From positions 4,030,001-4,094,000 of the forward strand of contig NZ_AP017422.1 in NCBI RefSeq assembly GCF_002355595.1: 64,000 nucleotides of DNA. The letters are read 5' to 3'. The position numbers and the translations under genes are program-made. The first letter of the stretch is position 1. Each line of letters opens with the position of its first letter. Positions 1 to 64,000 of this stretch are shown here, in pieces. This DNA is from Filimonas lacunae (GTDB taxonomy: Bacteria; Bacteroidota; Bacteroidia; Chitinophagales; Chitinophagaceae). Under the pieces are notes generated by a model. It was not told where the DNA came from. It searched no databases and saw only the letters and a list, made by a program, of their open reading frames with translations.

Positions 1-990
1 ATTGATAAAAGGAAGTGAGAGTATTTCCCCTATAGTGAAACAGGTTACCGACAACCCCAAAGCCAACAAGGCTATACTACCTGGCAGCAATAAGAAAAGA
101 TAAGAACCCGCCAGCACCAGTGAACCCGCAATAATAAAGAATGACAAAGTGCGCTTATCCTCGATATAGTTCACCAGCACCATTTCAAACAAGGCAATGA
201 TCACCCCGTTAAAACCCAGCATAACGCCTATTAAAGATTCATCCAGGTGCCAGTATTCTTTAAAATATAACGGCCCTACCCTGAACATCAGGAAAAATGC
301 CGAACTAAACACACAGGTAATAGCTACAAAACCTACAAACACTTTATCCTTCCAGGGTTTTAGCGCCACTGTATCTACCGCATGTTCCTTCGCCTTTTTT
401 ACCAGTTCCTTCGCGCCGGGCAACCACCAAACAATCAACAGCCCCGCCATAATGCTGATAGTACCTTCTACCACAAACAACAGGTGGTAATTATACGATG
501 CTATAATACCTCCCACACTGGCGCCTACTGCCCAACCCACATTTACCGCCAGCCTGTTTAAAGAGTTTGACCGGGTTTCCGTTCCTTTTTTAGCATAAAA
601 GGCAATAGCGGTAAAGTTAGCCGGACGAAAAGCATCAGAGAAAAGGCTAATGATCACTATTAAACAGCAAAGCGTAGGAAAGTGTGTAATAGCTCCAAAC
701 AGCAAAAAGAAGATACCGCTTACCATAGCCGCTACAATCTGCACCGGCCGGAAACCTATTTTATCCGTTAACCATCCTCCCAGTGCCGATCCCATCACCG
801 ACCCCACTCCAAACAAAGCAATAATAATCCCCGCGTCCGACGCAGGCCTTTTCAGCGACTGGGTAACATACAAACTCATAAAAGGAACAGCCATATTGCC
901 GCACCTGTTTATCAGTAACACCGAACTTAATAACCACGTTTCCCTGCTAAGGCCCGTAAAAGAACGCTTATAGGCATTAGCAATTTTCAT
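1..990 (-). CDS. MFS transporter, N-terminal part (runs off the window)
   Basis: This is a partial gene: the start is in the window and the end lies before base 1, leaving about 330 visible codons. The translation shows repeated hydrophobic helices and the MFS loop pattern after helix 2 (G-G-W-L-T-D-K-I-G-F-R), so it is a major facilitator family proton-coupled transporter of the inner membrane, probably an exporter of small molecules. The start is taken at 990 (MKIANAYKRS); an in-frame ATG two codons upstream at 996 is equally possible. Substrate cannot be told. It runs in the same direction as the sigma/anti-sigma pair upstream of it but with an 80-bp gap, so it is probably a separate unit. 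Family is clear; function beyond transport is not. Confidence 0.85.
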   Translation of the reverse strand, partial: MKIANAYKRSFTGLSRETWLLSSVLLINRCGNMAVPFMSLYVTQSLKRPASDAGIIIALFGVGSVMGSALGGWLTDKIGFRPVQIVAAMVSGIFFLLFGAITHFPTLCCLIVIISLFSDAFRPANFTAIAFYAKKGTETRSNSLNRLAVNVGWAVGASVGGIIASYNYHLLFVVEGTISIMAGLLIVWWLPGAKELVKKAKEHAVDTVALKPWKDKVFVGFVAITCVFSSAFFLMFRVGPLYFKEYWHLDESLIGVMLGFNGVIIALFEMVLVNYIEDKRTLSFFIIAGSLVLAGSYLFLLLPGSIALLALGLSVTCFTIGEILSLPFIN

Positions 991-1070
991 GAACATATAC
1001 CTGTAGTATTACATTAAATAAAAAAATAAAAGTAATACAATTGCTGTCATTCCCTACTATGTCTCCAGGT

Positions 1071-3476
1071 TTAAAAGGGAAATGCCTTACTCTTCATAAC
1101 AGGTATTATATCCATCCTGCCAGCACAAGGCATTAAAAAAGTAACCATTTTTATACGCAATGCACGCAATGGATCTACCAAAAAATCATGACGTTCTTTC
1201 CACCAGTTGCGTATATTAAGTTGAATATCATCCTGTATTTCAACAGCCTTTTGTAAAGAACCCAACTCATTCAACTCTTGCACTAATTGCATTTTTCCCA
1301 TTGAAGCCAGTTCTATTGCAGCATGCTGACCGGCCGCTATATTCCTTTGCGTGTGCACAAACACCTGCTCCCCTTTAAAACCTAAACATACCAGGTGATA
1401 GTGTATCAAATCATTCAACTGCTCTTTAAACACACCTGCAGAATCCACAAGCCGCATACAACTGCTTAGCTTATCCGGCAGCAGGTATACCAGCACTCGA
1501 TCATAAGCAGCCGCATCTTTTACGGTAAAGGAAGCAGGAGAATATCGAATAGCCGCTTTTTTACCCGTGTAGGCATCTGTATATTGAAAAGAAGTTCGGT
1601 TTATCACACTATTTGCTACATAGCGGTCTATATTATGCCAACCCGTTTGCGTGATTCGGCCGGTATATGCAGCAGGATACCTTTGCTTATACTTTCTTTT
1701 ATATACAACCGTAGTGTTCTTTACATTTACATTACTCATTTGCACCCCCATCTGCTCATAAACGCTATTAAAATTCACATCCATCTCCTCTTGCGGGTTA
1801 TTGTATGCCCGCACTTTCCGCTTGTTCGCACGGTCTACCTTTTTCATATGCACCAACTTATCCTGCTCTTCCTGCCGGGCCCAGAATTGCTGTTGTATCA
1901 CCTTCATCTTTTGCCTGAAAACATCCGGTTGCACCTTATACAGATGTTGCAATTCCTGTAACCGGCCGGCATCTACAGGTACTCCACCTTCATGTTTTGC
2001 CGCAAAAGTCAGAAACTGCTGCCGGTTGCTGCCAGAAACTAAAGCAGCCGCCATGCTATCCAGCACATACAAGTCTTTATCCAGGTTATTTACATACAAA
2101 TCCAGCACAGCATTATCATGTGTTTGATATATCCAGGCCAACCGTTCTTCAAAAGCACGGGTAGCCAGTAACGTTTGCTGAAAATCGTCACTCCAGATCA
2201 CCTTAATCCGGGCGGGATCTATCATACAATCCAACGAATCACTGGCATAATAATTAATAACAAGTCGTAGTCCAATTGCCCACGTCGTATCCGTATACCA
2301 CCGCAATATCTCGTTGGTATATCGTCGCCCCACATCTTGCCTTTCAATTATTAAATCATTGGGGTTTATCCTGCTTTTCCCTCTCTCATTATCAGTACCC
2401 AAAGCCCAGCCTTTGTTACCATTAACAATAGCCGCCTGCGAAAAAAAGAGACTATCGGTGTACATTTTATCTTTTGCATTACCACCCCAGGCGTTTACCG
2501 AATCCAGGTAATGGGGTGGATAAAATTGCAGGTTATGAATATTGTCGGTAGGGAGCCTGTTTTCCAAGGGCCTGGGATTTTCCCAGTTAATACCGCCATC
2601 CGGCATACGTCTGCCGGTGAACAACTGCATACCTGGCTTTATTTCATTTGCCGGCACCTGAACCAACACCATTTTTTGCGCATTCAGCAGCAATGCTTCG
2701 CCATTTTGCCGTGCATCCACTGAAAACATACCCCCACTTTCCAGCAGTTCCGTTCCTGACAAAGTATTTAAGCCGGCCAGCATAATAGTGGCGGCATCCA
2801 GCGCTTCTTTTATCCATACTTCCACCACGCCATTGGCTATCACCCCATCCCGGTGAATAAAACTATAGGCAGGCAGCGTTAATAATATCCCATCCCTGGT
2901 TTCCAGCACTGTATCCCGCTGTGTGTTTACCCAAAACACCTGGGCAGCCAGGCTGCTATCTGCATTTACCCAATGCACAGACACCGTATCCTTTATCACT
3001 AAGTCTACAAGCGTGTTTTGATAAACGACCTCCTTACAACAAGTTGTATCACCATTACCAATTCCGGCATAAACCACCCTGGCTGGCAAAGGCAATGAAT
3101 CTGCCCGCAAACTATCTGCGTGGGCAATAGCAGGCAAGGTATCTGTCACAAGCACCTTTTGTGATGCATTTGGTGCATCAGGCGATTCATAAAACACCCA
3201 TAGTAACACCAACAAAGACAATGCAGTCAGCAATATGCCTATAAACCACCACCTCCTGCACCCTTTCCCCTGGTGAAAACGTGCTCCCGCAGCCAACACC
3301 TCCTCTTTTAACATCGCCCTTTCCAGTCCCATTCTTAATTCCTGTTGCAACAATAGTTCTGACTGCCATTGTGGGTTGTTCCTGACAGCCGCTTCAAAAG
3401 CTGCCTTTTCTGCAGTGCCAAGTTGACCTGCCAGGTAACGCTCTATCAGCTCCAGTAATTCCAGTTCGTTTCGCAT
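1071..3476 (-). CDS. Large single-span membrane protein, probable anti-sigma partner of the adjacent ECF sigma factor
   Basis: An 801-residue protein. Residues 1-70 are a helical cytoplasmic domain with the look of Bacteroidota anti-sigma N-termini (E-L-I-E-R-Y-L-x-G-x-L, then a Q-S-E-L-L-L-Q-Q-E-L helix). One transmembrane helix covers about 76-96, and about 700 residues follow that should be periplasmic. It starts 11 bp after the stop of the ECF sigma gene, the standard arrangement for a sigma/anti-sigma operon. The periplasmic part is not a FecR domain and I do not recognise it; it may be a sensor or a wall- or surface-binding part. It ends in K-A-F-P-F, the same last five residues as the unrelated protein at 5892-6956. 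The anti-sigma role is inferred from order and topology only. Confidence 0.6.
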   Translation of the reverse strand: MRNELELLELIERYLAGQLGTAEKAAFEAAVRNNPQWQSELLLQQELRMGLERAMLKEEVLAAGARFHQGKGCRRWWFIGILLTALSLLVLLWVFYESPDAPNASQKVLVTDTLPAIAHADSLRADSLPLPARVVYAGIGNGDTTCCKEVVYQNTLVDLVIKDTVSVHWVNADSSLAAQVFWVNTQRDTVLETRDGILLTLPAYSFIHRDGVIANGVVEVWIKEALDAATIMLAGLNTLSGTELLESGGMFSVDARQNGEALLLNAQKMVLVQVPANEIKPGMQLFTGRRMPDGGINWENPRPLENRLPTDNIHNLQFYPPHYLDSVNAWGGNAKDKMYTDSLFFSQAAIVNGNKGWALGTDNERGKSRINPNDLIIERQDVGRRYTNEILRWYTDTTWAIGLRLVINYYASDSLDCMIDPARIKVIWSDDFQQTLLATRAFEERLAWIYQTHDNAVLDLYVNNLDKDLYVLDSMAAALVSGSNRQQFLTFAAKHEGGVPVDAGRLQELQHLYKVQPDVFRQKMKVIQQQFWARQEEQDKLVHMKKVDRANKRKVRAYNNPQEEMDVNFNSVYEQMGVQMSNVNVKNTTVVYKRKYKQRYPAAYTGRITQTGWHNIDRYVANSVINRTSFQYTDAYTGKKAAIRYSPASFTVKDAAAYDRVLVYLLPDKLSSCMRLVDSAGVFKEQLNDLIHYHLVCLGFKGEQVFVHTQRNIAAGQHAAIELASMGKMQLVQELNELGSLQKAVEIQDDIQLNIRNWWKERHDFLVDPLRALRIKMVTFLMPCAGRMDIIPVMKSKAFPF

Positions 3477-3487
3477 AGCATTCGGGA

Positions 3488-4048
3488 TTAAGCAGTTTGC
3501 ATGGATTGTTTTAGTTCACTCAGTTTGTTCTTCGCGCTTTCCAGGCATTTGTATTTCTGGTTTTTAGCCGTGTTTTCCGAGCTGTAGCCCATTTTCCCTG
3601 CTATATCCCTCAACGTAAAGCGTCCACTGTAAAACAGCAGCAACAGCTCCCTGCAACGGTCTTTCAATGCTTCCAATGCTTTTGCTGCCAGCCTGGCCTT
3701 ATTTTCCTGCTCTGTCAGTTCCAGCCACACTTCTTCCTCCTGTAGCGGCAACTCACTGTTATAATCAAATGCTATATGTGTTCTGTGCTTTTTGTGTTCA
3801 TCCTTCCACAGGTAACGGCACACGCTATATAAATAGGTACTTAACCGGGCGGTAAGCTCAAAATCGTGCTGGCGCACTCTCTTAACCAATATAATCAGCG
3901 CTTCCTGAAACACATCCTCGGCTTCTGTAGCGGTGCCCCCTTTCGACACTACCATTTTCCGCATCAACGGAAAGTGTTTATATAAAGCATCCAAAGCAGT
4001 ATCGCTTTTTCCGGCCTTTATTAATTCCACTATCTTCCAATCGTTCAT
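3488..4048 (-). CDS. ECF-type RNA polymerase sigma factor
   Basis: A 186-residue sigma-70 family protein of the extracytoplasmic function group. Region 2 lies at about 20-90 (A-E-D-V-F-Q-E-A-L-I pattern, then L-S-T-Y-L-Y-S-V-C-R-Y-L-W) and region 4 at about 125-180, with a helix-turn-helix reading T-L-R-D-I-A-x-K-M-G-Y-S-S-E-N. There is no region 1 or 3. It is first in an operon with the 801-residue membrane protein 11 bp downstream, which is therefore its likely anti-sigma factor. No SusC/SusD genes follow, so this unit probably answers a cell-envelope signal and not a glycan. The target promoters are not visible. Confidence 0.9.
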   Translation of the reverse strand: MNDWKIVELIKAGKSDTALDALYKHFPLMRKMVVSKGGTATEAEDVFQEALIILVKRVRQHDFELTARLSTYLYSVCRYLWKDEHKKHRTHIAFDYNSELPLQEEEVWLELTEQENKARLAAKALEALKDRCRELLLLFYSGRFTLRDIAGKMGYSSENTAKNQKYKCLESAKNKLSELKQSMQTA

Positions 4049-4203
4049 GAAAACTGTTCTTTACAGGTAAATGGGTGAAACATCAAAAGGTCACCTTTTT
4101 TACGGGCCATTTTAAAAAATAGTTATGCTCCGCTTCCGGTAAACAATATTACCCATGTTGGCGTATTTGTTGAGGATATTATTATAACTCTAAAAAACGT
4201 TTT

Positions 4204-4755
4204 ATGCAACAAAACAAACTCATTAAAGGAGAAAGCGTTAGCGAGATATGGCAACAGATTAAGGCGGACTTTACAGCCGATGAAGCCCTGACCGATTATC
4301 ATGTAGTTATTAACCAGGATGGGAAAGACATTCAGCTGGACATTAACATCGATTATGGTGGTGGCTTTGAGGGTGGATATGAATTAACCACACTTACCTC
4401 TATCATTCACGATACCCCTTTCCGCTTTGCTATTCATCCACAGAACTTCCTGTATGAAATAGGGAAACTCTTTGGCATTCAGGATGTTACTATCGGCTAC
4501 CCCGATTTTGATAAGAAAGTGGTGGTAAAAACCAACGATGAAGAAGAAGTGAAAGCTTTATTCGCCGATAAAAGCATTCGCGAAACTTACCAGGATATGG
4601 ATGACTATGTGTTAAGCGTTACAGAAAACGAATACAACCAGGTAATTCTGGAACTGGAAATTCAAAGAGGTATTACAGATGCAGCCGAATTGCAACAACT
4701 GTATACTTCTTTCTACAAAATGCTGGATTTGCTGGATGCCCATGCACTCGTGTAA
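4204..4755 (+). CDS. Uncharacterised acidic 183-residue protein
   Basis: I do not recognise the family. The protein is soluble, acidic and has no signal peptide or membrane helix. It reads as an alpha/beta protein with a middle part (about 40-110) containing G-G-G-F-E-G-G-Y-E and a helical C-terminus. It stands alone, divergent from the sigma factor gene at 3488-4048, with a good hairpin terminator directly after it. Composition and codon use match the neighbours and the frame is fully open, so the gene itself is probably real. Confidence 0.7.
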   Translation: MQQNKLIKGESVSEIWQQIKADFTADEALTDYHVVINQDGKDIQLDINIDYGGGFEGGYELTTLTSIIHDTPFRFAIHPQNFLYEIGKLFGIQDVTIGYPDFDKKVVVKTNDEEEVKALFADKSIRETYQDMDDYVLSVTENEYNQVILELEIQRGITDAAELQQLYTSFYKMLDLLDAHALV

Positions 4756-4771
4756 CCTCTGAAAAAGCACC

Positions 4772-4802
4772 AGGTGAGATAAAATTTTCTTTTATCTCAT
4801 CT
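4772..4802. terminator. Bidirectional hairpin terminator
   Basis: The arms AGGTGAGATAAAA and TTTTATCTCATCT pair over 13 bp, with one G-T pair and a 5-nt loop. It sits between the ends of two convergent genes (4755 on + and 4860 on -), and the A/T runs in the arms supply a U-tract either way. Confidence 0.75.
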
Positions 4803-4859
4803 GATCGCTTTCACTGCAAATCATGTGTAAAAGAAGGAAGGCCTTTACAATCAGTTAAT

Positions 4860-5675
4860 TTATAAAGTAGCGCTTTTTTCTACCAGCACATTGCGGGCGC
4901 GCATGTAAGTAGTGCCCGTTGGACCCGGAGCGCCTGATGAGCCCTCCATCTGGTAATCTATAATAATGTATAAGCCCTGCCCCACAAAGTTGGCCCCCGT
5001 TTGAGTTGACTTTAACACACCATCTATCCAGTATTCAATTGATACATCTGTTGCGCTTATTTTGGTCATGTATACAGAATACGTATGCCACGAGCCGGGA
5101 CTGGATATAGGCACACCAACACTACTCCAACCTCCACTGGGGTTTTTATAAGTATTCACCCAGCAGGTAGTGCTGCCTTTAAACTCCATAAAATCGCTTT
5201 CCGGCGGCCACGAACTAGCTCCCGTAGCCCAGAAGGCCGGCCAGGTTCCTGTTTGTGATTCACACTGAAATTCTCCCTTAAAATGCCATTTGGGCCAGGA
5301 ATCATTCACCACCGGGATGGTTTTGGCGTAAATAGTACCGGAATAATACTTAATGGCCAGGTAAGGCGAGGAAGTGCTGTTGCCTACACCGCTGGTAGGT
5401 GCGCTGGTAAGCGTTAGCACCCCGGACGAAACAGCAATATTCTGCGTGCGCATCCGTGCACTGCCGTTATGATCCGATCCCCAGGGATACAGGTTGTTCC
5501 AATAGGTACTGAAATTACTAAAGGATGTAGTGGGTATTACGTTTACCCAGGAAAGCTCTTCCGTAGCAGAGCGATTGTTAGTGTTTTCATTCGGTACGTT
5601 TTCATTGGCATTTTCCTTTTTACAGGCAGATAGGCCTATTAAAAAGGCTAGAAAAATAGGTTTATAATTTTTCAT
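4860..5675 (-). CDS. GH16-type beta-glucanase/galactanase-like lipoprotein
   Basis: A 271-residue lipoprotein. The signal peptide ends in the lipobox L-S-A-C with Cys18 as lipidation site. A concanavalin-like domain follows, with the glycoside hydrolase 16 active-site pattern E-x-D-x-x-E at E159, D161 and E164, preceded by the typical W-P-A-F-W-A strand. GH16 enzymes cleave beta-1,3/1,4-glucans, agars, carrageenans and similar polymers with retention; E159 would be the nucleophile and E164 the acid/base. The protein should be anchored to the outer or inner membrane facing outward. It is transcribed alone. The exact substrate cannot be assigned. The middle residues (S-D-F-M) differ from the textbook E-I-D-I/F-x-E, so the subfamily is unusual. 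Confidence 0.8.
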   Translation of the reverse strand: MKNYKPIFLAFLIGLSACKKENANENVPNENTNNRSATEELSWVNVIPTTSFSNFSTYWNNLYPWGSDHNGSARMRTQNIAVSSGVLTLTSAPTSGVGNSTSSPYLAIKYYSGTIYAKTIPVVNDSWPKWHFKGEFQCESQTGTWPAFWATGASSWPPESDFMEFKGSTTCWVNTYKNPSGGWSSVGVPISSPGSWHTYSVYMTKISATDVSIEYWIDGVLKSTQTGANFVGQGLYIIIDYQMEGSSGAPGPTGTTYMRARNVLVEKSATL

Positions 5676-5812
5676 AACATCGTTTTTTGGTTAACAAGCC
5701 AGCCTTCCTCCTTTACACAAGTGGGTGTTTTACCAATGTCAAATGAAAACATATCTCTCCGTAAGCAAGAGGGGGAAATAAAGAGATTGTAGGGGGCGAA
5801 TTAATAAGCACC

Positions 5813-5853
5813 ATAAAAAATCCGGCGCCAGTGCTTCCTACACTAACGCCGGA
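5813..5853 (-). terminator. Rho-independent terminator of the coiled-coil protein gene
   Basis: TCCGGCG and CGCCGGA form the outer stem, with a second inner stem AGTG/CACT. On the minus strand the hairpin is followed by a run of T (seen as 'ataaaaaa' at 5813-5820). It lies 38 bp after the stop of the gene at 5892-6956. Confidence 0.75.
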
Positions 5854-5891
5854 CAATATCATTTGCTGCTATACAGCCAATCAACTATACA

Positions 5892-6956
5892 CTAGAAAGG
5901 GAAAGCCTTGGTACCTTTTTTCAGGTACATGGTTTTTTCTGCCAGCTTGCTTCCCTGACAAAATACTTCCACCTTGTAATCGCCAGAGTTTAATTTGGTA
6001 GGTGGGGTCCAGGTATTATCCACTTTAACACCTTTCTTTTTATCGTAGTGCACTAATTTTTTTACAGAATATACCTTTTGAACACCATTTACACCGCTAT
6101 TTGCAGCAGGCTTGGTATCTTTCCCTGCTGTGGCAGCTGTAGCAGTAGCCGCTGCAGCATTGCTTTCACTGGCACTGGCTCCGGGGCATGACAATACCAA
6201 CTGCAGTTCGCGGTTACCGTTTACCTGTGCATCATCTTTATCCAGCATAAAAGAAACTTTAATACCAGAGGTAAATTTAGAAAGTGCACCCACTTTCTCC
6301 TGTCCACCAGGTGCCACGCCTATCAGTTCCATCTGTACCACTTTTAAGCTACGTATGCTTTCCGAAGTATATACGGCAGCTTTGCCAGATACTTCTTCAA
6401 ACTGAAGTGCACGGGTATTCACCAATACAGTATCACCAGGCGACACCAGCAACCCGGCAGCCTTACGCGCCATCAATTCGTCATGCTGTCTTTTCAAAGC
6501 TTCCACTTCTTCCATTAACTGCTGCAACTGGGTACGTAACTCCTGTATTTTTACACGGGCAGCATTTAAATCTTTATCTTTTTCGCGAACCACACGCTCC
6601 AGCTCACTATTCAGGTTATCAAACTGCTTCTTTTTATCCTGCAGTTCTGTTTGCAAATCCATTCCGGTAGTGCTTAAAGAATCCATTTTCTGTAAAACGG
6701 TGTTATATTCCTCCTTTAAGCTATTCTTAGAAGAATCAAATTCCATTTGCATGTTCACCCACTTGGCCTGCTTCTGCGCTTTATCATACACAACCCAACC
6801 ACCCAGGCCTAACAAGGCCAGCAGTAAAATAATAGCTGCGATCATCAAAAAAGCGGGGCGTTTCTTTTTCTTCTTCTCCTCATGTTCTTCCTCCTCCTGC
6901 TTCTCCTGTAGCAGCTCCAAATCATCCTCTTCGTAATTAAAATCCAGATTAACCAT
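5892..6956 (-). CDS. Single-span membrane protein with long periplasmic coiled coil, function unknown
   Basis: A 354-residue protein. An acidic then lysine-rich cytoplasmic tail (1-35) is followed by one transmembrane helix (about 36-57), a coiled coil of about 100 residues (about 65-165, rich in E, Q, K, L heptads), and a globular C-terminal part with an alanine-rich linker at about 265-285. The topology resembles envelope scaffold proteins, but I do not recognise the family. It is a single gene with its own terminator. It ends in K-A-F-P-F, shared with the protein at 1071-3476. Confidence 0.75.
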   Translation of the reverse strand: MVNLDFNYEEDDLELLQEKQEEEEHEEKKKKKRPAFLMIAAIILLLALLGLGGWVVYDKAQKQAKWVNMQMEFDSSKNSLKEEYNTVLQKMDSLSTTGMDLQTELQDKKKQFDNLNSELERVVREKDKDLNAARVKIQELRTQLQQLMEEVEALKRQHDELMARKAAGLLVSPGDTVLVNTRALQFEEVSGKAAVYTSESIRSLKVVQMELIGVAPGGQEKVGALSKFTSGIKVSFMLDKDDAQVNGNRELQLVLSCPGASASESNAAAATATAATAGKDTKPAANSGVNGVQKVYSVKKLVHYDKKKGVKVDNTWTPPTKLNSGDYKVEVFCQGSKLAEKTMYLKKGTKAFPF

Positions 6957-7115
6957 AACGTTTTTCTAATGCATTAAAAAAGTGGTTAAATATAAGAGGT
7001 ACTGCGAATGCACCGCTCTTTTATTATGCGTATTACACCCCCTTTAATTAGGGATACAGGCACAAAACAGGCTTTTCTGCCTTACTACCCCCCTGATTTT
7101 AGTTACCTCCGCTAT

Positions 7116-7151
7116 AAAAACAGGCCGCTGTGTAACCCTACACAGCGGCCC
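7116..7151 (-). terminator. Rho-independent terminator of the Yellow-like protein gene
   Basis: GGCCGCTGTGTA (7123-7134) and TACACAGCGGCC (7139-7150) form a perfect 12-bp stem with a 4-nt loop. On the minus strand a T-run follows (plus strand 'aaaaa' at 7116-7120). It is 23 bp after the stop of 7174-8268. Confidence 0.8.
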
Positions 7152-7173
7152 TCACAATATAGCAACCCGGCAA

Positions 7174-8268
7174 TTACCGGGTTCTGTACATATACTCCAA
7201 TGGAATTTTATATATCTGGTAGCTGAGCTCTTCCGCCCCACTACCGGCTTCATGTATCCGGGAATTAGTAAAATACAGGTAGCCGCCGTGAATGCTGAAA
7301 GAGTCGGCCCAGCCCACCTTTACATCTTCTACCAGCGTGCGCTGTTCCCCTTTACGGGTTACATACACAATAGCATGCTTTTCCAGGTCGGCCATGTATA
7401 TATTACCCCTCATATCAAACACCATCCCATCCGGTGCAGGAGTGGTAGCCACTTTACGCACACTGCCCACCACATCATCATCCGTACCATTGCGCATGGC
7501 AGAAGCACTGACTGAATATAAAGTGTAACCCGTAAGCGCATGATAATACAGGCGATCGTTCATCTCATCATAAGCAATACCATCTGAATGCACCGGCTTG
7601 CTACCCCATTTCTTGCCATCAATAGTCAAATGATCTACTTCTCCTGTAGTAGAAACATGATCGGTAAGCACACGGTTACAGGTACGCTTTTTCAAATCAT
7701 ACAATACCAAACCCGGTTCGTTGGAATCGGTCATATAAATAACGTTGTGCTTGGTGTCAATACACAAATCGTTGATATAAGAATTGGGCTTGTAGCTATA
7801 TTCAGACAACACCAGAATATCGGCGAGCTTATTCGTTCTCAGGTCAAACACAAATATGCGGGGAGAGTTTACAACGCCTTTCCATAAAGGGTTGCGGGTA
7901 TCCAGCACATACAGCTTACCATCTGCTTCCTGCACACTCTGCACTGCCACAAACACCGAATCTTCTACCGGCATATCAGGCTTCCAGCTGTTCCAGCGTG
8001 CATCAGGATAGGCAACAGAAGTACCATTAGGCTTCACTTCTACTACAGAGTTTTCAACAGAAGCCCTCCAGCGTGGAAAATTAGCAAAGATGCGTCCAAA
8101 GCCAGCCACCGTAACACCGGTAACCTGCTGCCCTTTAAACTCAGCCACTACAGTGAACGGTTTCTTTTCGGGTACAACCTCTTTCTCTTTCGTCTTCGCC
8201 TTATCCTGTGCTTTAACAGAGACTATAAGCCCCAGCAACAGGATGGTGTTTACAATACGACTTTTCAT
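7174..8268 (-). CDS. Secreted Yellow/major royal jelly (MRJP) family beta-propeller protein
   Basis: A 364-residue protein with a signal peptide (cleavage near V-K-A-Q, residue 21). The body reads as a six-bladed propeller of the Yellow/MRJP family, which in bacteria is often labelled L-dopachrome tautomerase-related. Visible family features are W-R-A-S near residue 68, 'SYINDLCID' and 'YMTDSN', and a late blade 'DGMVFDMRGNIYMADL'. Bacterial members are periplasmic or secreted and mostly of unknown substrate; some bind or convert small ligands. It is a single gene with a strong terminator. The family call is good; the enzymatic role is not established. Confidence 0.75.
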   Translation of the reverse strand: MKSRIVNTILLLGLIVSVKAQDKAKTKEKEVVPEKKPFTVVAEFKGQQVTGVTVAGFGRIFANFPRWRASVENSVVEVKPNGTSVAYPDARWNSWKPDMPVEDSVFVAVQSVQEADGKLYVLDTRNPLWKGVVNSPRIFVFDLRTNKLADILVLSEYSYKPNSYINDLCIDTKHNVIYMTDSNEPGLVLYDLKKRTCNRVLTDHVSTTGEVDHLTIDGKKWGSKPVHSDGIAYDEMNDRLYYHALTGYTLYSVSASAMRNGTDDDVVGSVRKVATTPAPDGMVFDMRGNIYMADLEKHAIVYVTRKGEQRTLVEDVKVGWADSFSIHGGYLYFTNSRIHEAGSGAEELSYQIYKIPLEYMYRTR

Positions 8269-8528
8269 TTTGCTATAGTTTCATTGAAATTCCTTACAAT
8301 GCTAACTTATTCTTCGCAAATTTCCCCCATCCATCTAACCTAACCCGGTGTTCTCTCGTCAGAAGCATTCTTTTCTGCAGGCCACAGGTTTTTCTATTGC
8401 ACAAATTTACCAGCAGCCCAACAATATAGAATGCGCTTCCGGTTAAAGTTTATAAGAAGTAATATATAAATTCGGGATCTGGCTGTTGTGTATAGTTATA
8501 GCTATACCATTAGGCATGGGTACAATGC

Positions 8529-8563
8529 AAAACACCAGGCCTAATTGTTTTCGGCCTGGTGTT
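8529..8563 (-). terminator. Hairpin overlapping the stop codon of the 153-residue protein gene
   Basis: AACACCAGGCC (8531-8541) and GGCCTGGTGTT (8553-8563) pair perfectly. On the minus strand the first arm lies inside the last codons of the gene at 8541-9002, and the second arm ends in TTTT. This is a terminator partly built from coding sequence. Confidence 0.6.
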
Positions 8564-9002
8564 CACTGTATAATTTCAGGGCGGTGTCTATTTTGGTAAT
8601 CACCCCGTTATAATAATTGTTTCGAATTTCCTTATCGGTGTACTCTTCCGTACTGGCCGATCCTGTAGAAATCTCTGTAAGATTGGAAAGCAGGCTATCT
8701 GCCGTGCTGTCCGTTATCGTTTCAATAGTGTCCAGGATAATACGGTATAAATACAAAGGTGGAATCACCGGACGATCATCGTGGCAGATATAAAACTCGT
8801 AGGCATCATCATTAGTGATAAACGATACAGATATCACTGTTTCATAATACTCCGATTCTGCATCCAGCAAATGCTGTTCTAAGGTAACCACCATGCGGTT
8901 CGCCAGCATATCACCCGTAAATATATAACTGTACGAGTTTTCACCTTCTTCATCCATCTCTGTAAAAATATGTATCCCTCTCTTGGCCAGTAACGCTACC
9001 AT
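8541..9002 (-). CDS. Uncharacterised acidic 153-residue protein
   Basis: Not recognised. A small soluble protein without signal peptide or membrane helices, acidic overall, probably alpha/beta with a helical C-terminal third. The frame is open to a terminator hairpin that overlaps its last codons, which supports a real transcript end. It starts 47 bp downstream of the GH43 gene stop and could be weakly co-transcribed with it. Confidence 0.65.
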   Translation of the reverse strand: MVALLAKRGIHIFTEMDEEGENSYSYIFTGDMLANRMVVTLEQHLLDAESEYYETVISVSFITNDDAYEFYICHDDRPVIPPLYLYRIILDTIETITDSTADSLLSNLTEISTGSASTEEYTDKEIRNNYYNGVITKIDTALKLYSEHQAENN

Positions 9003-9049
9003 AACATTTCCTGTTTGCGCAGCAAATTAAGGCTAAATCACCATCATCT

Positions 9050-10642
9050 TTACATTCTTACCAGCGATACATCATCTATATTACAAAAAGCATTCGCTTC
9101 CCCGGTGGCTAAAAAGCCTACTTCCACTTTTCCACCGCTTACAGTTATATCCCTGATCTCAATGGTTTGCCAGTTATCATTTGCCTTTTCAACACGATAA
9201 CTCAGTTGTTTGCCCCCGCTTGTGGCATACATTTCCAGGTTAGAAAAGCCCGCACTGTTTTTTACATGTGCTGTTAAAACATACTTACCATCCCGCAAAG
9301 CCACATAAGGAGAAGAAGCTACTATCTGCGACACCTTCCGCTGAAAATTCACTTTATCGCTGATGTTTAAGCTCTTTTCACCTATCACCTGTTTACGGTC
9401 GCTTTCTGTGTTAAAGTAATTCAACACCGGCGAATTCGGGCCGTTTACTTCCACATGATTTCCCTCTGTAACAACAGTTGCCCAACCCGTTAATTGTTCC
9501 TGGGCCGGCTTTACGCTGCTTGGGATAGCATTGCGATCTGCTTCAAAACTGCCATTCTTAATATAGTTATTATCATCTGCCACTTTCCATAATCCTGTAG
9601 GCTCCTCCAGGTGCCACGAGCTCACCGAATTGAGGTAGGGATTGGTTCCCGCAAAAGAAATGGGCATCCATTGATTGTATCCTAAACCGTTACCTGCAAA
9701 ATCAGCCCAACGATCACCACAATACACCACCGTTTCGCGATTACTGCCTTTGATCGTATAAAAGAATCCGGTTTGGGTAACATGCGCAAAATCATCACTA
9801 CAGCCATTCATCACCTGCATATCATTGGCAGGCAGGTAAGGACCACGAATATTATCAGCCACCAGGTAATAAGCATAAGAAGCATCCCAGCCATAAATAT
9901 TAGAAGCACACATATAATAGCGACCCTCATATTTAAACATACAGTTGCCCTCCCTGCTTTCACCCTGGAACACCTGTGTACAATCCATCAAACCTATCTT
10001 ACCATTTTTGGAACCAATCTCAGATACATATATCCTGTTACGGCCTCTGCCGTAGGAGTAAACAAGATAAGATTTCCCATCATCCTCATCTGTAAATACA
10101 GTTTGATCGCCCGTGTTACTGGTGCCTATCATGGATTCCATACTAATTTCCTGGTGACGCGTAAAAGGTCCTAAAGGCGAATCTGCCACCAGTATCAGCA
10201 CCTTTCCTCCGTGCTGTACAAACATGGCGTATTGATTCAGCGACAGTAAATAGGCTACCCCTAAACGGCCTACCCACATGGCAGTATCCAGCCCATTCAT
10301 ATACGCTTTAGTAACCACATCCCCTTCAAACTTCCAGTTTACCAAGTCGTCCGAGCTGTAACAGGTCACCGATTCAAATGTGTTGGTCGTTTGTGTTTTG
10401 TAAGAAGAGTCGCGGTAATACTCCGCCTCTTTGTAATGCACACCATACCAGTAATACTTAAATTTACTGCTGTTGGGATCGGCAAATTTAAAAACGCCAC
10501 CTCCCTGGCTGTAGATAGGTTGTCCATCCTGGGTGTTCCAGAATACATCGTTTTTAATGTTCCACATCTGTGCTTTGGTTAGCGAAGCCGTACTTGTTAT
10601 TACACATAGCAATAACAGACAGCGAACCATCATTTTAGTCAT
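9050..10642 (-). CDS. Secreted GH43-family glycosidase with C-terminal carbohydrate-binding module
   Basis: A 530-residue secreted protein (signal peptide to about residue 25). The N-terminal five-bladed propeller carries the opening motif G-G-G-V-F-K-F...Y-Y-W-Y-G (47-67), typical of the GH43 group that includes exo-beta-1,3-galactanases. D179 in 'TGDQTVFTDEDDG' and E231 in 'REGNCMFK' fit the catalytic acid positions of the family. Residues from about 355 to the end ('NGSFEADRN' onward) look like a CBM4/9-type jelly roll. It should act on galactan or arabinogalactan side chains in the periplasm or outside. It is a single gene. Subfamily and substrate are inferred. Confidence 0.85.
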   Translation of the reverse strand: MTKMMVRCLLLLCVITSTASLTKAQMWNIKNDVFWNTQDGQPIYSQGGGVFKFADPNSSKFKYYWYGVHYKEAEYYRDSSYKTQTTNTFESVTCYSSDDLVNWKFEGDVVTKAYMNGLDTAMWVGRLGVAYLLSLNQYAMFVQHGGKVLILVADSPLGPFTRHQEISMESMIGTSNTGDQTVFTDEDDGKSYLVYSYGRGRNRIYVSEIGSKNGKIGLMDCTQVFQGESREGNCMFKYEGRYYMCASNIYGWDASYAYYLVADNIRGPYLPANDMQVMNGCSDDFAHVTQTGFFYTIKGSNRETVVYCGDRWADFAGNGLGYNQWMPISFAGTNPYLNSVSSWHLEEPTGLWKVADDNNYIKNGSFEADRNAIPSSVKPAQEQLTGWATVVTEGNHVEVNGPNSPVLNYFNTESDRKQVIGEKSLNISDKVNFQRKVSQIVASSPYVALRDGKYVLTAHVKNSAGFSNLEMYATSGGKQLSYRVEKANDNWQTIEIRDITVSGGKVEVGFLATGEANAFCNIDDVSLVRM

Positions 10643-10806
10643 ATATATACCCTGCTTTTGATATCTCTGCGCTAAATATGGGGCCTTATTTTAAGGAAGG
10701 CGTCCTGCACTGTAAGATGTAACATTTCATCTATATATACTACAGCCATAACGCCCCTTATTTAAGCGGATATCTTACAGACCATGCACACACGTTGGTA
10801 TAACAC

Positions 10807-11760
10807 CTATAATTTACTAAAACTTACATACTGCACAAAACGCGGCAAGTGGGAATGGTTTACACTGGCAGCATGCGGCAACGTTTGCTGCCACAACACC
10901 AGGTCGCCTTTTTTCCCAGGTACCGGGATAGCGGTTTCTGATTGTATCATAGCCTGATGCGCTTCCTGAAAATCAGGATACGTTTTCATCCAGTCACCAA
11001 ACCGGTGCTGAAAACCCGGCACCACCTTTAATGGCCCCCTGTTTTCTGGCACATCGTTGAGATACACAAGCCCCTGTATGTAATACAAATCCTCTTTTTT
11101 CAAATCAACATCCCAATGCAAACCGCTATGGGCAAATTTCCAGCCTTCCGTTTCCGGCGGGTTAAAGCTTACTTTTTCCGTTCTGGCTATAATATTGTCT
11201 GTACCATACAATTCGGCAAACACCTGCTTAATAGCAGGGTGCGATTTAATAGCATAAATATGCTCATCCTGGTATAACTGCAACATCAGCCCATGCCATT
11301 CAGCATGCCCGTTATACCACGTGGCCGGGTTGGAAAGGTCTACCCCCATATGCCGGCAAATAAGCGCTACTACCGCATCACATAAATGCTCCTCCAGCAG
11401 GCCGCTCACCCGCACATAACCCTGCTCCTGCCAGCATTGCAGCTGCTCATCACTCAATACCCCCTGTTTTATGCGCACCGCCGCCCCGGCAGCATCCTTT
11501 TGTTGCATCCAAAGCGCAAAAGCTGCTGCCGATTCCTGCACCTGTTGCAACCCTCTTCTACCAATCAACCACTCCTGGAAATGAGCAATACTGGTGCAGT
11601 CTGTATATATAAACTGAAAGGCTTCAAAAGCACCCAGGTCATAAAAGCTCATCCAAACATTTTCCACATCCTGGTAATGGGCATATTCCGGCAAAGGCTT
11701 GCCTGTTTTCTTGCATTGGTGATATTCATAGAACACAGGCAAAAAGGTGCAATGGATCAT
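10807..11760 (-). CDS. Phytanoyl-CoA dioxygenase (PhyH) family protein
   Basis: A 317-residue cytosolic protein. The double-stranded beta helix of Fe(II)/2-oxoglutarate oxygenases starts near residue 110, with the metal triad visible as H215-x-D217 ('HSGLHWDVD') and distal H296 ('TLPHAASVNHS'). An arginine near 307 fits the 2-oxoglutarate position. The first 100 residues are an extra N-terminal part. Family members hydroxylate lipids, natural products or modified nucleotides; the substrate here is unknown. It is a lone gene, divergent from the haem protein gene at 11978. Confidence 0.85.
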   Translation of the reverse strand: MIHCTFLPVFYEYHQCKKTGKPLPEYAHYQDVENVWMSFYDLGAFEAFQFIYTDCTSIAHFQEWLIGRRGLQQVQESAAAFALWMQQKDAAGAAVRIKQGVLSDEQLQCWQEQGYVRVSGLLEEHLCDAVVALICRHMGVDLSNPATWYNGHAEWHGLMLQLYQDEHIYAIKSHPAIKQVFAELYGTDNIIARTEKVSFNPPETEGWKFAHSGLHWDVDLKKEDLYYIQGLVYLNDVPENRGPLKVVPGFQHRFGDWMKTYPDFQEAHQAMIQSETAIPVPGKKGDLVLWQQTLPHAASVNHSHLPRFVQYVSFSKL

Positions 11761-11977
11761 AATAGCAGGGTTTATATCGTAGTTCCGGGAAAGTAGTCAA
11801 TTTTTCGGGTTTACCTGCTTTTCATACCCCAATTTTCATGGTGCCGGATGTCTGATCCAGCCCCTGGTTTGTCCACCTCCCCGGATTAATGCTTGCCTTC
11901 CCCCTGCCACCGAACCTATTTTCGTTACAGGGCGCAGGTGCATCCGCGCTATTTCATTCATCATTTAAATACAAGCC

Positions 11978-13306
11978 ATGAAACGAGCCATTCTCCTACT
12001 GATAATAGTGTTCATCGGAATTCAGTTTATACCCGCTTCCGTGCAAAACCCACCGGCTACCCATCCCCTGCAGGCCCCGCCTGCGGTAGCCGGCATTTTG
12101 CAACGGTCCTGTTTCAACTGCCACTCCAACGAAACTCATCTTAACTGGTACGATAAAATAGCGCCTGCGTCCTGGCTGATAGCTGCTGATGTAAAAGAAG
12201 CCCGCTCCCGCTTCAACTTTTCAACCTGGGATACCCTGAGTGCAGCGGATAAGCAGGGCCGCTTCTGGGAAATAGTGAATATGGCTATTACCCGTAAAAT
12301 GCCGCTGCCTACGTATGCCGCGCTGCATCCCGAAGCGCACCTGAGCAAACAGGATATTGACACACTGAAAAAATATGCACAGGAACTTAGCCCCGGCACC
12401 TGGCACGACACTGTGATCGTTCAACAGGCCGAAAAAGAGTTCCTGCAATTTCAGCAGCAACAAACTCCATTCACGCAACAACGCGTAACTGCCAACGGCA
12501 TAGCCTATATACCCGACTTTCAAAACTGGCAGGTCATCAGCACCACCAACCGGTTCGATAACCACAGCATTCGTATCATCTATGCTAATGACATTGCCGC
12601 AAAAGCCATTCGCGAAAATCAAACCGCTTCTTTCCCTGAAGGCAGCACTATTGTAAAAGCCGTATGGAACAGTATAGAAGAAAAGAATGGGAATATCTCC
12701 TCCGGTTCTTTAAATAGTGTTCAGATCATGACCAAAGACTTGAAAAAATTCCCTGACAGCAAAGGCTGGGGCTTTGCCAAATTCAACGGCATTCAATTAA
12801 CTCCCTACGGTCAATCGGCAGCCTTTAATACCACCTGTTTCAACTGCCATAAAATAGCCGATAAAAACGATTATATATTTAACCTGCCCCTGCCGGATGC
12901 GGCTCCGCAACAGCAGGCCACCACCAGTACCCCGCAACGCAAAGTATTTGATGCCCGCGGCCAGCACGTGATTGCCGTGTTTGCCAACAGGGCGCAACAA
13001 TCCATGTCTGTTTTATATGGTAACGATGCCGCTAAAAAACTGTCATTGGCATCCAGCACCACACCGGCAGCAGGCGCGCAGTTTACCCTGGTTACCTACC
13101 AGCAGGCCAACAATCCTTATTGGTTTGGCAGTTATATTAACGGCCGAATACAAAGCGTAGAACAGATCACCGGCATTGGCGCTTCTCCCATGTGGACTTA
13201 TCGTCTGCAACAGGGACAAGCCCCTGCCGACAACACCGGCAAGCCCATCCCCTCCAACGTGCGCATAGCCTTCCTGCTTTCACATAAACCTTCCGTATTC
13301 CCATGA
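11978..13306 (+). CDS. Multidomain c-type haem protein: haem-binding domain plus cytochrome P460-like domains
   Basis: A 442-residue exported protein (signal peptide about 1-21). It has two CxxCH haem c sites, at C45-x-x-C48-H49 and C287-x-x-C290-H291. The first belongs to a small haem-binding domain with a downstream M-P-L-P axial-ligand motif near residue 108. Residues about 150-300 resemble cytochrome P460, and the last 120 residues contain 'NPYWFGSYINGRIQSVE', which looks like a second P460-type strand set. P460 proteins act on hydroxylamine, NO or peroxide; here a periplasmic redox or NO-stress role is inferred. The P460 lysine cross-link cannot be judged by eye. Confidence 0.8.
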   Translation: MKRAILLLIIVFIGIQFIPASVQNPPATHPLQAPPAVAGILQRSCFNCHSNETHLNWYDKIAPASWLIAADVKEARSRFNFSTWDTLSAADKQGRFWEIVNMAITRKMPLPTYAALHPEAHLSKQDIDTLKKYAQELSPGTWHDTVIVQQAEKEFLQFQQQQTPFTQQRVTANGIAYIPDFQNWQVISTTNRFDNHSIRIIYANDIAAKAIRENQTASFPEGSTIVKAVWNSIEEKNGNISSGSLNSVQIMTKDLKKFPDSKGWGFAKFNGIQLTPYGQSAAFNTTCFNCHKIADKNDYIFNLPLPDAAPQQQATTSTPQRKVFDARGQHVIAVFANRAQQSMSVLYGNDAAKKLSLASSTTPAAGAQFTLVTYQQANNPYWFGSYINGRIQSVEQITGIGASPMWTYRLQQGQAPADNTGKPIPSNVRIAFLLSHKPSVFP

Positions 13307-13337
13307 GCCGCCACCATTACCCAATACAAAATATCAA

Positions 13338-13345
13338 TACCTTTG
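13338..13345 (+). promoter_or_regulatory. -7 element before the histidine kinase gene
   Basis: TACCTTTG is a perfect Bacteroidota -7 match (TAnnTTTG), 21 bp before the ATG at 13366. It lies inside the longer reading frame that begins at 13303, which is why the start at 13366 is preferred. Confidence 0.45.
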
Positions 13346-13365
13346 GCCGTATCACATTGTTATTG

Positions 13366-14388
13366 ATGCAGAAGAACAAATTTACCATATCCCGGGCCAC
13401 TATCTGGATCAGCTCCATTGTACTGGGTTTATTATCATCGATACCCCAGTTTGCACAACACCAGTTCAATGCCGCCGAAGCCGCCGTTAACGCGGGCATC
13501 ACCGCCACTTTTGCGCTGGTGATGTGGTATGTAAACCTGTTTATGATGTCGCGGCAAAGCACCAGTGCCCCGCGGCAGCAAACCATCTCGTACACCAGAC
13601 TGCTCAGCAGTTTATTAGTGGGGCTGGTAGTAATGCTGGCCCTTGCCTGCATACAGCAGCTCATACTTTCCCATATCAACTTTGGCCCTACCATGTTAAT
13701 GGTAGAGGTGCGCGGCATACTCATCAACCTGGTATTTTATATGTTCCTGCACCTGTTGCAGCAGAACTACGAAAACCAGCGGGTAACCATGGAACTGGAA
13801 CGGATTAAAAGCGATAATCTTGGTGCACAATACGAACTACTGAAACAGCAGATCAACCCCCACTTCCTGTTCAACAGCCTGAACACGTTAAAAGCGATGG
13901 TAGAAACCGGCGACCAGGAAGCCATTGACTTTATCATCAAACTCTCCAACTTCTACCGTTTTACCCTCGAAAGCCGCAAACTCGACCTCATTCATGTAAG
14001 CGACGAAATGGATATATTGAATGCCTATCTGTTCCTGCAAAAAGCCCGCTTTGATGGCGGCTTCACTTTTACCAATAAGCTGGATAATACCATACTGCAA
14101 ACACTGATACCACCATTCACCCTGCAATTGCTGGTAGAAAACTGTATCAAACACAATGTGGTTTCCCTGCAAAAACCTTTGCACATCCGCATCTATATGG
14201 AGAACAATAAAATAGTGGTAGAAAACCAGGTACAGCTGAAAGCAGGCGATAACAACTCGCTGGGCGTTGGGCTGCAGAATATAGATCTCCGCTACCATCA
14301 CCTGCTGAACCAACACATTGACATTATTAACGACCAGAAAATATTTCAAATCAAACTGCCGGTTATTCATGAACATCATCATCATTGA
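13366..14388 (+). CDS. LytS-type sensor histidine kinase
   Basis: About 340 residues. Three or four transmembrane helices occupy the first 130 residues; then a His_kinase domain with phosphoacceptor His in 'QQINPHFLFNSLNTL' (His codon at 13861, residue 166), and an HATPase end with 'LLVENCIKHN' and 'GVGLQNIDLR'. Such kinases phosphorylate the LytTR regulator encoded directly after. An upstream ATG at 13303 would overlap the haem gene stop by 4 bp and add 21 residues. I prefer 13366 because of a TAnnTTTG element between the two, but the longer form is possible. It overlaps the regulator gene by 20 bp, so translation is coupled. Confidence 0.88.
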   Translation: MQKNKFTISRATIWISSIVLGLLSSIPQFAQHQFNAAEAAVNAGITATFALVMWYVNLFMMSRQSTSAPRQQTISYTRLLSSLLVGLVVMLALACIQQLILSHINFGPTMLMVEVRGILINLVFYMFLHLLQQNYENQRVTMELERIKSDNLGAQYELLKQQINPHFLFNSLNTLKAMVETGDQEAIDFIIKLSNFYRFTLESRKLDLIHVSDEMDILNAYLFLQKARFDGGFTFTNKLDNTILQTLIPPFTLQLLVENCIKHNVVSLQKPLHIRIYMENNKIVVENQVQLKAGDNNSLGVGLQNIDLRYHHLLNQHIDIINDQKIFQIKLPVIHEHHHH

Positions 14389-15139
14389 GGACGAGCTGAA
14401 AACAGCCCAATCACTACAAAAGGCCATCCTGGATTTTAAGCCGGACGCCAGTATCATCGGCCAGTATCAAAGCATAGAAAGCGTGGTGGAAGCCTTTGAA
14501 GGCGGCATCAGTCCAGATCTTATCTTTATGGATATTCAGCTGGCAGATGGCCTTTGCTTTGAAATATTCAAACAGGTGAACATCACCAGCCCCGTTGTGT
14601 TTTGTACCGCTTTTGACGAGTATTCGTTAGACGCCTTTAAAAACAACGGGGTAGATTATATATTAAAGCCCTTTTCCAAAGACGATATACAAAAGGCGTT
14701 AAAGAAAGTAGACGAGCTGCAAAACTTCTTTCAGCAAAAGAATACGCCGGACTGGGAATCGCTGTTGAGCAAGCTAAGCCCTCCCGCTGCCAGTGGTGGC
14801 AAAACCAGCTTTCTCATTTTTCAGCAGCAGAAATATAAAACAGTGAATGTAAAAGACATTGCCTTCTTTTACATTAAACACAATGCCAGCTGGATCATGT
14901 GCTTTGATAAGCAGGAATATCCTATTACCCAGTCGCTGGACCAGATCACCAGCGCTGTATCCGCCCAGCAGTTCTACCGTATTAACCGGCAGTTCCTGGT
15001 GAATTTTAAAGCTATTAAAGAAGTGGAGCCTTATTTCCTGCGTAAACTGTATGTGCGCCTGGTGATAGAAACACCGGAAAAACTGCTGGTGAATAAAGAA
15101 AAAGCCAACAGTTTTCTTTCCTGGATGGAGAACCGGTAA
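14369..15139 (+). CDS. LytTR-family response regulator
   Basis: A 256-residue two-domain regulator. The receiver domain (1-120) has acidic residues 'IIIEDE' at the N-terminus, phosphoacceptor D55 in 'IFMDIQLADG', and the switch 'VFCTAFDEY' and lysine in 'YILKPFSK'. A LytTR DNA-binding domain follows (about 150-256; 'QQFYRINRQFLVN'). It is partner to the kinase with which it overlaps. The open frame extends 17 codons upstream to 14318, but the receiver starts exactly at MNIIIIEDE, so 14369 is chosen. Targets may include the downstream DUF1223 and hydrolase genes; that is inference from position only. Confidence 0.92.
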   Translation: MNIIIIEDELKTAQSLQKAILDFKPDASIIGQYQSIESVVEAFEGGISPDLIFMDIQLADGLCFEIFKQVNITSPVVFCTAFDEYSLDAFKNNGVDYILKPFSKDDIQKALKKVDELQNFFQQKNTPDWESLLSKLSPPAASGGKTSFLIFQQQKYKTVNVKDIAFFYIKHNASWIMCFDKQEYPITQSLDQITSAVSAQQFYRINRQFLVNFKAIKEVEPYFLRKLYVRLVIETPEKLLVNKEKANSFLSWMENR

Positions 15140-15232
15140 TACCCCGAAATTTTCAAAGCCGGCCCTGTCTAACTCAGGTGGCAAAATGACCGGCCGAACA
15201 CCTTTTTACTTACTACGGCTGCCTGTTACTGG

Positions 15233-15240
15233 TACTTTTG
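15233..15240 (+). promoter_or_regulatory. -7 element for the DUF1223 gene
   Basis: TACTTTTG fits the TAnnTTTG consensus and lies 21 bp before the ATG at 15262, a normal leader length for this phylum. No clear -33 TTTG was seen upstream. Confidence 0.5.
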
Positions 15241-15261
15241 AGTCAACAAAAACCAAAAGAC

Positions 15262-16038
15262 ATGAAACCAGCAAACATAGCAGCCGTAGGCATTTCAGCA
15301 GTACTTACTCTTTTTACCGCAGCAGTGATCGCCTGCAATATTACTACTGCTAAACCCAAAGAGATACCACCAGCCACACCCGGCAAAGGCTTCGCAGTAT
15401 TAGAACTATTCACTTCCGAAGGTTGCTCCAGCTGTCCGCCCGCCGATGCACTGCTGGCACAAATTCAACAGGTAACAGATACCCTGCCTGTATATGTGCT
15501 GGCCTATCACGTAGATTACTGGCGTCGCCAGGGCTGGAAAGATATTTTCAGCTCGCCGCAAAACGAAGAACGTCAATACCACTACAGCCAGCAATTGGGC
15601 GAACAGGTATATACCCCGCAACTGATCATTAACGGTAAAACTTCTATAGTAGGGTCTGATGCCCCTAACATACAACAGGCCCTGCAAAACGAGTTAAACA
15701 GCGCCAGCGCCAACACCTTGCAAATAAGCGGCACACAACAAAACAACCGCCTGCAGTTTCAATACCAGCTTACCGGCAATACCCGTAATATGCAACTGCT
15801 GATTGCTGTTGTGCAAAAACACGGTGTAAGCCAGGTAACAAGAGGAGAAAACGCCGGTCACACCTTGTCGCACGTAGCCATTGTGCGCCAGTTTCAAACC
15901 TGGGATATTAAAGGCAACTCTGGCAGTGGACAGGTACAGCTTGCACAAAGCTTTCAGCAACAGGATAACAACCTGGTAGGCTTTTTACAGAACATCGAAA
16001 CCGGCGAAATCACCGCCGCAGCCAACATCACCCTGTAA
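15262..16038 (+). CDS. DUF1223 thioredoxin-fold lipoprotein or secreted protein
   Basis: A 258-residue exported protein with an N-terminal hydrophobic segment (about 8-28) ending near 'AVIACN', a possible lipobox. The DUF1223 signature is clear: 'VLELFTSEGCSSCPPAD' with a C-x-x-C pair, followed by 'VDYWRRQGWKDIF' and 'YTPQLIINGK'. The family has a thioredoxin-like fold and a predicted periplasmic redox role; its substrate is unknown. The start is set at the ATG at 15262, because the eight codons before it begin with TTG and lie over the promoter. The alpha/beta hydrolase gene follows after 44 bp and is probably co-transcribed. Confidence 0.85.
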   Translation: MKPANIAAVGISAVLTLFTAAVIACNITTAKPKEIPPATPGKGFAVLELFTSEGCSSCPPADALLAQIQQVTDTLPVYVLAYHVDYWRRQGWKDIFSSPQNEERQYHYSQQLGEQVYTPQLIINGKTSIVGSDAPNIQQALQNELNSASANTLQISGTQQNNRLQFQYQLTGNTRNMQLLIAVVQKHGVSQVTRGENAGHTLSHVAIVRQFQTWDIKGNSGSGQVQLAQSFQQQDNNLVGFLQNIETGEITAAANITL

Positions 16039-16082
16039 TCCATTTTATTCAATCATTCATCAATCTATAAATACAACACATT

Positions 16083-16874
16083 ATGACAAGTCAAAACCAA
16101 CCACGCAACCGCTTCACTCATCTGGCCATCGCCACCTTAGTAGCCGTATCTCCCCTGTTCTCTTTTGCACAAAACAAACAGGAAGCACACAAAACCGCTA
16201 AAAACATTGTATTAGTGCACGGCGCGTTTGCCGATGGCTCTGGCTGGAAACCCGTATATGACATTCTTACCCGCAAAGGTTACCATGTAAGCATTGTACA
16301 AAACCCCCTCACCTCTTTGCAGGCCGATGTAGACGCCACCAACAGCGTCATCAACCAGCAGGATAGCAACGTAGTGTTGGTAGGCCACTCCTGGGGCGGC
16401 ACCGTTATTACAGAAGCAGGCGTGAACCCTAAAGTAAGCGCGCTGGTATACATAGCCGCCTTTATGCCCGACAAAGGAGAATCTGCCGGCAAATGGGTTG
16501 CAGCCGCTCCTCCTGCCCCCGAAGCAGGCTTTACACAACCAGACAGCGCCGGCTATGTATATTTCGATCCCGCTAAATTCCAAAAAGGGTTTGCCGGTGA
16601 CCTGCCAAAAGCACAAAGCGATTTCATGAACGCCTCACAGGTGCCTATCAAAGGGCAATGCTTTGCCGAAGCAGTACAAAACGTGGCCTGGAAAACAAAA
16701 CCCAGCTATGGCATTGTAGCCACCGAAGACAAAGCATTAAGCCCCGTAACAGAACGCACTATGTATCAACGCGCGCATGCTAAAACCACCGAAATAAAAG
16801 GCAGCCATGTGGTGTTTTTATCACAGCCCGAAGCAGTAGCCAAAGTCATTATAGCCGCGGCTGAAAATCTATAA
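16083..16874 (+). CDS. Secreted alpha/beta-fold hydrolase
   Basis: A 263-residue protein with a signal peptide (cleaved near 'FSFAQ', residue 30). The alpha/beta hydrolase core shows the oxyanion motif 'LVHGAFADGSGW' (44-55), nucleophile S103 in 'GHSWGG', an acidic residue region 'ATEDKALSP', and the catalytic His in 'KGSHVVFLSQP' near 248. It belongs to the small salicylate-esterase-like group often labelled simply alpha/beta hydrolase. Esterase or lactonase activity on small molecules is likely; the substrate is unknown. It is second in the pair with the DUF1223 gene. Confidence 0.85.
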   Translation: MTSQNQPRNRFTHLAIATLVAVSPLFSFAQNKQEAHKTAKNIVLVHGAFADGSGWKPVYDILTRKGYHVSIVQNPLTSLQADVDATNSVINQQDSNVVLVGHSWGGTVITEAGVNPKVSALVYIAAFMPDKGESAGKWVAAAPPAPEAGFTQPDSAGYVYFDPAKFQKGFAGDLPKAQSDFMNASQVPIKGQCFAEAVQNVAWKTKPSYGIVATEDKALSPVTERTMYQRAHAKTTEIKGSHVVFLSQPEAVAKVIIAAAENL

Positions 16875-16889
16875 ACCTATATACTCAAA

Positions 16890-16915
16890 AAGCGCCTCAT
16901 CAAAATGAGGCGCTT
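16890..16915. terminator. Hairpin terminator between convergent genes
   Basis: AAGCGCCTCAT and ATGAGGCGCTT pair perfectly over 11 bp with a 4-nt loop. The T-run is best on the minus strand, so it mainly ends the Sus operon coming from the right. Confidence 0.8.
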
Positions 16916-16951
16916 CCTAAGCATGTTATTCCTTCTGTACCTGTTCTCTTA

Positions 16952-18106
16952 TTACAACAACTCTTCCAGCTTCTTCAATAACTCTTCCCCTCTCAGGTTC
17001 TTGGCAACGATTTTACCAGCGGGGTCTATCAGAAAGTTTTGAGGAATAGCAGAGATACCGTATTTTAAAGCAGGCTCACTGCTCCAGTATTTAAGATCCG
17101 ATACATTGGTCCATGCGCCTAATCCATCTTTCTTAATAGCCTCTATCCACTTTTCCTTGCCACCGGCATTGTCAAGTGAAACACCAAAAACAGTAAAGCC
17201 TTTATCCTTGAACTTATTGTAGGCAATTACCACATTCGGGTTTTCTTTACGACAAGGACCACACCAGCTGGCCCAGAAATCCAGTAACACATATTTTCCA
17301 CGTTGAGAAGAAAGTGCTACTAACTGACCATCGGGTGTATTTGCGGCAAAGTCAGGCGCTTTGCTACCGATAGTGATATCCAGCTGCCCTTGTATCCTTT
17401 TGGCAAAAGCAATACCTGAAAGTGAGTTACGTTGCTCTTCCGGCAGCTTCTTATACATTTCCAGTATTTTGTACATACTCTCCCTGGAACCGCCACCATA
17501 GCGCTGTAACACATAGAACAGAATGGGCGACTCCGGGTTTTCATCAATATACTTTTTATATACCCCTTCGTACAACTCATTCTTCGTACTGTTCAGCTTC
17601 TCATCTATCTCCTGCTTTTGCTCCGCCGTTACACCTTTTTCATGCCCCTGTTTCATCAGGTCCATCAACTTTTGCTGATACACTTTTGCCTGTTCATTTA
17701 TTTTCACATACTCTGTATGGCTTTTAGAACCCGCTACAGTGTAATTCACAAAATGGCCCTCATTCGTGATGCTCATATTGCCCGGTTCCAGGTAAATCTG
17801 CATCCGGTTGGTCTGGCCAAGCATTACACCAGGGTGGTCGCCAGGATGGCTTTCCTTACCCAGCATATCCACCAGCAAAGGCTCTATAATAGTCAAGTCA
17901 AGACTATATTTACCATCCACCACCCAGGCGCTATCCAGGTGTTTAGCGCCATCTTCGGTGTAAAAAACATAGATCTTATTATACTTCTCTTCCACATTCA
18001 CATACTTGCCGGATATATGCACTTTTTTCAATTCCGGCTTTTGCGCCAGGCTGCCTAATGGTAAAGCCAGCAAACACGCGCCAACTAATGGTAAATACTT
18101 CATCAC
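16952..18106 (-). CDS. TlpA-type thiol-disulfide oxidoreductase with N-terminal DUF4369-like domain
   Basis: A 384-residue exported protein. A signal peptide (1-21) is followed by a DUF4369-like beta domain (about 28-130), a helical linker, and a C-terminal thioredoxin domain (about 245-384) with the active site W-C-G-P-C at C282/C285 in 'FWASWCGPCRKENP'. Members reduce disulfides of periplasmic proteins or haem-related substrates. It is the last gene of the SusC-SusD-DUF4843-PKD operon, 19 bp after the PKD-like gene. This gene set is common in Bacteroidota and is usually thought to act on peptides, metals or haem-type ligands and less on glycans; that reading is inference. Confidence 0.9.
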   Translation of the reverse strand: MMKYLPLVGACLLALPLGSLAQKPELKKVHISGKYVNVEEKYNKIYVFYTEDGAKHLDSAWVVDGKYSLDLTIIEPLLVDMLGKESHPGDHPGVMLGQTNRMQIYLEPGNMSITNEGHFVNYTVAGSKSHTEYVKINEQAKVYQQKLMDLMKQGHEKGVTAEQKQEIDEKLNSTKNELYEGVYKKYIDENPESPILFYVLQRYGGGSRESMYKILEMYKKLPEEQRNSLSGIAFAKRIQGQLDITIGSKAPDFAANTPDGQLVALSSQRGKYVLLDFWASWCGPCRKENPNVVIAYNKFKDKGFTVFGVSLDNAGGKEKWIEAIKKDGLGAWTNVSDLKYWSSEPALKYGISAIPQNFLIDPAGKIVAKNLRGEELLKKLEELL

Positions 18107-18125
18107 TCTTTGTTTATGTTATTAT

Positions 18126-19670
18126 TTAAAGATTCCACTTATAACTCATGTCCTTTACTTTGCCATACCCTTCCGTTACCCTTTCCGAAGCTTTATTAAT
18201 GCTGCCACTCGAAGGGTCTATGGTATAGCTGTATACCTTCCCGCCTTTTTCCGCTTCATTCCAGGTAGCTATATACACCACCTGGTTAGGCAGGGGAATG
18301 ATAGACGCCTGGATAACCGGGTAATAAAACTTTTGTAACCGCACACAGGTAACCTGTTCGCCGGCAGGCGCCGACCAGGCCTTTTCTGCAGGCAATCCGG
18401 AGTTGTATTTAAACAGGTATACGTTCGCTCCTGCTCCATACAAAACATATTGTCCCACATAAGCCGCAGCTACGGTAGAAGCCGATTCTACCTCGGGGCT
18501 GCCCGTCATACTTATCTTTTTTAACCCCACATTCGCAGTAGTAGAAACAAAGTTGGACACCAGCAGGTAACTAGCGGTATTGTCACCCATAATACTATAC
18601 TCATAAGAAGAAAGCCCCCAATCGCTGGCTTTCATATCCAAACCCACATCAGAAGGGCTAAACTGCGCCGTATTGGCCTGTGCCGGAAAATCACTCACCG
18701 TAATGGCGTTGGCTGCTACGTATATAAACTTCTTATTGGTTTTATCATATACCACGGCATCGTAACTGGCTCCATAATACGGGGCCGCCCAGTTCGCCAG
18801 CGTCCCATAACTACCGCTGATAGCAGGCCCCAGCTTATTGGTTCTGAAAAGGCCGGAGGAGGCAAAGTTTACCGTATGTATTTTGTTATTATTCACCACC
18901 AGCTCTTTTCGCTGATAACTACCCATCAGGGCTTGCAACGATTTTTCAGCCGGTGGGGTCCAGAAAAGATCAGTAAATTGAAACGTTGCTTCAAAGGAGT
19001 TTTTATCCGCGGCTATAAAATCATGTTCAGATGCCACCAGCACTTCGCCCGAAGAAAGTGGTGCTATCGAATGCACCATGCCCACGGGCTTTCCTTCCAA
19101 TGCTATACCATTCGAGCCCTTCACCAGGTCCAGGAACAGCTTAGCAGTTACTACACCCTTCTTAGAGCGGTCGTCCACTATCACGCCCACATCCGTTCTC
19201 CCATCTTTTTCATACAACACCATCCAGCCATCCGGCAAGGTGGTTTCAGATAATTCTACCGGAAAGCGTATATAAGTTTCTACCTGGGTAGCCAGTTCCC
19301 TTACTGTAAGATGAACAATCCACTTACCGGATGGCCTGATCATAGGTTCACTCAAGGCAATAGTGTGCGATAGGGTATCCCGGGTATTGATAATACCACC
19401 GGTGGTAGCCTGAAAAATCACCCACGTAAAATCCAGCTTATCCGCCACAGATTTTTCATCTGTCACCAGCGTTCCATTGAAATATATTTTAGGCGCAATA
19501 CGCAACGTATCGTACCGGTAAATAGCATACGACGATAGAATACCGTTATCAGCTGTATCTATCAACACATTACCAACAGGCTGGTAATCGTAGTTACCTT
19601 TGTCTTTATAACAGCTTTGCATAAAAAAGCAAACCAGCACCACCCCTATTAAATATTGTATCTTTTTCAT
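18126..19670 (-). CDS. PKD-like family lipoprotein of the Sus locus
   Basis: A 514-residue lipoprotein with lipobox F-M-Q-S-C-Y (Cys about 20) and the usual start of Bacteroidota PKD-like family proteins, 'KDKGNYDYQPVGNV'. N-terminal beta-sandwich repeats (about 25-140, 'LDFTWVIFQATTGG') precede a larger beta-propeller-like part. These proteins are thought to be surface lipoproteins working with the SusC/SusD pair in ligand capture. The gene sits 15 bp after DUF4843 and 19 bp before the TlpA gene in one operon. The ligand is unknown. Confidence 0.8.
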   Translation of the reverse strand: MKKIQYLIGVVLVCFFMQSCYKDKGNYDYQPVGNVLIDTADNGILSSYAIYRYDTLRIAPKIYFNGTLVTDEKSVADKLDFTWVIFQATTGGIINTRDTLSHTIALSEPMIRPSGKWIVHLTVRELATQVETYIRFPVELSETTLPDGWMVLYEKDGRTDVGVIVDDRSKKGVVTAKLFLDLVKGSNGIALEGKPVGMVHSIAPLSSGEVLVASEHDFIAADKNSFEATFQFTDLFWTPPAEKSLQALMGSYQRKELVVNNNKIHTVNFASSGLFRTNKLGPAISGSYGTLANWAAPYYGASYDAVVYDKTNKKFIYVAANAITVSDFPAQANTAQFSPSDVGLDMKASDWGLSSYEYSIMGDNTASYLLVSNFVSTTANVGLKKISMTGSPEVESASTVAAAYVGQYVLYGAGANVYLFKYNSGLPAEKAWSAPAGEQVTCVRLQKFYYPVIQASIIPLPNQVVYIATWNEAEKGGKVYSYTIDPSSGSINKASERVTEGYGKVKDMSYKWNL

Positions 19671-19685
19671 AATGTAAAATGATTA

Positions 19686-20438
19686 TCAGGGAAAAACAAC
19701 CTGGTTATTATTCTCATCCATCAGCGCACCATGCTCTTCGTTATAGGTCTTCAAAGCCAGCTTACATTGCACTTGGAGCGCAGCTGCATTTGTGGAAGTA
19801 ATTGTATTTGTCTCCAATGCCGGATCTTTGGCTACGGTATAATAAATTTTAAAATTCACCAGCCCTGTAGTTTGTATAATGAAGGAGTATTTTACATTGC
19901 TATACGTGCCAAAATACCGGCTCATAGCAAAATAAGGGTAGGTAGCAGCATCCCAGTTATCAGGCTTGGCCACGTAGTTTTTAAAGGCCAGGTTTAAGGT
20001 ACTCAACTCCAGCGCCCCTTCCTCATATTCATCAGAAGGCTTTAACCGGAACACAATCTTGCCCGAACCATTTTGAAATTCGCTGTAACCCGCAGGTTTC
20101 TCAATATAAATAGGTGCAGTTCCCTGGTATTCACCCGCTTTAATAGTATACTTACCCAATGAGTAATACACCAGGTTAGTATCACCCGATACCGCCTGCA
20201 ATTCAAATTCCGTGTCATGGTCGGGTGGGTAACCGGCCACGCGATAATTAAACATCACCGAATCTTTTCCGGTAACTACATAGGAAAAATTATACGTAAC
20301 ACTATCAACAGGTGCAGTGCTGGTACCCAGCCAGATATTAATGCCGCGTTTCTCTTTTGAAAAATACAGCTCCTCATTTTTAGTACAGGCAAACAATCCT
20401 GTACCAACTATCATCAATAAAATTTTAAACATATTCAT
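19686..20438 (-). CDS. DUF4843 surface lipoprotein
   Basis: About 250 residues, with a lipobox G-L-F-A-C (Cys about 18) and the typical start 'KNEELYFSKEKRGINIWLG' of DUF4843 proteins. It reads as two beta-sandwich domains. It is always found next to SusD-like genes and is probably a surface binding accessory. Here it sits 10 bp after SusD. The start is set at MNMFKILL (20438); an ATG at 20447 three codons earlier is also possible. Confidence 0.85.
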   Translation of the reverse strand: MNMFKILLMIVGTGLFACTKNEELYFSKEKRGINIWLGTSTAPVDSVTYNFSYVVTGKDSVMFNYRVAGYPPDHDTEFELQAVSGDTNLVYYSLGKYTIKAGEYQGTAPIYIEKPAGYSEFQNGSGKIVFRLKPSDEYEEGALELSTLNLAFKNYVAKPDNWDAATYPYFAMSRYFGTYSNVKYSFIIQTTGLVNFKIYYTVAKDPALETNTITSTNAAALQVQCKLALKTYNEEHGALMDENNNQVVFP

Positions 20439-20448
20439 ACAATACATT

Positions 20449-21855
20449 TTATCGGTTACTGGCTCTGTCCGCAGCTTGCATTTCAGAAACAGGCAATGGA
20501 AAAATATACGCTTTCAGCGCTACCAGATCTTTATCAGATTCAGGAATAACAGAGCGGTTCAAACGTTTATAATAGTAAAACAATTGCCCCTCTCCTATAA
20601 ACTCCCTGCGGTATTCCGCCGTCATATACGATCTGAAGTCAACTGGCTCAATGGTAAGCTGTTCAACACCTCTTGCTTTTCTTACAGGGTTCAGGTGCGA
20701 TAGCGTGCTTACATGATCATTGTTATCGCACTCTGCCAGTATATAATACATCTCAGCAATTTTCAGCACCGACAACTTGTTCTTGTAATAACTATCGTCA
20801 TTGTCTGTTTCCGTATATTTAACCAGATAGCTACTATTAGCAGAAGCATTTTCGCCTGCTACAAACCAATACAGATAACGATAATCTATTGTATTCTCAT
20901 AATAACTAAGTAACATGCCCTGGTTCAGCGAAAAAACACCACTCCCTTCCTGTGATAGATAATTGACAGCGCTTTGGCTAAGATTAGTGATCTGTAATGC
21001 AAAAAGATGCTCCGGTGCACCACATAAATCAATGCCGCCGATCAGATTAGCCTGCGTGGAAAAAGAAAACTTACCCGAATTCACCACCGCCTGTGCACTG
21101 ATCCTTGCCTGCTCATAATTGCCCATATACAGGTACAACCTCGCCAGCAAGCCTTCCACTGCATAATAGTTCAGGTGCAATTGCCTGTTCATCAGGTACC
21201 CGTTATCATTCTGCTCACTCACTACCCTTCCGGTAAAAACAGGGTCTACCTTTAACAGCTCTTTCGCAGCCAGCAAATCGGCCAATATCTTTTCCGTTAC
21301 CGCTCCTACACTCAGCTGTGCTGTTTGCTTAGCCGTATATTCAGTAACATAAGGAATAGCCGGCTGACTCGCATTTACCGTATAAGAAGCGCCAAAACAC
21401 CTGAGCAGATCAAAATGTATAAACGCCCGTAACGCCAGCGCTTCCCCTTTTATAATCTTATAATTATCGCCACTGAACACAGAATGCGCTTCTATATTCT
21501 CCAGAATATTATTCGCATTGCTTAAAGCTTTATACATACTACTCCATATGCCATCTATACGTGCCTGGGTGGCAGTAACAGTATAATTGTAATTGCCATC
21601 ATCCACATAAGCCGCAGGAAAAGATGCCCATTCATGCGATAACACGCCCATCATGCCATAAGTAAGCTCCTTGCCATATAAAGCATCCTCTGTAAGAATG
21701 GTATAAGTACCCGCCAGCGCTTCTTTGAAGCCGGATTCGGTTTTAAATAGTTCAGACTCCTTCACCTGCGAGTTCGGTTGCACATCCAGCCACTTTTTGC
21801 AGGAAGAGAACAGGACGATACCGGAAGCCATCAATAATAAACTGATCTTTTTCAT
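20449..21855 (-). CDS. SusD/RagB-family nutrient-binding outer-membrane lipoprotein
   Basis: About 468 residues. The lipobox is L-F-S-S-C-K-K (Cys19 from MKKISLL), followed by 'WLDVQPNSQVKESELF', the standard SusD opening. TPR-like helices (A-L-R-A-F-I-H-F-D-L-L-R-C-F-G) and the C-terminal 'RREFIGEGQLFYYYKR' are family hallmarks. SusD forms the lid on the SusC barrel and captures ligand at the cell surface. It starts 9 bp after the SusC stop; the frame extends three codons upstream (MSG) to touch the SusC stop, but MKKIS is the more natural signal peptide start. Confidence 0.95.
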   Translation of the reverse strand: MKKISLLLMASGIVLFSSCKKWLDVQPNSQVKESELFKTESGFKEALAGTYTILTEDALYGKELTYGMMGVLSHEWASFPAAYVDDGNYNYTVTATQARIDGIWSSMYKALSNANNILENIEAHSVFSGDNYKIIKGEALALRAFIHFDLLRCFGASYTVNASQPAIPYVTEYTAKQTAQLSVGAVTEKILADLLAAKELLKVDPVFTGRVVSEQNDNGYLMNRQLHLNYYAVEGLLARLYLYMGNYEQARISAQAVVNSGKFSFSTQANLIGGIDLCGAPEHLFALQITNLSQSAVNYLSQEGSGVFSLNQGMLLSYYENTIDYRYLYWFVAGENASANSSYLVKYTETDNDDSYYKNKLSVLKIAEMYYILAECDNNDHVSTLSHLNPVRKARGVEQLTIEPVDFRSYMTAEYRREFIGEGQLFYYYKRLNRSVIPESDKDLVALKAYIFPLPVSEMQAADRASNR

Positions 21856-21864
21856 ACCCGACAA

Positions 21865-24800
21865 TTAAAAGTTGGTTTGAATGGAAAATGAGAAACTGCG
21901 CGAAAAAGGATAATCTGTACCACGTTCCGTTTTTACAGTCGATGCCACAAACACCTCTGCTGTATAAAAGCCAAGCTTCAGGTTTTGAAATCCATACCTT
22001 TTGATATTATGCCATTTGAAATCGTAATACAGGTTCAATGTAGAAAAGGTAAGGTCCGATTTGGTTTGATAAAACCGCGTAGTAGGTCGCGTGGTAGTAG
22101 CAGTACTGGTTATCTTTTTAAAGTAAGACTGATCTCCGGGGTTTTGCCAGGTGTTATTCAACACCCTCGTGTCTACGTTATCAGCAATATTTACATTCTC
22201 CACCCTGTTTACCAAAGTACTGTTATAATAACCTGCACTCAAAGAGTAGCGCATAGAAGCAGAAAAGCCCCAGCCATTGTATTCCAGGCTTACACCAAAA
22301 TTACCGGTAAGCTTAGGGTCTGTTACTCCTGCCACTACCTGATCATCGGCATTCCACACATAAGTAGTCTTCCCTTCTTTGGTAAGGAACATTTCCTTGC
22401 CGGTAACAGGGTCAATACCCAGTGAAGGCACCGCCCAGATAGCATTCATCGACTGGCCTTCCTTATAACGGGTTTTAGGTGTACTTATGTTAGTAGTACT
22501 TTCATCCTGCTCTTTATTCTGCGTATTCAAAGCATCGGAGATATGCACAATCTTGTTATAGTTACGGGCAAACGCTGTATTCAATGTTACATAAGAATGC
22601 TTTTTAGGATTCGAGTATACCATGTAGCTGATAGCACCTTCGTAACCGATAGTTCTGAGCGTTCCCAGGTTTTCTTTATACGAACCAAACCCGGTAGAGG
22701 TAGGCAACGTAAAATCTATCAGCAGATTATTGGTGTTTTTCAGGTAATAGTCAAAGCGGATATTTAACCTGTTAAACAGTTTCATATCCACACCGGCATT
22801 ATACTCTTTGGCTTCCTGCCATTTCAGGTTATCGTTGGCCAGTGCATACAGGTAAGCGCCGGATATATTATCGTAGGTGCTGTTGGTAAAAAAGTTATAG
22901 GTAGCCATCGCCTGGTAAGGGTTGAAATTCTGGCTACCTGTAGAACCAATAGAACCTCTCAGCTTCAGCGTATTGACGTAGCTGGCCTTTTTAAAGAACG
23001 CTTCGTTATGCATGTTCCAGCCTAACCCTACCGACCAGAAATTACCCCACCGGCTGTTGGCCCCAAATACCGAAGAAGCATTTCTGCGCATGCTTACATC
23101 CAACAGGTAACGGTTATCGTAAGCATAGTTACCCGAGCTGATAAGGCTTACTTCTCTTTTAATAGACTCTGTACCATAAGGCACGCCATTATCGGCATAC
23201 TGTTTGGCAAAGGCAATATAATCCACGCGGTTATTCAAAAATCCCCAGGCAGTCATACCATGCGTGTCGCTGGTAAATGCAGCCACATTCACGCCCCCGT
23301 TTGCAAAAAACACATGCTTGCCATAACTCTTTGTCCAGTTGGCATACAAATCAGCACTTAAAGTACTGCTGGTGCCATCCGTCATCGTGTAAGATCCCCG
23401 TTTATAATACGAGTCACCTGTCCATAACGCAAAGCTGGTATGATCGCCCGGCAAAAACACTTCCGAAGCATTGGCATTATGTGTATAGCCTATCCTACCC
23501 GTCAGTTTAAGGCTGCTCAAAGCCTGGTATTCTACATAAAAATTCTCCGTTATCTCACTGTACCGGCTAAAGTTTTTGGTTTCCAGTTGCGCATTATACA
23601 AGGGGTTAAAATAATAAGTGGCAGAGCTGGAAGTGGTGCTGGCAGTGGGCCTGTAAGAACCCAGCAGCTTTTTCATATTCTCATTCTCATCCGTAGGCGA
23701 ATAATACGGATTCATCTTAGTATACTCCGAGAAACTTCCATACGGAGAATTATTAGCCCTGTTAAAAGTAATATTCAGGATATTACGAAAGTTAACCTTA
23801 CCCTTCCTGTACGAGAGATTGATAGAACCACCGAGGTTTCTTCTGTTCGAGCCCTTCATCACACCGGCTACATTGTTATAAGTTAAATCAATGCCATACC
23901 GCATAGAAGAAGAACCGCCTTCGAGGTACAGCGTATGCTTATTGCCCAATCCTACACGTAAAGGCTTCGACAACCAGTAGGTGTTCACACCTTCTTCCAC
24001 ATTTTTCAAAATGTCATTATACTCTTCGCGCAAAAATTGCTGTGTAAAAGGCTGCGTAGAGGTGTAACGTCCTGCATTTACTTCTACCTGCAATTTTTCA
24101 CGGGCATTGGCAAGATGATAAGAACTGAGGTCGGGCGCTTCTACATTCAGGTTGCCATTATACGAAACGCGCATCTCTCCTTCCTGTGGCCGGATAGTTT
24201 CTATTACCACCACTCCATTGGCCGCCTTGGAACCGTATATCGCTTTGGCCGATGCATCTTTTAATAAGGTAACAGAAGCTATCCTGTTCATATCCAGGTC
24301 ATATATCTTTTGCAAACTGGCTTCAAATCCGTCCAGGATAAACAACGGCTCATTAGGATTACCGGCATACTCTCCCTTTACATCATCTAAACCCGATTTA
24401 CCCCGTAAATTCAGGTTAGGCAAAGCATTGGGGTTAGAGCCCGCACTCAGGTTTTCGGTAAGTGCAAATGCCGGATCCAGGTATTGCAGGCTTTGTAATA
24501 CATTCTTGTTGCCCACTCTTTTTAAATCATCAGCCGAGTAGCTTACCGAAGCACCCGTATAGCTGTTCTTCTTCCGGGTAGCATAGCCTGTAACCACCAC
24601 CTCTTCTTTTTCCTCACTGTTCTTTTCCAAGCTTACCACAAGGGAGAGTTTCATATCCGGCTTTATTACCACTTCCCTTGGCTTAAAGCTGGCATGGCTA
24701 AACACCAGCACCCCTTCCGTCTGATCCAGGGTAATCACAAACTCCCCCTGGCTGTTAGAAGTAGCCCCTATTTTGTTATTACCCTTTAACCGGATAGAAA

Positions 24801-24975
24801 CATCCGCCAGCGGATGCTTGTCTTCATCCAGTACCCTTCCTATTATTTTGGGTATCATCTTTACCGGCTGCGCAGGCACCTGTGCCCAAAGGGCTGCCGG
24901 CAGCCAAAGCAAGGCCAGTAGCAGCAGCATTCCCCCCCGGGATTGCCCGCCAGTCCTTTTTTTGTTCAATAACAT
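21865..24975 (-). CDS. SusC/RagA-family TonB-linked outer-membrane transporter
   Basis: A 1036-residue outer membrane barrel. A signal peptide (to about 33) is followed by a carboxypeptidase-regulatory-like domain (about 42-115, 'IIGRVLDEDKHPLADVSI'), the TonB box region 'EEVVVTGYATRK', a plug domain (about 130-250, 'PNLNLRGKSG', 'PLFILDGFE', 'LLKDASAKAIYGSKAANGV'), and a 22-strand barrel ending in aromatic F ('FSFSIQTNF'). It imports the ligand held by SusD using TonB energy. There is no N-terminal STN signalling domain, although an anti-sigma/sigma pair lies upstream. That suggests signalling by another route or a barrel regulated at transcription only. Confidence 0.95.
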   Translation of the reverse strand: MLLNKKRTGGQSRGGMLLLLALLWLPAALWAQVPAQPVKMIPKIIGRVLDEDKHPLADVSIRLKGNNKIGATSNSQGEFVITLDQTEGVLVFSHASFKPREVVIKPDMKLSLVVSLEKNSEEKEEVVVTGYATRKKNSYTGASVSYSADDLKRVGNKNVLQSLQYLDPAFALTENLSAGSNPNALPNLNLRGKSGLDDVKGEYAGNPNEPLFILDGFEASLQKIYDLDMNRIASVTLLKDASAKAIYGSKAANGVVVIETIRPQEGEMRVSYNGNLNVEAPDLSSYHLANAREKLQVEVNAGRYTSTQPFTQQFLREEYNDILKNVEEGVNTYWLSKPLRVGLGNKHTLYLEGGSSSMRYGIDLTYNNVAGVMKGSNRRNLGGSINLSYRKGKVNFRNILNITFNRANNSPYGSFSEYTKMNPYYSPTDENENMKKLLGSYRPTASTTSSSATYYFNPLYNAQLETKNFSRYSEITENFYVEYQALSSLKLTGRIGYTHNANASEVFLPGDHTSFALWTGDSYYKRGSYTMTDGTSSTLSADLYANWTKSYGKHVFFANGGVNVAAFTSDTHGMTAWGFLNNRVDYIAFAKQYADNGVPYGTESIKREVSLISSGNYAYDNRYLLDVSMRRNASSVFGANSRWGNFWSVGLGWNMHNEAFFKKASYVNTLKLRGSIGSTGSQNFNPYQAMATYNFFTNSTYDNISGAYLYALANDNLKWQEAKEYNAGVDMKLFNRLNIRFDYYLKNTNNLLIDFTLPTSTGFGSYKENLGTLRTIGYEGAISYMVYSNPKKHSYVTLNTAFARNYNKIVHISDALNTQNKEQDESTTNISTPKTRYKEGQSMNAIWAVPSLGIDPVTGKEMFLTKEGKTTYVWNADDQVVAGVTDPKLTGNFGVSLEYNGWGFSASMRYSLSAGYYNSTLVNRVENVNIADNVDTRVLNNTWQNPGDQSYFKKITSTATTTRPTTRFYQTKSDLTFSTLNLYYDFKWHNIKRYGFQNLKLGFYTAEVFVASTVKTERGTDYPFSRSFSFSIQTNF

Positions 24976-25008
24976 AAGCAGTTTTGTTTTTTACTTGTTA
25001 GGAATAAC

Positions 25009-25131
25009 TCAATTTTTGGGTTGTGTATTTTGAAACTTTATTGGCACCTCTGGATTGGCACCTTTATCCTTCGAACAGGACAAAAGGATAAGCATAGCGG
25101 TATACCCTACCGCATGAAGCAATACTCTCAT
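25009..25131 (-). CDS. Small 40-residue lipoprotein between anti-sigma and SusC
   Basis: A short frame, ATG at 25131 and TGA at 25009-25011, coding 40 residues. The N-terminus has an arginine, a hydrophobic stretch, and a classic lipobox 'LILLSCSKDKG' with Cys19; a short polar tail of about 20 residues follows. If lipidated, the mature product is only about 22 residues. It lies 30 bp after the anti-sigma gene and 33 bp before SusC on the same strand, so it should be co-transcribed. The lipobox and position argue for a real gene; the small size means chance cannot be excluded. Function is unknown; a surface or periplasmic accessory of the transporter is one guess. Confidence 0.6.
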   Translation of the reverse strand: MRVLLHAVGYTAMLILLSCSKDKGANPEVPIKFQNTQPKN

Positions 25132-25161
25132 AAGCAGAAAAAAGATATTTAAAGCAGTGAA

Positions 25162-25986
25162 CTAGTTAAAACACACCTTAACTACATTGTTAGATACTGT
25201 GTAAGAAAATAGCATTTGAGTAGACATGTCGCTGATCAATTCAGGAAGTGTGATTTTAGCAAAGCTGCCTGTATAAGCTTTCATCACCTGGTCGGGCGTA
25301 GTACCTGCACACAGTTCCAGTACAATACCATATCTATCCCGGAAAGTGGCAACCAGGTCGTTGAAGCTGGCATTACTAAAATTCACCCGCAACAGCATCT
25401 GGTTAGACACCAGTATCTGATCGGCCTTGCTTAGCTTGCTAAACGCACTGTCGTTGAACATGATCTTCTTAAAAGCAGTCATCTTCATGGCCTTCGGTGG
25501 CGTTGCAGGGGGCGCTGCCGTGTCTTTAACTTCAACAATAACCGGTACGACAGCTTGTGTGGGAAGAGGCTTCTTTCCATATTGTTTAGTTTTTGTTTTT
25601 TTCACATCAGCAGCTTTAGGTAAAACGCGGGTAGTATCAACGTTCACCGCTGCCGGCACTTGTTCAGGTATCACCTTTACAACCGCCATCTCCTGATGCG
25701 ACTCAACACTTGTGTTTGTTCCGGCAAAGTAGTATACCGAAAACGCAACAGCACCTAATATCGCCGCTGCTGCTACCATGCGTGGCAGATAGCGCAACCG
25801 CAATGCACCCTTCTCCGGTGCAGGTGGCCGGCTTTCTTCCTCCCCGGTATGCTCCTCCCAATAAGACTCAAGAAACCTCTCAAACTCTGCCTGGTGCTGA
25901 GGCTTCAGCAACCACTCCTCTACCATAGCGGCTTCAGAAGCAGAACAGGTTTTCTCAAAATAACTTTTTAGGATCTCTCTTTTCAC
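25162..25986 (-). CDS. FecR-like anti-sigma factor with the FecR core replaced by a Pro/Lys linker
   Basis: A 274-residue protein. Residues 1-60 form the cytoplasmic anti-sigma helix domain ('MKREILKSYFEKTCSASE', then 'VEEWL' and 'FERFLESYW'). One transmembrane helix covers about 70-88. A Pro/Ala/Lys-rich stretch follows (about 100-165). The C-terminus (about 190-274) is a DUF4974/STN-like domain ('FNDLVATFRDRYGIVLEL', 'LPELISDMSTQMLFSYTV'). The beta-rich FecR domain normally between helix and C-terminal domain is missing. It lies 82 bp after its ECF sigma gene and before SusC. It should hold the sigma factor until the transporter signals. Confidence 0.8.
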   Translation of the reverse strand: MKREILKSYFEKTCSASEAAMVEEWLLKPQHQAEFERFLESYWEEHTGEEESRPPAPEKGALRLRYLPRMVAAAAILGAVAFSVYYFAGTNTSVESHQEMAVVKVIPEQVPAAVNVDTTRVLPKAADVKKTKTKQYGKKPLPTQAVVPVIVEVKDTAAPPATPPKAMKMTAFKKIMFNDSAFSKLSKADQILVSNQMLLRVNFSNASFNDLVATFRDRYGIVLELCAGTTPDQVMKAYTGSFAKITLPELISDMSTQMLFSYTVSNNVVKVCFN

Positions 25987-26068
25987 TGTGTTGAATCAGG
26001 TTCTATATACTATACAATATGGAAGACGAATACACCTAACGAAATAAAAATATTTTTCCGGACAGGCA

Positions 26069-26602
26069 TCATTCCGAAAAGCCAAACTTCTTTAGCACTC
26101 CTTTTAATTGCCTGGTAGAGAGGTTAATATGATTTTCTACTGTGCTTTTGGTAATGTTCAGCATTTCCGCAATTTCCTTGTTCGAATAACCTTCTATGCG
26201 TGACATGGTAAACACTTCCCTTCTTTTATGGGGTAGTTCCTGGAGTATATTATAAAGCAGATCGCGTACTTCACTTGCCTGCAAAGCAGGTTCTTCGCTC
26301 TCCTGCGGAGCAGTTTGGTGTTTTTTCTCGGTCAATCTTTTTTTAACGATGTTGTAAATATCATTCTTAGCAATAGTCATCAGGTAGGCTTTCAGCGAAA
26401 GCCCTTCTTTTAATCCCGATCTGTTTTCCCAGAGTTTAGTAAAAGTCTGCTGAATCACATCCTTTATATCCTCCCGCTGCACGTTCAGCTTTACCAGGAA
26501 GGAATACAGCACCTCACTGTAAGCGTGATACAATTCTCTGAAAGCAATTTCATCGCCTTCTTTCAATTGAATTATAAGTGCCTGTTCGTTAATTAATTGC
26601 AT
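26069..26602 (-). CDS. ECF sigma factor of the Sus locus
   Basis: A 177-residue sigma-70 family protein (Bacteroidota group 1 ECF). Region 2 is at about 20-90 ('FRELYHAYSEVLYSFL', 'DVIQQTFTKLWENR') and region 4 at about 115-170 ('LQELPHKRREVFTMSRIEGYSNKEIAE', quoted in part, helix-turn-helix after it). The ATG at 26602 (MQLINEQAL) is chosen because a perfect -7 element lies at 26643-26650, between this ATG and an alternative in-frame ATG at 26665. It heads the locus sigma, anti-sigma, small lipoprotein, SusC, SusD, DUF4843, PKD, TlpA and probably activates the SusC promoter. Confidence 0.92.
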   Translation of the reverse strand: MQLINEQALIIQLKEGDEIAFRELYHAYSEVLYSFLVKLNVQREDIKDVIQQTFTKLWENRSGLKEGLSLKAYLMTIAKNDIYNIVKKRLTEKKHQTAPQESEEPALQASEVRDLLYNILQELPHKRREVFTMSRIEGYSNKEIAEMLNITKSTVENHINLSTRQLKGVLKKFGFSE

Positions 26603-26642
26603 ATTTACCCGCTTGCAAGTGAACCCATAATGGAACAAGTTA

Positions 26643-26650
26643 CAAAAATA
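26643..26650 (-). promoter_or_regulatory. -7 element of the Sus-locus sigma gene
   Basis: On the minus strand this reads TATTTTTG (TAnnTTTG). It lies 41 bp before the ATG at 26602 and within the longer alternative reading frame, so it decides the start. Confidence 0.45.
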
Positions 26651-26692
26651 GGCTCCGCAATCCACATTCCCTACTATTTCAATAGGGATTTA

Positions 26693-26728
26693 AATAATCA
26701 GCCATACAATGCTATGTAGCTGATTATT
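26693..26728. promoter_or_regulatory. Perfect 10-bp inverted repeat between sigma and crp genes
   Basis: AATAATCAGC (26693-26702) and GCTGATTATT (26719-26728) are exact inverted arms with a 16-bp centre. The site is between two divergent genes, so a terminator is unlikely; an operator for the divergent promoters is more plausible. The sequence does not resemble the classical Crp box. Confidence 0.4.
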
Positions 26729-26807
26729 AACCGACTGACCACCACCACGCTTTTATGAAAAATTCTGACGGAGGTAATATCTTTACCACTTTGCCAATGG
26801 ATACCAT

Positions 26808-27371
26808 ATGCATATTGACGCTATTATAAACCAGATATATCCACTCCCTCCACACACCCTGCAACTGCTGAAAACACAGGTGTCCGAAGTGTCGCACCCC
26901 AAAGGCCATATTTTATTGCGCGCCAACCGGGTAGAACAGGTGATGTATTTTATCAAAAAAGGGATAGTACGGGCCTATTCAGAATACGAGGATAATGAAA
27001 TCACTTTCTGGTTTGGAAAAGAAGGCGACCCGGTATTAAGCATGAAAAGCTATGTGTTGAAAGAAAAAGGCTACGAACATATAGAACTACTGGAAGATTG
27101 TGAGCTGTATGAAATAGAAGTAGCCCAACTGGAAGCACTATTTCACCAGGATATACATATAGCCAACTGGGGCCGCAGACTGGCCGAGAAAGAACTGATT
27201 AAAACAGAAGAACGCTTTATATCCCGGCAATGCCGCACGGCTACCGAAAGATATAAAGAACTGATGAACGAAAGCCCACACCTGCTACAGCGGGTGCAGC
27301 TAGGGCATATTGCATCCTACCTGGGCATTACACAGGTAAGCCTTAGCAGGATAAGAGCTGAGATCCGGTAA
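26808..27371 (+). CDS. Crp/Fnr-family transcriptional regulator
   Basis: A 187-residue protein. The cyclic-nucleotide-binding beta roll covers about 20-115 ('YFIKKGIVRAYSEYEDNEITFWFG'), followed by the dimer helix and a short C-terminal DNA-binding part ('LGHIASYLGITQVSLSRIR'), typical of the small Bacteroidota Crp proteins that lack a consensus cAMP pocket. It is divergent from the ECF sigma gene and precedes the SMR exporter gene by 68 bp in the same direction, so it may control that gene. The effector is unknown. Confidence 0.88.
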   Translation: MHIDAIINQIYPLPPHTLQLLKTQVSEVSHPKGHILLRANRVEQVMYFIKKGIVRAYSEYEDNEITFWFGKEGDPVLSMKSYVLKEKGYEHIELLEDCELYEIEVAQLEALFHQDIHIANWGRRLAEKELIKTEERFISRQCRTATERYKELMNESPHLLQRVQLGHIASYLGITQVSLSRIRAEIR

Positions 27372-27439
27372 TTTTTTTATCATTTGTAAAATTTTCCAGC
27401 CGTCCTCTTTCTGAAATTTGCAGGCTAAACAAAGAGAAT

Positions 27440-27766
27440 ATGAGTTGGTTGATTCTGATTATTGCCGGTTTATTTGAAGTGGCTTTTGCATCCTGCCTGG
27501 GTAAAGCACAAACCACATCCGGCAATGCAGCCTATATGTGGTACACAGGCTTTGTAGTGGCATTAACGGGCAGCATGCTGTTGCTGATGAAAGCCGTTCA
27601 GCAATTACCCATTGGCACCGCTTATGCTGTATGGACAGGCATTGGTGCAGTAGGCACTGCACTGGTAGGTATTCTTATATTCAAAGAGCCCGTTCACTTC
27701 TGGCGCGTATTTTTTATTATCACACTTATTGGTTCTGTGATAGGGCTCAAAGCAGTATCCCATTAA
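27440..27766 (+). CDS. sugE: SMR-family exporter, SugE/Gdx type (guanidinium export)
   Basis: A 108-residue protein with four transmembrane helices. The conserved membrane glutamate is E14 in 'IAGLFEVAFAS', and the region 'LPIGTAYAVWTGIGAVGTAL' is diagnostic of the SugE/Gdx branch of small multidrug resistance proteins, which export guanidinium in exchange for protons as dual-topology dimers. No guanidine riboswitch is visible in the 68 bp before the gene. It probably shares a transcript with, or is regulated by, the preceding Crp gene. Confidence 0.88.
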   Translation: MSWLILIIAGLFEVAFASCLGKAQTTSGNAAYMWYTGFVVALTGSMLLLMKAVQQLPIGTAYAVWTGIGAVGTALVGILIFKEPVHFWRVFFIITLIGSVIGLKAVSH

Positions 27767-27767
27767 T

Positions 27768-28307
27768 TCAACATCCCACCTCCTTCCGCAACAAATCAAT
27801 CACCTTCCATAAATGATGGCACTGCGCAATATCTTTTACCGGCGATAAATCCAGTAATGTATTACGTATAGCATTTAACTGTTCCAGAGAAGGCGCCGCC
27901 ACACCCGGCAAACATACCAGGCAGGCTATCGCCGTTTTTAAGGTGGTGGCTTTCATGCGCATGCTATGGGGCGAATAACGCGCCGGGTGCAAATGCACAT
28001 ATTGTCCGGGTTCAATACCACGCAGCAATATCCATTGAGAAGCATCTGATAGTATTATTTTGCGATATCCCTCTCCTTCCGCCAGCCAGTGCAGATAATC
28101 CCGCTCACTGTTCACCGGCAATTGCGCTACCACTTCTTCAAAAAGCACAGGCACATCCAGCAAACCATAATACACATCCATCTGCGAATTACCCAGCACC
28201 TTCACGCTACCCGCAACAGATGCTTCCGTTGCCTGCTGCGCCAGGCGCAATATACTGGCGCGGTGATGCTTTAACTCATTGAATAATATATTTACTGCAG
28301 AGATCAT
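27768..28307 (-). CDS. Uncharacterised 179-residue cytosolic protein
   Basis: I do not recognise the family. The protein begins with a helix-rich part ('FNELKHHRASILRLAQQ') and continues with mixed beta strands ('YRKIILSDASQWILLRG', 'QYVHLHPARYSPHS') and a C-terminal helical segment. No signal peptide or membrane helix is seen. The start is set at 28307: a perfect -7 element lies at 28323-28330 just upstream, and the longer frame to 28550 would overlap the divergent gene at 28449. It converges with the SMR gene, ending 1 bp after its stop. Confidence 0.7.
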   Translation of the reverse strand: MISAVNILFNELKHHRASILRLAQQATEASVAGSVKVLGNSQMDVYYGLLDVPVLFEEVVAQLPVNSERDYLHWLAEGEGYRKIILSDASQWILLRGIEPGQYVHLHPARYSPHSMRMKATTLKTAIACLVCLPGVAAPSLEQLNAIRNTLLDLSPVKDIAQCHHLWKVIDLLRKEVGC

Positions 28308-28322
28308 GTTAATATAAATACT

Positions 28323-28330
28323 CAAACATA
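28323..28330 (-). promoter_or_regulatory. -7 element for the 179-residue protein gene
   Basis: On the minus strand it reads TATGTTTG (TAnnTTTG), 15 bp before the ATG at 28307. It supports the shorter start. Confidence 0.45.
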
Positions 28331-28448
28331 CTACATTTAAGCAGCGCCACATCACCTTTCTGCCATTGCTGGTAACACTTCTCACCATAGCAATACCACG
28401 GCATTCATAAAATAGCCTTATTTTTAGTAAGTTAAAAATCACACTAGC

Positions 28449-29555
28449 ATGAGCCTTTTTAAAAACATCTTTAAAAACAAAGACACCGATACTCCACCTG
28501 TCCCCGTCCGTTCTTATGAAGATTTCTGGAACTGGTTTGCAGCCAATCAACAGGTATTCTATAACGTAGTAAAAGAACGCGGCGATATAAGAGCCGTGTT
28601 CTTTGCCCCGTTAAGTGAAAAACTGGATCAGCTAAAAGAAGGATATCATTTTCTTACGGGCATCAACAACGAAAATATTGCAGAGCTGATCTTTACCGCC
28701 GACGGCGTTGTTAAGAATGTAGTATTTGTAGAAGAACTGGTGCAGGCAGCCCCTGCAATGGAAAACTGGAAAATCATCTCACTAAAGCCAGCAGTAAAGA
28801 TTGAAGACACTGTTATTGACATGGATGGCTTTGCATTCAGCAGCAACAACATTCACTTCTATGCAAACGACACCCCCGCATGTCCCGATGAAATAGACAT
28901 CACCGTTGTTCACAACGATTTTACCCCTGAAAACAAAGATGCTATTGTAAACGGCACTTACATTTTCCTGGACAATTACCTGGGCGAGCTGGACTTTATC
29001 AATAACATCGACAGCCTTGCTATCATTGGCCCTGCTGATGCTACCCGGGATCTCATTCCCATCAGTAAACTGAAAGACTTTCTAATCTGGCGTCAGAAAG
29101 AGTTTGTAGAAAAATACGATGGCATCGCATACGATTCCGGCCAGGACAGCTTTTCTGTATTTGAAGCCAGCTTTGAAGATGGTGGCAAACTGTTTGCCCT
29201 GATAAATATGCACCTGCTAAGCTGGGAAGGGCAGGTATCGCACCCCTGGATGGCTATACTCATTATCAGGTTCGGAGCGGAGGGTGCATTTGGTCTTAGC
29301 GAAAACGACTATGCACTGCTAAACACCATAGAAGATGAAATAATGGCTGAAATTACCAGTGAAGATGGCATTGTAAACATAGGACGCCAAACCGTTTCCA
29401 ATGAAAGGGAAGTGTACTTTGCAGCTAAAGACTTCCGCAAAATATCCAAACTGCTTTATCATACTCAACTGAAATATGCCAGCAATTTCACTATCGGTTA
29501 CGACCTCTATAAAGACAAGTACTGGCAATCGATGAACAGGTATAAACAATCGTAA
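28449..29555 (+). CDS. Uncharacterised 368-residue cytosolic protein
   Basis: Not firmly recognised; the N-terminal part ('DFWNWFAANQQVFYNVVK', 'FAPLSEKLDQLKEGYHFLTG') recalls DUF695-type proteins, but I cannot confirm that. It is acidic and soluble, with no signal peptide. The last third ('AEITSEDGIVNIGRQTVSN') looks like the DUF695 ending. Single gene, ending at a strong bidirectional terminator. The upstream 'TATTTTTA' is one base off the -7 consensus. Confidence 0.7.
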   Translation: MSLFKNIFKNKDTDTPPVPVRSYEDFWNWFAANQQVFYNVVKERGDIRAVFFAPLSEKLDQLKEGYHFLTGINNENIAELIFTADGVVKNVVFVEELVQAAPAMENWKIISLKPAVKIEDTVIDMDGFAFSSNNIHFYANDTPACPDEIDITVVHNDFTPENKDAIVNGTYIFLDNYLGELDFINNIDSLAIIGPADATRDLIPISKLKDFLIWRQKEFVEKYDGIAYDSGQDSFSVFEASFEDGGKLFALINMHLLSWEGQVSHPWMAILIIRFGAEGAFGLSENDYALLNTIEDEIMAEITSEDGIVNIGRQTVSNEREVYFAAKDFRKISKLLYHTQLKYASNFTIGYDLYKDKYWQSMNRYKQS

Positions 29556-29578
29556 CACCTGCCTACCTGCGTTATATA

Positions 29579-29620
29579 AAAAAAGGCTGTCTCCATTATA
29601 TGTTTGAGACAGCCTTTTTT
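29579..29620. terminator. Bidirectional hairpin terminator
   Basis: GGCTGTCTC (29585-29593) and GAGACAGCC (29606-29614), extended by an A-run on the left and a T-run on the right. It sits between convergent genes ending at 29555 and 29625. Confidence 0.88.
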
Positions 29621-29624
29621 CTTT

Positions 29625-30173
29625 TTAGTCTTTTAACCCGAGATACGCTTTTACCGCGGCATAATCAGACCAGTTTACCGAATCGACTTTCCTTGCATGC
29701 GTATTGCCTGGCACAATCATGTACCGGTATTGTTGATACTTTACACCACTGTTAGAGAGAAAAGTACCCACGTTCGCATTGGAATACAAATCAATCGTCT
29801 GCACAGAGGTCGATGCCTGAATGTAAAGGCCGGAGGTGGCAGAATAATAAGGCAATGAAAAAACAACAGGATTAGTTGCATCCTGAGAGTTGATATACAC
29901 TTTTACATCTGCGGTATTCAACAGCGCCAATGTAAGTTTAGGCACATTGATAGTGGCATAATATCCTATGGTATCAATACCACCACCTGAAGTATGTATG
30001 GTATCTGCCTTATACGACACATCCAGCCAATCAGAATAGAACACAGAATCACCTGAGGTACCGGCAGGACCAGCAGGCCCCTGTGCGCCTTCTTTACTAC
30101 AAGAAACCAGGAATACAACAAAAAATAGTCCCGACAACAGAACTAAAGGAGAAATAAGATTACGTCTTTTCAT
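29625..30173 (-). CDS. Lipoprotein with short collagen-like segment, function unknown
   Basis: A 182-residue lipoprotein. The start is set at MKRRNLISP (30173), which gives a normal signal peptide with lipobox F-L-V-S-C (Cys 25). Right after the cysteine is 'KEGAQGPAGPAGTSGDS', a short collagen-like G-P-A repeat often found next to the lipid anchor in Bacteroidota surface proteins. The remaining 140 residues are beta-rich. Family not recognised. Single gene with a terminator. Confidence 0.75.
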   Translation of the reverse strand: MKRRNLISPLVLLSGLFFVVFLVSCSKEGAQGPAGPAGTSGDSVFYSDWLDVSYKADTIHTSGGGIDTIGYYATINVPKLTLALLNTADVKVYINSQDATNPVVFSLPYYSATSGLYIQASTSVQTIDLYSNANVGTFLSNSGVKYQQYRYMIVPGNTHARKVDSVNWSDYAAVKAYLGLKD

Positions 30174-30312
30174 ATCTGAGTTAGTATTAACGGCATAAAA
30201 GGTGAAGGGTTTCATGCCTGATGATAATTTAAGGCAGCTAAAGTACAACTAATAACAGATAACACATCGCACCCCATTTTTTGCACAAACGCGTATATTA
30301 CTCCATAAAGAA

Positions 30313-30346
30313 AGAGACTGTTCCCATTATTTAGGAAACAGTCTCT
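30313..30346 (-). terminator. Hairpin terminator after ohr
   Basis: AGAGACTGTT and AACAGTCTCT pair around a 13-14 nt loop. It follows the ohr stop by about 30 bp on the minus strand. Confidence 0.65.
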
Positions 30347-30377
30347 GCAACGCTACTACCTAACCACGTTATCTCAC

Positions 30378-30836
30378 TTAAACCGTAACATAAATACTCA
30401 CATTAATATTCCCCCTGGTGGCTTTGGAATAAGGACAGGTAAGGTGGGCCGCTTCTACCAGCATTTGCGCCTGCTCTTCTATCAATCCGGGTAGGTTTAC
30501 CTGCAAACGGGCCTGTAACAAAAAGCCCTCTTCTGCTGTTGCCAGATCCACTTCTGTATCCACCGAAACCTCCTCCGGCAATTGCACGCCCAATCGCACA
30601 GCATTGTGTTTCATAGCCCCGATAAAGCAGGCCGACCATCCGGCTGCAAACAGCTGTTCCGGATTAGTGCCTGTTCCTTTAGCTCCCGGAGAAGTAAGCC
30701 CGGTTTGCAATCTGCCATCTTCACTTTTCGCATAGCCGTCGCGGCCACCTGTAACATGTACCCTTCCTGTATATAACACTTTGGAAACTTCGATAGGTGT
30801 GGTGTCTGCTGTATTTAATACTTTAACCTGTGTCAT
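30378..30836 (-). CDS. ohr: Organic hydroperoxide resistance protein (OsmC/Ohr family)
   Basis: A 152-residue Ohr peroxidase. The peroxidatic C70 lies in 'GWSACFIGAM' and the resolving C134 in 'HLTCPYSKATRGN', both at family positions. 'LYTGRVHVTGGRDG' and 'GTNPEQLFAAG' are Ohr hallmarks that separate it from OsmC. Ohr reduces organic and lipid hydroperoxides using dihydrolipoamide-type thiols in the cytosol. The start is set at MTQVKVLN (30836), three codons inside the longest frame. A perfect -7 element lies 20 bp upstream. Next to it is an unrelated SDR gene; no OhrR-type MarR regulator is adjacent. Confidence 0.93.
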   Translation of the reverse strand: MTQVKVLNTADTTPIEVSKVLYTGRVHVTGGRDGYAKSEDGRLQTGLTSPGAKGTGTNPEQLFAAGWSACFIGAMKHNAVRLGVQLPEEVSVDTEVDLATAEEGFLLQARLQVNLPGLIEEQAQMLVEAAHLTCPYSKATRGNINVSIYVTV

Positions 30837-30855
30837 AATGATCAATTTTATAACT

Positions 30856-30863
30856 CAAAAGTA
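30856..30863 (-). promoter_or_regulatory. -7 element of ohr
   Basis: The minus strand reads TACTTTTG, a perfect TAnnTTTG, 19 bp before the ohr ATG at 30836. Confidence 0.55.
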
Positions 30864-30946
30864 TAGCTACCGGCAGCCCAGGGAAAGGCACAATATCTTC
30901 AACTGGACATTTTGCACCGTCAACCGGAAATACCGGGGCATGAACC

Positions 30947-31690
30947 CTACAAACGCATCCCGCCATCCATAATAAATTCCGAACCGGTAATGAAAGAAGA
31001 AGCATCACTACATAAATGTGTTACCATTCTGGCCACATCTTCCGCCTTACCCATATGATGCAAAGGCACGCGGTCAATAATCCACGACTTCACTGCCTTT
31101 AACCCTTCTTCGGTGTAACCTGCTTTGCTTAATATATCTGTTTCAATGGGACCAGGACTTACTGCATTCACACGAATATGCCGTGGGGCCAGTTCAACAG
31201 CAGCAATTTTAGTGATAGCATTGAGCGCCGCCTTGCTGGAAGAATAAATAGAATTATTGGCTCCATTCATACTGGCCGTATTAGAAGATAACATCACCAC
31301 CGATGCCCCATCTTTTAAAAGCGGAATAAACCTGCTTAATGTAAAATAAGCTCCCTTGAAATTGATATCTAATACATAATCAAAGTTTTCTTCCGTAGCA
31401 TTTTCCACTGAAGAAGAACTTCCTACCACACCAGCATTCACAAACAGGATATCAATGCTGCTATGCGCCACCTTTACATCGGCCACCAGTTTTTCAATAG
31501 CAGGCAGGCTACCCTGATCGGCAACTATACCGGTAACTCCTAATTCAGCAGCGGCTGCTTCTACCGCTTCCTTACGGCGGCCAGTGATAATCACCTCAGC
31601 ACCCTGCTCTTTCAATTCTTTTGCAGTTGCATAACCAATACCACTGTTCCCGCCTGTAACCACTGCTACTTTTCCTTTCAAATCTTTCAT
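30947..31690 (-). CDS. Short-chain dehydrogenase/reductase (classical SDR)
   Basis: A 247-residue classical SDR. Cofactor motif 'VTGGNSGIGYATAKEL' (about 11-26), 'NAG' in 'ILFVNAGVVGS', catalytic Ser in 'VVMLSSNTASM', Y-x-x-x-K as 'YSSSK', and C-terminal 'SSFITGSEFIMDGGMRL'. These enzymes reduce or oxidise small carbonyls with NAD(P). It is divergent from the HxlR-type regulator, with overlapping promoters in a 79-bp gap, so that regulator very probably controls it in response to electrophiles or quinones. The substrate is not deducible. Confidence 0.9.
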   Translation of the reverse strand: MKDLKGKVAVVTGGNSGIGYATAKELKEQGAEVIITGRRKEAVEAAAAELGVTGIVADQGSLPAIEKLVADVKVAHSSIDILFVNAGVVGSSSSVENATEENFDYVLDINFKGAYFTLSRFIPLLKDGASVVMLSSNTASMNGANNSIYSSSKAALNAITKIAAVELAPRHIRVNAVSPGPIETDILSKAGYTEEGLKAVKSWIIDRVPLHHMGKAEDVARMVTHLCSDASSFITGSEFIMDGGMRL

Positions 31691-31713
31691 TGCAAATAAA
31701 TTTTATTATTTGG

Positions 31714-31721
31714 CAAAGCTA
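31714..31721 (-). promoter_or_regulatory. -7 element of the SDR gene
   Basis: TAGCTTTG on the minus strand, 23 bp before the ATG at 31690. It lies 15 bp from the opposing -7 element of the HxlR gene. Confidence 0.55.
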
Positions 31722-31735
31722 TCTACCCTTTGGTA

Positions 31736-31743
31736 TAACTTTG
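31736..31743 (+). promoter_or_regulatory. -7 element of the HxlR-type regulator gene
   Basis: TAACTTTG on the plus strand, with a TTTG at 31709-31712 that can serve as the -33 element. The ATG at 31770 is 26 bp downstream. It overlaps the divergent SDR promoter region, so one bound regulator could block both. Confidence 0.6.
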
Positions 31744-31769
31744 TAACCGGTATCATTCATGTAATCAAA

Positions 31770-32147
31770 ATGAGCAGTACAAAACGCGAAAAACTGGCAA
31801 AGGAAGTATTAGGTCATCCACGTGATCCAAAGGCAGAAGTACAGGCCTTGCAGGATGCTATTTATGTGATCGGCGGTAAATGGAAACTACCTATTATCAA
31901 TTCCATCTGTAACGGCAACAAACGTTTCCGGGAAATTGAGCGCAGTATTCCCGGTATCACTACCCGCATGCTTTCCAGGGAGCTAAAAGAAATGGAACTG
32001 AACCAGTTAATACTGCGCACCGTGTCCGATCTCAATCCCGCCAGCGTGGAATATACCGCTACAGATTACTGTTATTCCTTTGCAGATATCATACTGGCTA
32101 TGATAAAATGGGGCAAAGACCATCAGAAACGGATTAAAGGACGCTGA
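31770..32147 (+). CDS. HxlR-family transcriptional regulator
   Basis: A 125-residue winged helix protein. The HxlR pattern is complete: 'ALQDAIYVIGGKWKLPIINSI', 'FREIERSIPGITTRMLSRELKEME' (quoted in part as the recognition helix), and 'VEYTATDYCYSFADIILAM'. HxlR proteins respond to aldehydes, quinones or disulfide stress. It lacks the N-terminal cysteine of the classical redox sensors such as HypR, so the signal may differ. The start at 31770 (MSSTKREK) is set downstream of its -7 element; the frame is open 20 codons further but that would lie over the promoter. Divergent from an SDR gene. Confidence 0.9.
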   Translation: MSSTKREKLAKEVLGHPRDPKAEVQALQDAIYVIGGKWKLPIINSICNGNKRFREIERSIPGITTRMLSRELKEMELNQLILRTVSDLNPASVEYTATDYCYSFADIILAMIKWGKDHQKRIKGR

Positions 32148-32288
32148 TGGCAACACCCGCCTTCCGGCATGAAGTGCGGGATTGTCTAACTGGCTCCCTC
32201 ATCTGTCCACTTCAACAACTTGCTGCTATGAAACTGACCAGGTTCAGCACAATTTTGTGTCATCAAACAAACACAAAAAACCAACGTT

Positions 32289-32708
32289 ATGAACTTACAA
32301 ATTTCAAAAGCAATCTACTGGTCAGGTGCAATTTTTATGTCTTTATGGTTTGGAGCCAGCGGTTATTTCGAGCTTACGCACAACCCGATTGTATGGGGCA
32401 TTACACAACAACTCGGCTACCCTGCTCATTTCATTTACATCCTGGGCGTATTTAAATTATCCGGTATCGTAGTGTTATTAACCCCTGGCAAATTGTTACG
32501 TTTAAAAGAATGGGTATTTGCAGGCATCTTTTTCGATATCCTGTTTGCCTTCCTCTCTAAAATTGCCGTACTGGGCTTTAGTGCTGCTATCGATGCGGTG
32601 GTTGCCTTTACCGTTATCTCCGTTACCTATGTAATGTTCAGGAAATTGTATCCTGCCACTTACACAAAAGCACAACCAGCTACTACTCATCAGCCTGTTC
32701 ATATGTAA
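32289..32708 (+). CDS. DoxX-like family membrane protein
   Basis: A 139-residue protein with four transmembrane helices and the DoxX-like pattern 'SLWFGASGYFELTHNP', 'LGYPAHFIYILGVFKLSG' and 'FAGIFFDILFAFLS'. DoxX-like proteins are small membrane subunits tied to thiosulfate or thiol redox in some species; here function is unassigned. A promoter of the CAnnTTTG type lies at 32250-32257. The alpha/beta hydrolase follows 58 bp later and may be co-transcribed. Confidence 0.85.
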   Translation: MNLQISKAIYWSGAIFMSLWFGASGYFELTHNPIVWGITQQLGYPAHFIYILGVFKLSGIVVLLTPGKLLRLKEWVFAGIFFDILFAFLSKIAVLGFSAAIDAVVAFTVISVTYVMFRKLYPATYTKAQPATTHQPVHM

Positions 32709-32766
32709 TGAACGGCTGATGCCTTCCGGCCACCACTTTATCACTTATACTACTAAAACCAAAGCC

Positions 32767-33813
32767 ATGAATACTTTACATAAAACCAACCGTTTCGCAA
32801 CTTTCATCCTGTTACTGGTAATACTTACCTGCGTAAGCACTACCTCCACCCTGGCAGCAGGCCAACAACCAGATTCCACTTTCGCGGTGGCCGGCAATGA
32901 TGCACAATATGCTTTTCAACATCTTAAACAAATAAAAGCAGGTGTATTAAATGTGGGCTATGCCGAAGTTGGCCCTGCCAACGGTGAGCCAGTTATCCTG
33001 TTACATGGATGGCCGTATGATATCACCAGTTTCACCGCCGCCTCCGGGTTACTGGCCGCAAAAGGATACCATGTATATGTACCTTACCTGCGTGGATACG
33101 GCACCACACAATTCCTTTCAGCACAAACCATGCGCAATGGCCAGCAAGCCGCCATTGCTGCAGATATCATCGCCTTTATGGATGCCTTACAAATCAACAA
33201 AGCTGTGATAGGTGGCTTTGACTGGGGTGCACGCACCGCCGATATTATAGCCGCTTTATGGCCCGAACGCTGCAAAGCCCTGGTATCGGTAAGCGGTTAC
33301 CTTATTGGCAGCCAGCAAGCCAACAAAGCACCCTTAGCGCCCCAGGCCGAGCTTTCCTGGTGGTATCAATACTACTTTGCCACCGAACGCGGCCAAGCCG
33401 GTTACCAGGCGCATACCAACGAATTCAACCGGTTAATCTGGCAAACCGCTTCTCCGCAATGGCATTTTTCTGATAGCACTTTTGCACAGGCAGCCACCGC
33501 TTTTAACAATCCCGATCATGTTGCCATTGTAATACATAATTACCGCTGGCGCCTGGGCATTGCCACCGGAGAAGCACAATACGATACACTGGAAAAAAGG
33601 CTCGCAGCCAGCCCCGCCATTACAGTACCCGCTGTTACCCTGGAAGGCGATGCCAACGGCGCGCCCCACCCGGCACCAGCCGCCTATGCAGCAAAATTCA
33701 CCGGCAAATATGCGCACCACACTATTACAGGCGGCATAGGCCACAATCTTCCGCAGGAAGCACCGCAAGCCTTTGCCGATGCCATCATCGAAGCCAACCA
33801 TTTAGCACAATAA
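32767..33813 (+). CDS. Secreted alpha/beta hydrolase, epoxide hydrolase/haloalkane dehalogenase-like
   Basis: A 348-residue exported protein (signal peptide about 1-31). The core has the 'LLHGWPYD' oxyanion motif (about 78-85) and an aspartate nucleophile, D152, in 'GGFDWGARTADI'. That aspartate is the mark of epoxide hydrolases and haloalkane dehalogenases and differs from the serine of esterases. The catalytic His is in 'GGIGHNLPQEAP' near the end. The start is MNTLHKTN (32767), because the frame upstream lacks a signal peptide. The periplasmic site is unusual for an epoxide hydrolase. It lies with the DoxX gene and ends at a good terminator. Confidence 0.85.
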   Translation: MNTLHKTNRFATFILLLVILTCVSTTSTLAAGQQPDSTFAVAGNDAQYAFQHLKQIKAGVLNVGYAEVGPANGEPVILLHGWPYDITSFTAASGLLAAKGYHVYVPYLRGYGTTQFLSAQTMRNGQQAAIAADIIAFMDALQINKAVIGGFDWGARTADIIAALWPERCKALVSVSGYLIGSQQANKAPLAPQAELSWWYQYYFATERGQAGYQAHTNEFNRLIWQTASPQWHFSDSTFAQAATAFNNPDHVAIVIHNYRWRLGIATGEAQYDTLEKRLAASPAITVPAVTLEGDANGAPHPAPAAYAAKFTGKYAHHTITGGIGHNLPQEAPQAFADAIIEANHLAQ

Positions 33814-33829
33814 ACAACAATCCTATATC

Positions 33830-33862
33830 AAAGCCTTCCTTTCCCGTAAAGGAGGGCTTTTT
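33830..33862 (+). terminator. Rho-independent terminator
   Basis: AAAGCCTTCCTTT and AAAGGAGGGCTTT pair over 13 bp with one G-T and a 5-nt loop, then a T-run. It follows the hydrolase stop by 16 bp. Confidence 0.85.
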
Positions 33863-33908
33863 CTTTACCCGGATTTTTTCTTTACTTTTAAACTGAACAA
33901 CTATTCCT

Positions 33909-34058
33909 ATGTCGCCACACATGCACATACCCATCCCCGCAAAGCTGCAACCCTATGTAGCACAGGTTTGGTATGTAGAAAGGGCACTGGGCCAAAAACC
34001 GGCTGTTTTCTCAGCGTTCCTTCAAAAGGCTTTTGCAAATGAGGGAGCAGCAGTATAA
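33909..34058 (+). pseudogene. Possible remnant of an AraC-family regulator N-terminus
   Basis: A 49-codon frame starting ATGTCGCC. The first 22 residues, with 'MHIPIPAKLQPYVAQVWYVE', look like the opening of AraC-type sensory domains (P-P-x-x-L-x-P-Y-V-x-x-Y-W). After that the sequence loses similarity and stops. No continuation is visible before the convergent monooxygenase gene at 34104. Either a deletion or frameshift decayed the gene, or it is a short orphan. Confidence is low because only the first part is recognisable. Confidence 0.35.
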
Positions 34059-34103
34059 ATAATTATATTGGGGGCTGTTTGATATAACTTCAACGCTATG
34101 CAA

Positions 34104-35219
34104 TCAGCCGCCCAACCTGCTGCCTGCCGCCAGTTGTTTGCCATGCGCCATTAGTGCCAGCGCGTGCCTGGTCTGGTGTTCATTCCAATGAGCGAGAGCA
34201 TCAGCAATAGTATTGAAATCTTTTAAATCGGTGGCTAAAGCAATAGCATCCCGGAATGCTTTAGCGGTTCCCGAAGCGGTATGTGGCCGCACTACAAAAG
34301 CGGCATCGCCTAACACAACCAGGCGACCATCATACATTCGGGGAACGGCCAGATCCATTATCACCTGCACAAAGGGTTTGTCTGTTTGTACTACTCTGTC
34401 TGCCAGTATAGGGGGAAGGGAAAGGGCAGCTTCTTTGTGCAACTCCTCTACACTGTTCGCACTTAACAATCCTGCGGGTACAGCGTATCCTCTTCTGTGG
34501 CCATTCTTATCTGTCATCAGCTTATCCAAAGCTTCCGGTGTTTTATTCTGATACCATACCCAGTTATATAACCGCTTGCCCGCTTCCAGTTCCCCGCCAG
34601 GGCCTGGCACCATATAACTGAGCATATGCGAGTGATCATAAGGATATAAAGAGAAAGTATCGGCAAAGAAATGCACGGCTTCAGCAGGCAGTTCACTTTC
34701 CGGAATCAATCCGCGGTAAGCTACATAACCTGCATACTGTGGCTGTATGCCCGGCAACATAAATGCCCGTACTGTAGAACCATAGCCATCTGCACCTACT
34801 ACCAGGTCTGCAGTTTTAATCTGTCCGTTGCGAAAACTAACCACTACATCATCCTGGGTTTGCAACAGGGTTTCTACCTCAAACCCAAAGTGATACCTGC
34901 TGGCAGGAAAATAATCCTTCAACTGCCGCCAGATATAGTTCCACGAAGTAAAAACGGTATTGTTGGGATAAGTTAACACAGCACGGCCCTTACTATCCAG
35001 TATCTGGCGGCGACTGGCAGGTACTCCCAATAAGGCTTTAGGCGAAATACCCAATTCCATCTGGTACTCCATCATATCATGCTGTATCACCAGCCCTGCT
35101 CCCCTGTCCTGCAAATCATGCGCACTTCTTTCATAAATCTCTACATCAAAGCCCTGCTGCAACAGCGCTATTCCGGTATGCAGTCCGCCAATGGAACCGC
35201 CTATTACTATTACTTTCAT
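34104..35219 (-). CDS. FAD-dependent aromatic-ring-type monooxygenase
   Basis: A 371-residue class A flavin monooxygenase. FAD-binding GxGxxG variant 'VIGGSIGGLHTGIAL' (4-18), 'YERS' with the ribose-binding Glu, the DG motif 'VVGADGYGSTVR', and the GD motif 'VVLGDAAFVVRPHTASGT'. 'PQYAGYVAYRGLIPESELP' resembles 2,6-dihydroxypyridine 3-hydroxylases. It inserts oxygen into an aromatic or heteroaromatic compound using NAD(P)H. Its start overlaps the MFS gene stop by 4 bp (ATGA), so the two are translationally coupled: export plus oxidation of one compound is plausible, and TetX-like drug inactivation cannot be excluded. Confidence 0.88.
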   Translation of the reverse strand: MKVIVIGGSIGGLHTGIALLQQGFDVEIYERSAHDLQDRGAGLVIQHDMMEYQMELGISPKALLGVPASRRQILDSKGRAVLTYPNNTVFTSWNYIWRQLKDYFPASRYHFGFEVETLLQTQDDVVVSFRNGQIKTADLVVGADGYGSTVRAFMLPGIQPQYAGYVAYRGLIPESELPAEAVHFFADTFSLYPYDHSHMLSYMVPGPGGELEAGKRLYNWVWYQNKTPEALDKLMTDKNGHRRGYAVPAGLLSANSVEELHKEAALSLPPILADRVVQTDKPFVQVIMDLAVPRMYDGRLVVLGDAAFVVRPHTASGTAKAFRDAIALATDLKDFNTIADALAHWNEHQTRHALALMAHGKQLAAGSRLGG

Positions 35220-36388
35220 ATGCTGGCGATGTTGTTTTTAGGCTGTAAGGTGAAAGCATTCATCAATGCCGCTACAGACAGCAGCACCATCAAAGTGGTT
35301 GCCCAAGGCCAGCCACCGGCATGATATACCTGTATGGCTGCAAAGGAGCCCACTGCACCTCCTATAAAATAACTGGTCATATACACGGTATTGATACGAC
35401 TGTTAGCAGTGTGGTCCAATGAGTAGATCAAGGCAATATTGGTTACCTGCGTGGCCTGTACGCCAATGTCCATCAGGATGACTGTAACCCAGATAGCAGC
35501 CACTAAGCCGGGAGCCAGCTTTAACACCAGGATACTGACTAAGGTAATACCGGTAGAAAACAGTAAAGAACGGTGCGGCGTACCTTTATCAGCCAGCTTT
35601 CCAAAAACGGGCGCTATCAGGGCACCTGCGGCCGCCAGTAATCCAAACAGGCCAATTTGCGAAGGAGAATAATGAAAAGGAGCATCACTTAAATAAAAGG
35701 TAAGCGTTACCCAAAAAGCGCTTAACGTACCAAATGCCAGCATCCCTGTAAGCGCAGCCCTGCGCAACAGGGAAAACCGGCCCAGCTGGGCAACTGTACT
35801 TTTCAGTAAGCCTGCGTAAGTACCGCTAAAGCGTTCAGGTGTGGAAGGAAAATCGGCCTGCATCAGCACTGCAGTGCCCAATACCAAACCTGCCGACAGC
35901 ATATACACATAATGCCATCCCAGCCAGTTGGTGATAAAACCGCTGAATACCCGCGCCACCAGTATGCCCACCAGCAAACCGGTAAATATCTGCCCTACCA
36001 CTTTTCCACGGTTCTCTTTTACCAGGCTTGCCGCCATAGGCAATATCACCTGGGCCACCACCGAAAACACCCCAATCAGCAAGCTGCCTGCAAACAACAC
36101 ATATACATTAGGCGCAAAAGCGATTAGCAATAAAGCTGCTATCAATCCGCCCTGCAGGTAAAGGATCAGTTTTTTGCGCTCGATCATATCTCCCACAGGC
36201 GTTAGAAAAAACAACCCTATTCCGTAACCAACCTGCGACAATACCGACATACTGCCCGCTTTTTCGGCAGTGATATGAAACGACTGTGCTATTGCACCAA
36301 GAATAGGTTGACTGTAATACACGTTGGCCACTGCTATGCCTGCCGTGGCAGCCATAATCATAACCTGGGTTTTAGTAAGTGATGCCAT
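35216..36388 (-). CDS. MFS transporter coupled to the FAD monooxygenase
   Basis: A 390-residue, 12-helix major facilitator protein. The loop motif G-D-M-I-E-R-K-K-L after helix 2 and the 'PMAASLVKENRGKVVG' segment point to a drug-exporter or sugar-efflux (AraJ-like) group. It is co-translated with the FAD monooxygenase (4-bp overlap). A promoter with -7 CAACTTTG (36434-36441, minus) and -33 TTG 20 bp upstream lies before it, with three 23-bp-spaced direct repeats further upstream. The Crp gene precedes it. The substrate is unknown. Confidence 0.9.
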   Translation of the reverse strand: MASLTKTQVMIMAATAGIAVANVYYSQPILGAIAQSFHITAEKAGSMSVLSQVGYGIGLFFLTPVGDMIERKKLILYLQGGLIAALLLIAFAPNVYVLFAGSLLIGVFSVVAQVILPMAASLVKENRGKVVGQIFTGLLVGILVARVFSGFITNWLGWHYVYMLSAGLVLGTAVLMQADFPSTPERFSGTYAGLLKSTVAQLGRFSLLRRAALTGMLAFGTLSAFWVTLTFYLSDAPFHYSPSQIGLFGLLAAAGALIAPVFGKLADKGTPHRSLLFSTGITLVSILVLKLAPGLVAAIWVTVILMDIGVQATQVTNIALIYSLDHTANSRINTVYMTSYFIGGAVGSFAAIQVYHAGGWPWATTLMVLLSVAALMNAFTLQPKNNIASI

Positions 36389-36433
36389 AAAATGTTATTT
36401 AAACGATACTTTGTAATTGTTTGTTGAACATTA

Positions 36434-36441
36434 CAAAGTTG
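36434..36441 (-). promoter_or_regulatory. -7-like element of the MFS/monooxygenase operon
   Basis: The minus strand reads CAACTTTG (one base off TAnnTTTG), with TTG 20 bp further upstream as -33. It is about 45 bp before the MFS ATG at 36388. Confidence 0.5.
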
Positions 36442-36466
36442 GCATCATACTACCCCCTATCCAATG

Positions 36467-36535
36467 AACTGGATCAGGAAATCCGGTCCAACTGGTTCAA
36501 TCAAAAAGGTTGATCTGGTTCAACTTTTTCGCGAA
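36467..36535. repeat. Three direct repeats at exact 23-bp spacing before the MFS operon
   Basis: AACTGGATCA (36467), AACTGGTTCA (36490) and ATCTGGTTCA (36513) lie exactly 23 bp apart. The second and third share more: GGTCCAACTGGTTCAA and GGTTGATCTGGTTCAA. The last overlaps the stop of the crp gene. The array is upstream of the -7/-33 of the MFS operon, the right place for an activator or repressor binding as spaced dimers. The binding protein is not identified; the Crp protein next door is one candidate. Confidence 0.5.
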
Positions 36536-37110
36536 GTGCGTTTGTTTCTCAGGCGGGAAAGATATTCTGTGGTCATTCCCAGGTAAGAAGCCAGGGCATA
36601 TTGCGGCACACGCCGGGCCACTAAAGGATAACGCTCCATAAACCCTTCATAGCGCTGTTCCGCCGTTTGTGTAAGGTTAATAATCACCCTGCGGGCCATA
36701 TGGGCGGCAGTGCCCTCTGCCAGTATGCGAAAAAAGGTTTCAAAGTGGTGATTGCTTTTCTTTAGCTGCAGTTCTGTTTCATAGTCAATCTGCAACACCG
36801 TACTCTCTTCCAAAGCCATTACAAACATAGAAGCCGGCTGCTGAAAAATATAACTGTTGTAGTCCGATATCCACCAGTCGTCAATGGCAAACTGTATGGT
36901 ATGTTCCTGCCCCTCTTCTCCTATCACATACGCGCGAAAGCAGCCTTCGGTAACATAATAGCGGTGTTTAGCCACAAATTCGGGCTGTACAATAAACTGA
37001 CGCTTTTTTACCTTCATCAGCTTAAATGCCTGGGTAAACACTTCCAGCTCTTCTTCGCTGAAAGCGGTACGCTTGAGAATATGTTGTTTTAAATAATCCT
37101 GTGCAGTCAT
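36520..37110 (-). CDS. Crp/Fnr-family transcriptional regulator
   Basis: A 196-residue protein of the small Bacteroidota Crp type. A beta-roll sensor (about 25-120, 'RYYVTEGCFRAYVIGEEGQEHTIQFA') is followed by a DNA-binding C-terminus ('VPQYALASYLGMTTEYLSRLR'). It lies just upstream of the MFS/monooxygenase operon in the same direction, with a 131-bp gap that holds three spaced direct repeats. Control of that operon is likely but inferred. The effector is unknown; these proteins usually lack cAMP-binding residues. Confidence 0.9.
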   Translation of the reverse strand: MTAQDYLKQHILKRTAFSEEELEVFTQAFKLMKVKKRQFIVQPEFVAKHRYYVTEGCFRAYVIGEEGQEHTIQFAIDDWWISDYNSYIFQQPASMFVMALEESTVLQIDYETELQLKKSNHHFETFFRILAEGTAAHMARRVIINLTQTAEQRYEGFMERYPLVARRVPQYALASYLGMTTEYLSRLRNKRTSRKS

Positions 37111-37169
37111 GGATGGTTACGGAATGGAACAACAGCAAAGTATAAAAAAAAACCGAGATAAGGAATTTG

Positions 37170-38027
37170 TTATGGATGTGCCAGATACAATTCTAAAGCA
37201 TCCACCATTTCTTTCAGATACCGCTGACGAGTGCTGATGTCATAACTATGGCCATTAGATGTATAATCAAAAGCGATTGTTAAAAAAGCTTTTCCGCCAA
37301 TATCCCTGTTTAATAACCTGTATACCCCTCCATCATCCATTAAGTTCCGGTGATCTACTGTTAGCATTCCTTTCAACTCCTCCATTACATAACCAATCAA
37401 ACGGTTGTCATAGCTTGTATCCAGCATATTTACTATATCCCAGGTATAATAACCAGGCCAGCGATAAGTAAGCAAATCCTTGTATAACCTGCTTTTTTCT
37501 TTGGCAGTAAGAATATCCAGCCTGTCATCCGGCCTTTTTTTAAATAACTGCGCATGCTTCATAGCGTATCCCCAAATGATACCATTATGCAGCCATTCGT
37601 AAAAACCATTCCATTGTATAAAGGGAGCCTTCATCGTAGCGAATATCCACTCTTTACAGGCCCTGAATTGCTCTTCCTCGTTGCTGATGGTATTGATATA
37701 CCTTATCTGCTCCGATAGCTTTTTTACCAGCCGGTCGTTTTCTGCCGTACCGGGATATTCATCCGAAAGAAATGTCTCTGTCCCATAATCCAGCACCAGG
37801 AAACTACAGGTATCACTTTCCCGGTAACTCTTTCTATGTACTGTAAACGCTTTACCGGTTTGCTTGTCGGATACCATCACGCTATCCTCCATCACACGTA
37901 CCATCCGGCAGAGATAGTAATGCCTGCATTCCAGCATTTTCTGGCTAAACGCCTTGGGGGAGATACTGGAAGCCCTGCTCCCGCAATACGCAGCACAAAG
38001 CAGTAGTAGCATCAGGATATATTTCAT
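37170..38027 (-). CDS. Uncharacterised secreted 285-residue protein
   Basis: Not recognised. It has a signal peptide (about 1-19, ending 'GSRASS'). The mature protein is mixed alpha/beta and contains 'LECRHYYLCRMVRVMEDSV' (quoted up to here) near the start. No catalytic motif stands out. It is a lone gene, 59 bp upstream of crp in the same direction, so weak co-transcription with it is possible. Confidence 0.7.
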   Translation of the reverse strand: MKYILMLLLLCAAYCGSRASSISPKAFSQKMLECRHYYLCRMVRVMEDSVMVSDKQTGKAFTVHRKSYRESDTCSFLVLDYGTETFLSDEYPGTAENDRLVKKLSEQIRYINTISNEEEQFRACKEWIFATMKAPFIQWNGFYEWLHNGIIWGYAMKHAQLFKKRPDDRLDILTAKEKSRLYKDLLTYRWPGYYTWDIVNMLDTSYDNRLIGYVMEELKGMLTVDHRNLMDDGGVYRLLNRDIGGKAFLTIAFDYTSNGHSYDISTRQRYLKEMVDALELYLAHP

Positions 38028-38201
38028 GTGGCTTAGGTTGAGTTATAGTTGAAGATATACTATTTCTCCTTTTCCAACGGCAGTAAAAACACTTGATCTA
38101 TATCAATTTCTTTCTTATCATATCTCAATGCAGGGTGCAGCGGACTGTTTCATCTTTGTACTGTTAAAACAAACAATCACAAACGATAAAAAATAACAGT
38201 T

Positions 38202-39059
38202 ATGTCTAAAACAGTTTTTATTACAGGCACCAGCACAGGATTTGGTAAACTTACCGCTATCACATTAGCTAAAGCCGGACACACCGTATTAGCGGGCATG
38301 CGCAACACCGCCACCTCCAATGCCGCCGTTGCAGCCGAATTAAATGCCATTGCGAATATTGAAGTGGTAGATATAGATATCACCAGCGATACCTCCGTTG
38401 AAAATGCCATCAACAACAGCGTCAAAAAATATGGTAAAATTGATGTACTCGTGAACAATGCGGCTGTGAGCGGTTTTGGACTGCTGGAAGGTTATTCGTT
38501 AGACCAGGTACGCCGCATGTTTGATGTAAACGTATTTAGTGTGCTGCGCACCTACCAGGCTGTATTACCCCACATGCGTAAAGCAAAGCAAGGACTGGTT
38601 ATCAATATCACTTCCGGCGCCAGTGGCCACACACTGCCTTTTATGATCCCTTACCTGTCTTCCAAATTTGTAGTAGAAAGCATTACCGAAGGTTTACAGG
38701 ATGAGCTTGCATCATTTGGCATTGAAAACGTAAGCATACAACCCGGTGTATATCCTACCGAAATGAACAATGGCAGCAAAGCAGGCATCCATGCCGATAA
38801 AGCAGACATTGTAGCAGAGTATGGCGATGAAGCATCTGACAAGTTCAATGCCCTGGGAGCAGCCTTATTTGGCAAAATGGCCCAGTTTGATATGAACCCG
38901 CAAACCATTGCCGATGGCATTTTACACCTGGTGAATTTGCAACAAGGCACCCGCCCGCTGCGCTTCCCGCTGGATGCCATTGCACAAGGCACCGATAAAG
39001 AATTCATAGAAGCCCGTGCTGCCATTAAAAACAAATGGCTGGCTGCTTACAGCAACTAA
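38202..39059 (+). CDS. Short-chain dehydrogenase/reductase
   Basis: A 285-residue SDR. Cofactor motif 'ITGTSTGFGKLTAI' (7-20), 'VLVNNAAVSGFG', catalytic Ser in 'VINITSGASG' and Y-x-x-x-K as 'PYLSSKF'. The C-terminal part (about 190-285) is longer than in minimal SDRs and helical. It belongs to the group of SDRs often paired with AraC regulators. No regulator is adjacent here. The promoter is of the CAnnTTTG type (38151-38158). The strong terminator that follows suggests a single-gene unit. Confidence 0.88.
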   Translation: MSKTVFITGTSTGFGKLTAITLAKAGHTVLAGMRNTATSNAAVAAELNAIANIEVVDIDITSDTSVENAINNSVKKYGKIDVLVNNAAVSGFGLLEGYSLDQVRRMFDVNVFSVLRTYQAVLPHMRKAKQGLVINITSGASGHTLPFMIPYLSSKFVVESITEGLQDELASFGIENVSIQPGVYPTEMNNGSKAGIHADKADIVAEYGDEASDKFNALGAALFGKMAQFDMNPQTIADGILHLVNLQQGTRPLRFPLDAIAQGTDKEFIEARAAIKNKWLAAYSN

Positions 39060-39062
39060 ATA

Positions 39063-39097
39063 CATAAAGGCCAGGTAGTAATAACCTGGCCTTTATG
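39063..39097. terminator. Bidirectional hairpin terminator
   Basis: CATAAAGGCCAGGT (39063-39076) and ACCTGGCCTTTATG (39084-39097) pair perfectly over 14 bp with a 7-nt loop. It is between convergent genes. Confidence 0.88.
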
Positions 39098-39120
39098 TTT
39101 ATGGTCAATAGCCTATATAC

Positions 39121-41016
39121 TTATGGCTTACAATATTCGCAATACATATCCCGTAATATTTCATCTTCCAGCAGCTGAAAGCTGGCGCCGCCGTTGTTAA
39201 TAGAATGAAAGAACCCGCAAAAACGCTTTTTATTCAAGGTCACCGCGTTTAACACGATAGACTCAAAACTATCTTCTTCATAACTGGCCGGATGAAACAA
39301 TTGCAGGTTCAGATAATAAAAAAGTAGGTCTTCTTCCACATTAATTTCGGTTACCCTCGGCTCCAGTAACTCCTCCGACTTAGTGAACCAACCATAAGAA
39401 CAAAGATATTTAGCCAGCGATAACAGCTCCCTGTCGGTCAGCGTTAATCCGGGATAATTATCAGCCACAAAGGCAACAGCACTGTCCTTTTTATCATATT
39501 CCAGTTGCTTCATATGATATTCGCTTAACAGGATATGATAATTTACCTGTAAACGCTTTACCAGCAAAGTGTCAATACCATACCGCGAAAGCGACCAGAT
39601 AGCAGTCTTCACTTCGTCTACCTTTATATCCGATGCATTATACCTCCACACGGTCAATAGTAAGGCGCATATATTATAGCGTATTTTTCCATTGTCCGGG
39701 GCCAGCTTCAATAATTCCTGGTATTCTTTGATAGCTGCCGTAGCATTAATAAATCCCAGTTCATACAAATAAGTTTGTTCATTCACCAGCAGTATTGTGT
39801 TATCCTTTTCACGCGGAATTTCCAGCTTGCTCATATACTCCTCCGGCAAGTGCCCTGCCGCAATACGGCTAAAAACCTCCTTTTGCAGCAAAGAAGCCTG
39901 TCCTATCCGTTTCTCTTTCACCGCCTGGTTAAATCGTGTATACAACGCCGTATCCGGCACGGTTTCCACGCCGCTGTTATTATCCAGGTATACGGTTACC
40001 ACCGCCTTTCTTTCCTTTTGCAATAACGGCTCTATCTTACCCAGCAGGGTTGCATTCTTTAGTTTTTGTTTTACCTCTGCTTTGGTCAGGTAGCCTAACT
40101 CATCAAAGTCAGTATCTTCTACATCTTTATAAAACTCCACCCAGTTTTCAAATGACGTGATCGTATGTTGAATAGGAGCATGCTGGTATTTTTGAAGCCC
40201 TGCCACCACAGCTGCCGCCCTTTTCCGTTGCAGCAATTCATTGGCAGTAACACTCCCTTCCACGGAAGAATACGCACGAATATCCATTTGCCGCACATAT
40301 AAGTTGTGTTTGGCCAAAGTATCCCTTAACGCCTTGATATCTGCTTCATGGAATACGGCTTTACTTTTGGCAAAAGGAATCACCATCTGCATTTGGCGTG
40401 TAAAAAACAACCGGTGAACTACAGTATCTGAAAGCGCCGTTTGCTCCTGCATCAGCGTATCGGCAAATAATCCCATAGGAAGCAGATCCCACAAACTGCG
40501 ATCAATGTTTACAAAAGTCTGATAATCGCAAATCTGCCCGTTTTTAATGATAGCCAGGTTACCCTCTATTTCTTTTTGCAGCAACTCTTTGGGCAAATTG
40601 CCCATCTTTACCCGGATGTGGCCGTCAAACTCCTGCAAGCCTGCCTTTAATTCTGCCAGGTACAAAGGTTTTAGGAAACGACCCACCGGCAGCGTTTTTT
40701 CCGGCAGATCCTTCCCGCACTTATACCGGTCTTTCGTAATAATATCTATCGCCACCCCATCCCGGGGGCTGGAAAAAATCTTTTGAAACCAAACCTTATC
40801 CGATATCGAAAAATACACTTCCCCTTCACTGATGTCAATACCAAACAACACTTCCGCCGGCTTATTGCGCATCAGCTCGTCACAAGCCTTACAGCCATCC
40901 TTCCCCCTGGCATCCGGAACAGTATACACGGTTTGAGCGGTAGCTGTTACACCAACGCTCCACACCATAACAGCTATCATACAACGTAATAACCAACAGG
41001 CAGGGTTTCTTTTCAT
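39121..41016 (-). CDS. Secreted protein with internal OmpA-like domain and helical repeats
   Basis: A 631-residue exported protein (signal peptide about 1-28). Residues 30-200 are beta-rich with a Cys pair in 'GKDGCKACDELM'. Residues about 213-278 match an OmpA-like peptidoglycan-binding fold: 'IPFAKSKAVFHEADI', then 'MDIRAYSSVEGS', then 'NELLQRKRAAAVVAGL' in the place of the usual N-x-x-L-x-x-x-R-A-x-x-V. The region from 430 on is helical, with TPR-like spacing ('YQELLKLAPDNGKIRYN'). The OmpA-like part would tie it to the cell wall. The full protein is not recognised; a structural or envelope role is inferred. Confidence 0.75.
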   Translation of the reverse strand: MKRNPACWLLRCMIAVMVWSVGVTATAQTVYTVPDARGKDGCKACDELMRNKPAEVLFGIDISEGEVYFSISDKVWFQKIFSSPRDGVAIDIITKDRYKCGKDLPEKTLPVGRFLKPLYLAELKAGLQEFDGHIRVKMGNLPKELLQKEIEGNLAIIKNGQICDYQTFVNIDRSLWDLLPMGLFADTLMQEQTALSDTVVHRLFFTRQMQMVIPFAKSKAVFHEADIKALRDTLAKHNLYVRQMDIRAYSSVEGSVTANELLQRKRAAAVVAGLQKYQHAPIQHTITSFENWVEFYKDVEDTDFDELGYLTKAEVKQKLKNATLLGKIEPLLQKERKAVVTVYLDNNSGVETVPDTALYTRFNQAVKEKRIGQASLLQKEVFSRIAAGHLPEEYMSKLEIPREKDNTILLVNEQTYLYELGFINATAAIKEYQELLKLAPDNGKIRYNICALLLTVWRYNASDIKVDEVKTAIWSLSRYGIDTLLVKRLQVNYHILLSEYHMKQLEYDKKDSAVAFVADNYPGLTLTDRELLSLAKYLCSYGWFTKSEELLEPRVTEINVEEDLLFYYLNLQLFHPASYEEDSFESIVLNAVTLNKKRFCGFFHSINNGGASFQLLEDEILRDMYCEYCKP

Positions 41017-41143
41017 AGCAACAAATTACTGCAAGATTAATCCAAAATAAAATAGCTGTCTTTTCTTCCCCGCTGCCGTTCATCACAAAAACCATCATAC
41101 TACCAAAGAACCCGCTACTTTTAATCACATATCCAACATCACC

Positions 41144-41572
41144 ATGAGAAATATCTTTAAGCCTGATCATGAAAATTGGGAAGGTGTTCGTCCTATCAAC
41201 ATTTACCTGTTACGACTGCTCTATTTTTTAATGTTGGTGTTTCTTGGTAAAGATGCATGGACTTATATTTTCACGCACAAAGGCGCCTGGGACCCGGCAG
41301 AAGCTATGAATTTCAGTATATGGGCATCTTATGCAGTACTGTCTGCCATTGGCCTGGTACGCCCGCTTACCATGCTGCCCATCATCATGCTGGAAATACT
41401 ATACAAAATCATCTGGCTGCTACTGGTGGCCTATCCGCTATGGGCCTCTCACCAGCTGGCAGGTTCCCCGGCCGAAGGAATGGTATTTGCATTTTTACTG
41501 GTACCCCTTCCCATTATTGCCATGCCCTGGAAATACGCTTTCAATACCTATATTCTCCGGAAGAAAAAATAA
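41144..41572 (+). CDS. Uncharacterised 142-residue integral membrane protein
   Basis: Four hydrophobic helices (about 22-42, 58-74, 77-98, 107-126) with short loops; not recognised. The N-terminus 'MRNIFKPDHENWEGVRPINIYLLRLL' (quoted in part) is cytoplasmic. Single gene with a terminator directly after. Upstream 'TACTTTTA' (around 41115) is one base off the -7 consensus. Confidence 0.75.
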   Translation: MRNIFKPDHENWEGVRPINIYLLRLLYFLMLVFLGKDAWTYIFTHKGAWDPAEAMNFSIWASYAVLSAIGLVRPLTMLPIIMLEILYKIIWLLLVAYPLWASHQLAGSPAEGMVFAFLLVPLPIIAMPWKYAFNTYILRKKK

Positions 41573-41575
41573 AAC

Positions 41576-41618
41576 AACGTTCCATTGCTGTCGCCACCAA
41601 AGATGGCAATGGAACGTT
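41576..41618 (+). terminator. Hairpin terminator after the membrane protein gene
   Basis: AACGTTCCATTGC (41576-41588) and GCAATGGAACGTT (41606-41618) pair perfectly over 13 bp around a 17-nt loop. It is 4 bp after the stop at 41572. Confidence 0.7.
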
Positions 41619-41651
41619 TAAACGATTCAGGCAGAAAGCAGTCTAACGCCC

Positions 41652-43766
41652 ATGATGAAAAAATTGTCCCTGGCGTTAGGCCTGTTTATCACCCCTTACC
41701 CGTTGCTATTTGCCCAGGGAGCCTGGCAAAAAATCACCTTGCCCACGTACGAAACCATGGCCCGCAGTTTTAACGAGCCGCCCCATCCCTATGCACAAAC
41801 ACTTACCTGGGGCCTCGAAGGCCATATTACCCGCGAAACCATACAGCACGATCTGGATGCTATTTACCAACAGGGCATTCGTTGTGTAAGTATGGAAGGC
41901 GGTTACGGTATGACAGAACCTTACCTTTCGCCTGGCTATTTCCACAATGTGCAAATGATTGTAGAAGAGTTGAAGAACCGCAACATGCACCTCTGGATCA
42001 TTGATGAGGGCAAATATCCCAGCGGCTTTGCCGGAGGGCTTATTTCACAGAAAAGTCCTGAATTACGCATGCAGGGCATCACCATCGCTCAACGCATACA
42101 TGTAACAGACAATCAGCCCCTGCAACTGCAGGTGCCACCACAAACACTGGGCGCTATTGCCATGAAAGAAGGCAGCCATGAAAGCAAACCCATCACCATC
42201 AGCAACGGTCAGCTGCAGTGGCCCGCTACTGCAGGCAACTGGAACCTCCTTATCGTTGACCACCGTTACAAAACATCGGTAACACGCTCCATCAATAACG
42301 CTGCCCACGGCAAAGACACGCTGCATTCCCTGATCGATTATCTTGATCCTGCTGCCACCCGCAAGTTTATGGAGTATACCCATGAGCAATATAAAAAATA
42401 CATTGGCCAGGAATTTGGCAAAACAGTATTAGGATTCAGGGGAGACGAACCTGAATACGGCTTTATTCCCTGGACGCCCAACATGCTGCAAATTTTCCGG
42501 CAAAAGAAAAACTATGATATCACTCCCTACATCCCCTCTTTCTTCCTGCCACAACCAGGTGTGGAGCAGCAAAAAGCATTTGCCGATTACCTGGATGTAT
42601 GGTCCGACCTGTTTCGCGATAACTTTTTTAAAGTGCAGGCAGATTGGTGCCGGGAAAACGGACTGGAATATTTTGTACACGTGAATCATGAAGATATGTT
42701 AATGAAACTGGCGCGCAGCGAAGGCGATTTCTTCAAAGACATGCGCTATGTGCACATACCTGGTGTAGATGCTATCTGGCACCAGATATGGTACGATAAC
42801 ATAGCCGATTTTCCCAAACTGGCTTCTTCCGCCGCACATATGTACGGCAGGCCACGATCGTTCAGTGAAAGCTTTGCCGCTTATACGCCTGCCCCTACGG
42901 TTGATGATGCGCGCTGGGTGGTGAATGAACAGCTGGTACGCGGCATTAACCTGTTTGAATATATGTTCTGGCCCTCCTCTGCCAGCGGACGCCAGCGACA
43001 CAACAGTTACTTAACCGATACCACCTTTCCCGCACTCAGCACTTATTCCAACCGGGCGTCCTGGTTACTGGCCAATGGCATTCCTGCTGCTACCGTTGGT
43101 TTGTATTGTCCTACCGAAACCATGTGGCTGGGCAATAAAATGGCCGACAGCTCTTTACGCGTTATTGGTAAAAACCTGCTGGAACACCAGGTGGATTTTG
43201 ATTATGTAGATAACCAGGGACTGGCTACTGACTTCACCTTGTCCAACGGCACCTTCACCAACCTAAGCGGACAACAATACACAACCATCCTCTTTCCATC
43301 GACCAATGTCATCAGCCAAAAAGCACTTACCCGGCTCAAAGCTTTTGTAAAGGGTGGTGGTAAAGTTTTTTTCCTGGGCGAAACACCTGCTATTGTAAGC
43401 GACAGCAATATATTGAACGCTAAAACTTTACCTGATGTGAAATGGGCAAGTGCAGATAACTGGCAACAGCTATCCCCTTCTTTTTACCAACAGCTACCGC
43501 AAGATGTACGTTTCCACAAACCTGCCCCAGCCGTTAAATACCTGCACCGCAAATGGAAAAATGCCGATCTCTATTTCTTCTTTAACGAAGGCAAAGAACT
43601 GCAAATAGTGAATGCCACCGTAACAGGTTCGGGAAAAGCATATTACTGGGATGCCACTAACGCAACCATCACAGCAGCTACAGACGCTCGCAGCAACGGA
43701 AACGCTACTAACCTGCCCCTTACCCTGAACAGCTATCAAACCACTTTTTTAATCATTCAACACTAG
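41652..43766 (+). CDS. GH106-like glycosyl hydrolase (alpha-L-rhamnosidase type)
   Basis: A 704-residue exported enzyme (signal peptide about 1-21). It matches the large GH106-like family: 'SFNEPPHPYAQTLTWGLEGHIT' in part near residue 39, then 'QGIRCVSMEGGYG', 'LWIIDEGKYPSG' near 118, and 'FRGDEPEYGFIPWT' near 262, where the acidic residues are the likely catalytic ones. GH106 enzymes remove alpha-L-rhamnose from rhamnogalacturonan side chains by inversion. It is shorter than the canonical enzymes (about 1000), lacking the C-terminal beta domains. The next gene, 3 bp later, is a GH28, so the pair should act on rhamnogalacturonan or pectin. Confidence 0.75.
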   Translation: MMKKLSLALGLFITPYPLLFAQGAWQKITLPTYETMARSFNEPPHPYAQTLTWGLEGHITRETIQHDLDAIYQQGIRCVSMEGGYGMTEPYLSPGYFHNVQMIVEELKNRNMHLWIIDEGKYPSGFAGGLISQKSPELRMQGITIAQRIHVTDNQPLQLQVPPQTLGAIAMKEGSHESKPITISNGQLQWPATAGNWNLLIVDHRYKTSVTRSINNAAHGKDTLHSLIDYLDPAATRKFMEYTHEQYKKYIGQEFGKTVLGFRGDEPEYGFIPWTPNMLQIFRQKKNYDITPYIPSFFLPQPGVEQQKAFADYLDVWSDLFRDNFFKVQADWCRENGLEYFVHVNHEDMLMKLARSEGDFFKDMRYVHIPGVDAIWHQIWYDNIADFPKLASSAAHMYGRPRSFSESFAAYTPAPTVDDARWVVNEQLVRGINLFEYMFWPSSASGRQRHNSYLTDTTFPALSTYSNRASWLLANGIPAATVGLYCPTETMWLGNKMADSSLRVIGKNLLEHQVDFDYVDNQGLATDFTLSNGTFTNLSGQQYTTILFPSTNVISQKALTRLKAFVKGGGKVFFLGETPAIVSDSNILNAKTLPDVKWASADNWQQLSPSFYQQLPQDVRFHKPAPAVKYLHRKWKNADLYFFFNEGKELQIVNATVTGSGKAYYWDATNATITAATDARSNGNATNLPLTLNSYQTTFLIIQH

Positions 43767-43769
43767 TGC

Positions 43770-45002
43770 ATGAAAAAGTACCTGGTAGTTATATTACTGT
43801 TATTCACCGGCATTACCCTTACCGCCTTTATAATCAGCTCAACCCAGCAACGGTTTCTGGTAACACGTTATGGCGCTAAGGGCGATAGCAATACGGTAAA
43901 CACACAAGCCATACAAACCGCCATAAACAACTGCTCCGCTAAAGGTGGCGGCGTGGTGGTAATACCCAAAGGCGTTTTCCTCAGCGGCGCACTCTTTCTA
44001 CAAAAAGGCGTTCACCTTCAAATTGAAAAAGGCGGTGTATTAAAGGGCACAACCAACCCCAACGATTACCCGCAGGTACATACCCGCTGGGAAGGCGAAG
44101 AACAGGTGTTCACCGCTGCATTCCTCAACATCAATGATCAGGAAGGAACCTGCATTTATGGCGAAGGCACTATTGACGGTTCCGGGGATGAATGGGTGAA
44201 ACAGTATCACCGGCAAAAGCAATCCGCCACACCATTCCCCAAAGTGGGAAGGCCACGGTTAATATGTTTTCAAAACTGTTCCAACGTGCGCATAAGCCAC
44301 CTGCAACTGCACAACCAGGCAGTATGGTGCCTGCATATATTATATAGCCACAACGTAACCGTAAACCATATCAACATTACCGCACAACACAATATACCCA
44401 GCTCTGACGGCATTGACATTGACAGCAGCGACAGCGTACACATCAGCAACACTTTTATTGATGTAAACGACGACTGCATTTCTATTAAATCCGGTAAAGA
44501 TGAAGATGGCCGCAGAGTAAACAAACCCTCCCGTAACATCATCATTGACAGTTGTCATTTTGCATACGGACATGGAGGTGTAGCAATGGGTAGCGAGGTA
44601 AGCGGTGGCATTCATAATGTACTCATCAGCAACTGTGTAATAGATAGTGACAACTGGGCTCCCATCCGGTTTAAATCACAACCCAGCCGCGGTGGCGTGG
44701 TGGAAAACATCACCTATCAAAACATCACACTCCACAACACCCGCAAAGCGTTTGAGTTTAATATGGCCTGGCGCATGGTAGGTACTATACGCAAACCAGC
44801 CGAAGTGCCCACCATTGTACGAAACATCCTGATTAAAAATGTTTCCGGCACCGTGCAATCAGCAGGCGATATGAGTGGCCTGGACAATAGCCCTATTCAG
44901 AATGTAACATTTGAAAACTGTTATATCAAGGCAACAACAGGGTTATCACTCAACCATGTAACAGGCATAGACACAACAGGCCTGCACGTTACCCTGCCAT
45001 AG
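43770..45002 (+). CDS. GH28 polygalacturonase/rhamnogalacturonase-family hydrolase
   Basis: A 410-residue exported enzyme with an N-terminal membrane or signal helix (about 5-24). The right-handed beta-helix carries all GH28 motifs: D213-G-I-D216 in 'SSDGIDIDSS', D234-D235 in 'NDDCISIKSG', H268 in 'GHGGVAMGSE', and 'PIRFKSQ' in place of R-I-K. D213, D234 and D235 are the expected catalytic residues. It hydrolyses galacturonan or rhamnogalacturonan with inversion. Start 3 bp after the GH106 stop shows a two-gene operon. There is no SusC/SusD pair beside it, so the uptake system must lie elsewhere. Confidence 0.9.
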   Translation: MKKYLVVILLLFTGITLTAFIISSTQQRFLVTRYGAKGDSNTVNTQAIQTAINNCSAKGGGVVVIPKGVFLSGALFLQKGVHLQIEKGGVLKGTTNPNDYPQVHTRWEGEEQVFTAAFLNINDQEGTCIYGEGTIDGSGDEWVKQYHRQKQSATPFPKVGRPRLICFQNCSNVRISHLQLHNQAVWCLHILYSHNVTVNHINITAQHNIPSSDGIDIDSSDSVHISNTFIDVNDDCISIKSGKDEDGRRVNKPSRNIIIDSCHFAYGHGGVAMGSEVSGGIHNVLISNCVIDSDNWAPIRFKSQPSRGGVVENITYQNITLHNTRKAFEFNMAWRMVGTIRKPAEVPTIVRNILIKNVSGTVQSAGDMSGLDNSPIQNVTFENCYIKATTGLSLNHVTGIDTTGLHVTLP

Positions 45003-45015
45003 AATAAGCAGCAAT

Positions 45016-45055
45016 AAACAAACAACCCGCAAAATATTTTGCGGGTTGTTTGTTT
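45016..45055. terminator. Long perfect bidirectional hairpin terminator
   Basis: AAACAAACAACCCGCAAAA and TTTTGCGGGTTGTTTGTTT form a 19-bp stem with a 2-nt loop, between convergent genes ending at 45002 and 45058. Confidence 0.9.
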
Positions 45056-45057
45056 CA

Positions 45058-45936
45058 TCATCCTATTACCATCGGCACATCCATCAGTAACACCTCTGCA
45101 TCAGCCGAATTAGCGGTGATCTGCAAGGTTTTCACATTCCACACACCCAGTCCGTCGCGCAGGTTTAAAGCTTGTCCTTCAATAGTTACATCTCCCTTAA
45201 TCACAAAGGCATATACGCCGTTACCTGGCTTTTTAACGGTGTAAGTGGTGGAAAAGCCTTTATCAAAACGCCCCATATGAAACCAGGCGTCCTGATGAAT
45301 CCATACACCTGCATCGTTCGAATGGGGTGATACAATCTGTTGTAATTGATTATGCCTGTCTTTCACATCCAGTGTTACCTGGCCGTAGCGCGGTGTTACA
45401 CTTTTAGTACGCGGAAACAACCATATCTGTAAAAAGCGGGTAAGCTTGTCGGCGTTTTTATTGTACTCGCTATGATAAATGCCTGTACCGGCGCTCATAC
45501 ACTGGATATCACCCTGTTTTATCACCGCTACATTATTCATACTGTCTTTATGCTCCAGGTCGCCCTCCAGCGGAATGGAAATAATTTCCATGTTATCATG
45601 CGGGTGTGTACCAAAGCCCATACCCGGGTCTACCCTGTCGTCATTCAACACACGCAGCACACCAAAGTGCATACGTTCGGGATTATAATAGTTGGCAAAA
45701 CTAAAAGTATGGTGCGTGTCCAGCCAGCCGTGGTTGGCATGCCCCCGTGTATCAGCTTTGTGCAGCACCATATTGTCGCCTAGCTTCGATTCTGTGTTAG
45801 GCAGGTGGTTAAAGCCCATCGGCTCCAGCTGGGTCAGCTCGTCCACGTCGTTTTTCAGCACATTTCCCAGCGCAGCGCTGGCCACAAACATCCCCGTGCC
45901 CATGAGTCCTTTGCGGATAAAATCTTTTCTTTCCAT
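45058..45936 (-). CDS. Exported pirin-family cupin
   Basis: About 292 residues. The N-terminus has 'ERKDFIRKGLMGTGMFVASAALG', a Tat-like or signal-anchor segment, not found in cytosolic pirins. The cupin core has metal ligands in 'GFGTHPHDNMEIISI' (H-x-H and E further on) and 'LEHKDSMNNVAVIKQGDIQ'. Pirins bind iron and some act as quercetin dioxygenases; others modulate transcription. The export signal points to a periplasmic enzyme. The start is set at MERKDFIR (45936); the frame is open seven codons further. It is in the same direction as the AraC gene upstream. Confidence 0.88.
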   Translation of the reverse strand: MERKDFIRKGLMGTGMFVASAALGNVLKNDVDELTQLEPMGFNHLPNTESKLGDNMVLHKADTRGHANHGWLDTHHTFSFANYYNPERMHFGVLRVLNDDRVDPGMGFGTHPHDNMEIISIPLEGDLEHKDSMNNVAVIKQGDIQCMSAGTGIYHSEYNKNADKLTRFLQIWLFPRTKSVTPRYGQVTLDVKDRHNQLQQIVSPHSNDAGVWIHQDAWFHMGRFDKGFSTTYTVKKPGNGVYAFVIKGDVTIEGQALNLRDGLGVWNVKTLQITANSADAEVLLMDVPMVIG

Positions 45937-46012
45937 ATGCTTGGTTTCAGGCAACAAACCTGACCCTTTTTTGCCGGAGAAAACTTAATCCAGGACAAGA
46001 AATGAATTCCAC

Positions 46013-46879
46013 TTAACTCACCAGCGTATTCAGCAAGGTATCAATATGATGCTTTACCTGCTTTTGAAAGGCTTCCGGCGTTTGGCCGGTATGCACTTTA
46101 AAAAAACGGCTGAAATAAGGGCGATCCTTAAAGCCCAGCAACCAGGCTATTTCTTTAATACTATTCTCGCTATGTATAATCTGTCGCTTGGCTTCCAGTA
46201 TCAGGCGGTCGTGCAATAACTGCACACTGGTTTCATTCAGCACTTCTTTCAGTACCTGGTTTAAGCGTTTGGTGCTAAGGCTTAGTTTGTCTGCATAAAA
46301 TTGCATATTGCGTTCATCAATGTAATGATCTTCCAGCAGCATTAAAAACTCGTAAGCCCTTTTCTGGTTAATGTCCAGCGCCGTAAGTTCTTCTTTTTTC
46401 ATCATGATCAGATGCAGCAGAAAAACTTTCAGTAACGATTTTATCATGGTAAGATTACCGGAGTTATCCCGGTACTCTGCTTCTAACAATTCATACACTT
46501 TATTCAAACGTTCCACCATATTGGCAGTAAGCCGCATACAGGTGAATTCACCGCTCATGTTAAAAGTCCGGAACACATCCAGGGCAAACTCTTTATCCCC
46601 CTCTTCCAGCAGCTCCCGTTTAAAAGAAAACAATATTCCTTTCTTGCCTGCTTTGTTCAATTGATGCACGCGGTAAGGCGGCATCAGGTAAATCCATTGC
46701 CCCTTTACAGCAGCCAGCTCCGGTGTAGTTTGATGTAATGGAAATTCCTCCTGCAGCCACAGCACTTCAAAAAAGTCTTTCCGGGCCGCATCATATAAAT
46801 AACTCGGGGGGCAGCTATCCAGGTTGCGGATATATAATAATGCTTGTTCTAATTGCGACACAGGCTCCTTCTCTTTCAT
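46013..46879 (-). CDS. AraC-family transcriptional regulator next to hxlBA
   Basis: A 288-residue protein with an N-terminal cupin-like sensor (about 15-160) and a C-terminal double helix-turn-helix (about 185-285): 'FYADKLSLSTKRLNQVLKEV' and 'IKEIAWLLGFKDRPYFSRFF'. The start is set at 46879 because a perfect -7 element lies at 46906-46913, inside the longer open frame (to 46966). It is divergent from hxlB-hxlA with a 182-bp gap, so it probably controls the formaldehyde or ribulose-phosphate genes. The effector is unknown. Confidence 0.9.
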   Translation of the reverse strand: MKEKEPVSQLEQALLYIRNLDSCPPSYLYDAARKDFFEVLWLQEEFPLHQTTPELAAVKGQWIYLMPPYRVHQLNKAGKKGILFSFKRELLEEGDKEFALDVFRTFNMSGEFTCMRLTANMVERLNKVYELLEAEYRDNSGNLTMIKSLLKVFLLHLIMMKKEELTALDINQKRAYEFLMLLEDHYIDERNMQFYADKLSLSTKRLNQVLKEVLNETSVQLLHDRLILEAKRQIIHSENSIKEIAWLLGFKDRPYFSRFFKVHTGQTPEAFQKQVKHHIDTLLNTLVS

Positions 46880-46905
46880 ATCTGCACTTTTCATGTACCA
46901 ATGGG

Positions 46906-46913
46906 CAAAGGTA
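46906..46913 (-). promoter_or_regulatory. -7 element of the AraC gene
   Basis: TACCTTTG on the minus strand, a perfect TAnnTTTG 26 bp before the ATG at 46879. It decides against the longer start. Confidence 0.55.
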
Positions 46914-47034
46914 CTACATCCACATGGGACAATCTGCCCATAGCATGGCACAATGGCGACAAGCACCCGCCCCTATGTCCTGAATATCCCATGTATTTAG
47001 CTGATAGTATAAAAACAAGCCCTGCCGGCACTAC

Positions 47035-47042
47035 TAGCTTTG
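47035..47042 (+). promoter_or_regulatory. -7 element of hxlB-hxlA
   Basis: TAGCTTTG on the plus strand, 19 bp before the hxlB ATG at 47062, a perfect TAnnTTTG. Confidence 0.6.
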
Positions 47043-47061
47043 CACTTCGAAACAACCACAC

Positions 47062-47646
47062 ATGTTTGAATTTGAAAAAGAAACAGTAGCCACACGTGTA
47101 AGTGCGGCACTGCCCATGATACTGGAAGAGAACAGACGCCTGGAAGAGCAGTTATCAGCCGACGAAATAGCCGCCGTAGTGCTACTGATGCAGCAGGCCA
47201 ACAGCATATTTGTGATAGGCGCGGGCCGCACGGGTCTGATGATGAAAGCGGCAGCCATGCGCCTGATGCACCTGGGATTTACGGTGTATGTAGCAGGCGA
47301 AACCACCACGCCTGCCATACAGAAAGGCGATCTGTTACTTGCAGCATCCGGCTCCGGCACTACCAGCTCTATTGTAAAAGCAGCAGAGAAAGCGCAGGCA
47401 ACAGGTGCACAGGTAGTGGCCATATCCACCACCACCCAATCACCACTGGCAGCGATAGCAGATACCATACTACTGATACCCGCTGCACAAAAGCAGGACT
47501 TTAACGGTACTATCTCTCAACAATATGCCGGTAGCCTGTTCGAGCAAAGCGTGCTGTTGGTAACAGATGCCATTTTTCAATCCATATGGACATTGAGTAA
47601 CCTACCGGCAGAAGAAATATGGAAGCAGCACGCAAACATGGAATAA
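47062..47646 (+). CDS. hxlB: 6-phospho-3-hexuloisomerase (PHI)
   Basis: A 194-residue SIS-domain protein. 'IFVIGAGRTGLMMKAAAMRL' (about 50-69), the phosphosugar loop 'ASGSGTTSSIV', and 'NGTISQQYAGSLFEQSVLL' are typical of PHI, which interconverts D-arabino-3-hexulose 6-phosphate and fructose 6-phosphate. With HPS encoded 18 bp downstream it makes up the formaldehyde-fixing part of the ribulose monophosphate pathway. In a non-methylotroph this serves formaldehyde detoxification, or in reverse the supply of ribulose 5-phosphate. Confidence 0.93.
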   Translation: MFEFEKETVATRVSAALPMILEENRRLEEQLSADEIAAVVLLMQQANSIFVIGAGRTGLMMKAAAMRLMHLGFTVYVAGETTTPAIQKGDLLLAASGSGTTSSIVKAAEKAQATGAQVVAISTTTQSPLAAIADTILLIPAAQKQDFNGTISQQYAGSLFEQSVLLVTDAIFQSIWTLSNLPAEEIWKQHANME

Positions 47647-47664
47647 ATTAATAACAACACATAT

Positions 47665-48297
47665 ATGGCAAAATTACAGGTAGCAATTGATTTGCTCACA
47701 ACAGAAGAGGCTTTGGCGCTGGCAGGAAAAGTAGCACCTTACATAGATATCATCGAGCTGGGTACCCCACTGATTAAAAACATGGGCGTTAGTGTGATCA
47801 CCGCTATGAAGCAGGCACACCCCGACAAAATAGTATTTGCCGATTTAAAAACAGCCGATGCAGGTGAACTGGAAGCAGACATTGCTTTTAAAGCAGGCGC
47901 AGACCTGGTTACGGTATTAGGCGTAGCCGGCAATGCTACTATTGCAGGCGCAGTTAAAGCTGCCAAAGCACATGGTAAAGGCGTGGTAGTAGATACTATT
48001 GGCGCACCTAACCGCGTAGAAAGAGCCCGCGAAGCTGCTGCACTGGGCGCAACGTTTGTAGAGTTACACGCAGGACTGGACGAACAGTGGACGCCTGGCT
48101 ATTCTATTCAAGTACTGATTGATGAAGCCAGTACCGCTAACACACCGGTTTCTATTGCCGGTGGCGTTAACATCAACAATATTAAAGCAGTGGTTGCATC
48201 CGGTGTAAAAGTAGCCGTGGCAGGAGCAGCTATCTACGGCGCCCCCGATCCGGCCGCCGCAGCAAAAGCATTACGCGAAGCAATGGATGCTGCTTAA
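47665..48297 (+). CDS. hxlA: 3-hexulose-6-phosphate synthase (HPS)
   Basis: A 210-residue protein of the orotidine decarboxylase superfamily. The signature 'FADLKTADAGELEAD' (about 53-67) contains the D-x-K-x-x-D catalytic set; 'GAGADLVTVLG'-like strand 'FKAGADLVTVLG' and 'VSIAGGVNINN' complete the barrel. It condenses formaldehyde with ribulose 5-phosphate to hexulose 6-phosphate. Length equals bacterial HPS and there is no fusion to PHI. It lies 18 bp after hxlB; the order B-A is the reverse of the Bacillus subtilis operon. A terminator follows. Confidence 0.94.
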   Translation: MAKLQVAIDLLTTEEALALAGKVAPYIDIIELGTPLIKNMGVSVITAMKQAHPDKIVFADLKTADAGELEADIAFKAGADLVTVLGVAGNATIAGAVKAAKAHGKGVVVDTIGAPNRVERAREAAALGATFVELHAGLDEQWTPGYSIQVLIDEASTANTPVSIAGGVNINNIKAVVASGVKVAVAGAAIYGAPDPAAAAKALREAMDAA

Positions 48298-48320
48298 TAA
48301 GTACAGGATATTATATCAAG

Positions 48321-48347
48321 GCTATACCTGCACGGGTATAGCTTTTT
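48321..48347 (+). terminator. Rho-independent terminator of hxlBA
   Basis: GCTATACC (48321-48328) and GGTATAGC (48335-48342) pair with a 6-nt loop, followed by a T-run. Confidence 0.85.
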
Positions 48348-48402
48348 TATTACTATCTGTATTCATTTATCTTAAAAAAACCGGTGTACACTGCTCTTAA
48401 AA

Positions 48403-49476
48403 TCACCTTACATATTGCCCCGTTTCCGCTATCAGCGATTGCATCAGCTCATCAGCCTTTCTATGCTTCAATACAGGCGTAATCTGCCCGCCCCAGAATA
48501 ACACCATATCATGCTTCTGCTGATCCAGTGCCGCTTTGCGCAAGGGTGCCATAAACGTGGTTTGTAAAGGAAAAGGCAATACCTGGTGTTCTTTGCCCAG
48601 CAGGTCTTTGGCCAGACGCGTAGCAATGCCACGTCCTAAGCGACCCGTAAACGCACGGGAAAGCATCGTGTGTTTAGCCGCTTCTGAAAATAATACCTCG
48701 CGGTGAACAGGCAATGCGCCGGACTCTTCGCAGGCTAAGAAGGCCGTGCCTATCTGAGCGGCATCTGCACCCAGTGTTAATGCCGCTGCAACGCCCCTGC
48801 CATTGGCAATGCCACCTGCGGCTATGATAGGAGTTTTAATCTTTTCTTTTAATAACTGGATGAGTACAAAAGTACCTATAGTGGATTGTTCCGCTGCATC
48901 CAGGAAAGACGGGCGGTGGCCCCCGGATTCAAAGCCGGAAGCAATGATCATATCCACGCCGGTAGCATCCAGCGCAATAGCCTCATCCAGTGTAGTAGCA
49001 GCACCCACTGTTTTAATGCCCAGCTTACGGCATTGCTCCAGCACATCCTGCGGCAGCGTACCAAACATAAAGCTGAATACCTTAGGGCGAATATCCAATA
49101 TAGCCTGTAGCTGGTTTTCAAAGCGGTTTTTAAACGGGCCTGGTTTGGGTGGCACCGGAATGCCCACTTCGTCAAAATAAGGCAGATACAGGGCTTTGGC
49201 CTGCTCATATTGCTCATCGGTAACAACACCGCCGGGTGCATCTGTTTCTGACACCCATAGGTTAATATTATAAGGTTTATGAGTAAGCGCTTTTATTTGC
49301 TTATCAACTTCATATATTTCCTGGCCGCTTAACGTATAAGCGCCATAGCCGCCCAGGCCACCTTTGTTGGAAACAGCAGCCGTGAGCTGCGCCGTAGACA
49401 GGCCGCCACCAAAAGGACCCTGCATAATAGGATACTCTATACCAAGTAATGCCGTTGCTGTAGTGTTGTTCCACAT
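48403..49476 (-). CDS. Nitronate monooxygenase (NMO family)
   Basis: A 357-residue FMN TIM-barrel protein. 'YPIMQGPFGGGLSTAQL' (about 15-31), 'VDMIIASGFESGGHRPS' with the conserved His, and 'IIAAGGIANGRGVAAALTLGADA' in part show the nitronate monooxygenase/2-nitropropane dioxygenase family. It oxidises alkyl nitronates (such as propionate-3-nitronate) to carbonyls and nitrite. It is the last gene of a five-gene minus-strand operon with YceI, tautomerase, SDR and NTF2-like proteins, which suggests a detoxification set for small carbonyl or nitro compounds. Confidence 0.9.
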   Translation of the reverse strand: MWNNTTATALLGIEYPIMQGPFGGGLSTAQLTAAVSNKGGLGGYGAYTLSGQEIYEVDKQIKALTHKPYNINLWVSETDAPGGVVTDEQYEQAKALYLPYFDEVGIPVPPKPGPFKNRFENQLQAILDIRPKVFSFMFGTLPQDVLEQCRKLGIKTVGAATTLDEAIALDATGVDMIIASGFESGGHRPSFLDAAEQSTIGTFVLIQLLKEKIKTPIIAAGGIANGRGVAAALTLGADAAQIGTAFLACEESGALPVHREVLFSEAAKHTMLSRAFTGRLGRGIATRLAKDLLGKEHQVLPFPLQTTFMAPLRKAALDQQKHDMVLFWGGQITPVLKHRKADELMQSLIAETGQYVR

Positions 49477-49500
49477 AATGAATGATTGATGGGTTACTGC

Positions 49501-49953
49501 CTATGATTCCGCCACGTGGGTAAGGGTTTTATGCACAATCAGCCACTTGTCATTCACTTTGTGAAAGGTGAGAAAATTGTAGTAGTTGAAGTCGTACATT
49601 TTCACATGCAGTTTCGCTATTGCAATGGAATTAATCACGTCTATAGCTATAATTTCCGGCTCAAAGGTTTTACCGGCTGCTTTCGGACTGGCCCGGTGCG
49701 CTACGCCATCCAGGTATTGATCCAGTGTTTTGGCATAAGGCTGCCTGTTTACATCGCCAAACAATTGCGTACCCGGCAAAAAGGCCCGGGCCAGTAAACT
49801 GGTATCACCTTCATACAAACCTTTAAAATAATACTGTTGCAGTACCGCCGTAATAGCGGTTACTTCTTCCTGTGTGTTCATATGTTGTTGGTATTGAGCC
49901 TTCCCACAGGGCAACAGCCCTATGAGCAAGACCGTGAATAAAATAGTTTTCAT
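49501..49953 (-). CDS. Secreted NTF2-like (lumazine-binding-type) protein
   Basis: A 150-residue protein with a signal peptide (about 1-19, 'LPCGKAQ'). The remainder is an NTF2-like cone-shaped domain: 'VTAITAVLQQYYFKGLYEGD', 'LDQYLDGVAHRASP' and 'YNFLTFHKVNDKWLIVHKTL'. It matches the lumazine-binding-like family, small proteins that often bind hydrophobic ligands. No catalytic residues are assigned. It is fourth of five genes, with 6 bp and 24 bp to its neighbours. Confidence 0.8.
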   Translation of the reverse strand: MKTILFTVLLIGLLPCGKAQYQQHMNTQEEVTAITAVLQQYYFKGLYEGDTSLLARAFLPGTQLFGDVNRQPYAKTLDQYLDGVAHRASPKAAGKTFEPEIIAIDVINSIAIAKLHVKMYDFNYYNFLTFHKVNDKWLIVHKTLTHVAES

Positions 49954-49959
49954 AATATG

Positions 49960-50694
49960 TTAATTCAAATGATGACCACCGCCCATGCCGCCGTCTACAT
50001 TAATAACAGCGCCGGAGATATAAGTGTTCTTAGCCACTGCATATATCATCTGCGCCACTTCTTCCACCTCTCCTACGCGGTATATCAGATGCAATCCGGA
50101 AGCCGCATCGGCATTATCGCCATGCATAGGCGTGCGAATGATACCTGCTGCTATGGTATTCACCCGTATATTCTGTTTTCCAAACTCAGCAGCCAGCTGT
50201 AGTGTAAGCGCATGCACGGCACCTTTGCTGGAAACCGGTGCGGTAGAAGGCGCCCCTGCCAGCGCATGATATACCAGCGGCGTACCTATGTTGATGATAG
50301 CGCCATCGCGCTGCTTTAGCATTTGAGGCAACACGGCTTGCGTGGTAAAAAAGGTTCCTTTCAGGTTGGTGTTTAAAAAACGATCCAGGTAAGCTTCCTC
50401 CACTTCCAAAAAGGGTTTGGTTTCGTAAATGCCTGCGTTGTTAATCAGCACATCGGCACTACCAAATTTTTCCAGGGCAGTGGCCAGCAATTGCCCGCCC
50501 GTTGCCTTCTTACTCACATCCCCTGCTACCATAGCCAGGTTGCTGCCGCTCCCTAATTCCTCGTATGCCTGTTGCAGCTTAGCGGCAGTAGTAGCGTTGA
50601 TCACTACATTGTCTCCTCTTTCTAAAAAATACCGGGCCACTTCTTTTCCAATACCTGACGAAGCGCCGGTTACTATAATGGTTTGCGTTTTCAT
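49960..50694 (-). CDS. SDR-fold oxidoreductase lacking the catalytic tyrosine
   Basis: A 244-residue SDR. The cofactor motif 'VTGASSGIGKEVARYF' (8-23), 'VLINNAGIYETK' and the C-terminal 'ISGAVINVDGGMGGG' are normal. The active site is not: where Y-x-x-x-K is expected, K157 is present ('APVSSKGAVHAL') but position 153 is Pro, and the Ser expected about 13 residues before is also not apparent. It may use other residues, or bind NAD(P) without dehydrogenase activity. Third of five genes in the operon. The mutation is read from codon CCG at 50238-50236 on the minus strand. Confidence 0.85.
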   Translation of the reverse strand: MKTQTIIVTGASSGIGKEVARYFLERGDNVVINATTAAKLQQAYEELGSGSNLAMVAGDVSKKATGGQLLATALEKFGSADVLINNAGIYETKPFLEVEEAYLDRFLNTNLKGTFFTTQAVLPQMLKQRDGAIINIGTPLVYHALAGAPSTAPVSSKGAVHALTLQLAAEFGKQNIRVNTIAAGIIRTPMHGDNADAASGLHLIYRVGEVEEVAQMIYAVAKNTYISGAVINVDGGMGGGHHLN

Positions 50695-50699
50695 GTTCT

Positions 50700-50918
50700 T
50701 TATTTTTTATTGGCGGTGATTCCTTTTTCCCGAAGCACAGAAGTTTGTTCCCCGGCATAGCCCCAGTTGTCCAGGTCTATTTCCTGTATCACCACATGGG
50801 TCAGGTGCGGGTCTTTATTCAACACTTCAGTCATCAAATCGGTTACTCCTTTTATCAGCTGTTGTTTTTGCTCCCGGGTAACTCCTTCACGGGTAAGCTC
50901 TATTTTGATATAAGGCAT
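50700..50918 (-). CDS. 4-oxalocrotonate tautomerase family protein
   Basis: A 72-residue protein. The start is set at MPYIKIEL (50918), so that after Met removal the catalytic Pro1 is at the N-terminus, as in all tautomerases of this superfamily; the longer frame would bury it. 'EGVTREQKQQLIKGVTDLM' matches the helix after strand 1, with Arg near position 11. The substrate may be a small enol or oxo-acid. Second gene of the operon, 25 bp after YceI and 5 bp before SDR. Confidence 0.9.
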   Translation of the reverse strand: MPYIKIELTREGVTREQKQQLIKGVTDLMTEVLNKDPHLTHVVIQEIDLDNWGYAGEQTSVLREKGITANKK

Positions 50919-50943
50919 AGTGGTAAGTTTTACGCGCGGCAGC

Positions 50944-51480
50944 TTAGGCAACCGCCAGCGCAGTGAGATGAATGTGTAAGTCGAAATTGTTATAGATAAG
51001 CGTATCGCCCAGGTTGGTGAAGAAATTACCAGAGCGGAATTTCATCCCATATTTCGTGCGATCGATGGTAATTTTTCCGGATGCGGTTACCCCGTTGCTG
51101 TTGTGTTGCAACTGCACATCAAAGCTGATAGCATGGGTAATGCCTTTGATGGTAAGCTCGCCTGTTACATGATAACTATCATCGCCACGTGGCTCTGCAA
51201 TGGTTACCTGGAACACCGCTTCGGGATATTGGGCCGAGTTAAAGAAATCATCAGAAGCCAGGTGACCGGCAAACTGGGCATTGGTAGCCGGATCGGTTAC
51301 ATCCAGGATAGTAATAGCGGTAGTGTCTATTGCAAAACGGCCACCGGTAAGCAGGCCATCTGCAAAAGTAAGTGTGCCTTGTTTCAGCAGAATAGTGCCA
51401 TTATGTGCACCGGTTACTTTACGCCCAACCCAATCAATGGTGCTTTGTGCGCTGGAAATGTCGAATGTTGTTGTTGCCAT
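50944..51480 (-). CDS. YceI-family lipid-binding protein
   Basis: A 178-residue YceI protein. 'STIDWVGRKVTGAHNGTILL' opens the lipocalin-like barrel, with 'LASDDFFNSAQYPEAVFQV', 'VTGELTIKGITHAISFDV' and 'IDRTKYGMKF' as family strands. YceI proteins bind isoprenoid or fatty-acid-type ligands. Unlike most members it has no signal peptide, so it is cytosolic. First gene of the five-gene operon. A -7-like CAACTTTG lies at 51509-51516 (minus). The Crp gene lies 109 bp upstream in the same direction. Confidence 0.92.
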   Translation of the reverse strand: MATTTFDISSAQSTIDWVGRKVTGAHNGTILLKQGTLTFADGLLTGGRFAIDTTAITILDVTDPATNAQFAGHLASDDFFNSAQYPEAVFQVTIAEPRGDDSYHVTGELTIKGITHAISFDVQLQHNSNGVTASGKITIDRTKYGMKFRSGNFFTNLGDTLIYNNFDLHIHLTALAVA

Positions 51481-51589
51481 ATACTTTGTGTTTTTTGTTT
51501 TGATAACACAAAGTTGATCCGGCTTGGGCAGAAAGGTGTGTGACGTACATCACATCGCAAACGGGCGGGGCATTATGTGACGCAGATCA

Positions 51590-52168
51590 CTATTTACGGG
51601 ATTGGTATAAACGGCTTAACGTTTCGCGCGAAACGCCTAAGTAAGCAGCTATCAGGCTTTTAGGCACCAGGTTGTACAACTGCGGGTACAGGTTCATCAA
51701 TTGCTCGTAACGGGCTTTGGCATCGTTGTTCATAAACGACAGCAACCGGTTTTGTGCTGCTACATATCCTTTATTGGTACGCCAGCGGAAAAAGTATTCT
51801 ATAGCATGTATCTCTTTGCAAAGCTTTTCCCTGTCGGCCGATTTCAGGCACAACAGTTCCACATCTGTAATGCAATCCACATCGTAGGTGGCTTTGTTAC
51901 CACTATACATGGCCGCATAATCCGAAGCCCACCAGGTAGCCATGGCAAACTGCAGGATAAACATTTTCAGGTCGTCGTTAATATAGAACGTTTTCAGGCA
52001 ACCCTCCAGCACAAAATATTCACTATCTACCAGGCCACCGGCCGAAATAACCGCCTGCCCTTTTTTATAGGATAAAGGAGTGAAATGGGAATAGACGTAA
52101 TCAAACTGATCATCTGTAAGCGTGATCGTTTTAGTAATATGTTGTTTCAGTATTTCTTTTGCGTTCAT
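51590..52168 (-). CDS. Crp/Fnr-family transcriptional regulator
   Basis: A 192-residue small Crp protein: sensor beta roll about 20-115 ('EYFVLEGCLKTFYINDDL', 'LQFAMATWWASDYAAM') and C-terminal helix-turn-helix 'PKSLIAAYLGVSRETLSRLY'. The start is set at MNAKEILKQ (52168), as in homologues; 14 codons more (MSELKN) are open to 52210. It precedes the YceI-to-NMO operon by 109 bp on the same strand, and is probably its regulator. Effector unknown. Confidence 0.9.
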   Translation of the reverse strand: MNAKEILKQHITKTITLTDDQFDYVYSHFTPLSYKKGQAVISAGGLVDSEYFVLEGCLKTFYINDDLKMFILQFAMATWWASDYAAMYSGNKATYDVDCITDVELLCLKSADREKLCKEIHAIEYFFRWRTNKGYVAAQNRLLSFMNNDAKARYEQLMNLYPQLYNLVPKSLIAAYLGVSRETLSRLYQSRK

Positions 52169-52211
52169 ACAGTTATTCCTGGGCTGATGAGTGTTTTTTA
52201 GCTCCGACATA

Positions 52212-52793
52212 CTATTGCAGCGCCTGCTGTATCAGTTGCAGCCCCTTATCGCTGTACTGCAACGCTAAAGCAGCCTGCCTGCCCGGCTCCGTCATCTTTC
52301 CCCAGGTTTTCTGCAAAATAGCAATCATCTTATCATCCGGTTGGGTAGCAATCAAATCATCATATTGATATTCCAGGAATACCAGGCAAAGCGCATTCTC
52401 CATCGTTTGCACATCAGGATCAGAAGCCAGCCGCTTTTTCAGCACAATTTCAGAAACCCGCTGGATACTATTTTCGTCATAGCCTACAGAACGAAGTATT
52501 TCAGCCGCTTTAACCGCATGAAACTTAGACAAATCATTTTTCCAGGTAAGATAGCCCACCCTTCCTTCCGGATAAGTGTTACGAGGCTTTTCCCAGCGGC
52601 CAATATGCTGGCAGCGGGCAGCCAGTTGGAGTGGCTCACTGGCATGAGGGGATAGTTTCAGCACCCATTCGTACAAGCGAAGGGCATAAAAATATTCCCG
52701 GGCAAACGATTGCCCGTTCCATTCCAACGCTAAGGGGTCTTGTTGGTTATAGGCATCAAAAAGTTCAAAAGCAGTGTTCAGTTGATCCATCAC
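52212..52793 (-). CDS. DUF4202 protein
   Basis: A 193-residue protein of DUF4202. Signature segments are 'LAARCQHIGRWEKPRNTYP', 'FHAVKAAEILRSVGYDENSI' and 'DPDVQTMENALCLVFLEYQY'. The family is helical and resembles HD-domain folds, with conserved His in 'CQHIGRWE'; the function is not established. It is upstream of the Crp gene in the same direction and separated by a few dozen bases, so possibly co-transcribed. Confidence 0.88.
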   Translation of the reverse strand: MMDQLNTAFELFDAYNQQDPLALEWNGQSFAREYFYALRLYEWVLKLSPHASEPLQLAARCQHIGRWEKPRNTYPEGRVGYLTWKNDLSKFHAVKAAEILRSVGYDENSIQRVSEIVLKKRLASDPDVQTMENALCLVFLEYQYDDLIATQPDDKMIAILQKTWGKMTEPGRQAALALQYSDKGLQLIQQALQ

Positions 52794-52890
52794 AGATATT
52801 TTGGCAGATGCAATTTATCTATAAATCCGGCAATAACCACTTTATGCCCTTGGCTGGCTCTTTACGGCAGTTTTCTGTGATACTATCCTT

Positions 52891-53319
52891 TTACAATAAA
52901 GTCAGGATACGGTCTGCCGTTTGCCGCAGTAACTCCTGCTGGCTCACAGACAACCTGCCCGGTTGATGATCCATCACACATATGCTTCCGAGAAAAAGCC
53001 CGGTAGAAGTGATCAATGGCAGGCCCGCATAAAATTGCAACCAGGTGGGCATGCTTTCTTTATACTGCTCTGTACCCGGCAAAGGCCATTGAATATGATT
53101 CAGCATATACAATTCCGGTTCGGTACGGGAAAGAAAAGAATAATACACATCAGACACCTGCACAGAAAAAGCATGCTTACCCCTTACATATTTCAGCCGC
53201 TCTCCCAGTATGGTTAACAAAGCAACCGGCATATCGCATTCAGTTGCCAGAGACTCCAGGCATTGGGTAATTTCTTTATTCCGGCTAAGCTGTAAGCTCA
53301 CTTTAGGTACACCAATCAT
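52891..53319 (-). CDS. GAF-domain protein
   Basis: A 142-residue stand-alone GAF domain: 'CDMPVALLTILGERLKYVRG', then 'FYAGLPLITSTGLFLGSICVMD' in part. GAF domains bind small molecules or sense redox state. There is no output domain attached. The gene has a perfect -7 element at 53339-53346 (minus). Role not known; a partner kinase is not nearby. Confidence 0.88.
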   Translation of the reverse strand: MIGVPKVSLQLSRNKEITQCLESLATECDMPVALLTILGERLKYVRGKHAFSVQVSDVYYSFLSRTEPELYMLNHIQWPLPGTEQYKESMPTWLQFYAGLPLITSTGLFLGSICVMDHQPGRLSVSQQELLRQTADRILTLL

Positions 53320-53338
53320 CTTGCAATTATTTCTTATT

Positions 53339-53346
53339 CAAATGTA
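53339..53346 (-). promoter_or_regulatory. -7 element of the GAF gene
   Basis: The minus strand reads TACATTTG (TAnnTTTG), 19 bp before the ATG at 53319. Confidence 0.55.
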
Positions 53347-53465
53347 GGTCTGTGTATAAACACCGGCCTGATAAAACCCTTAATTGTACCTTAAAGCCAG
53401 CTTAATCTATAGCGTTTTAGCATGGGGCAAACAGGTGGCAGCAAGCCCGTTGAGCTTTGATGACC

Positions 53466-54560
53466 TTACCTGGCAGCCGGTTTCACAGTCAGCAGCTCTT
53501 CCGGCACACCGCCCCATTCTTTGTTCAACCGTTGCGCTTCTTCGCGGGTAATACTCATTACAGTGCCGTGACGTGGCATAAAGTCTTTCGTAAACACTTC
53601 TGGTTGCTCACTGAAATGAAACAAGTCTGTACTTCTTTGAAACTCGTAACGATGGCTCCTGTACATATCATACATCAGCACATACGTATCCGAGTTGTTT
53701 AGTTTGAATATACCGGAACCTTCCACGGCAATATGTTGAGGGGAATAAGCATCCAGGTATCTAAAATCTTCTACCCAGGGGCCTTGTAAACTTTTGGAAG
53801 TAGCCTGCTGTATACCATTCTGAACCTCTTTTCCATTTTCACCCTTGGTATTGCCTTTATAAAAGAAATGATAAATGCCATCTTTATAAATAATATCGCC
53901 ATCAATAGCGCTATACTTAGGCACAAAGAACAGCTTAGGTGTATCCTCAAAACCGGTGAAGTCTTTATTGGCATAGGCTGCATAAAAGTTCAAGGCAGCA
54001 CTGTCTTTAAAACGAACGGTAAAATACACCAGGTATTTGCCCACTGCAGAATCATAAATCGTTTGCGGCGCCCACACCCATTTAATGTTAGGGAAAGCCT
54101 GCGGATATTGTTTTTCCAGGTCAATAACACTATGCTTCCAATGCAACAGATCATCTGAATGCAACAGCACCATACCGGGATTATATTCCCATCCGTTCTT
54201 TACCGTACACATATCCGTGGCTACCATGTAAAACTGTTTGCCATCATTACCGCGCAGAATATGCGGATCGCGAATGCCACCGGTGTTGGATATATCCGCA
54301 GAAGCAAGTACCGGCTCGTTTTGATTCAATGCCTTCCAGTTAATACCATCTGCACTTACTGCAAAACGTAGCTGCTCCTGTAAAGTTTTAGGGCCGGAAC
54401 CTTCAAAATAGGCAAACAGGTAACCTTCGTATAGCGGGGCTTTTTTATTCGCATGCGCCTGTGTAGGTTTGGATTTACGGGTTTGAGCTATTAAAGCAAA
54501 AGGCAACATGGCAATAACCAGCATACCTGTCAATATAGCAGCGTAACTCTTTCTATTCAT
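53466..54560 (-). CDS. Secreted GH43-like family glycosidase
   Basis: A 364-residue exported enzyme (signal peptide to about residue 26, 'ALIAQ'). Five-bladed propeller features are 'NTGGIRDPHILRG' with general base D98, 'WVWAPQTIYD' (162-170), 'YSAIDGDIIYKDG' (216-228), and 'HIAVEGSGIFKL' with general acid E280. GH43 enzymes remove arabinose or xylose, or cut arabinan. It is second of two genes, 6 bp after the gene at 54567-55199. Confidence 0.85.
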   Translation of the reverse strand: MNRKSYAAILTGMLVIAMLPFALIAQTRKSKPTQAHANKKAPLYEGYLFAYFEGSGPKTLQEQLRFAVSADGINWKALNQNEPVLASADISNTGGIRDPHILRGNDGKQFYMVATDMCTVKNGWEYNPGMVLLHSDDLLHWKHSVIDLEKQYPQAFPNIKWVWAPQTIYDSAVGKYLVYFTVRFKDSAALNFYAAYANKDFTGFEDTPKLFFVPKYSAIDGDIIYKDGIYHFFYKGNTKGENGKEVQNGIQQATSKSLQGPWVEDFRYLDAYSPQHIAVEGSGIFKLNNSDTYVLMYDMYRSHRYEFQRSTDLFHFSEQPEVFTKDFMPRHGTVMSITREEAQRLNKEWGGVPEELLTVKPAAR

Positions 54561-54566
54561 ATTGGA

Positions 54567-55199
54567 TTATATAAAGTCTTCTACTTTACCGTTAACAATA
54601 GTCATTTGATAAGGATCGGGATATTGACCACTACTTAACACATCCCATTTCTGCTGTCCTTCCAATACGAGCAAAGGAGCAATTTTACTACCATAAGTAT
54701 ATATCTCCAGTAACAGCACTTCATTATATAAACCCCGCGCTTCTACAATATCAAACTGATCGTTGGGAAATTGACTATTCGGGTAAAACTCCTGCCCGCC
54801 AAAAGACAACACCTTATCCTCTTCCAGCTGAAAAAGATAAAAAACACCTTCGTCTTCCTGCTCTTTCAGTTCATAGTATTTATCAGCACGTACCGATACT
54901 ACTGTTACCCTGTTGTTACTTTTCAGATATTCAATGCTTTTATTGGCCTTCCGCAATGCACCGTAATCTTTACCAGCCACCCACACACCTATGCCTATAT
55001 ATAGCACCACTGTAGTGCCAAGCAAATACACCTCATTCCTGTTTTTCATCCAGAAAAATACAATACCGCCTATTACCAACGCAAGTGATATCCATACCCA
55101 CAGGAAACGCACCATCCTGCGCAGCAGTCTGTTATTGTGCTGCAATTTGTCGTCCAGTGTCTTTAATTCTTTTTCTTCTAAAGCTCTTTCCAATTTCAC
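54567..55199 (-). CDS. Uncharacterised membrane protein, GTG start
   Basis: A 210-residue protein with two neighbouring transmembrane helices (about 33-51 and 57-76) after a charged helical N-terminus, and a C-terminal soluble beta-rich domain. It reads as an inner membrane protein with a cytoplasmic domain. Not recognised. The start appears to be GTG at 55199; there is no ATG in frame upstream before a stop. It precedes the GH43 gene by 6 bp; a functional link is not evident. Confidence 0.65.
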   Translation of the reverse strand: MKLERALEEKELKTLDDKLQHNNRLLRRMVRFLWVWISLALVIGGIVFFWMKNRNEVYLLGTTVVLYIGIGVWVAGKDYGALRKANKSIEYLKSNNRVTVVSVRADKYYELKEQEDEGVFYLFQLEEDKVLSFGGQEFYPNSQFPNDQFDIVEARGLYNEVLLLEIYTYGSKIAPLLVLEGQQKWDVLSSGQYPDPYQMTIVNGKVEDFI

Positions 55200-55573
55200 G
55201 GTGGGATGTTTATAATAAAATAATCCTTATATCAAACCAGACCAATGCGAATAGTCACTTAAAACCAGCTCATTATAACATACTTTTTTCTTACAATTGT
55301 AAAAAACGGCAAATTATTCTTCATAAAATACTCCTTTTTACCTTTTTCGTGTATCTTCGAAATAATCGAACCCGCCAAGCTACCCGTTAGATCAGCTTCC
55401 TCAGGCGGATCTTTTTTATATATACCCTAAGCTGGTTACTTATACAAAACCAGCGTTTACAACTCCCCAACTAAATAAGCCTGAAATTCTATTCAGGTAA
55501 GAATAAAACTTCAGGCTCATATTGTATCAAACTCTTTTATGCTTCTTGATAACAGAGCAGATTGTTTAATTTT
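55200..55573. other. 374-bp AT-rich gap without a gene
   Basis: No reading frame with coding character. It holds an 8-bp inverted repeat AGCCTGAA (55478-55485) and TTCAGGCT (55510-55517) and a stretch near 55350-55425 that could form a weak hairpin before a T-run (CCCGCC, GGCGG). It contains the promoter of 54567-55199 and the end of the ABC permease transcript. Confidence 0.5.
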
Positions 55574-57952
55574 CTACTCCGCTTTCAAACTCTTCACCGG
55601 GTTAGCAACAGCTGCTTTTACCGCTTTTGTGCAAATGGTAATAAGCGCAATACCAAAGGTGACCAATGCAGCCAATGCAAACACCCACCAGCTTAACGTG
55701 GTTTTATAGGCAAAGTTTTGCAGCCACGTACTCATGGCCCAGTAAGCTACCGGGATAGCAATAGCGGTAGCAATGATTACGGGACGTAACAAGTCTTTAG
55801 ATAATAACACCACAATACTTTGTACGGAGGAGCCTAATACCTTGCGAACGCCTATTTCCTTAAAGCGTCTGACAGTGGAGAAGGAGGCAATACCAAACAG
55901 GCCCAGGCAGGCCACGAAAATGGCCATTACAGAAAATATCAGTAGTATGGTTTGCTGACGTATGTCTTTTTTATACAGCTGGTCGAATTGCTGGTCTAAA
56001 AAGCTATATTCAAAAGGATAAGACGCAGCCACCTGTTTATACACTTTTCCTACCAGGGTTACATCTGCCTGCAGGTTGCCCGGCTTTAGTTTAATGGCCA
56101 CCACCCTTCTGTCCGGATAGTAAGCAATCACCAGCGGTTCAATGGCACTTTTGAGTGATTGAAAGTTAAAATCATCCACCACCCCCACTATCCTGCGACG
56201 GCTGCTATCCAGTACGGTGTTTTGTATCCATTTGCCAATGGCCTGTTCAGGTGTCCATCCCAGCCTGGCAACAGCCGTTTTATTGACCATGGCTGCATCT
56301 GTGGAATCCGTAGGAAAAGAAGCAGACAAACTTCTTCCCGCAATCACTTTCAGCCCCAATGTTTTCACTAATTCAAAATCGGCAAACTCTGTACGGGCGC
56401 TCCATTTTTCGGCATGTGCTTCTACATTAAATGCATGCACGTCAAAATAGCCACCTGGCTCACCCGACATCAACGAAACGGACTGCACACGCTCTTCTTT
56501 CTGTAGCTCATTTTTAAAAGTCAGCACATGCTGGTAAATATCCTCATTATCTACACGCACCAGCATGGTTTGTTCCTGGTTATACCCCAGCTGCCTGTTT
56601 TTTACATAGTTCATTTGCCGGGTGATGATAAAGGTGCCAATCATCAGCATTACCGAAATACAAAACTGCACCCCTACCAGCAATTGACGAAAGGCGGCGC
56701 CGCTTTTTCCTATACGCAGCTTTCCCTTCAACGCTTCCACAGGCAGAAAGCGTGATAAGAAAAAGGCAGGATAACAACCCGCTAAAAAACCCACCACCAC
56801 AATAACACCCGCCAGGAAAAGATAGATAGGCCAGGTGGTCCACGATACCAGCAAAGTGTAGCCGAGTAACTGGTTATACCACGGCATTACCAGCAACAAT
56901 AGCCCTACAGCCAGTATACACGAGATAAGCGTAAGCAATACCGATTCACCAATGAACTGCCCTATGATATTATTGCGTAAAGCACCTAACACCTTACGCA
57001 GCCCTACTTCTTTAGAACGTTCTGCAGCACGTATAGTAGAAAGGTTAATGAAATTAATGCAGGCAATAAGCAATATCAGAATGGCAATAGACAGAAATAT
57101 ATACACGGTCTTTTTGTCGCCGTGTTTAATATGGTCAAAAGTAGTATTACCAAAATACACCTCCCGCAACGGAACCAGTGAAAGAACAAAATGAAACCCA
57201 TATTCACGCATTTCACTGCCCATGTATTTTTCCATGAATGCCGGAAACTGCTTTTCCAGTTGTGCCGGTGTTATATTCGGAGCCAGTTTTACATAGGTGT
57301 AAAGACCGTTATTAATCCACTTAGTCATCCAGGTGGCATTCTTCATTAAATCTAAAGACGCTACCACATCAAATTCCAGATGCGAATTGGCCGCAACATC
57401 CTTGGCTATACCCGATACGGTTAAGGGAATATCTTTTTCCAGCAAAATAGTTTTACCCATAGCATTGTCTATGCTGCCAAAGTATTTTTTAGCTGTAGAG
57501 GCGGTTAACACTACATTATGAGGATTTTGCAGCACCGTTTTCGGATCGCCTTTCAATAAGGGAAAAGAAAAGAAAGTAAAGAAATTGCCATCCACATCTA
57601 AAACCTTCTTTTCATTGTAAGACTGTGTTCCGATAGTAATCAGGTTATTATTCTCATTAATACGCACTGCACTTTCTATCTGGCCCTGGAAATCATTCAG
57701 CAATGCGCCCCTGTACGGACCTGATAAATAAGCAGCAGATTTCACCTGCCCATCTGCTTTCATATTACGCAAGACACGGTATATACGATCACCCTCCTTA
57801 TGAAAGTTATCAAAACTGAATTCGTTGATGATAAAAAGGAAGATCAGCAAACAGGTGGTGATGCCTATAGTAAGGCCCAGGATATTGATAAATGAAAAGA
57901 CAACATTCTTTTTCAGATTGCGCCAGGCAATGGTAATGTAGTTCTTAAACAT
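55574..57952 (-). CDS. MacB/FtsX-type ABC transporter permease
   Basis: A 792-residue permease with two repeats of the MacB periplasmic core and FtsX membrane parts: helix about 20-40, soluble domain about 50-270, three helices about 285-400, a second soluble domain about 440-640, three helices about 670-780. 'TIAWRNLKKNVVFSFINILG' opens it, and 'ERSKEVGLRKVLGALRNNII' and 'RFKEIGVRKVLGSS' are the FtsX repeats. Such double permeases pair with LolD-type ATPases for lipoprotein or toxin export. No ATPase gene is adjacent. The start is set at MFKNYITIA (57952), nine codons inside the longest frame. Confidence 0.92.
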   Translation of the reverse strand: MFKNYITIAWRNLKKNVVFSFINILGLTIGITTCLLIFLFIINEFSFDNFHKEGDRIYRVLRNMKADGQVKSAAYLSGPYRGALLNDFQGQIESAVRINENNNLITIGTQSYNEKKVLDVDGNFFTFFSFPLLKGDPKTVLQNPHNVVLTASTAKKYFGSIDNAMGKTILLEKDIPLTVSGIAKDVAANSHLEFDVVASLDLMKNATWMTKWINNGLYTYVKLAPNITPAQLEKQFPAFMEKYMGSEMREYGFHFVLSLVPLREVYFGNTTFDHIKHGDKKTVYIFLSIAILILLIACINFINLSTIRAAERSKEVGLRKVLGALRNNIIGQFIGESVLLTLISCILAVGLLLLVMPWYNQLLGYTLLVSWTTWPIYLFLAGVIVVVGFLAGCYPAFFLSRFLPVEALKGKLRIGKSGAAFRQLLVGVQFCISVMLMIGTFIITRQMNYVKNRQLGYNQEQTMLVRVDNEDIYQHVLTFKNELQKEERVQSVSLMSGEPGGYFDVHAFNVEAHAEKWSARTEFADFELVKTLGLKVIAGRSLSASFPTDSTDAAMVNKTAVARLGWTPEQAIGKWIQNTVLDSSRRRIVGVVDDFNFQSLKSAIEPLVIAYYPDRRVVAIKLKPGNLQADVTLVGKVYKQVAASYPFEYSFLDQQFDQLYKKDIRQQTILLIFSVMAIFVACLGLFGIASFSTVRRFKEIGVRKVLGSSVQSIVVLLSKDLLRPVIIATAIAIPVAYWAMSTWLQNFAYKTTLSWWVFALAALVTFGIALITICTKAVKAAVANPVKSLKAE

Positions 57953-58174
57953 AAGCCTTGTTAATATAGGCCCAAACATTCAACAATAATGCTCAACACA
58001 TAAACAATTAAAAATAAATCACTTACCCCAATTTCTCCGGAAACCAACCTGTTCATTATTGAACAAAAGTGTACGAATTTGTTACAATAGCCCCTTTTAC
58101 CCGGCACCAGACATGAACCATACAACAAACCAAATTTGAGCTGTTGAACAAACCAGCCACTTCGTTTTTGGTGG

Positions 58175-58182
58175 CAACTTTG
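58175..58182 (+). promoter_or_regulatory. -7-like element of an SDR gene
   Basis: CAACTTTG on the plus strand, one base off TAnnTTTG, 21 bp before the ATG at 58204. The surrounding 'CAACTTTGTGCTATC' recurs before several other genes of this window. Confidence 0.4.
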
Positions 58183-58203
58183 TGCTATCAAAAACAAAAT
58201 ACT

Positions 58204-59097
58204 ATGAATAAGGTTTGGTTTATCACAGGAAGCGCCAGAGGATTAGGCAGAAGCATTACAGAAGCCGTATTAGCCAGCGGGGATAACGTAGCCGCTACCG
58301 CCCGCAACACCGATCAGTTAAACGACCTGGTACAGCAATACCCGGCACAAATACTGGCCCTGCCACTGGATGTAAATAACAAACAACAGATAGAAGCGGC
58401 AGTAGCACAAACCGTACAACATTTTGGCCGCATTGATGTGCTGGTGAACAATGCTGGCTTTGGCATTACAGGCGCTGCAGAAGCCTTTACCGATGAACAG
58501 GTAAGCAGCCAGCTGAGCGTGAACCTGTATGCTCCTATTGAAATTACCCGTGTAGTATTACCCTATATGCGCAAACAACGTTCCGGACGTATTTTACAAA
58601 TCAGCTCCATTGGCGGCCGCGTAGGCAATGCCGGGCTGAGTATTTACCAGGCGGCTAAATTTGGGTTATCCGGTTTTTCAGAAGTATTGCGTAAAGAAGT
58701 AGCGCACCTGGGCATACATGTTACCGCAGTAGAACCCGGCGGTTTCCGTACAGATTGGGCAGGCGCTTCTATGACCTTTGCCCCGGATGTGGAAGGTTAC
58801 GAGCAAAGCATTGGCGTGGTAAAAAACTTTTTAAGCTCCGGCACTTTTGTACCCGTGGGCGACCCGGCCAAAGCCGCCAAAGTGATGGTAGAACTGGCTA
58901 ATCACCCGCAACCTCCCGTTCACCTGGTGTTAGGCAGCGAAGCAGCAGGCATACTGGAAAAAGCAGATGAAGCCCGTAAAGCAGAATTCCTGGAATGGCT
59001 GCCCGTAACACTATCTACCGACCATAGCGATGCGATAAAATTTCACGAAACCGAAGAAGGCAAACAATATTTGAAGATAAAAGGTATTGAACTGTAA
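58204..59097 (+). CDS. Short-chain dehydrogenase/reductase paired with AraC regulator
   Basis: A 297-residue SDR. Cofactor motif 'FITGSARGLGRSITEAV' (6-22), 'LVNNAGFGITGA', catalytic Ser in 'QISSIGGRVG', Y-x-x-x-K as 'YQAAKFG', and a long helical C-terminal part that is typical of the SDR group next to AraC regulators. The start is set at MNKVWFIT (58204), since the open frame 20 codons upstream covers the promoter. It is followed by a hairpin terminator and the AraC gene at 59237. The substrate is unknown. Confidence 0.9.
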   Translation: MNKVWFITGSARGLGRSITEAVLASGDNVAATARNTDQLNDLVQQYPAQILALPLDVNNKQQIEAAVAQTVQHFGRIDVLVNNAGFGITGAAEAFTDEQVSSQLSVNLYAPIEITRVVLPYMRKQRSGRILQISSIGGRVGNAGLSIYQAAKFGLSGFSEVLRKEVAHLGIHVTAVEPGGFRTDWAGASMTFAPDVEGYEQSIGVVKNFLSSGTFVPVGDPAKAAKVMVELANHPQPPVHLVLGSEAAGILEKADEARKAEFLEWLPVTLSTDHSDAIKFHETEEGKQYLKIKGIEL

Positions 59098-59165
59098 GCA
59101 GGGCCAACACAGCAGAATATTCTTCATACCCTTATTATTTCCGGTAAAAACCGGTGCTTTTATAC

Positions 59166-59206
59166 AAAGTATAAAGTCCACGCACCAAGGCGGACTTTAT
59201 ACTTTT
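59166..59206 (+). terminator. Hairpin terminator after the SDR gene
   Basis: AAAGTATAAAGTCC (59166-59179) and GGACTTTATACTTT (59192-59205) pair perfectly over 14 bp, with a 12-nt loop and a T-run. Confidence 0.85.
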
Positions 59207-59222
59207 CCCCATGTGAATTCAA

Positions 59223-59230
59223 TACATTTG
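59223..59230 (+). promoter_or_regulatory. -7 element of the AraC gene
   Basis: TACATTTG matches TAnnTTTG and lies only 6 bp before the ATG at 59237. The transcript would be almost leaderless. Confidence 0.5.
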
Positions 59231-59236
59231 TACAAG

Positions 59237-60064
59237 ATGACTCCAGATAAAGTATCCACCTCTTCAACAGGCATAGTATACTCCTGCTATCACAATATTA
59301 GCCGGGAGGGTGAACACTTTGTGCCTGAACAAACACTGAGTTACCTGGCAGCTGGTTCATTGGTGTTAAACGACGGCAAAAAGGCCTACAACGCTGCTGC
59401 CGGCTCATTGCGGTTCATCAAAAGAAACCAGCTATTGAAATTTGTAAAGCATCCTCCGGAAAAACAGGAATTTCAATCGCTCAGCATTTACCTGGACCAG
59501 GAAACATTAAAAGAGTTCAGTAAAGAGTATGGCATTACTGCTGCTGAAAAACAAAGCCAGCAATCCATCTTTGATATCAAGCCCACTCCGCTGATAAAAA
59601 GCTACCTGCACTCCTTACTGGAATACCAGCAGGTAAACGGCTTTACCAATCCTGCACTGACTAAGCTAAAGCAGAAAGAAGCTTTACTGCTGATACTGGA
59701 GGTGCAGCCGGATTTGAAGAACATCCTGTTTGATTTTGCCGAACCGTATAAGATAGACCTGGAATCGTTCATGCAAAAGAATTATCACTTTAATGTACGA
59801 CTGGAAAGGTTTGCTTATCTCACCGGCAGAAGTCTTGCCACTTTCAAAAGAGATTTTCAAAAAATATTCGGCACCTCACCCCGCCATTGGTTACAACAAA
59901 AACGGCTGGACCAGGCCCGCTATCTGATACAGGAAAAAGGACAAACAGCTTCTAATATTTATCTTGATCTGGGCTTTGAAAACCTATCGCATTTTTCCTA
60001 CGCTTTTAAAAATGTATTCGGCGTTTCTCCTACAGAGCTCAGTCCTGCCATACGTGGTAAATAA
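59237..60064 (+). CDS. AraC-family transcriptional regulator
   Basis: A 275-residue protein with an N-terminal sensory part (about 1-165, 'EGEHFVPEQTLSYLAAGSL') and a C-terminal AraC double helix-turn-helix ('RLERFAYLTGRSLATFKRDF' and 'ASNIYLDLGFENLSHFSYAF'). The start is set at MTPDKVST (59237); an open frame extends 50 codons upstream but covers a terminator and promoter. It follows an SDR gene and is likely its regulator, a common pairing. The ligand is unknown. Confidence 0.9.
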   Translation: MTPDKVSTSSTGIVYSCYHNISREGEHFVPEQTLSYLAAGSLVLNDGKKAYNAAAGSLRFIKRNQLLKFVKHPPEKQEFQSLSIYLDQETLKEFSKEYGITAAEKQSQQSIFDIKPTPLIKSYLHSLLEYQQVNGFTNPALTKLKQKEALLLILEVQPDLKNILFDFAEPYKIDLESFMQKNYHFNVRLERFAYLTGRSLATFKRDFQKIFGTSPRHWLQQKRLDQARYLIQEKGQTASNIYLDLGFENLSHFSYAFKNVFGVSPTELSPAIRGK

Positions 60065-60129
60065 CCCCTGCGTTTGATTTATGCAAGCATCTGTTGCGTA
60101 TTTGTAATTTACCTCATTCAAAGGTTGCG

Positions 60130-60137
60130 CAATTTTG
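60130..60137 (+). promoter_or_regulatory. -7-like element of the Atu4866-family gene
   Basis: CAATTTTG on the plus strand (one base off consensus), with TTTG at 60101-60104 as a possible -33, 25 bp before it. The ATG at 60163 is 25 bp downstream. Confidence 0.4.
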
Positions 60138-60162
60138 TGTTATCCAAAAACACAATTCACTT

Positions 60163-60408
60163 ATGGACAATCAAAAATATGAAGGCATGTGGGTAACTTC
60201 TGACGGCTATATCCGACAGGAGCTTTTATCCAACAACAGGTACGACGAAGCACGCGGCAACAAACAAAGTGCCTATACCGGCAGGTATGAGATCAAGGGT
60301 ACATATATATACTATTGGGATGATACCGGCTTTACTGCCGATGGAACATTTGTAGATGACAACACCCTGCACCACGGTGGCTATATTTTCTACAGGGAAT
60401 TATCATAA
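60163..60408 (+). CDS. Atu4866-family small protein
   Basis: An 81-residue protein, start at MDNQKYEGMW. The sequence matches the Atu4866 family (PF11512): 'GMWVTSDGYIRQELLSNNRY', 'RGNKQSAYTGRYEIKG' and 'DTGFTADGTFVDDNTLHHGG'. The family is a small lipocalin-like barrel, known mostly from alphaproteobacteria, of unknown function. It is a single gene with its own promoter and terminator. The upstream 23 open codons are excluded because they cover the promoter. Confidence 0.88.
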   Translation: MDNQKYEGMWVTSDGYIRQELLSNNRYDEARGNKQSAYTGRYEIKGTYIYYWDDTGFTADGTFVDDNTLHHGGYIFYRELS

Positions 60409-60424
60409 GGTACGGGAGAAAAAA

Positions 60425-60452
60425 AACAGGTCAATGTTACCATTGACCTGTT
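60425..60452. terminator. Bidirectional hairpin terminator
   Basis: AACAGGTCAATG and CATTGACCTGTT pair perfectly over 12 bp with a 4-nt loop, between convergent genes ending at 60408 and 60473. The A-run on the left supports termination of the minus-strand gene. Confidence 0.85.
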
Positions 60453-60472
60453 GCAAACGATGTGATGTATAT

Positions 60473-61255
60473 TTATTCGCCTTCTATCGCCAAATCGGTA
60501 AAAGAAGAACCGCTTAATAGCTGGGTGAAAATATTCTCCATAGAAAACAAACCCTTGCTTTTATCCTGCAACCACAATGCGGCAAAGATGGCGCCCTGCC
60601 CAAATGCAGAACGGTTAATGCTTTCGTGTATCAAACGTATGGTTTGATTAGGCAAACCAAAAACCACTTCGTGCTTACCTACTACGCCACCCGCACGCAA
60701 CGAATGCACTCTATCACCTTCCATACCTAAAGCATGAGCCATTTTTAAAGCAGTGCCCGACACTTCAGGCTTGTTTTTAAAATGCGTTTCCACAATCTCC
60801 ACATCTGCATGCGGCGCTATCATCTTCAGTAAACGGGAAGCTACTATCAGAAAGTTTGCACCAACAGTGATGTTGGGCGAATGCACTATAGCGGTATGGT
60901 TTGCATACTCCTGTATCTGGCTTATCTGCGAAGATTCATACTTAGAAATAGCCGATACAATTTTAACACCTCTTTCAACAGGCTTCTGGTAGAGGTTAAT
61001 ACCGGAAGCATCTGAAAAATCAATGATCACATCTACGGGGTTGTCGTCATGAAACTGATCATTGATTTCACTTGCTGAATACATAGGGGCAGCATTGTGA
61101 CTGAAATTTAACAACTTGCTTGCAAATTTTTCAGTCTCATGCGTAGATTTCCTGATTACCCAACTAAGGCTGAAACGGGCGTCGTTCAATAGCTCACGAG
61201 CCACCAAACTGCCTGTTTTACCAAAGCCTAGTAAACCTGCTCTTATTTTATTCAT
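60473..61255 (-). CDS. DapB-like dihydrodipicolinate reductase family protein
   Basis: A 260-residue reductase. The N-terminal Rossmann motif is 'IRAGLLGFGKTGSLVAREL'. The C-terminal dimer domain keeps DapB features: 'SPNITVGANFLIVASRLL' and 'VETHFKNKPEVSGTALKMAH', where the catalytic His and Lys of E-x-H-x-x-x-K are present while neighbouring His residues of standard DapB are replaced. Canonical DapB makes tetrahydrodipicolinate for lysine and peptidoglycan. This divergent form may be a second copy with another substrate; no other lysine-pathway gene is adjacent. Single gene. Confidence 0.8.
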   Translation of the reverse strand: MNKIRAGLLGFGKTGSLVARELLNDARFSLSWVIRKSTHETEKFASKLLNFSHNAAPMYSASEINDQFHDDNPVDVIIDFSDASGINLYQKPVERGVKIVSAISKYESSQISQIQEYANHTAIVHSPNITVGANFLIVASRLLKMIAPHADVEIVETHFKNKPEVSGTALKMAHALGMEGDRVHSLRAGGVVGKHEVVFGLPNQTIRLIHESINRSAFGQGAIFAALWLQDKSKGLFSMENIFTQLLSGSSFTDLAIEGE

Positions 61256-61403
61256 AGCCCGCTAAGATAGGTTTCTCATCCTAACAATGCAACACCAGCA
61301 CACGAAGCGATATTCGTGAAACGCTTGCTGCCAGTAGGTTGTTTACAAAGAGATGGTTATTTATTTACAGTAACTTCACATTCAAATAGTGTATATTACA
61401 ACA

Positions 61404-61871
61404 ATGAAGCGCATTATCACCTTATTAGCTTTTACCTGTTTGGGATTTATCATCCCTATGCCTTCCAGCAAGCTACAGCAGGCCCGTTGGATATTAGGTG
61501 TATGGCAACAAAAAGCCGGTAAACGCACCCAGATAGAAGAATGGAAACAAGCGGATGACAGCACCTTTACAGGCCGCAGTTATTTTTTAAAAGGAAAAGA
61601 CACCGTGTTGCTGGAGCAAACCACATTGGAATACCGCCACCAACAACTGTTCTATGTTCCCGTTGTACAAGGACAGAATAATGAACAACCTGTACGCTTC
61701 ACACTTACTGACATTCAAATTGGCAAACTGGTATTTGAAAATAAAGAACACGACTTCCCCCAAAAGATCACCTATCAAAGAATTACGCAGGATTCTGCAG
61801 TAGCAGAGATTGCAGGCATGTTAAAAGGAAGCTACCAGGCACGCCCCTTCCCTATGAAACGTATACAGTAA
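61404..61871 (+). CDS. Secreted DUF6265-like small protein
   Basis: A 155-residue exported protein, start at MKRIITLLA (signal peptide about 1-20). The mature part opens with 'ARWILGVWQQKAGKRTQIEEW', a motif of the DUF6265-type lipocalin-like family, and has 'LVFENKEHDFPQKITYQRI', which is characteristic. No function is established for the family. It is the gene immediately left of the periodic array, whose first units begin right after the stop codon. Confidence 0.78.
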   Translation: MKRIITLLAFTCLGFIIPMPSSKLQQARWILGVWQQKAGKRTQIEEWKQADDSTFTGRSYFLKGKDTVLLEQTTLEYRHQQLFYVPVVQGQNNEQPVRFTLTDIQIGKLVFENKEHDFPQKITYQRITQDSAVAEIAGMLKGSYQARPFPMKRIQ

Positions 61872-61879
61872 CAGCCTGC

Positions 61880-62698
61880 CGTAGCAAAAAAATGCAGATA
61901 CGCAGCATGCCATTGCACATCTGCAACAAATCACAGATCTTACTTCGCAAGAAATGATACATGTGCAGTGTACCACTGCACATTTGCACTATCCCGCTGC
62001 ATATGTGCCGAAAAACGCAGCACATATGCCCGGTTCCTGTTTCACCTTGCAACATAATAATGCACATCTGCAACAAAACAATTAAACAGTGCAGAAAACC
62101 CGTAAGATGTTGCAAGAAACATTTACCGATGTGCCTCATGCCCCTGTACATGTGCAGGAAGGCGATGTACCGTTTGCAAAATTGCCCCAAAACCTTACAT
62201 GCAACGCTGCACATGTGGCGCGCGACACTGCACATGTGCAACAATACGCGGAACATATTTTCCAAAAGATTACAGATGTACAATGGAACATTGCAGTTGT
62301 GCTTTATCTCACTGCAACTATGCAGCTGCACACGTCAAACATGCATTGGTACACGGTAAGTAGACAGCAACAAGCGGCAAACGTAAGGCATCCTGCAGCA
62401 ACTGTACAACGGCAGACTACAAACATATAATGGTATACTGCGGGTATGCAGCCATATGCATCAAACCTGCCATACCCTATAGCAAACAGACAATACAATG
62501 TTGCAAACAAGCAGTGTTATACAGCAAAAGCACCACACTTTACAGCAAGCTTATGTTACCGTGCAGCAAACAGGCAATAGCCCGTTGCAGGTATCCCGCA
62601 TCTTATTGTAAACAGCTCACATCATCCCCGCACTCTCCCCCGTTTTGGCTACAAGTACCCTCAATAAGGCTACAAACGCTCCGTACCCGTGGCTGAAC
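61880..62698. repeat. 819-bp array of 39 degenerate units with exact 21-bp period
   Basis: The sequence between the stop at 61871 and the next gene promoter is built on a strict 21-bp period. TGC recurs at 61964, 61985, 62006, 62027, 62048, 62069, 62090, 62111, 62132 and 62153 without a miss. Each unit is TGC, about 11 variable bases, then a 7-bp core. In the left half the core is near GCACATG, so core plus next TGC is the palindrome GCACATGTGC (best copy TGCACATGTGCA at 62229-62240). From about 62363 the core drifts to GCAAACA (for example units at 62468, 62489, 62552). It holds no gene. Because the period is a multiple of three, four frames stay open by chance. Function is unknown. Confidence 0.9.
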
Positions 62699-62725
62699 TT
62701 TGTCATACGTTAAACACAAAAACTT

Positions 62726-63568
62726 ATGGCACAACAACATGCAGGTAAAACCTGGTTTATTACGGGCGCTTCCCGTGGATTTGGACGCATATGGACAGAA
62801 GCAGCCTTGAAACGGGGTGATAAGGTTGCTGCTACCGCACGTAAACTGGAAAGCATTGCCGATTTTAAGGAAAAATATGGGGAGAATGTGCTTACACTGG
62901 AACTGGATGTTACCAAACCCGGCCAGGCAAAAGCAGCCGTAGAGCAGGCACATGCACATTTTGGCAAACTGGACATTGTACTCAACAATGCCGGCTACTC
63001 GCTGGTAGGTACTGTTGAAGAAGCCAGTGCAGACGATATCAGGCTACTCTATGAAACCAATGTTATTGGCCCTGTTGCGGTGATACAGGCTGCCCTGCCT
63101 TTACTGCGCCAGCAAGGCGGTGGACATATCATTGGCACCTCCAGCAACGTGGGGCATATCACCTACCCGGTAATTGGCTACTACTGCTCTTCTAAATGGG
63201 CTTTTGAAGCCATTCATGAAAGCTTGGCTGCAGAAGTAAAAGCCTTTGGCATTCACGTAAGCCTTATTGAACCAGGCGCTTATGCTACCGAATTTGGCAG
63301 CCAGGACTCCCTGAAGTTTACCCAAAACCTGGACCTGTATAACGACTTCAAAGCCAACTTCTTCACCCAGCTAAGAGGGCTGGAACGCGGCAATCCGAAC
63401 GCCACTACAGATGCTGTTTTTGCCCTGGTAGACGCAGCGGAACCTCCATTACGTTTTCACCTGGGCAAGCACAACCTGCCTACCGTACGCGCCGCTTATG
63501 CCGAGCGTTTAAAAACCTGGGAAGAATGGGATGCTATTTCCAGCGCTGCACAAGGCCAGGTGGAATAG
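62726..63568 (+). CDS. Short-chain dehydrogenase/reductase right of the array
   Basis: A 280-residue SDR. Cofactor motif 'FITGASRGFGRIWTEAAL' (about 12-29), 'VLNNAGYSLVGT', catalytic Ser in 'IIGTSSNVGH' and Y-x-x-x-K as 'YYCSSKWAFEA', with a long helical C-terminal part. It resembles the SDRs at 38202 and 58204. Its promoter element GAACTTTG (62695-62702) lies at the right edge of the 21-bp array, so the array lies directly upstream of its promoter. An AraC gene follows. The substrate is unknown. Confidence 0.9.
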   Translation: MAQQHAGKTWFITGASRGFGRIWTEAALKRGDKVAATARKLESIADFKEKYGENVLTLELDVTKPGQAKAAVEQAHAHFGKLDIVLNNAGYSLVGTVEEASADDIRLLYETNVIGPVAVIQAALPLLRQQGGGHIIGTSSNVGHITYPVIGYYCSSKWAFEAIHESLAAEVKAFGIHVSLIEPGAYATEFGSQDSLKFTQNLDLYNDFKANFFTQLRGLERGNPNATTDAVFALVDAAEPPLRFHLGKHNLPTVRAAYAERLKTWEEWDAISSAAQGQVE

Positions 63569-63603
63569 AGATACCGTAAACAGGTAGTATATTTGATAAC
63601 ACA

Positions 63604-63645
63604 TTCCTGGTAGCCGGCTGCCCTACAGCAGCCAGCTACCAGGAA
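63604..63645 (+). terminator. Hairpin between the SDR and AraC genes
   Basis: TTCCTGGTAGCCGGCTGC (63604-63621) and its partner (63628-63645) form an 18-bp stem with one C-A mismatch and a 6-nt loop. No strong T-run follows on the plus strand. It is 36 bp after the SDR stop and 14 bp before the AraC ATG, so it may terminate the SDR transcript or act in the AraC leader. Confidence 0.6.
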
Positions 63646-63659
63646 TTAAAGAGGTTAGT

Positions 63660-64000
63660 ATGAAAAAAGAGGAAGCGAACCATTATAAATTCAGTTCTAT
63701 ATCAGACGCACATAAGTACTTTGGCTTGCCCAAGCCTAAACACCCGCTGATTAGCCTGATAAGGGGCAGCCATCACGATGCCTATTCCATAGACGGCCAC
63801 CACTCTCATGTACTGGCTTTTTATAAGATCGCTTTTAAATCTAAACTGGATGGCAGTTTAAGATACGGCCAGGGACATTATGATTTTGACGAAGGCGGTT
63901 TGTTATTCGCTTCCCCCAACCAGATCATTGGCCACAACAACCAAAAAGGGTTTACCACCGAAGAAATGTGTGGCTGCACCCTATTGATACATCCGGACTT
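63660..64000 (+). CDS. AraC-family transcriptional regulator, N-terminal part (runs off the window)
   Basis: The first 113 codons of a gene continuing past base 64000. Start at MKKEEANHYKF. The visible part is a cupin-like sensory domain with 'HSHVLAFYKIAFKSK', 'YDFDEGGLLFASPNQII' and 'GCTLLIHPDF', typical of Bacteroidota AraC regulators whose DNA-binding domain comes later. It follows an SDR gene in the same direction, the same pairing as at 58204-60064. The ligand is unknown. Confidence 0.85.
   Translation, partial: MKKEEANHYKFSSISDAHKYFGLPKPKHPLISLIRGSHHDAYSIDGHHSHVLAFYKIAFKSKLDGSLRYGQGHYDFDEGGLLFASPNQIIGHNNQKGFTTEEMCGCTLLIHPD

Follow-up and report, generated by a model that had tools for sequence, protein, structure and literature searches.

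Dispersed intergenic arrays with a constant 21-bp period and palindromic cores in Filimonas lacunae, possibly mobile platforms for a dimeric DNA-binding protein

An intergenic tandem array identified in Filimonas lacunae belongs to a class of repeats found across the genome, and the phenomenon extends beyond the single interval in which it was first noted. The array lies in a 64,000-nucleotide stretch of the chromosome (referred to as the window) and is made up of 35 repeat units, each 21 bp long (61880-62614, unstranded), with a strand-symmetric core TGCACATNTGCA, as defined by autocorrelation, row scores and reverse-complement symmetry. Members of this class keep their period, are strand-symmetric in most of the older cases, have no coding frame, are dispersed over the genome, have undergone in-register duplication and, in the family F3, share their ends. 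Our tentative reading, to which we give slightly less than an even chance, is that such an array is a non-coding, MITE-like mobile element, the body of which consists of tandem dyad half-sites placed two helical turns apart for an inferred dimeric DNA-binding protein. The element body would be about 270-840 bp long, and its tandem units of 21 (or 42) bp would each combine dyad-related half-sites, with the unit centres two helical turns apart. A dimeric protein, or a few relatives with differing sequence preference, would sit on each unit, and adjacent dimers would touch along one face of the helix; an indel of a length other than 21 bp would break the filament, and single-base changes would be tolerated. 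The likely outcome would be that a patch of nucleoprotein, compact or insulating, forms in the intergenic gap. The host may use this patch for chromosome structure or for the buffering of supercoiling or transcription; alternatively, the element itself may use it as recognition for its own spread. Among the roles put forward in an earlier note on this DNA, evenly phased protein-binding sites are the best supported, as predicted from sequence.

The self-identity of 61880-62698 was 0.464 at lag 21 (0.431 at lag 42 and 0.451 at lag 63) versus 0.261 ± 0.017 in 2000 first-order Markov resamples of the same interval, and the maximum reached by any resample at any lag of at least 5 was 0.336. This autocorrelation bears out the claim that a 21-bp period stands above shuffled controls. 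The only other run of period 21 above 0.36 in the window is weak (28743-29067; 0.362). The period is exact although neighbouring units agree at only about 46% of positions, and because of this low likeness Tandem Repeats Finder leaves the array unreported even with a score of 30, its lowest threshold. Row scores were calculated with a weight matrix trained on 61880-62590, so that scores inside the array are partly in-sample and rows beyond the training stretch are out-of-sample. They were positive throughout 61880-62614 except in the row that starts at 62174, and all rows starting at 62615 or later scored below zero. Because the scores turn negative there, the array measures 35 x 21 = 735 bp; of the 39 units up to 62698 counted previously, 35 stand, and the last four rows are the promoter region of the next gene, a short-chain dehydrogenase (SDR). 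The sole row inside the array without a unit match (62174-62194, unstranded; score -2.6) is the place of a supposed phase shift of 25 + 16 bp, which rests on this one bad row and is indistinguishable from a diverged unit. The ten successive rows starting with TGC (61964-62153) are present as described, and the palindromic core is real, with a reverse-complement symmetry that reaches the floor of the permutation test (the P <= 0.001 group).

The left neighbour of the array encodes a DUF6265 protein (61389-61871, plus strand), the stop codon of which lies 8 bp ahead of the array, and the right neighbour is the SDR gene (62726-63568, plus strand); both were assigned from the ORF list and Pfam. 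The window sequence 5' of the SDR gene, which is not part of the array, contains GGCTACAA twice at a distance of 21 bp (62647-62675, plus strand), within rows 62636-62698 that carry a terminal GGCTGAAC. A segment resembling 62636-62698, as judged by eye, lies ahead of the SDR gene's orthologue in the sister species G002 (78% identical), where the array is absent. This direct repeat before the SDR gene could be the site of a regulator. The best G002 match of the DUF6265 protein is 64% identical and has no array behind it. A role of the array as local regulator of the SDR gene is not supported, as arrays adjoin unrelated genes in every orientation. In an ORF-based classification, the gaps holding 16 F. 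lacunae arrays were tandem (9), convergent (5) or divergent (2), terminator-like hairpins abut several arrays, and the neighbours of arrays A2 and A4, both 479 aa long, are unrelated and not homologous. The presumed AraC half of an SDR/AraC pair is a 113-aa fragment at the window edge with no Pfam match.

A search of the 7.81-Mb F. lacunae chromosome for a pair of TGCACATNTGCA at 21 bp, allowing at most three mismatches, identified six places, near 995, 2349, 4091 (the window), 4251, 5204 and 5362 kb, and the reversed control pattern gave zero matches on this chromosome. All six are period-21 arrays and form one family, F1, with related weight matrices (z 6.5-9.3). Outside arrays, the F1 core had 17 near-matches in 1.2 Mb versus about 10 expected by our own arithmetic, and no regulon was visible there. 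The same core in this pattern was found in none of 58 relatives, two of which belong to the same genus; arrays with other motifs occur in G002.

The census of the F. lacunae genome covered 50 evenly placed stretches of 20 kb (1.0 Mb), with a threshold of 0.40 for periodic segments; a segment was considered non-ORF if less than half of it lay within ORFs of at least 150 aa. This analysis indicated 26 periodic segments of at least 0.40, of which 11 were less than half in such ORFs, and 8 of these 11 had a period of 21 or 42. The remaining three (L087, L072 and L077, with periods of 12, 24 and 30) are, by eye, genes with short ORFs, the products of which we take to be an acidic protein, a ribosomal L18-like protein and a Lys/Ala-rich histone-H1-like protein, respectively. 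Two further arrays of period 42 (L084 and L090) lie beneath ORFs of 184 and 207 aa, which we judge to be spurious, as they have no Pfam match and are strand-symmetric and, in L084, substitution is even over codon positions. The 21-bp segments L069 and L143 (0.403 in L143) are coding coiled coils and not arrays. All ten arrays judged non-coding in the 50 stretches, further to the six of F1, have a period of 21 or 42 with several unrelated motifs, CAGAAANNTTTCTG, TGAGNNCTCA, ACGGAANNTTCCGT and CATCCGTACGGATG among others, which argues for phased binding sites. The density of about one array per 100 kb translates into roughly 80 per genome (Poisson 95% about 37-144, own arithmetic). When ORFs of at least 150 aa were masked and the non-ORF sequence of the F. 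lacunae sample was pooled, lags 21, 84, 42 and 63 were the top four among lags 5-89, with a small excess (0.276-0.279 versus 0.264). One sampled array (L070, 13173-13760) contains, by eye, near-duplicate blocks of 294 bp (14 x 21). At L077 (15510-15770, minus strand), the 30-bp repeats encode a small Lys/Ala-rich protein, a candidate nucleoid protein.

To test strand symmetry, we compared the weight matrix of each array (21 or 42 bp) to the reverse complement of that matrix, with column permutations as the null; both lengths were used for arrays of period 42. Symmetry reached P <= 0.001 in 15 of the 25 arrays collected, including the window array, which argues for sites bound by a dimer, and P values of 0.005-0.044 were obtained for A10, B3, B4, C1 and C5. 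It was not significant in A9, B2, C2, C3 and C4, which counts against this reading. Three coding heptad stretches served as control and gave P values of 0.045, 0.054 and 0.69. As in phased dimer sites, the dyad symmetry recurs at a whole number of helical turns (period 21 or 42). Between units of the F1 arrays, mean direct identity was 0.39-0.43 and inverted identity 0.37-0.39, and in the other F. lacunae arrays these values were 0.38-0.45 (0.52 at distance 4) and 0.37-0.40; all were nearly flat with distance. In the older arrays, this combination of flatness and symmetry is that of sites drawn from one symmetric matrix, unlike that of a decaying repeat, and the near equality of inverted and direct identity again argues for binding sites. 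Inverted duplication within arrays was rejected as the source of symmetry, as the inverted identity of the F. lacunae arrays is independent of distance. In the four G002 arrays direct identity falls at the longest distance, from 0.63 to 0.37, which speaks against the binding interpretation; the inverted identity of these arrays drops at the longest distance as well. Intrinsic curvature was also discarded, since the 10.5-bp A+T harmonic beats column permutation (P < 0.05) in one of the 25 arrays.

The main competing explanation, which we regard as possible and worth roughly a one-third share of belief, is that the arrays are selfish or neutral minisatellites within MITEs, in which a 21-bp palindromic seed was amplified in register by slippage or unequal crossing-over, transposed and then left to decay, with no binding role. 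Single arrays contain in-register duplications with lengths of 84 bp, 294 bp and further multiples of 21 bp, seen by eye and as alignment gaps, which fit such an origin, and so do the dispersed copies and the young arrays of an uncultured Bacteroidetes MAG, in which units are 0.83-0.87 identical. Left unexplained by it are the period itself, as the families found are all of 21 bp and none of 18, 20, 22 or 24 bp, the strand symmetry, and a unit identity that stays almost flat at about 0.4 instead of decaying to about 0.26. The description of the window array as a diverged minisatellite can be kept for growth by in-register duplication, but free decay would lose phase, symmetry and flat identity.

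The constraint on spacing could be followed in a family of dispersed copies, F3. Array A14 has six copies in the F. lacunae genome, at 1730, 2104, 3256, 3551, 3671 and 4366 kb, and no copies were found in G001 (same genus) or G002 at E <= 0.001; the orthologous site of A14 in G002 was looked for and not located. All six copies have the tail ...GGTGGGAGAAATGGA in common and four of them a similar leader ending in CTTTCCCA; past leader and tail the flanks differ, with about 30 bp more in common between two copies. Six dispersed copies with shared ends point to a mobile binding array, and no transposase was tied to the elements. The ends are loosely inverted, by eye only, and a T-rich stretch that flanks some copies on both sides, also seen by eye, is indistinguishable from terminator T-runs.

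Pairwise comparison of the closest three F3 copies showed 75 and 99 substitutions inside the array for two pairs and 101, including leader and tail, for the third, and the divergence inside the array was 14-19%. The array indels amounted to two of 21 bp in one pair, one of 21 bp together with three adjoining aligner gaps summing to 21 in another, and zero in the remaining pair, and gaps of 2 bp and 1 bp in these close copies were confined to leader and tail. In a BLAST alignment of A14 with L145, a single gap of 21 bp was found across 583 aligned positions. As a control, orthologous spacers of F. lacunae and G002 were aligned. The 12 spacers shorter than 400 bp had 43 indels per 266 substitutions, from which 12-16 indels would be expected per F3 pair, and all 15 spacers had 56 indels per 542 substitutions (recount), from which 8-10 would be expected; multiples of 21 were absent from the control indels. 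More distant F3 copies have gaps of 42, 84 and 210 bp and also short gaps, some but not all of which add up to 21 bp. In two F3 comparisons that share one copy, 57 of 516 sites changed within the ten bases around the GTAC dyad versus 117 of 571 elsewhere (P 2e-5), so that change in the palindromic core is half as frequent as outside it. Substitutions were even over codon positions (35/35/34). These results show that both spacing and core of F3 are under constraint, and the indels of 21 bp only, the slower core and the even codon positions argue for binding sites. Neither the slower core nor the lack of other indels at this divergence is accounted for by a neutral minisatellite, which nevertheless stays a serious rival because the indel test comes from one family and the binding protein is hypothetical. 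The proposal that spacing outweighs sequence is strengthened by the F3 indels and by the unrelated motifs that keep a period of 21 or 42.

As 21 bp correspond to seven codons, and real heptad coding gives a 21-bp signal as well (L069 and L143), we considered whether the arrays encode heptad-repeat proteins. One stop-free frame is present in 4 of 18 arrays, and a few arrays have open frames of 175-214 aa. Across the 18 arrays there is no consistently open frame, five such array frames have no Pfam match, substitutions are even over codon positions in the one family analyzed, and the coding heptad stretches (n = 3) show little strand symmetry, unlike the arrays. The protein-coding pattern considered before does not appear, and we regard a coding origin as scarcely credible. 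A transcript carrying a series of small hairpins, as suggested in the earlier note, is improbable. Dyad cores, the start of the window array 8 bp past a stop codon and covarying half-sites in the F1 (TGCACAT) unit (z 3.9 over six arrays) and in B2 (z 3.5 and 3.9) would be in line with such an RNA. The fold z scores were -2.0 and -2.2 only (20 shuffles each), the sign of covariation for the best dyads of 18 arrays was inconsistent, giving no consistent compensatory pairing, Rfam had no match within the window array, and RNA hairpins need no exact 21-bp spacing.

Plasmid iterons and centromere-like arrays consist of sites for DNA-binding proteins repeated in tandem and in phase with the helix, and occur in few copies beside a rep or par gene. 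Unlike iterons, the arrays described here are many and dispersed over the chromosome, and a DNA search for plasmid relatives of the window array gave no match. Grouped intergenic palindromes, some in tandem and in both orientations, are a feature shared with REP/BIME elements, and movement by a RAYT (Y1) transposase would be conceivable, as the F. lacunae genome contains one Y1 transposase gene. This gene is also single in G001, where no array exceeded the threshold in 480 kb, and the family consensus units have, by eye, no common GTAG or CGTC tag. REPs are described as 20-40 bp long with a tag tetranucleotide and a variable spacing, 20-100 bp in most dimers (PMC3733652), unlike the fixed 21-bp phase and the untagged consensus units here. 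We consider this origin very improbable.

The nearest published element found is BrickBuilt of Porphyromonas gingivalis, a minisatellite within a MITE with a 23-nt unit (PMC4596501). BrickBuilt is one family with a tandem body, leader and tail, IS5-like terminal repeats and a mention of dyad symmetry, has 19 intergenic forms in one strain and is patchily present at one site in a related species (PMC4596501). The Bacteroidota host, the tandem body and the dispersed, intergenic, non-coding copies are alike, F3 may also resemble BrickBuilt in its leader and tail, and BrickBuilt is a precedent for minisatellites. The present arrays differ in their period (21 or 42 bp in all 25 arrays collected versus 23 nt), in having several unrelated motif families with one period and units that are about 40% identical with the phase kept, and in their strand symmetry and core constraint, and their ends are defined in F3 only. 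The novelty lies in several motif families with one fixed period. Among the titles and abstract openings retrieved by searches of the open-access PMC literature, none described 21-bp phased arrays, and the statement that no named element corresponds to the array holds for the exact thing in the literature searched, with BrickBuilt near in kind (PMC4596501).

In G002, which is of the same genus, three arrays (L096, L106 and L108) were found in 21 stretches, and a fourth (L136) came from a stretch picked for synteny. ORFs of 175 and 214 aa, which we judged spurious, cover more than half of two of these three arrays; the ORF-filtered scan gave L096 as the sole array, together with a segment of 15-bp period with an open frame (L102) and one of 12 bp (L099; 0.405) at a stretch end, which has no open frame and is unexplained. 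G001 had no non-coding array of period 21 or 42 above threshold in 24 stretches (480 kb), in which the F. lacunae density would predict 4.8 arrays (P about 0.008, own arithmetic). A 24-bp tandem array of G001 (L123, 17890-18230; score 0.90) is largely covered by an open frame of 200 aa. Thirteen stretches from ten further genomes of the family yielded no 21-bp array; the stretch L130 has arrays of 47 and 18 bp. With ORFs of at least 150 aa masked, lag 21 ranked first among the pooled lags of G001 (0.2735) and likewise of the other family stretches (0.2753), and with ORFs of at least 80 aa masked it was third in both. The pooled lag-21 signal is thus not specific for arrays, because it is also present in genomes in which no array was found, and the excess may come from short genes or from far weaker scattered repeats.

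Of four sites compared between F. lacunae and G002, one shares an array. At this site both species carry an array (A12 and B4) beside orthologous flanks; B4 is freshly homogenised and its matrix is related to that of A12 (z 8.6). A related motif at an orthologous site of two species is a further argument for binding sites. BLAST with B4 gave no match in the F. lacunae genome, though its motif relates to A12 and A13. The A8 site has no array in G002, A15 lies within a 5.1-kb segment that is absent from G002, and at the window (A1) site the gene order differs, the G002 matches of DUF6265 and SDR being on separate contigs and neither bordering an array; the absence of arrays from G002 at these three sites fits the minisatellite explanation. 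The F. lacunae stretch L135, which was expected by colinearity to match G002 array B3, has no array and was left uncounted as a colinearity-based site, and A7 was excluded as the best match of its neighbour was 52%.

Binding by a dimer as the favoured explanation has to accommodate several observations. A single sequence-specific protein cannot serve all arrays, since the family motifs differ. Also on the opposing side are the unseen F1 regulon, an indel test from one family, the short gaps of the more distant F3 copies, the BLAST null with B4 and the pooled lag-21 excess in array-free samples. A more far-reaching version, which we put forward as speculation and consider unlikely as a whole, is a bacterial satellite system of dozens of dispersed arrays, in which the palindromic code of each family would be read by its own dimeric protein and the common two-turn spacing would come from coating or wrapping proteins of one architecture. 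In Bacteroidota it would amount to a layer that resembles heterochromatin or organises the chromosome, spreads in the form of mobile elements and evolves together with the proteins that bind it. If dozens of arrays per genome are phased binding platforms, some Bacteroidota have a level of chromosome organisation that has gone unrecorded, and the principle of a fixed period with free sequence would be directly testable. If the arrays are merely selfish satellites, it is a puzzle why several unrelated families are all of 21 bp.

The MAG with young arrays (G059, L025) was met via the exact two-core pattern, which occurs at 24 loci in the genome contigs searched; only the L025 site lies inside a 21-bp array. 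The MAG contains five period-21 arrays at four places: L178 (1561-1817), L179 (1491-1766), L180 (1471-1730 and 2001-2150) and L181 (1464-1762). Four of them are one family, with the high unit identity given above, and the fifth belongs to another family with a GAAGTACTTC core. The larger family is young, and the MAG is unrelated to F. lacunae. By eye, TTGCA and TTTCG half-sites are mixed in one G059 array. Palindromes resembling TGCACATYTGCA, unequally spaced and in short clusters, were seen by eye in Mucilaginibacter (L017, L018, L019, L024, L033, L036 and L040) and in Chitinophaga (L032), and are possibly a related dispersed element.
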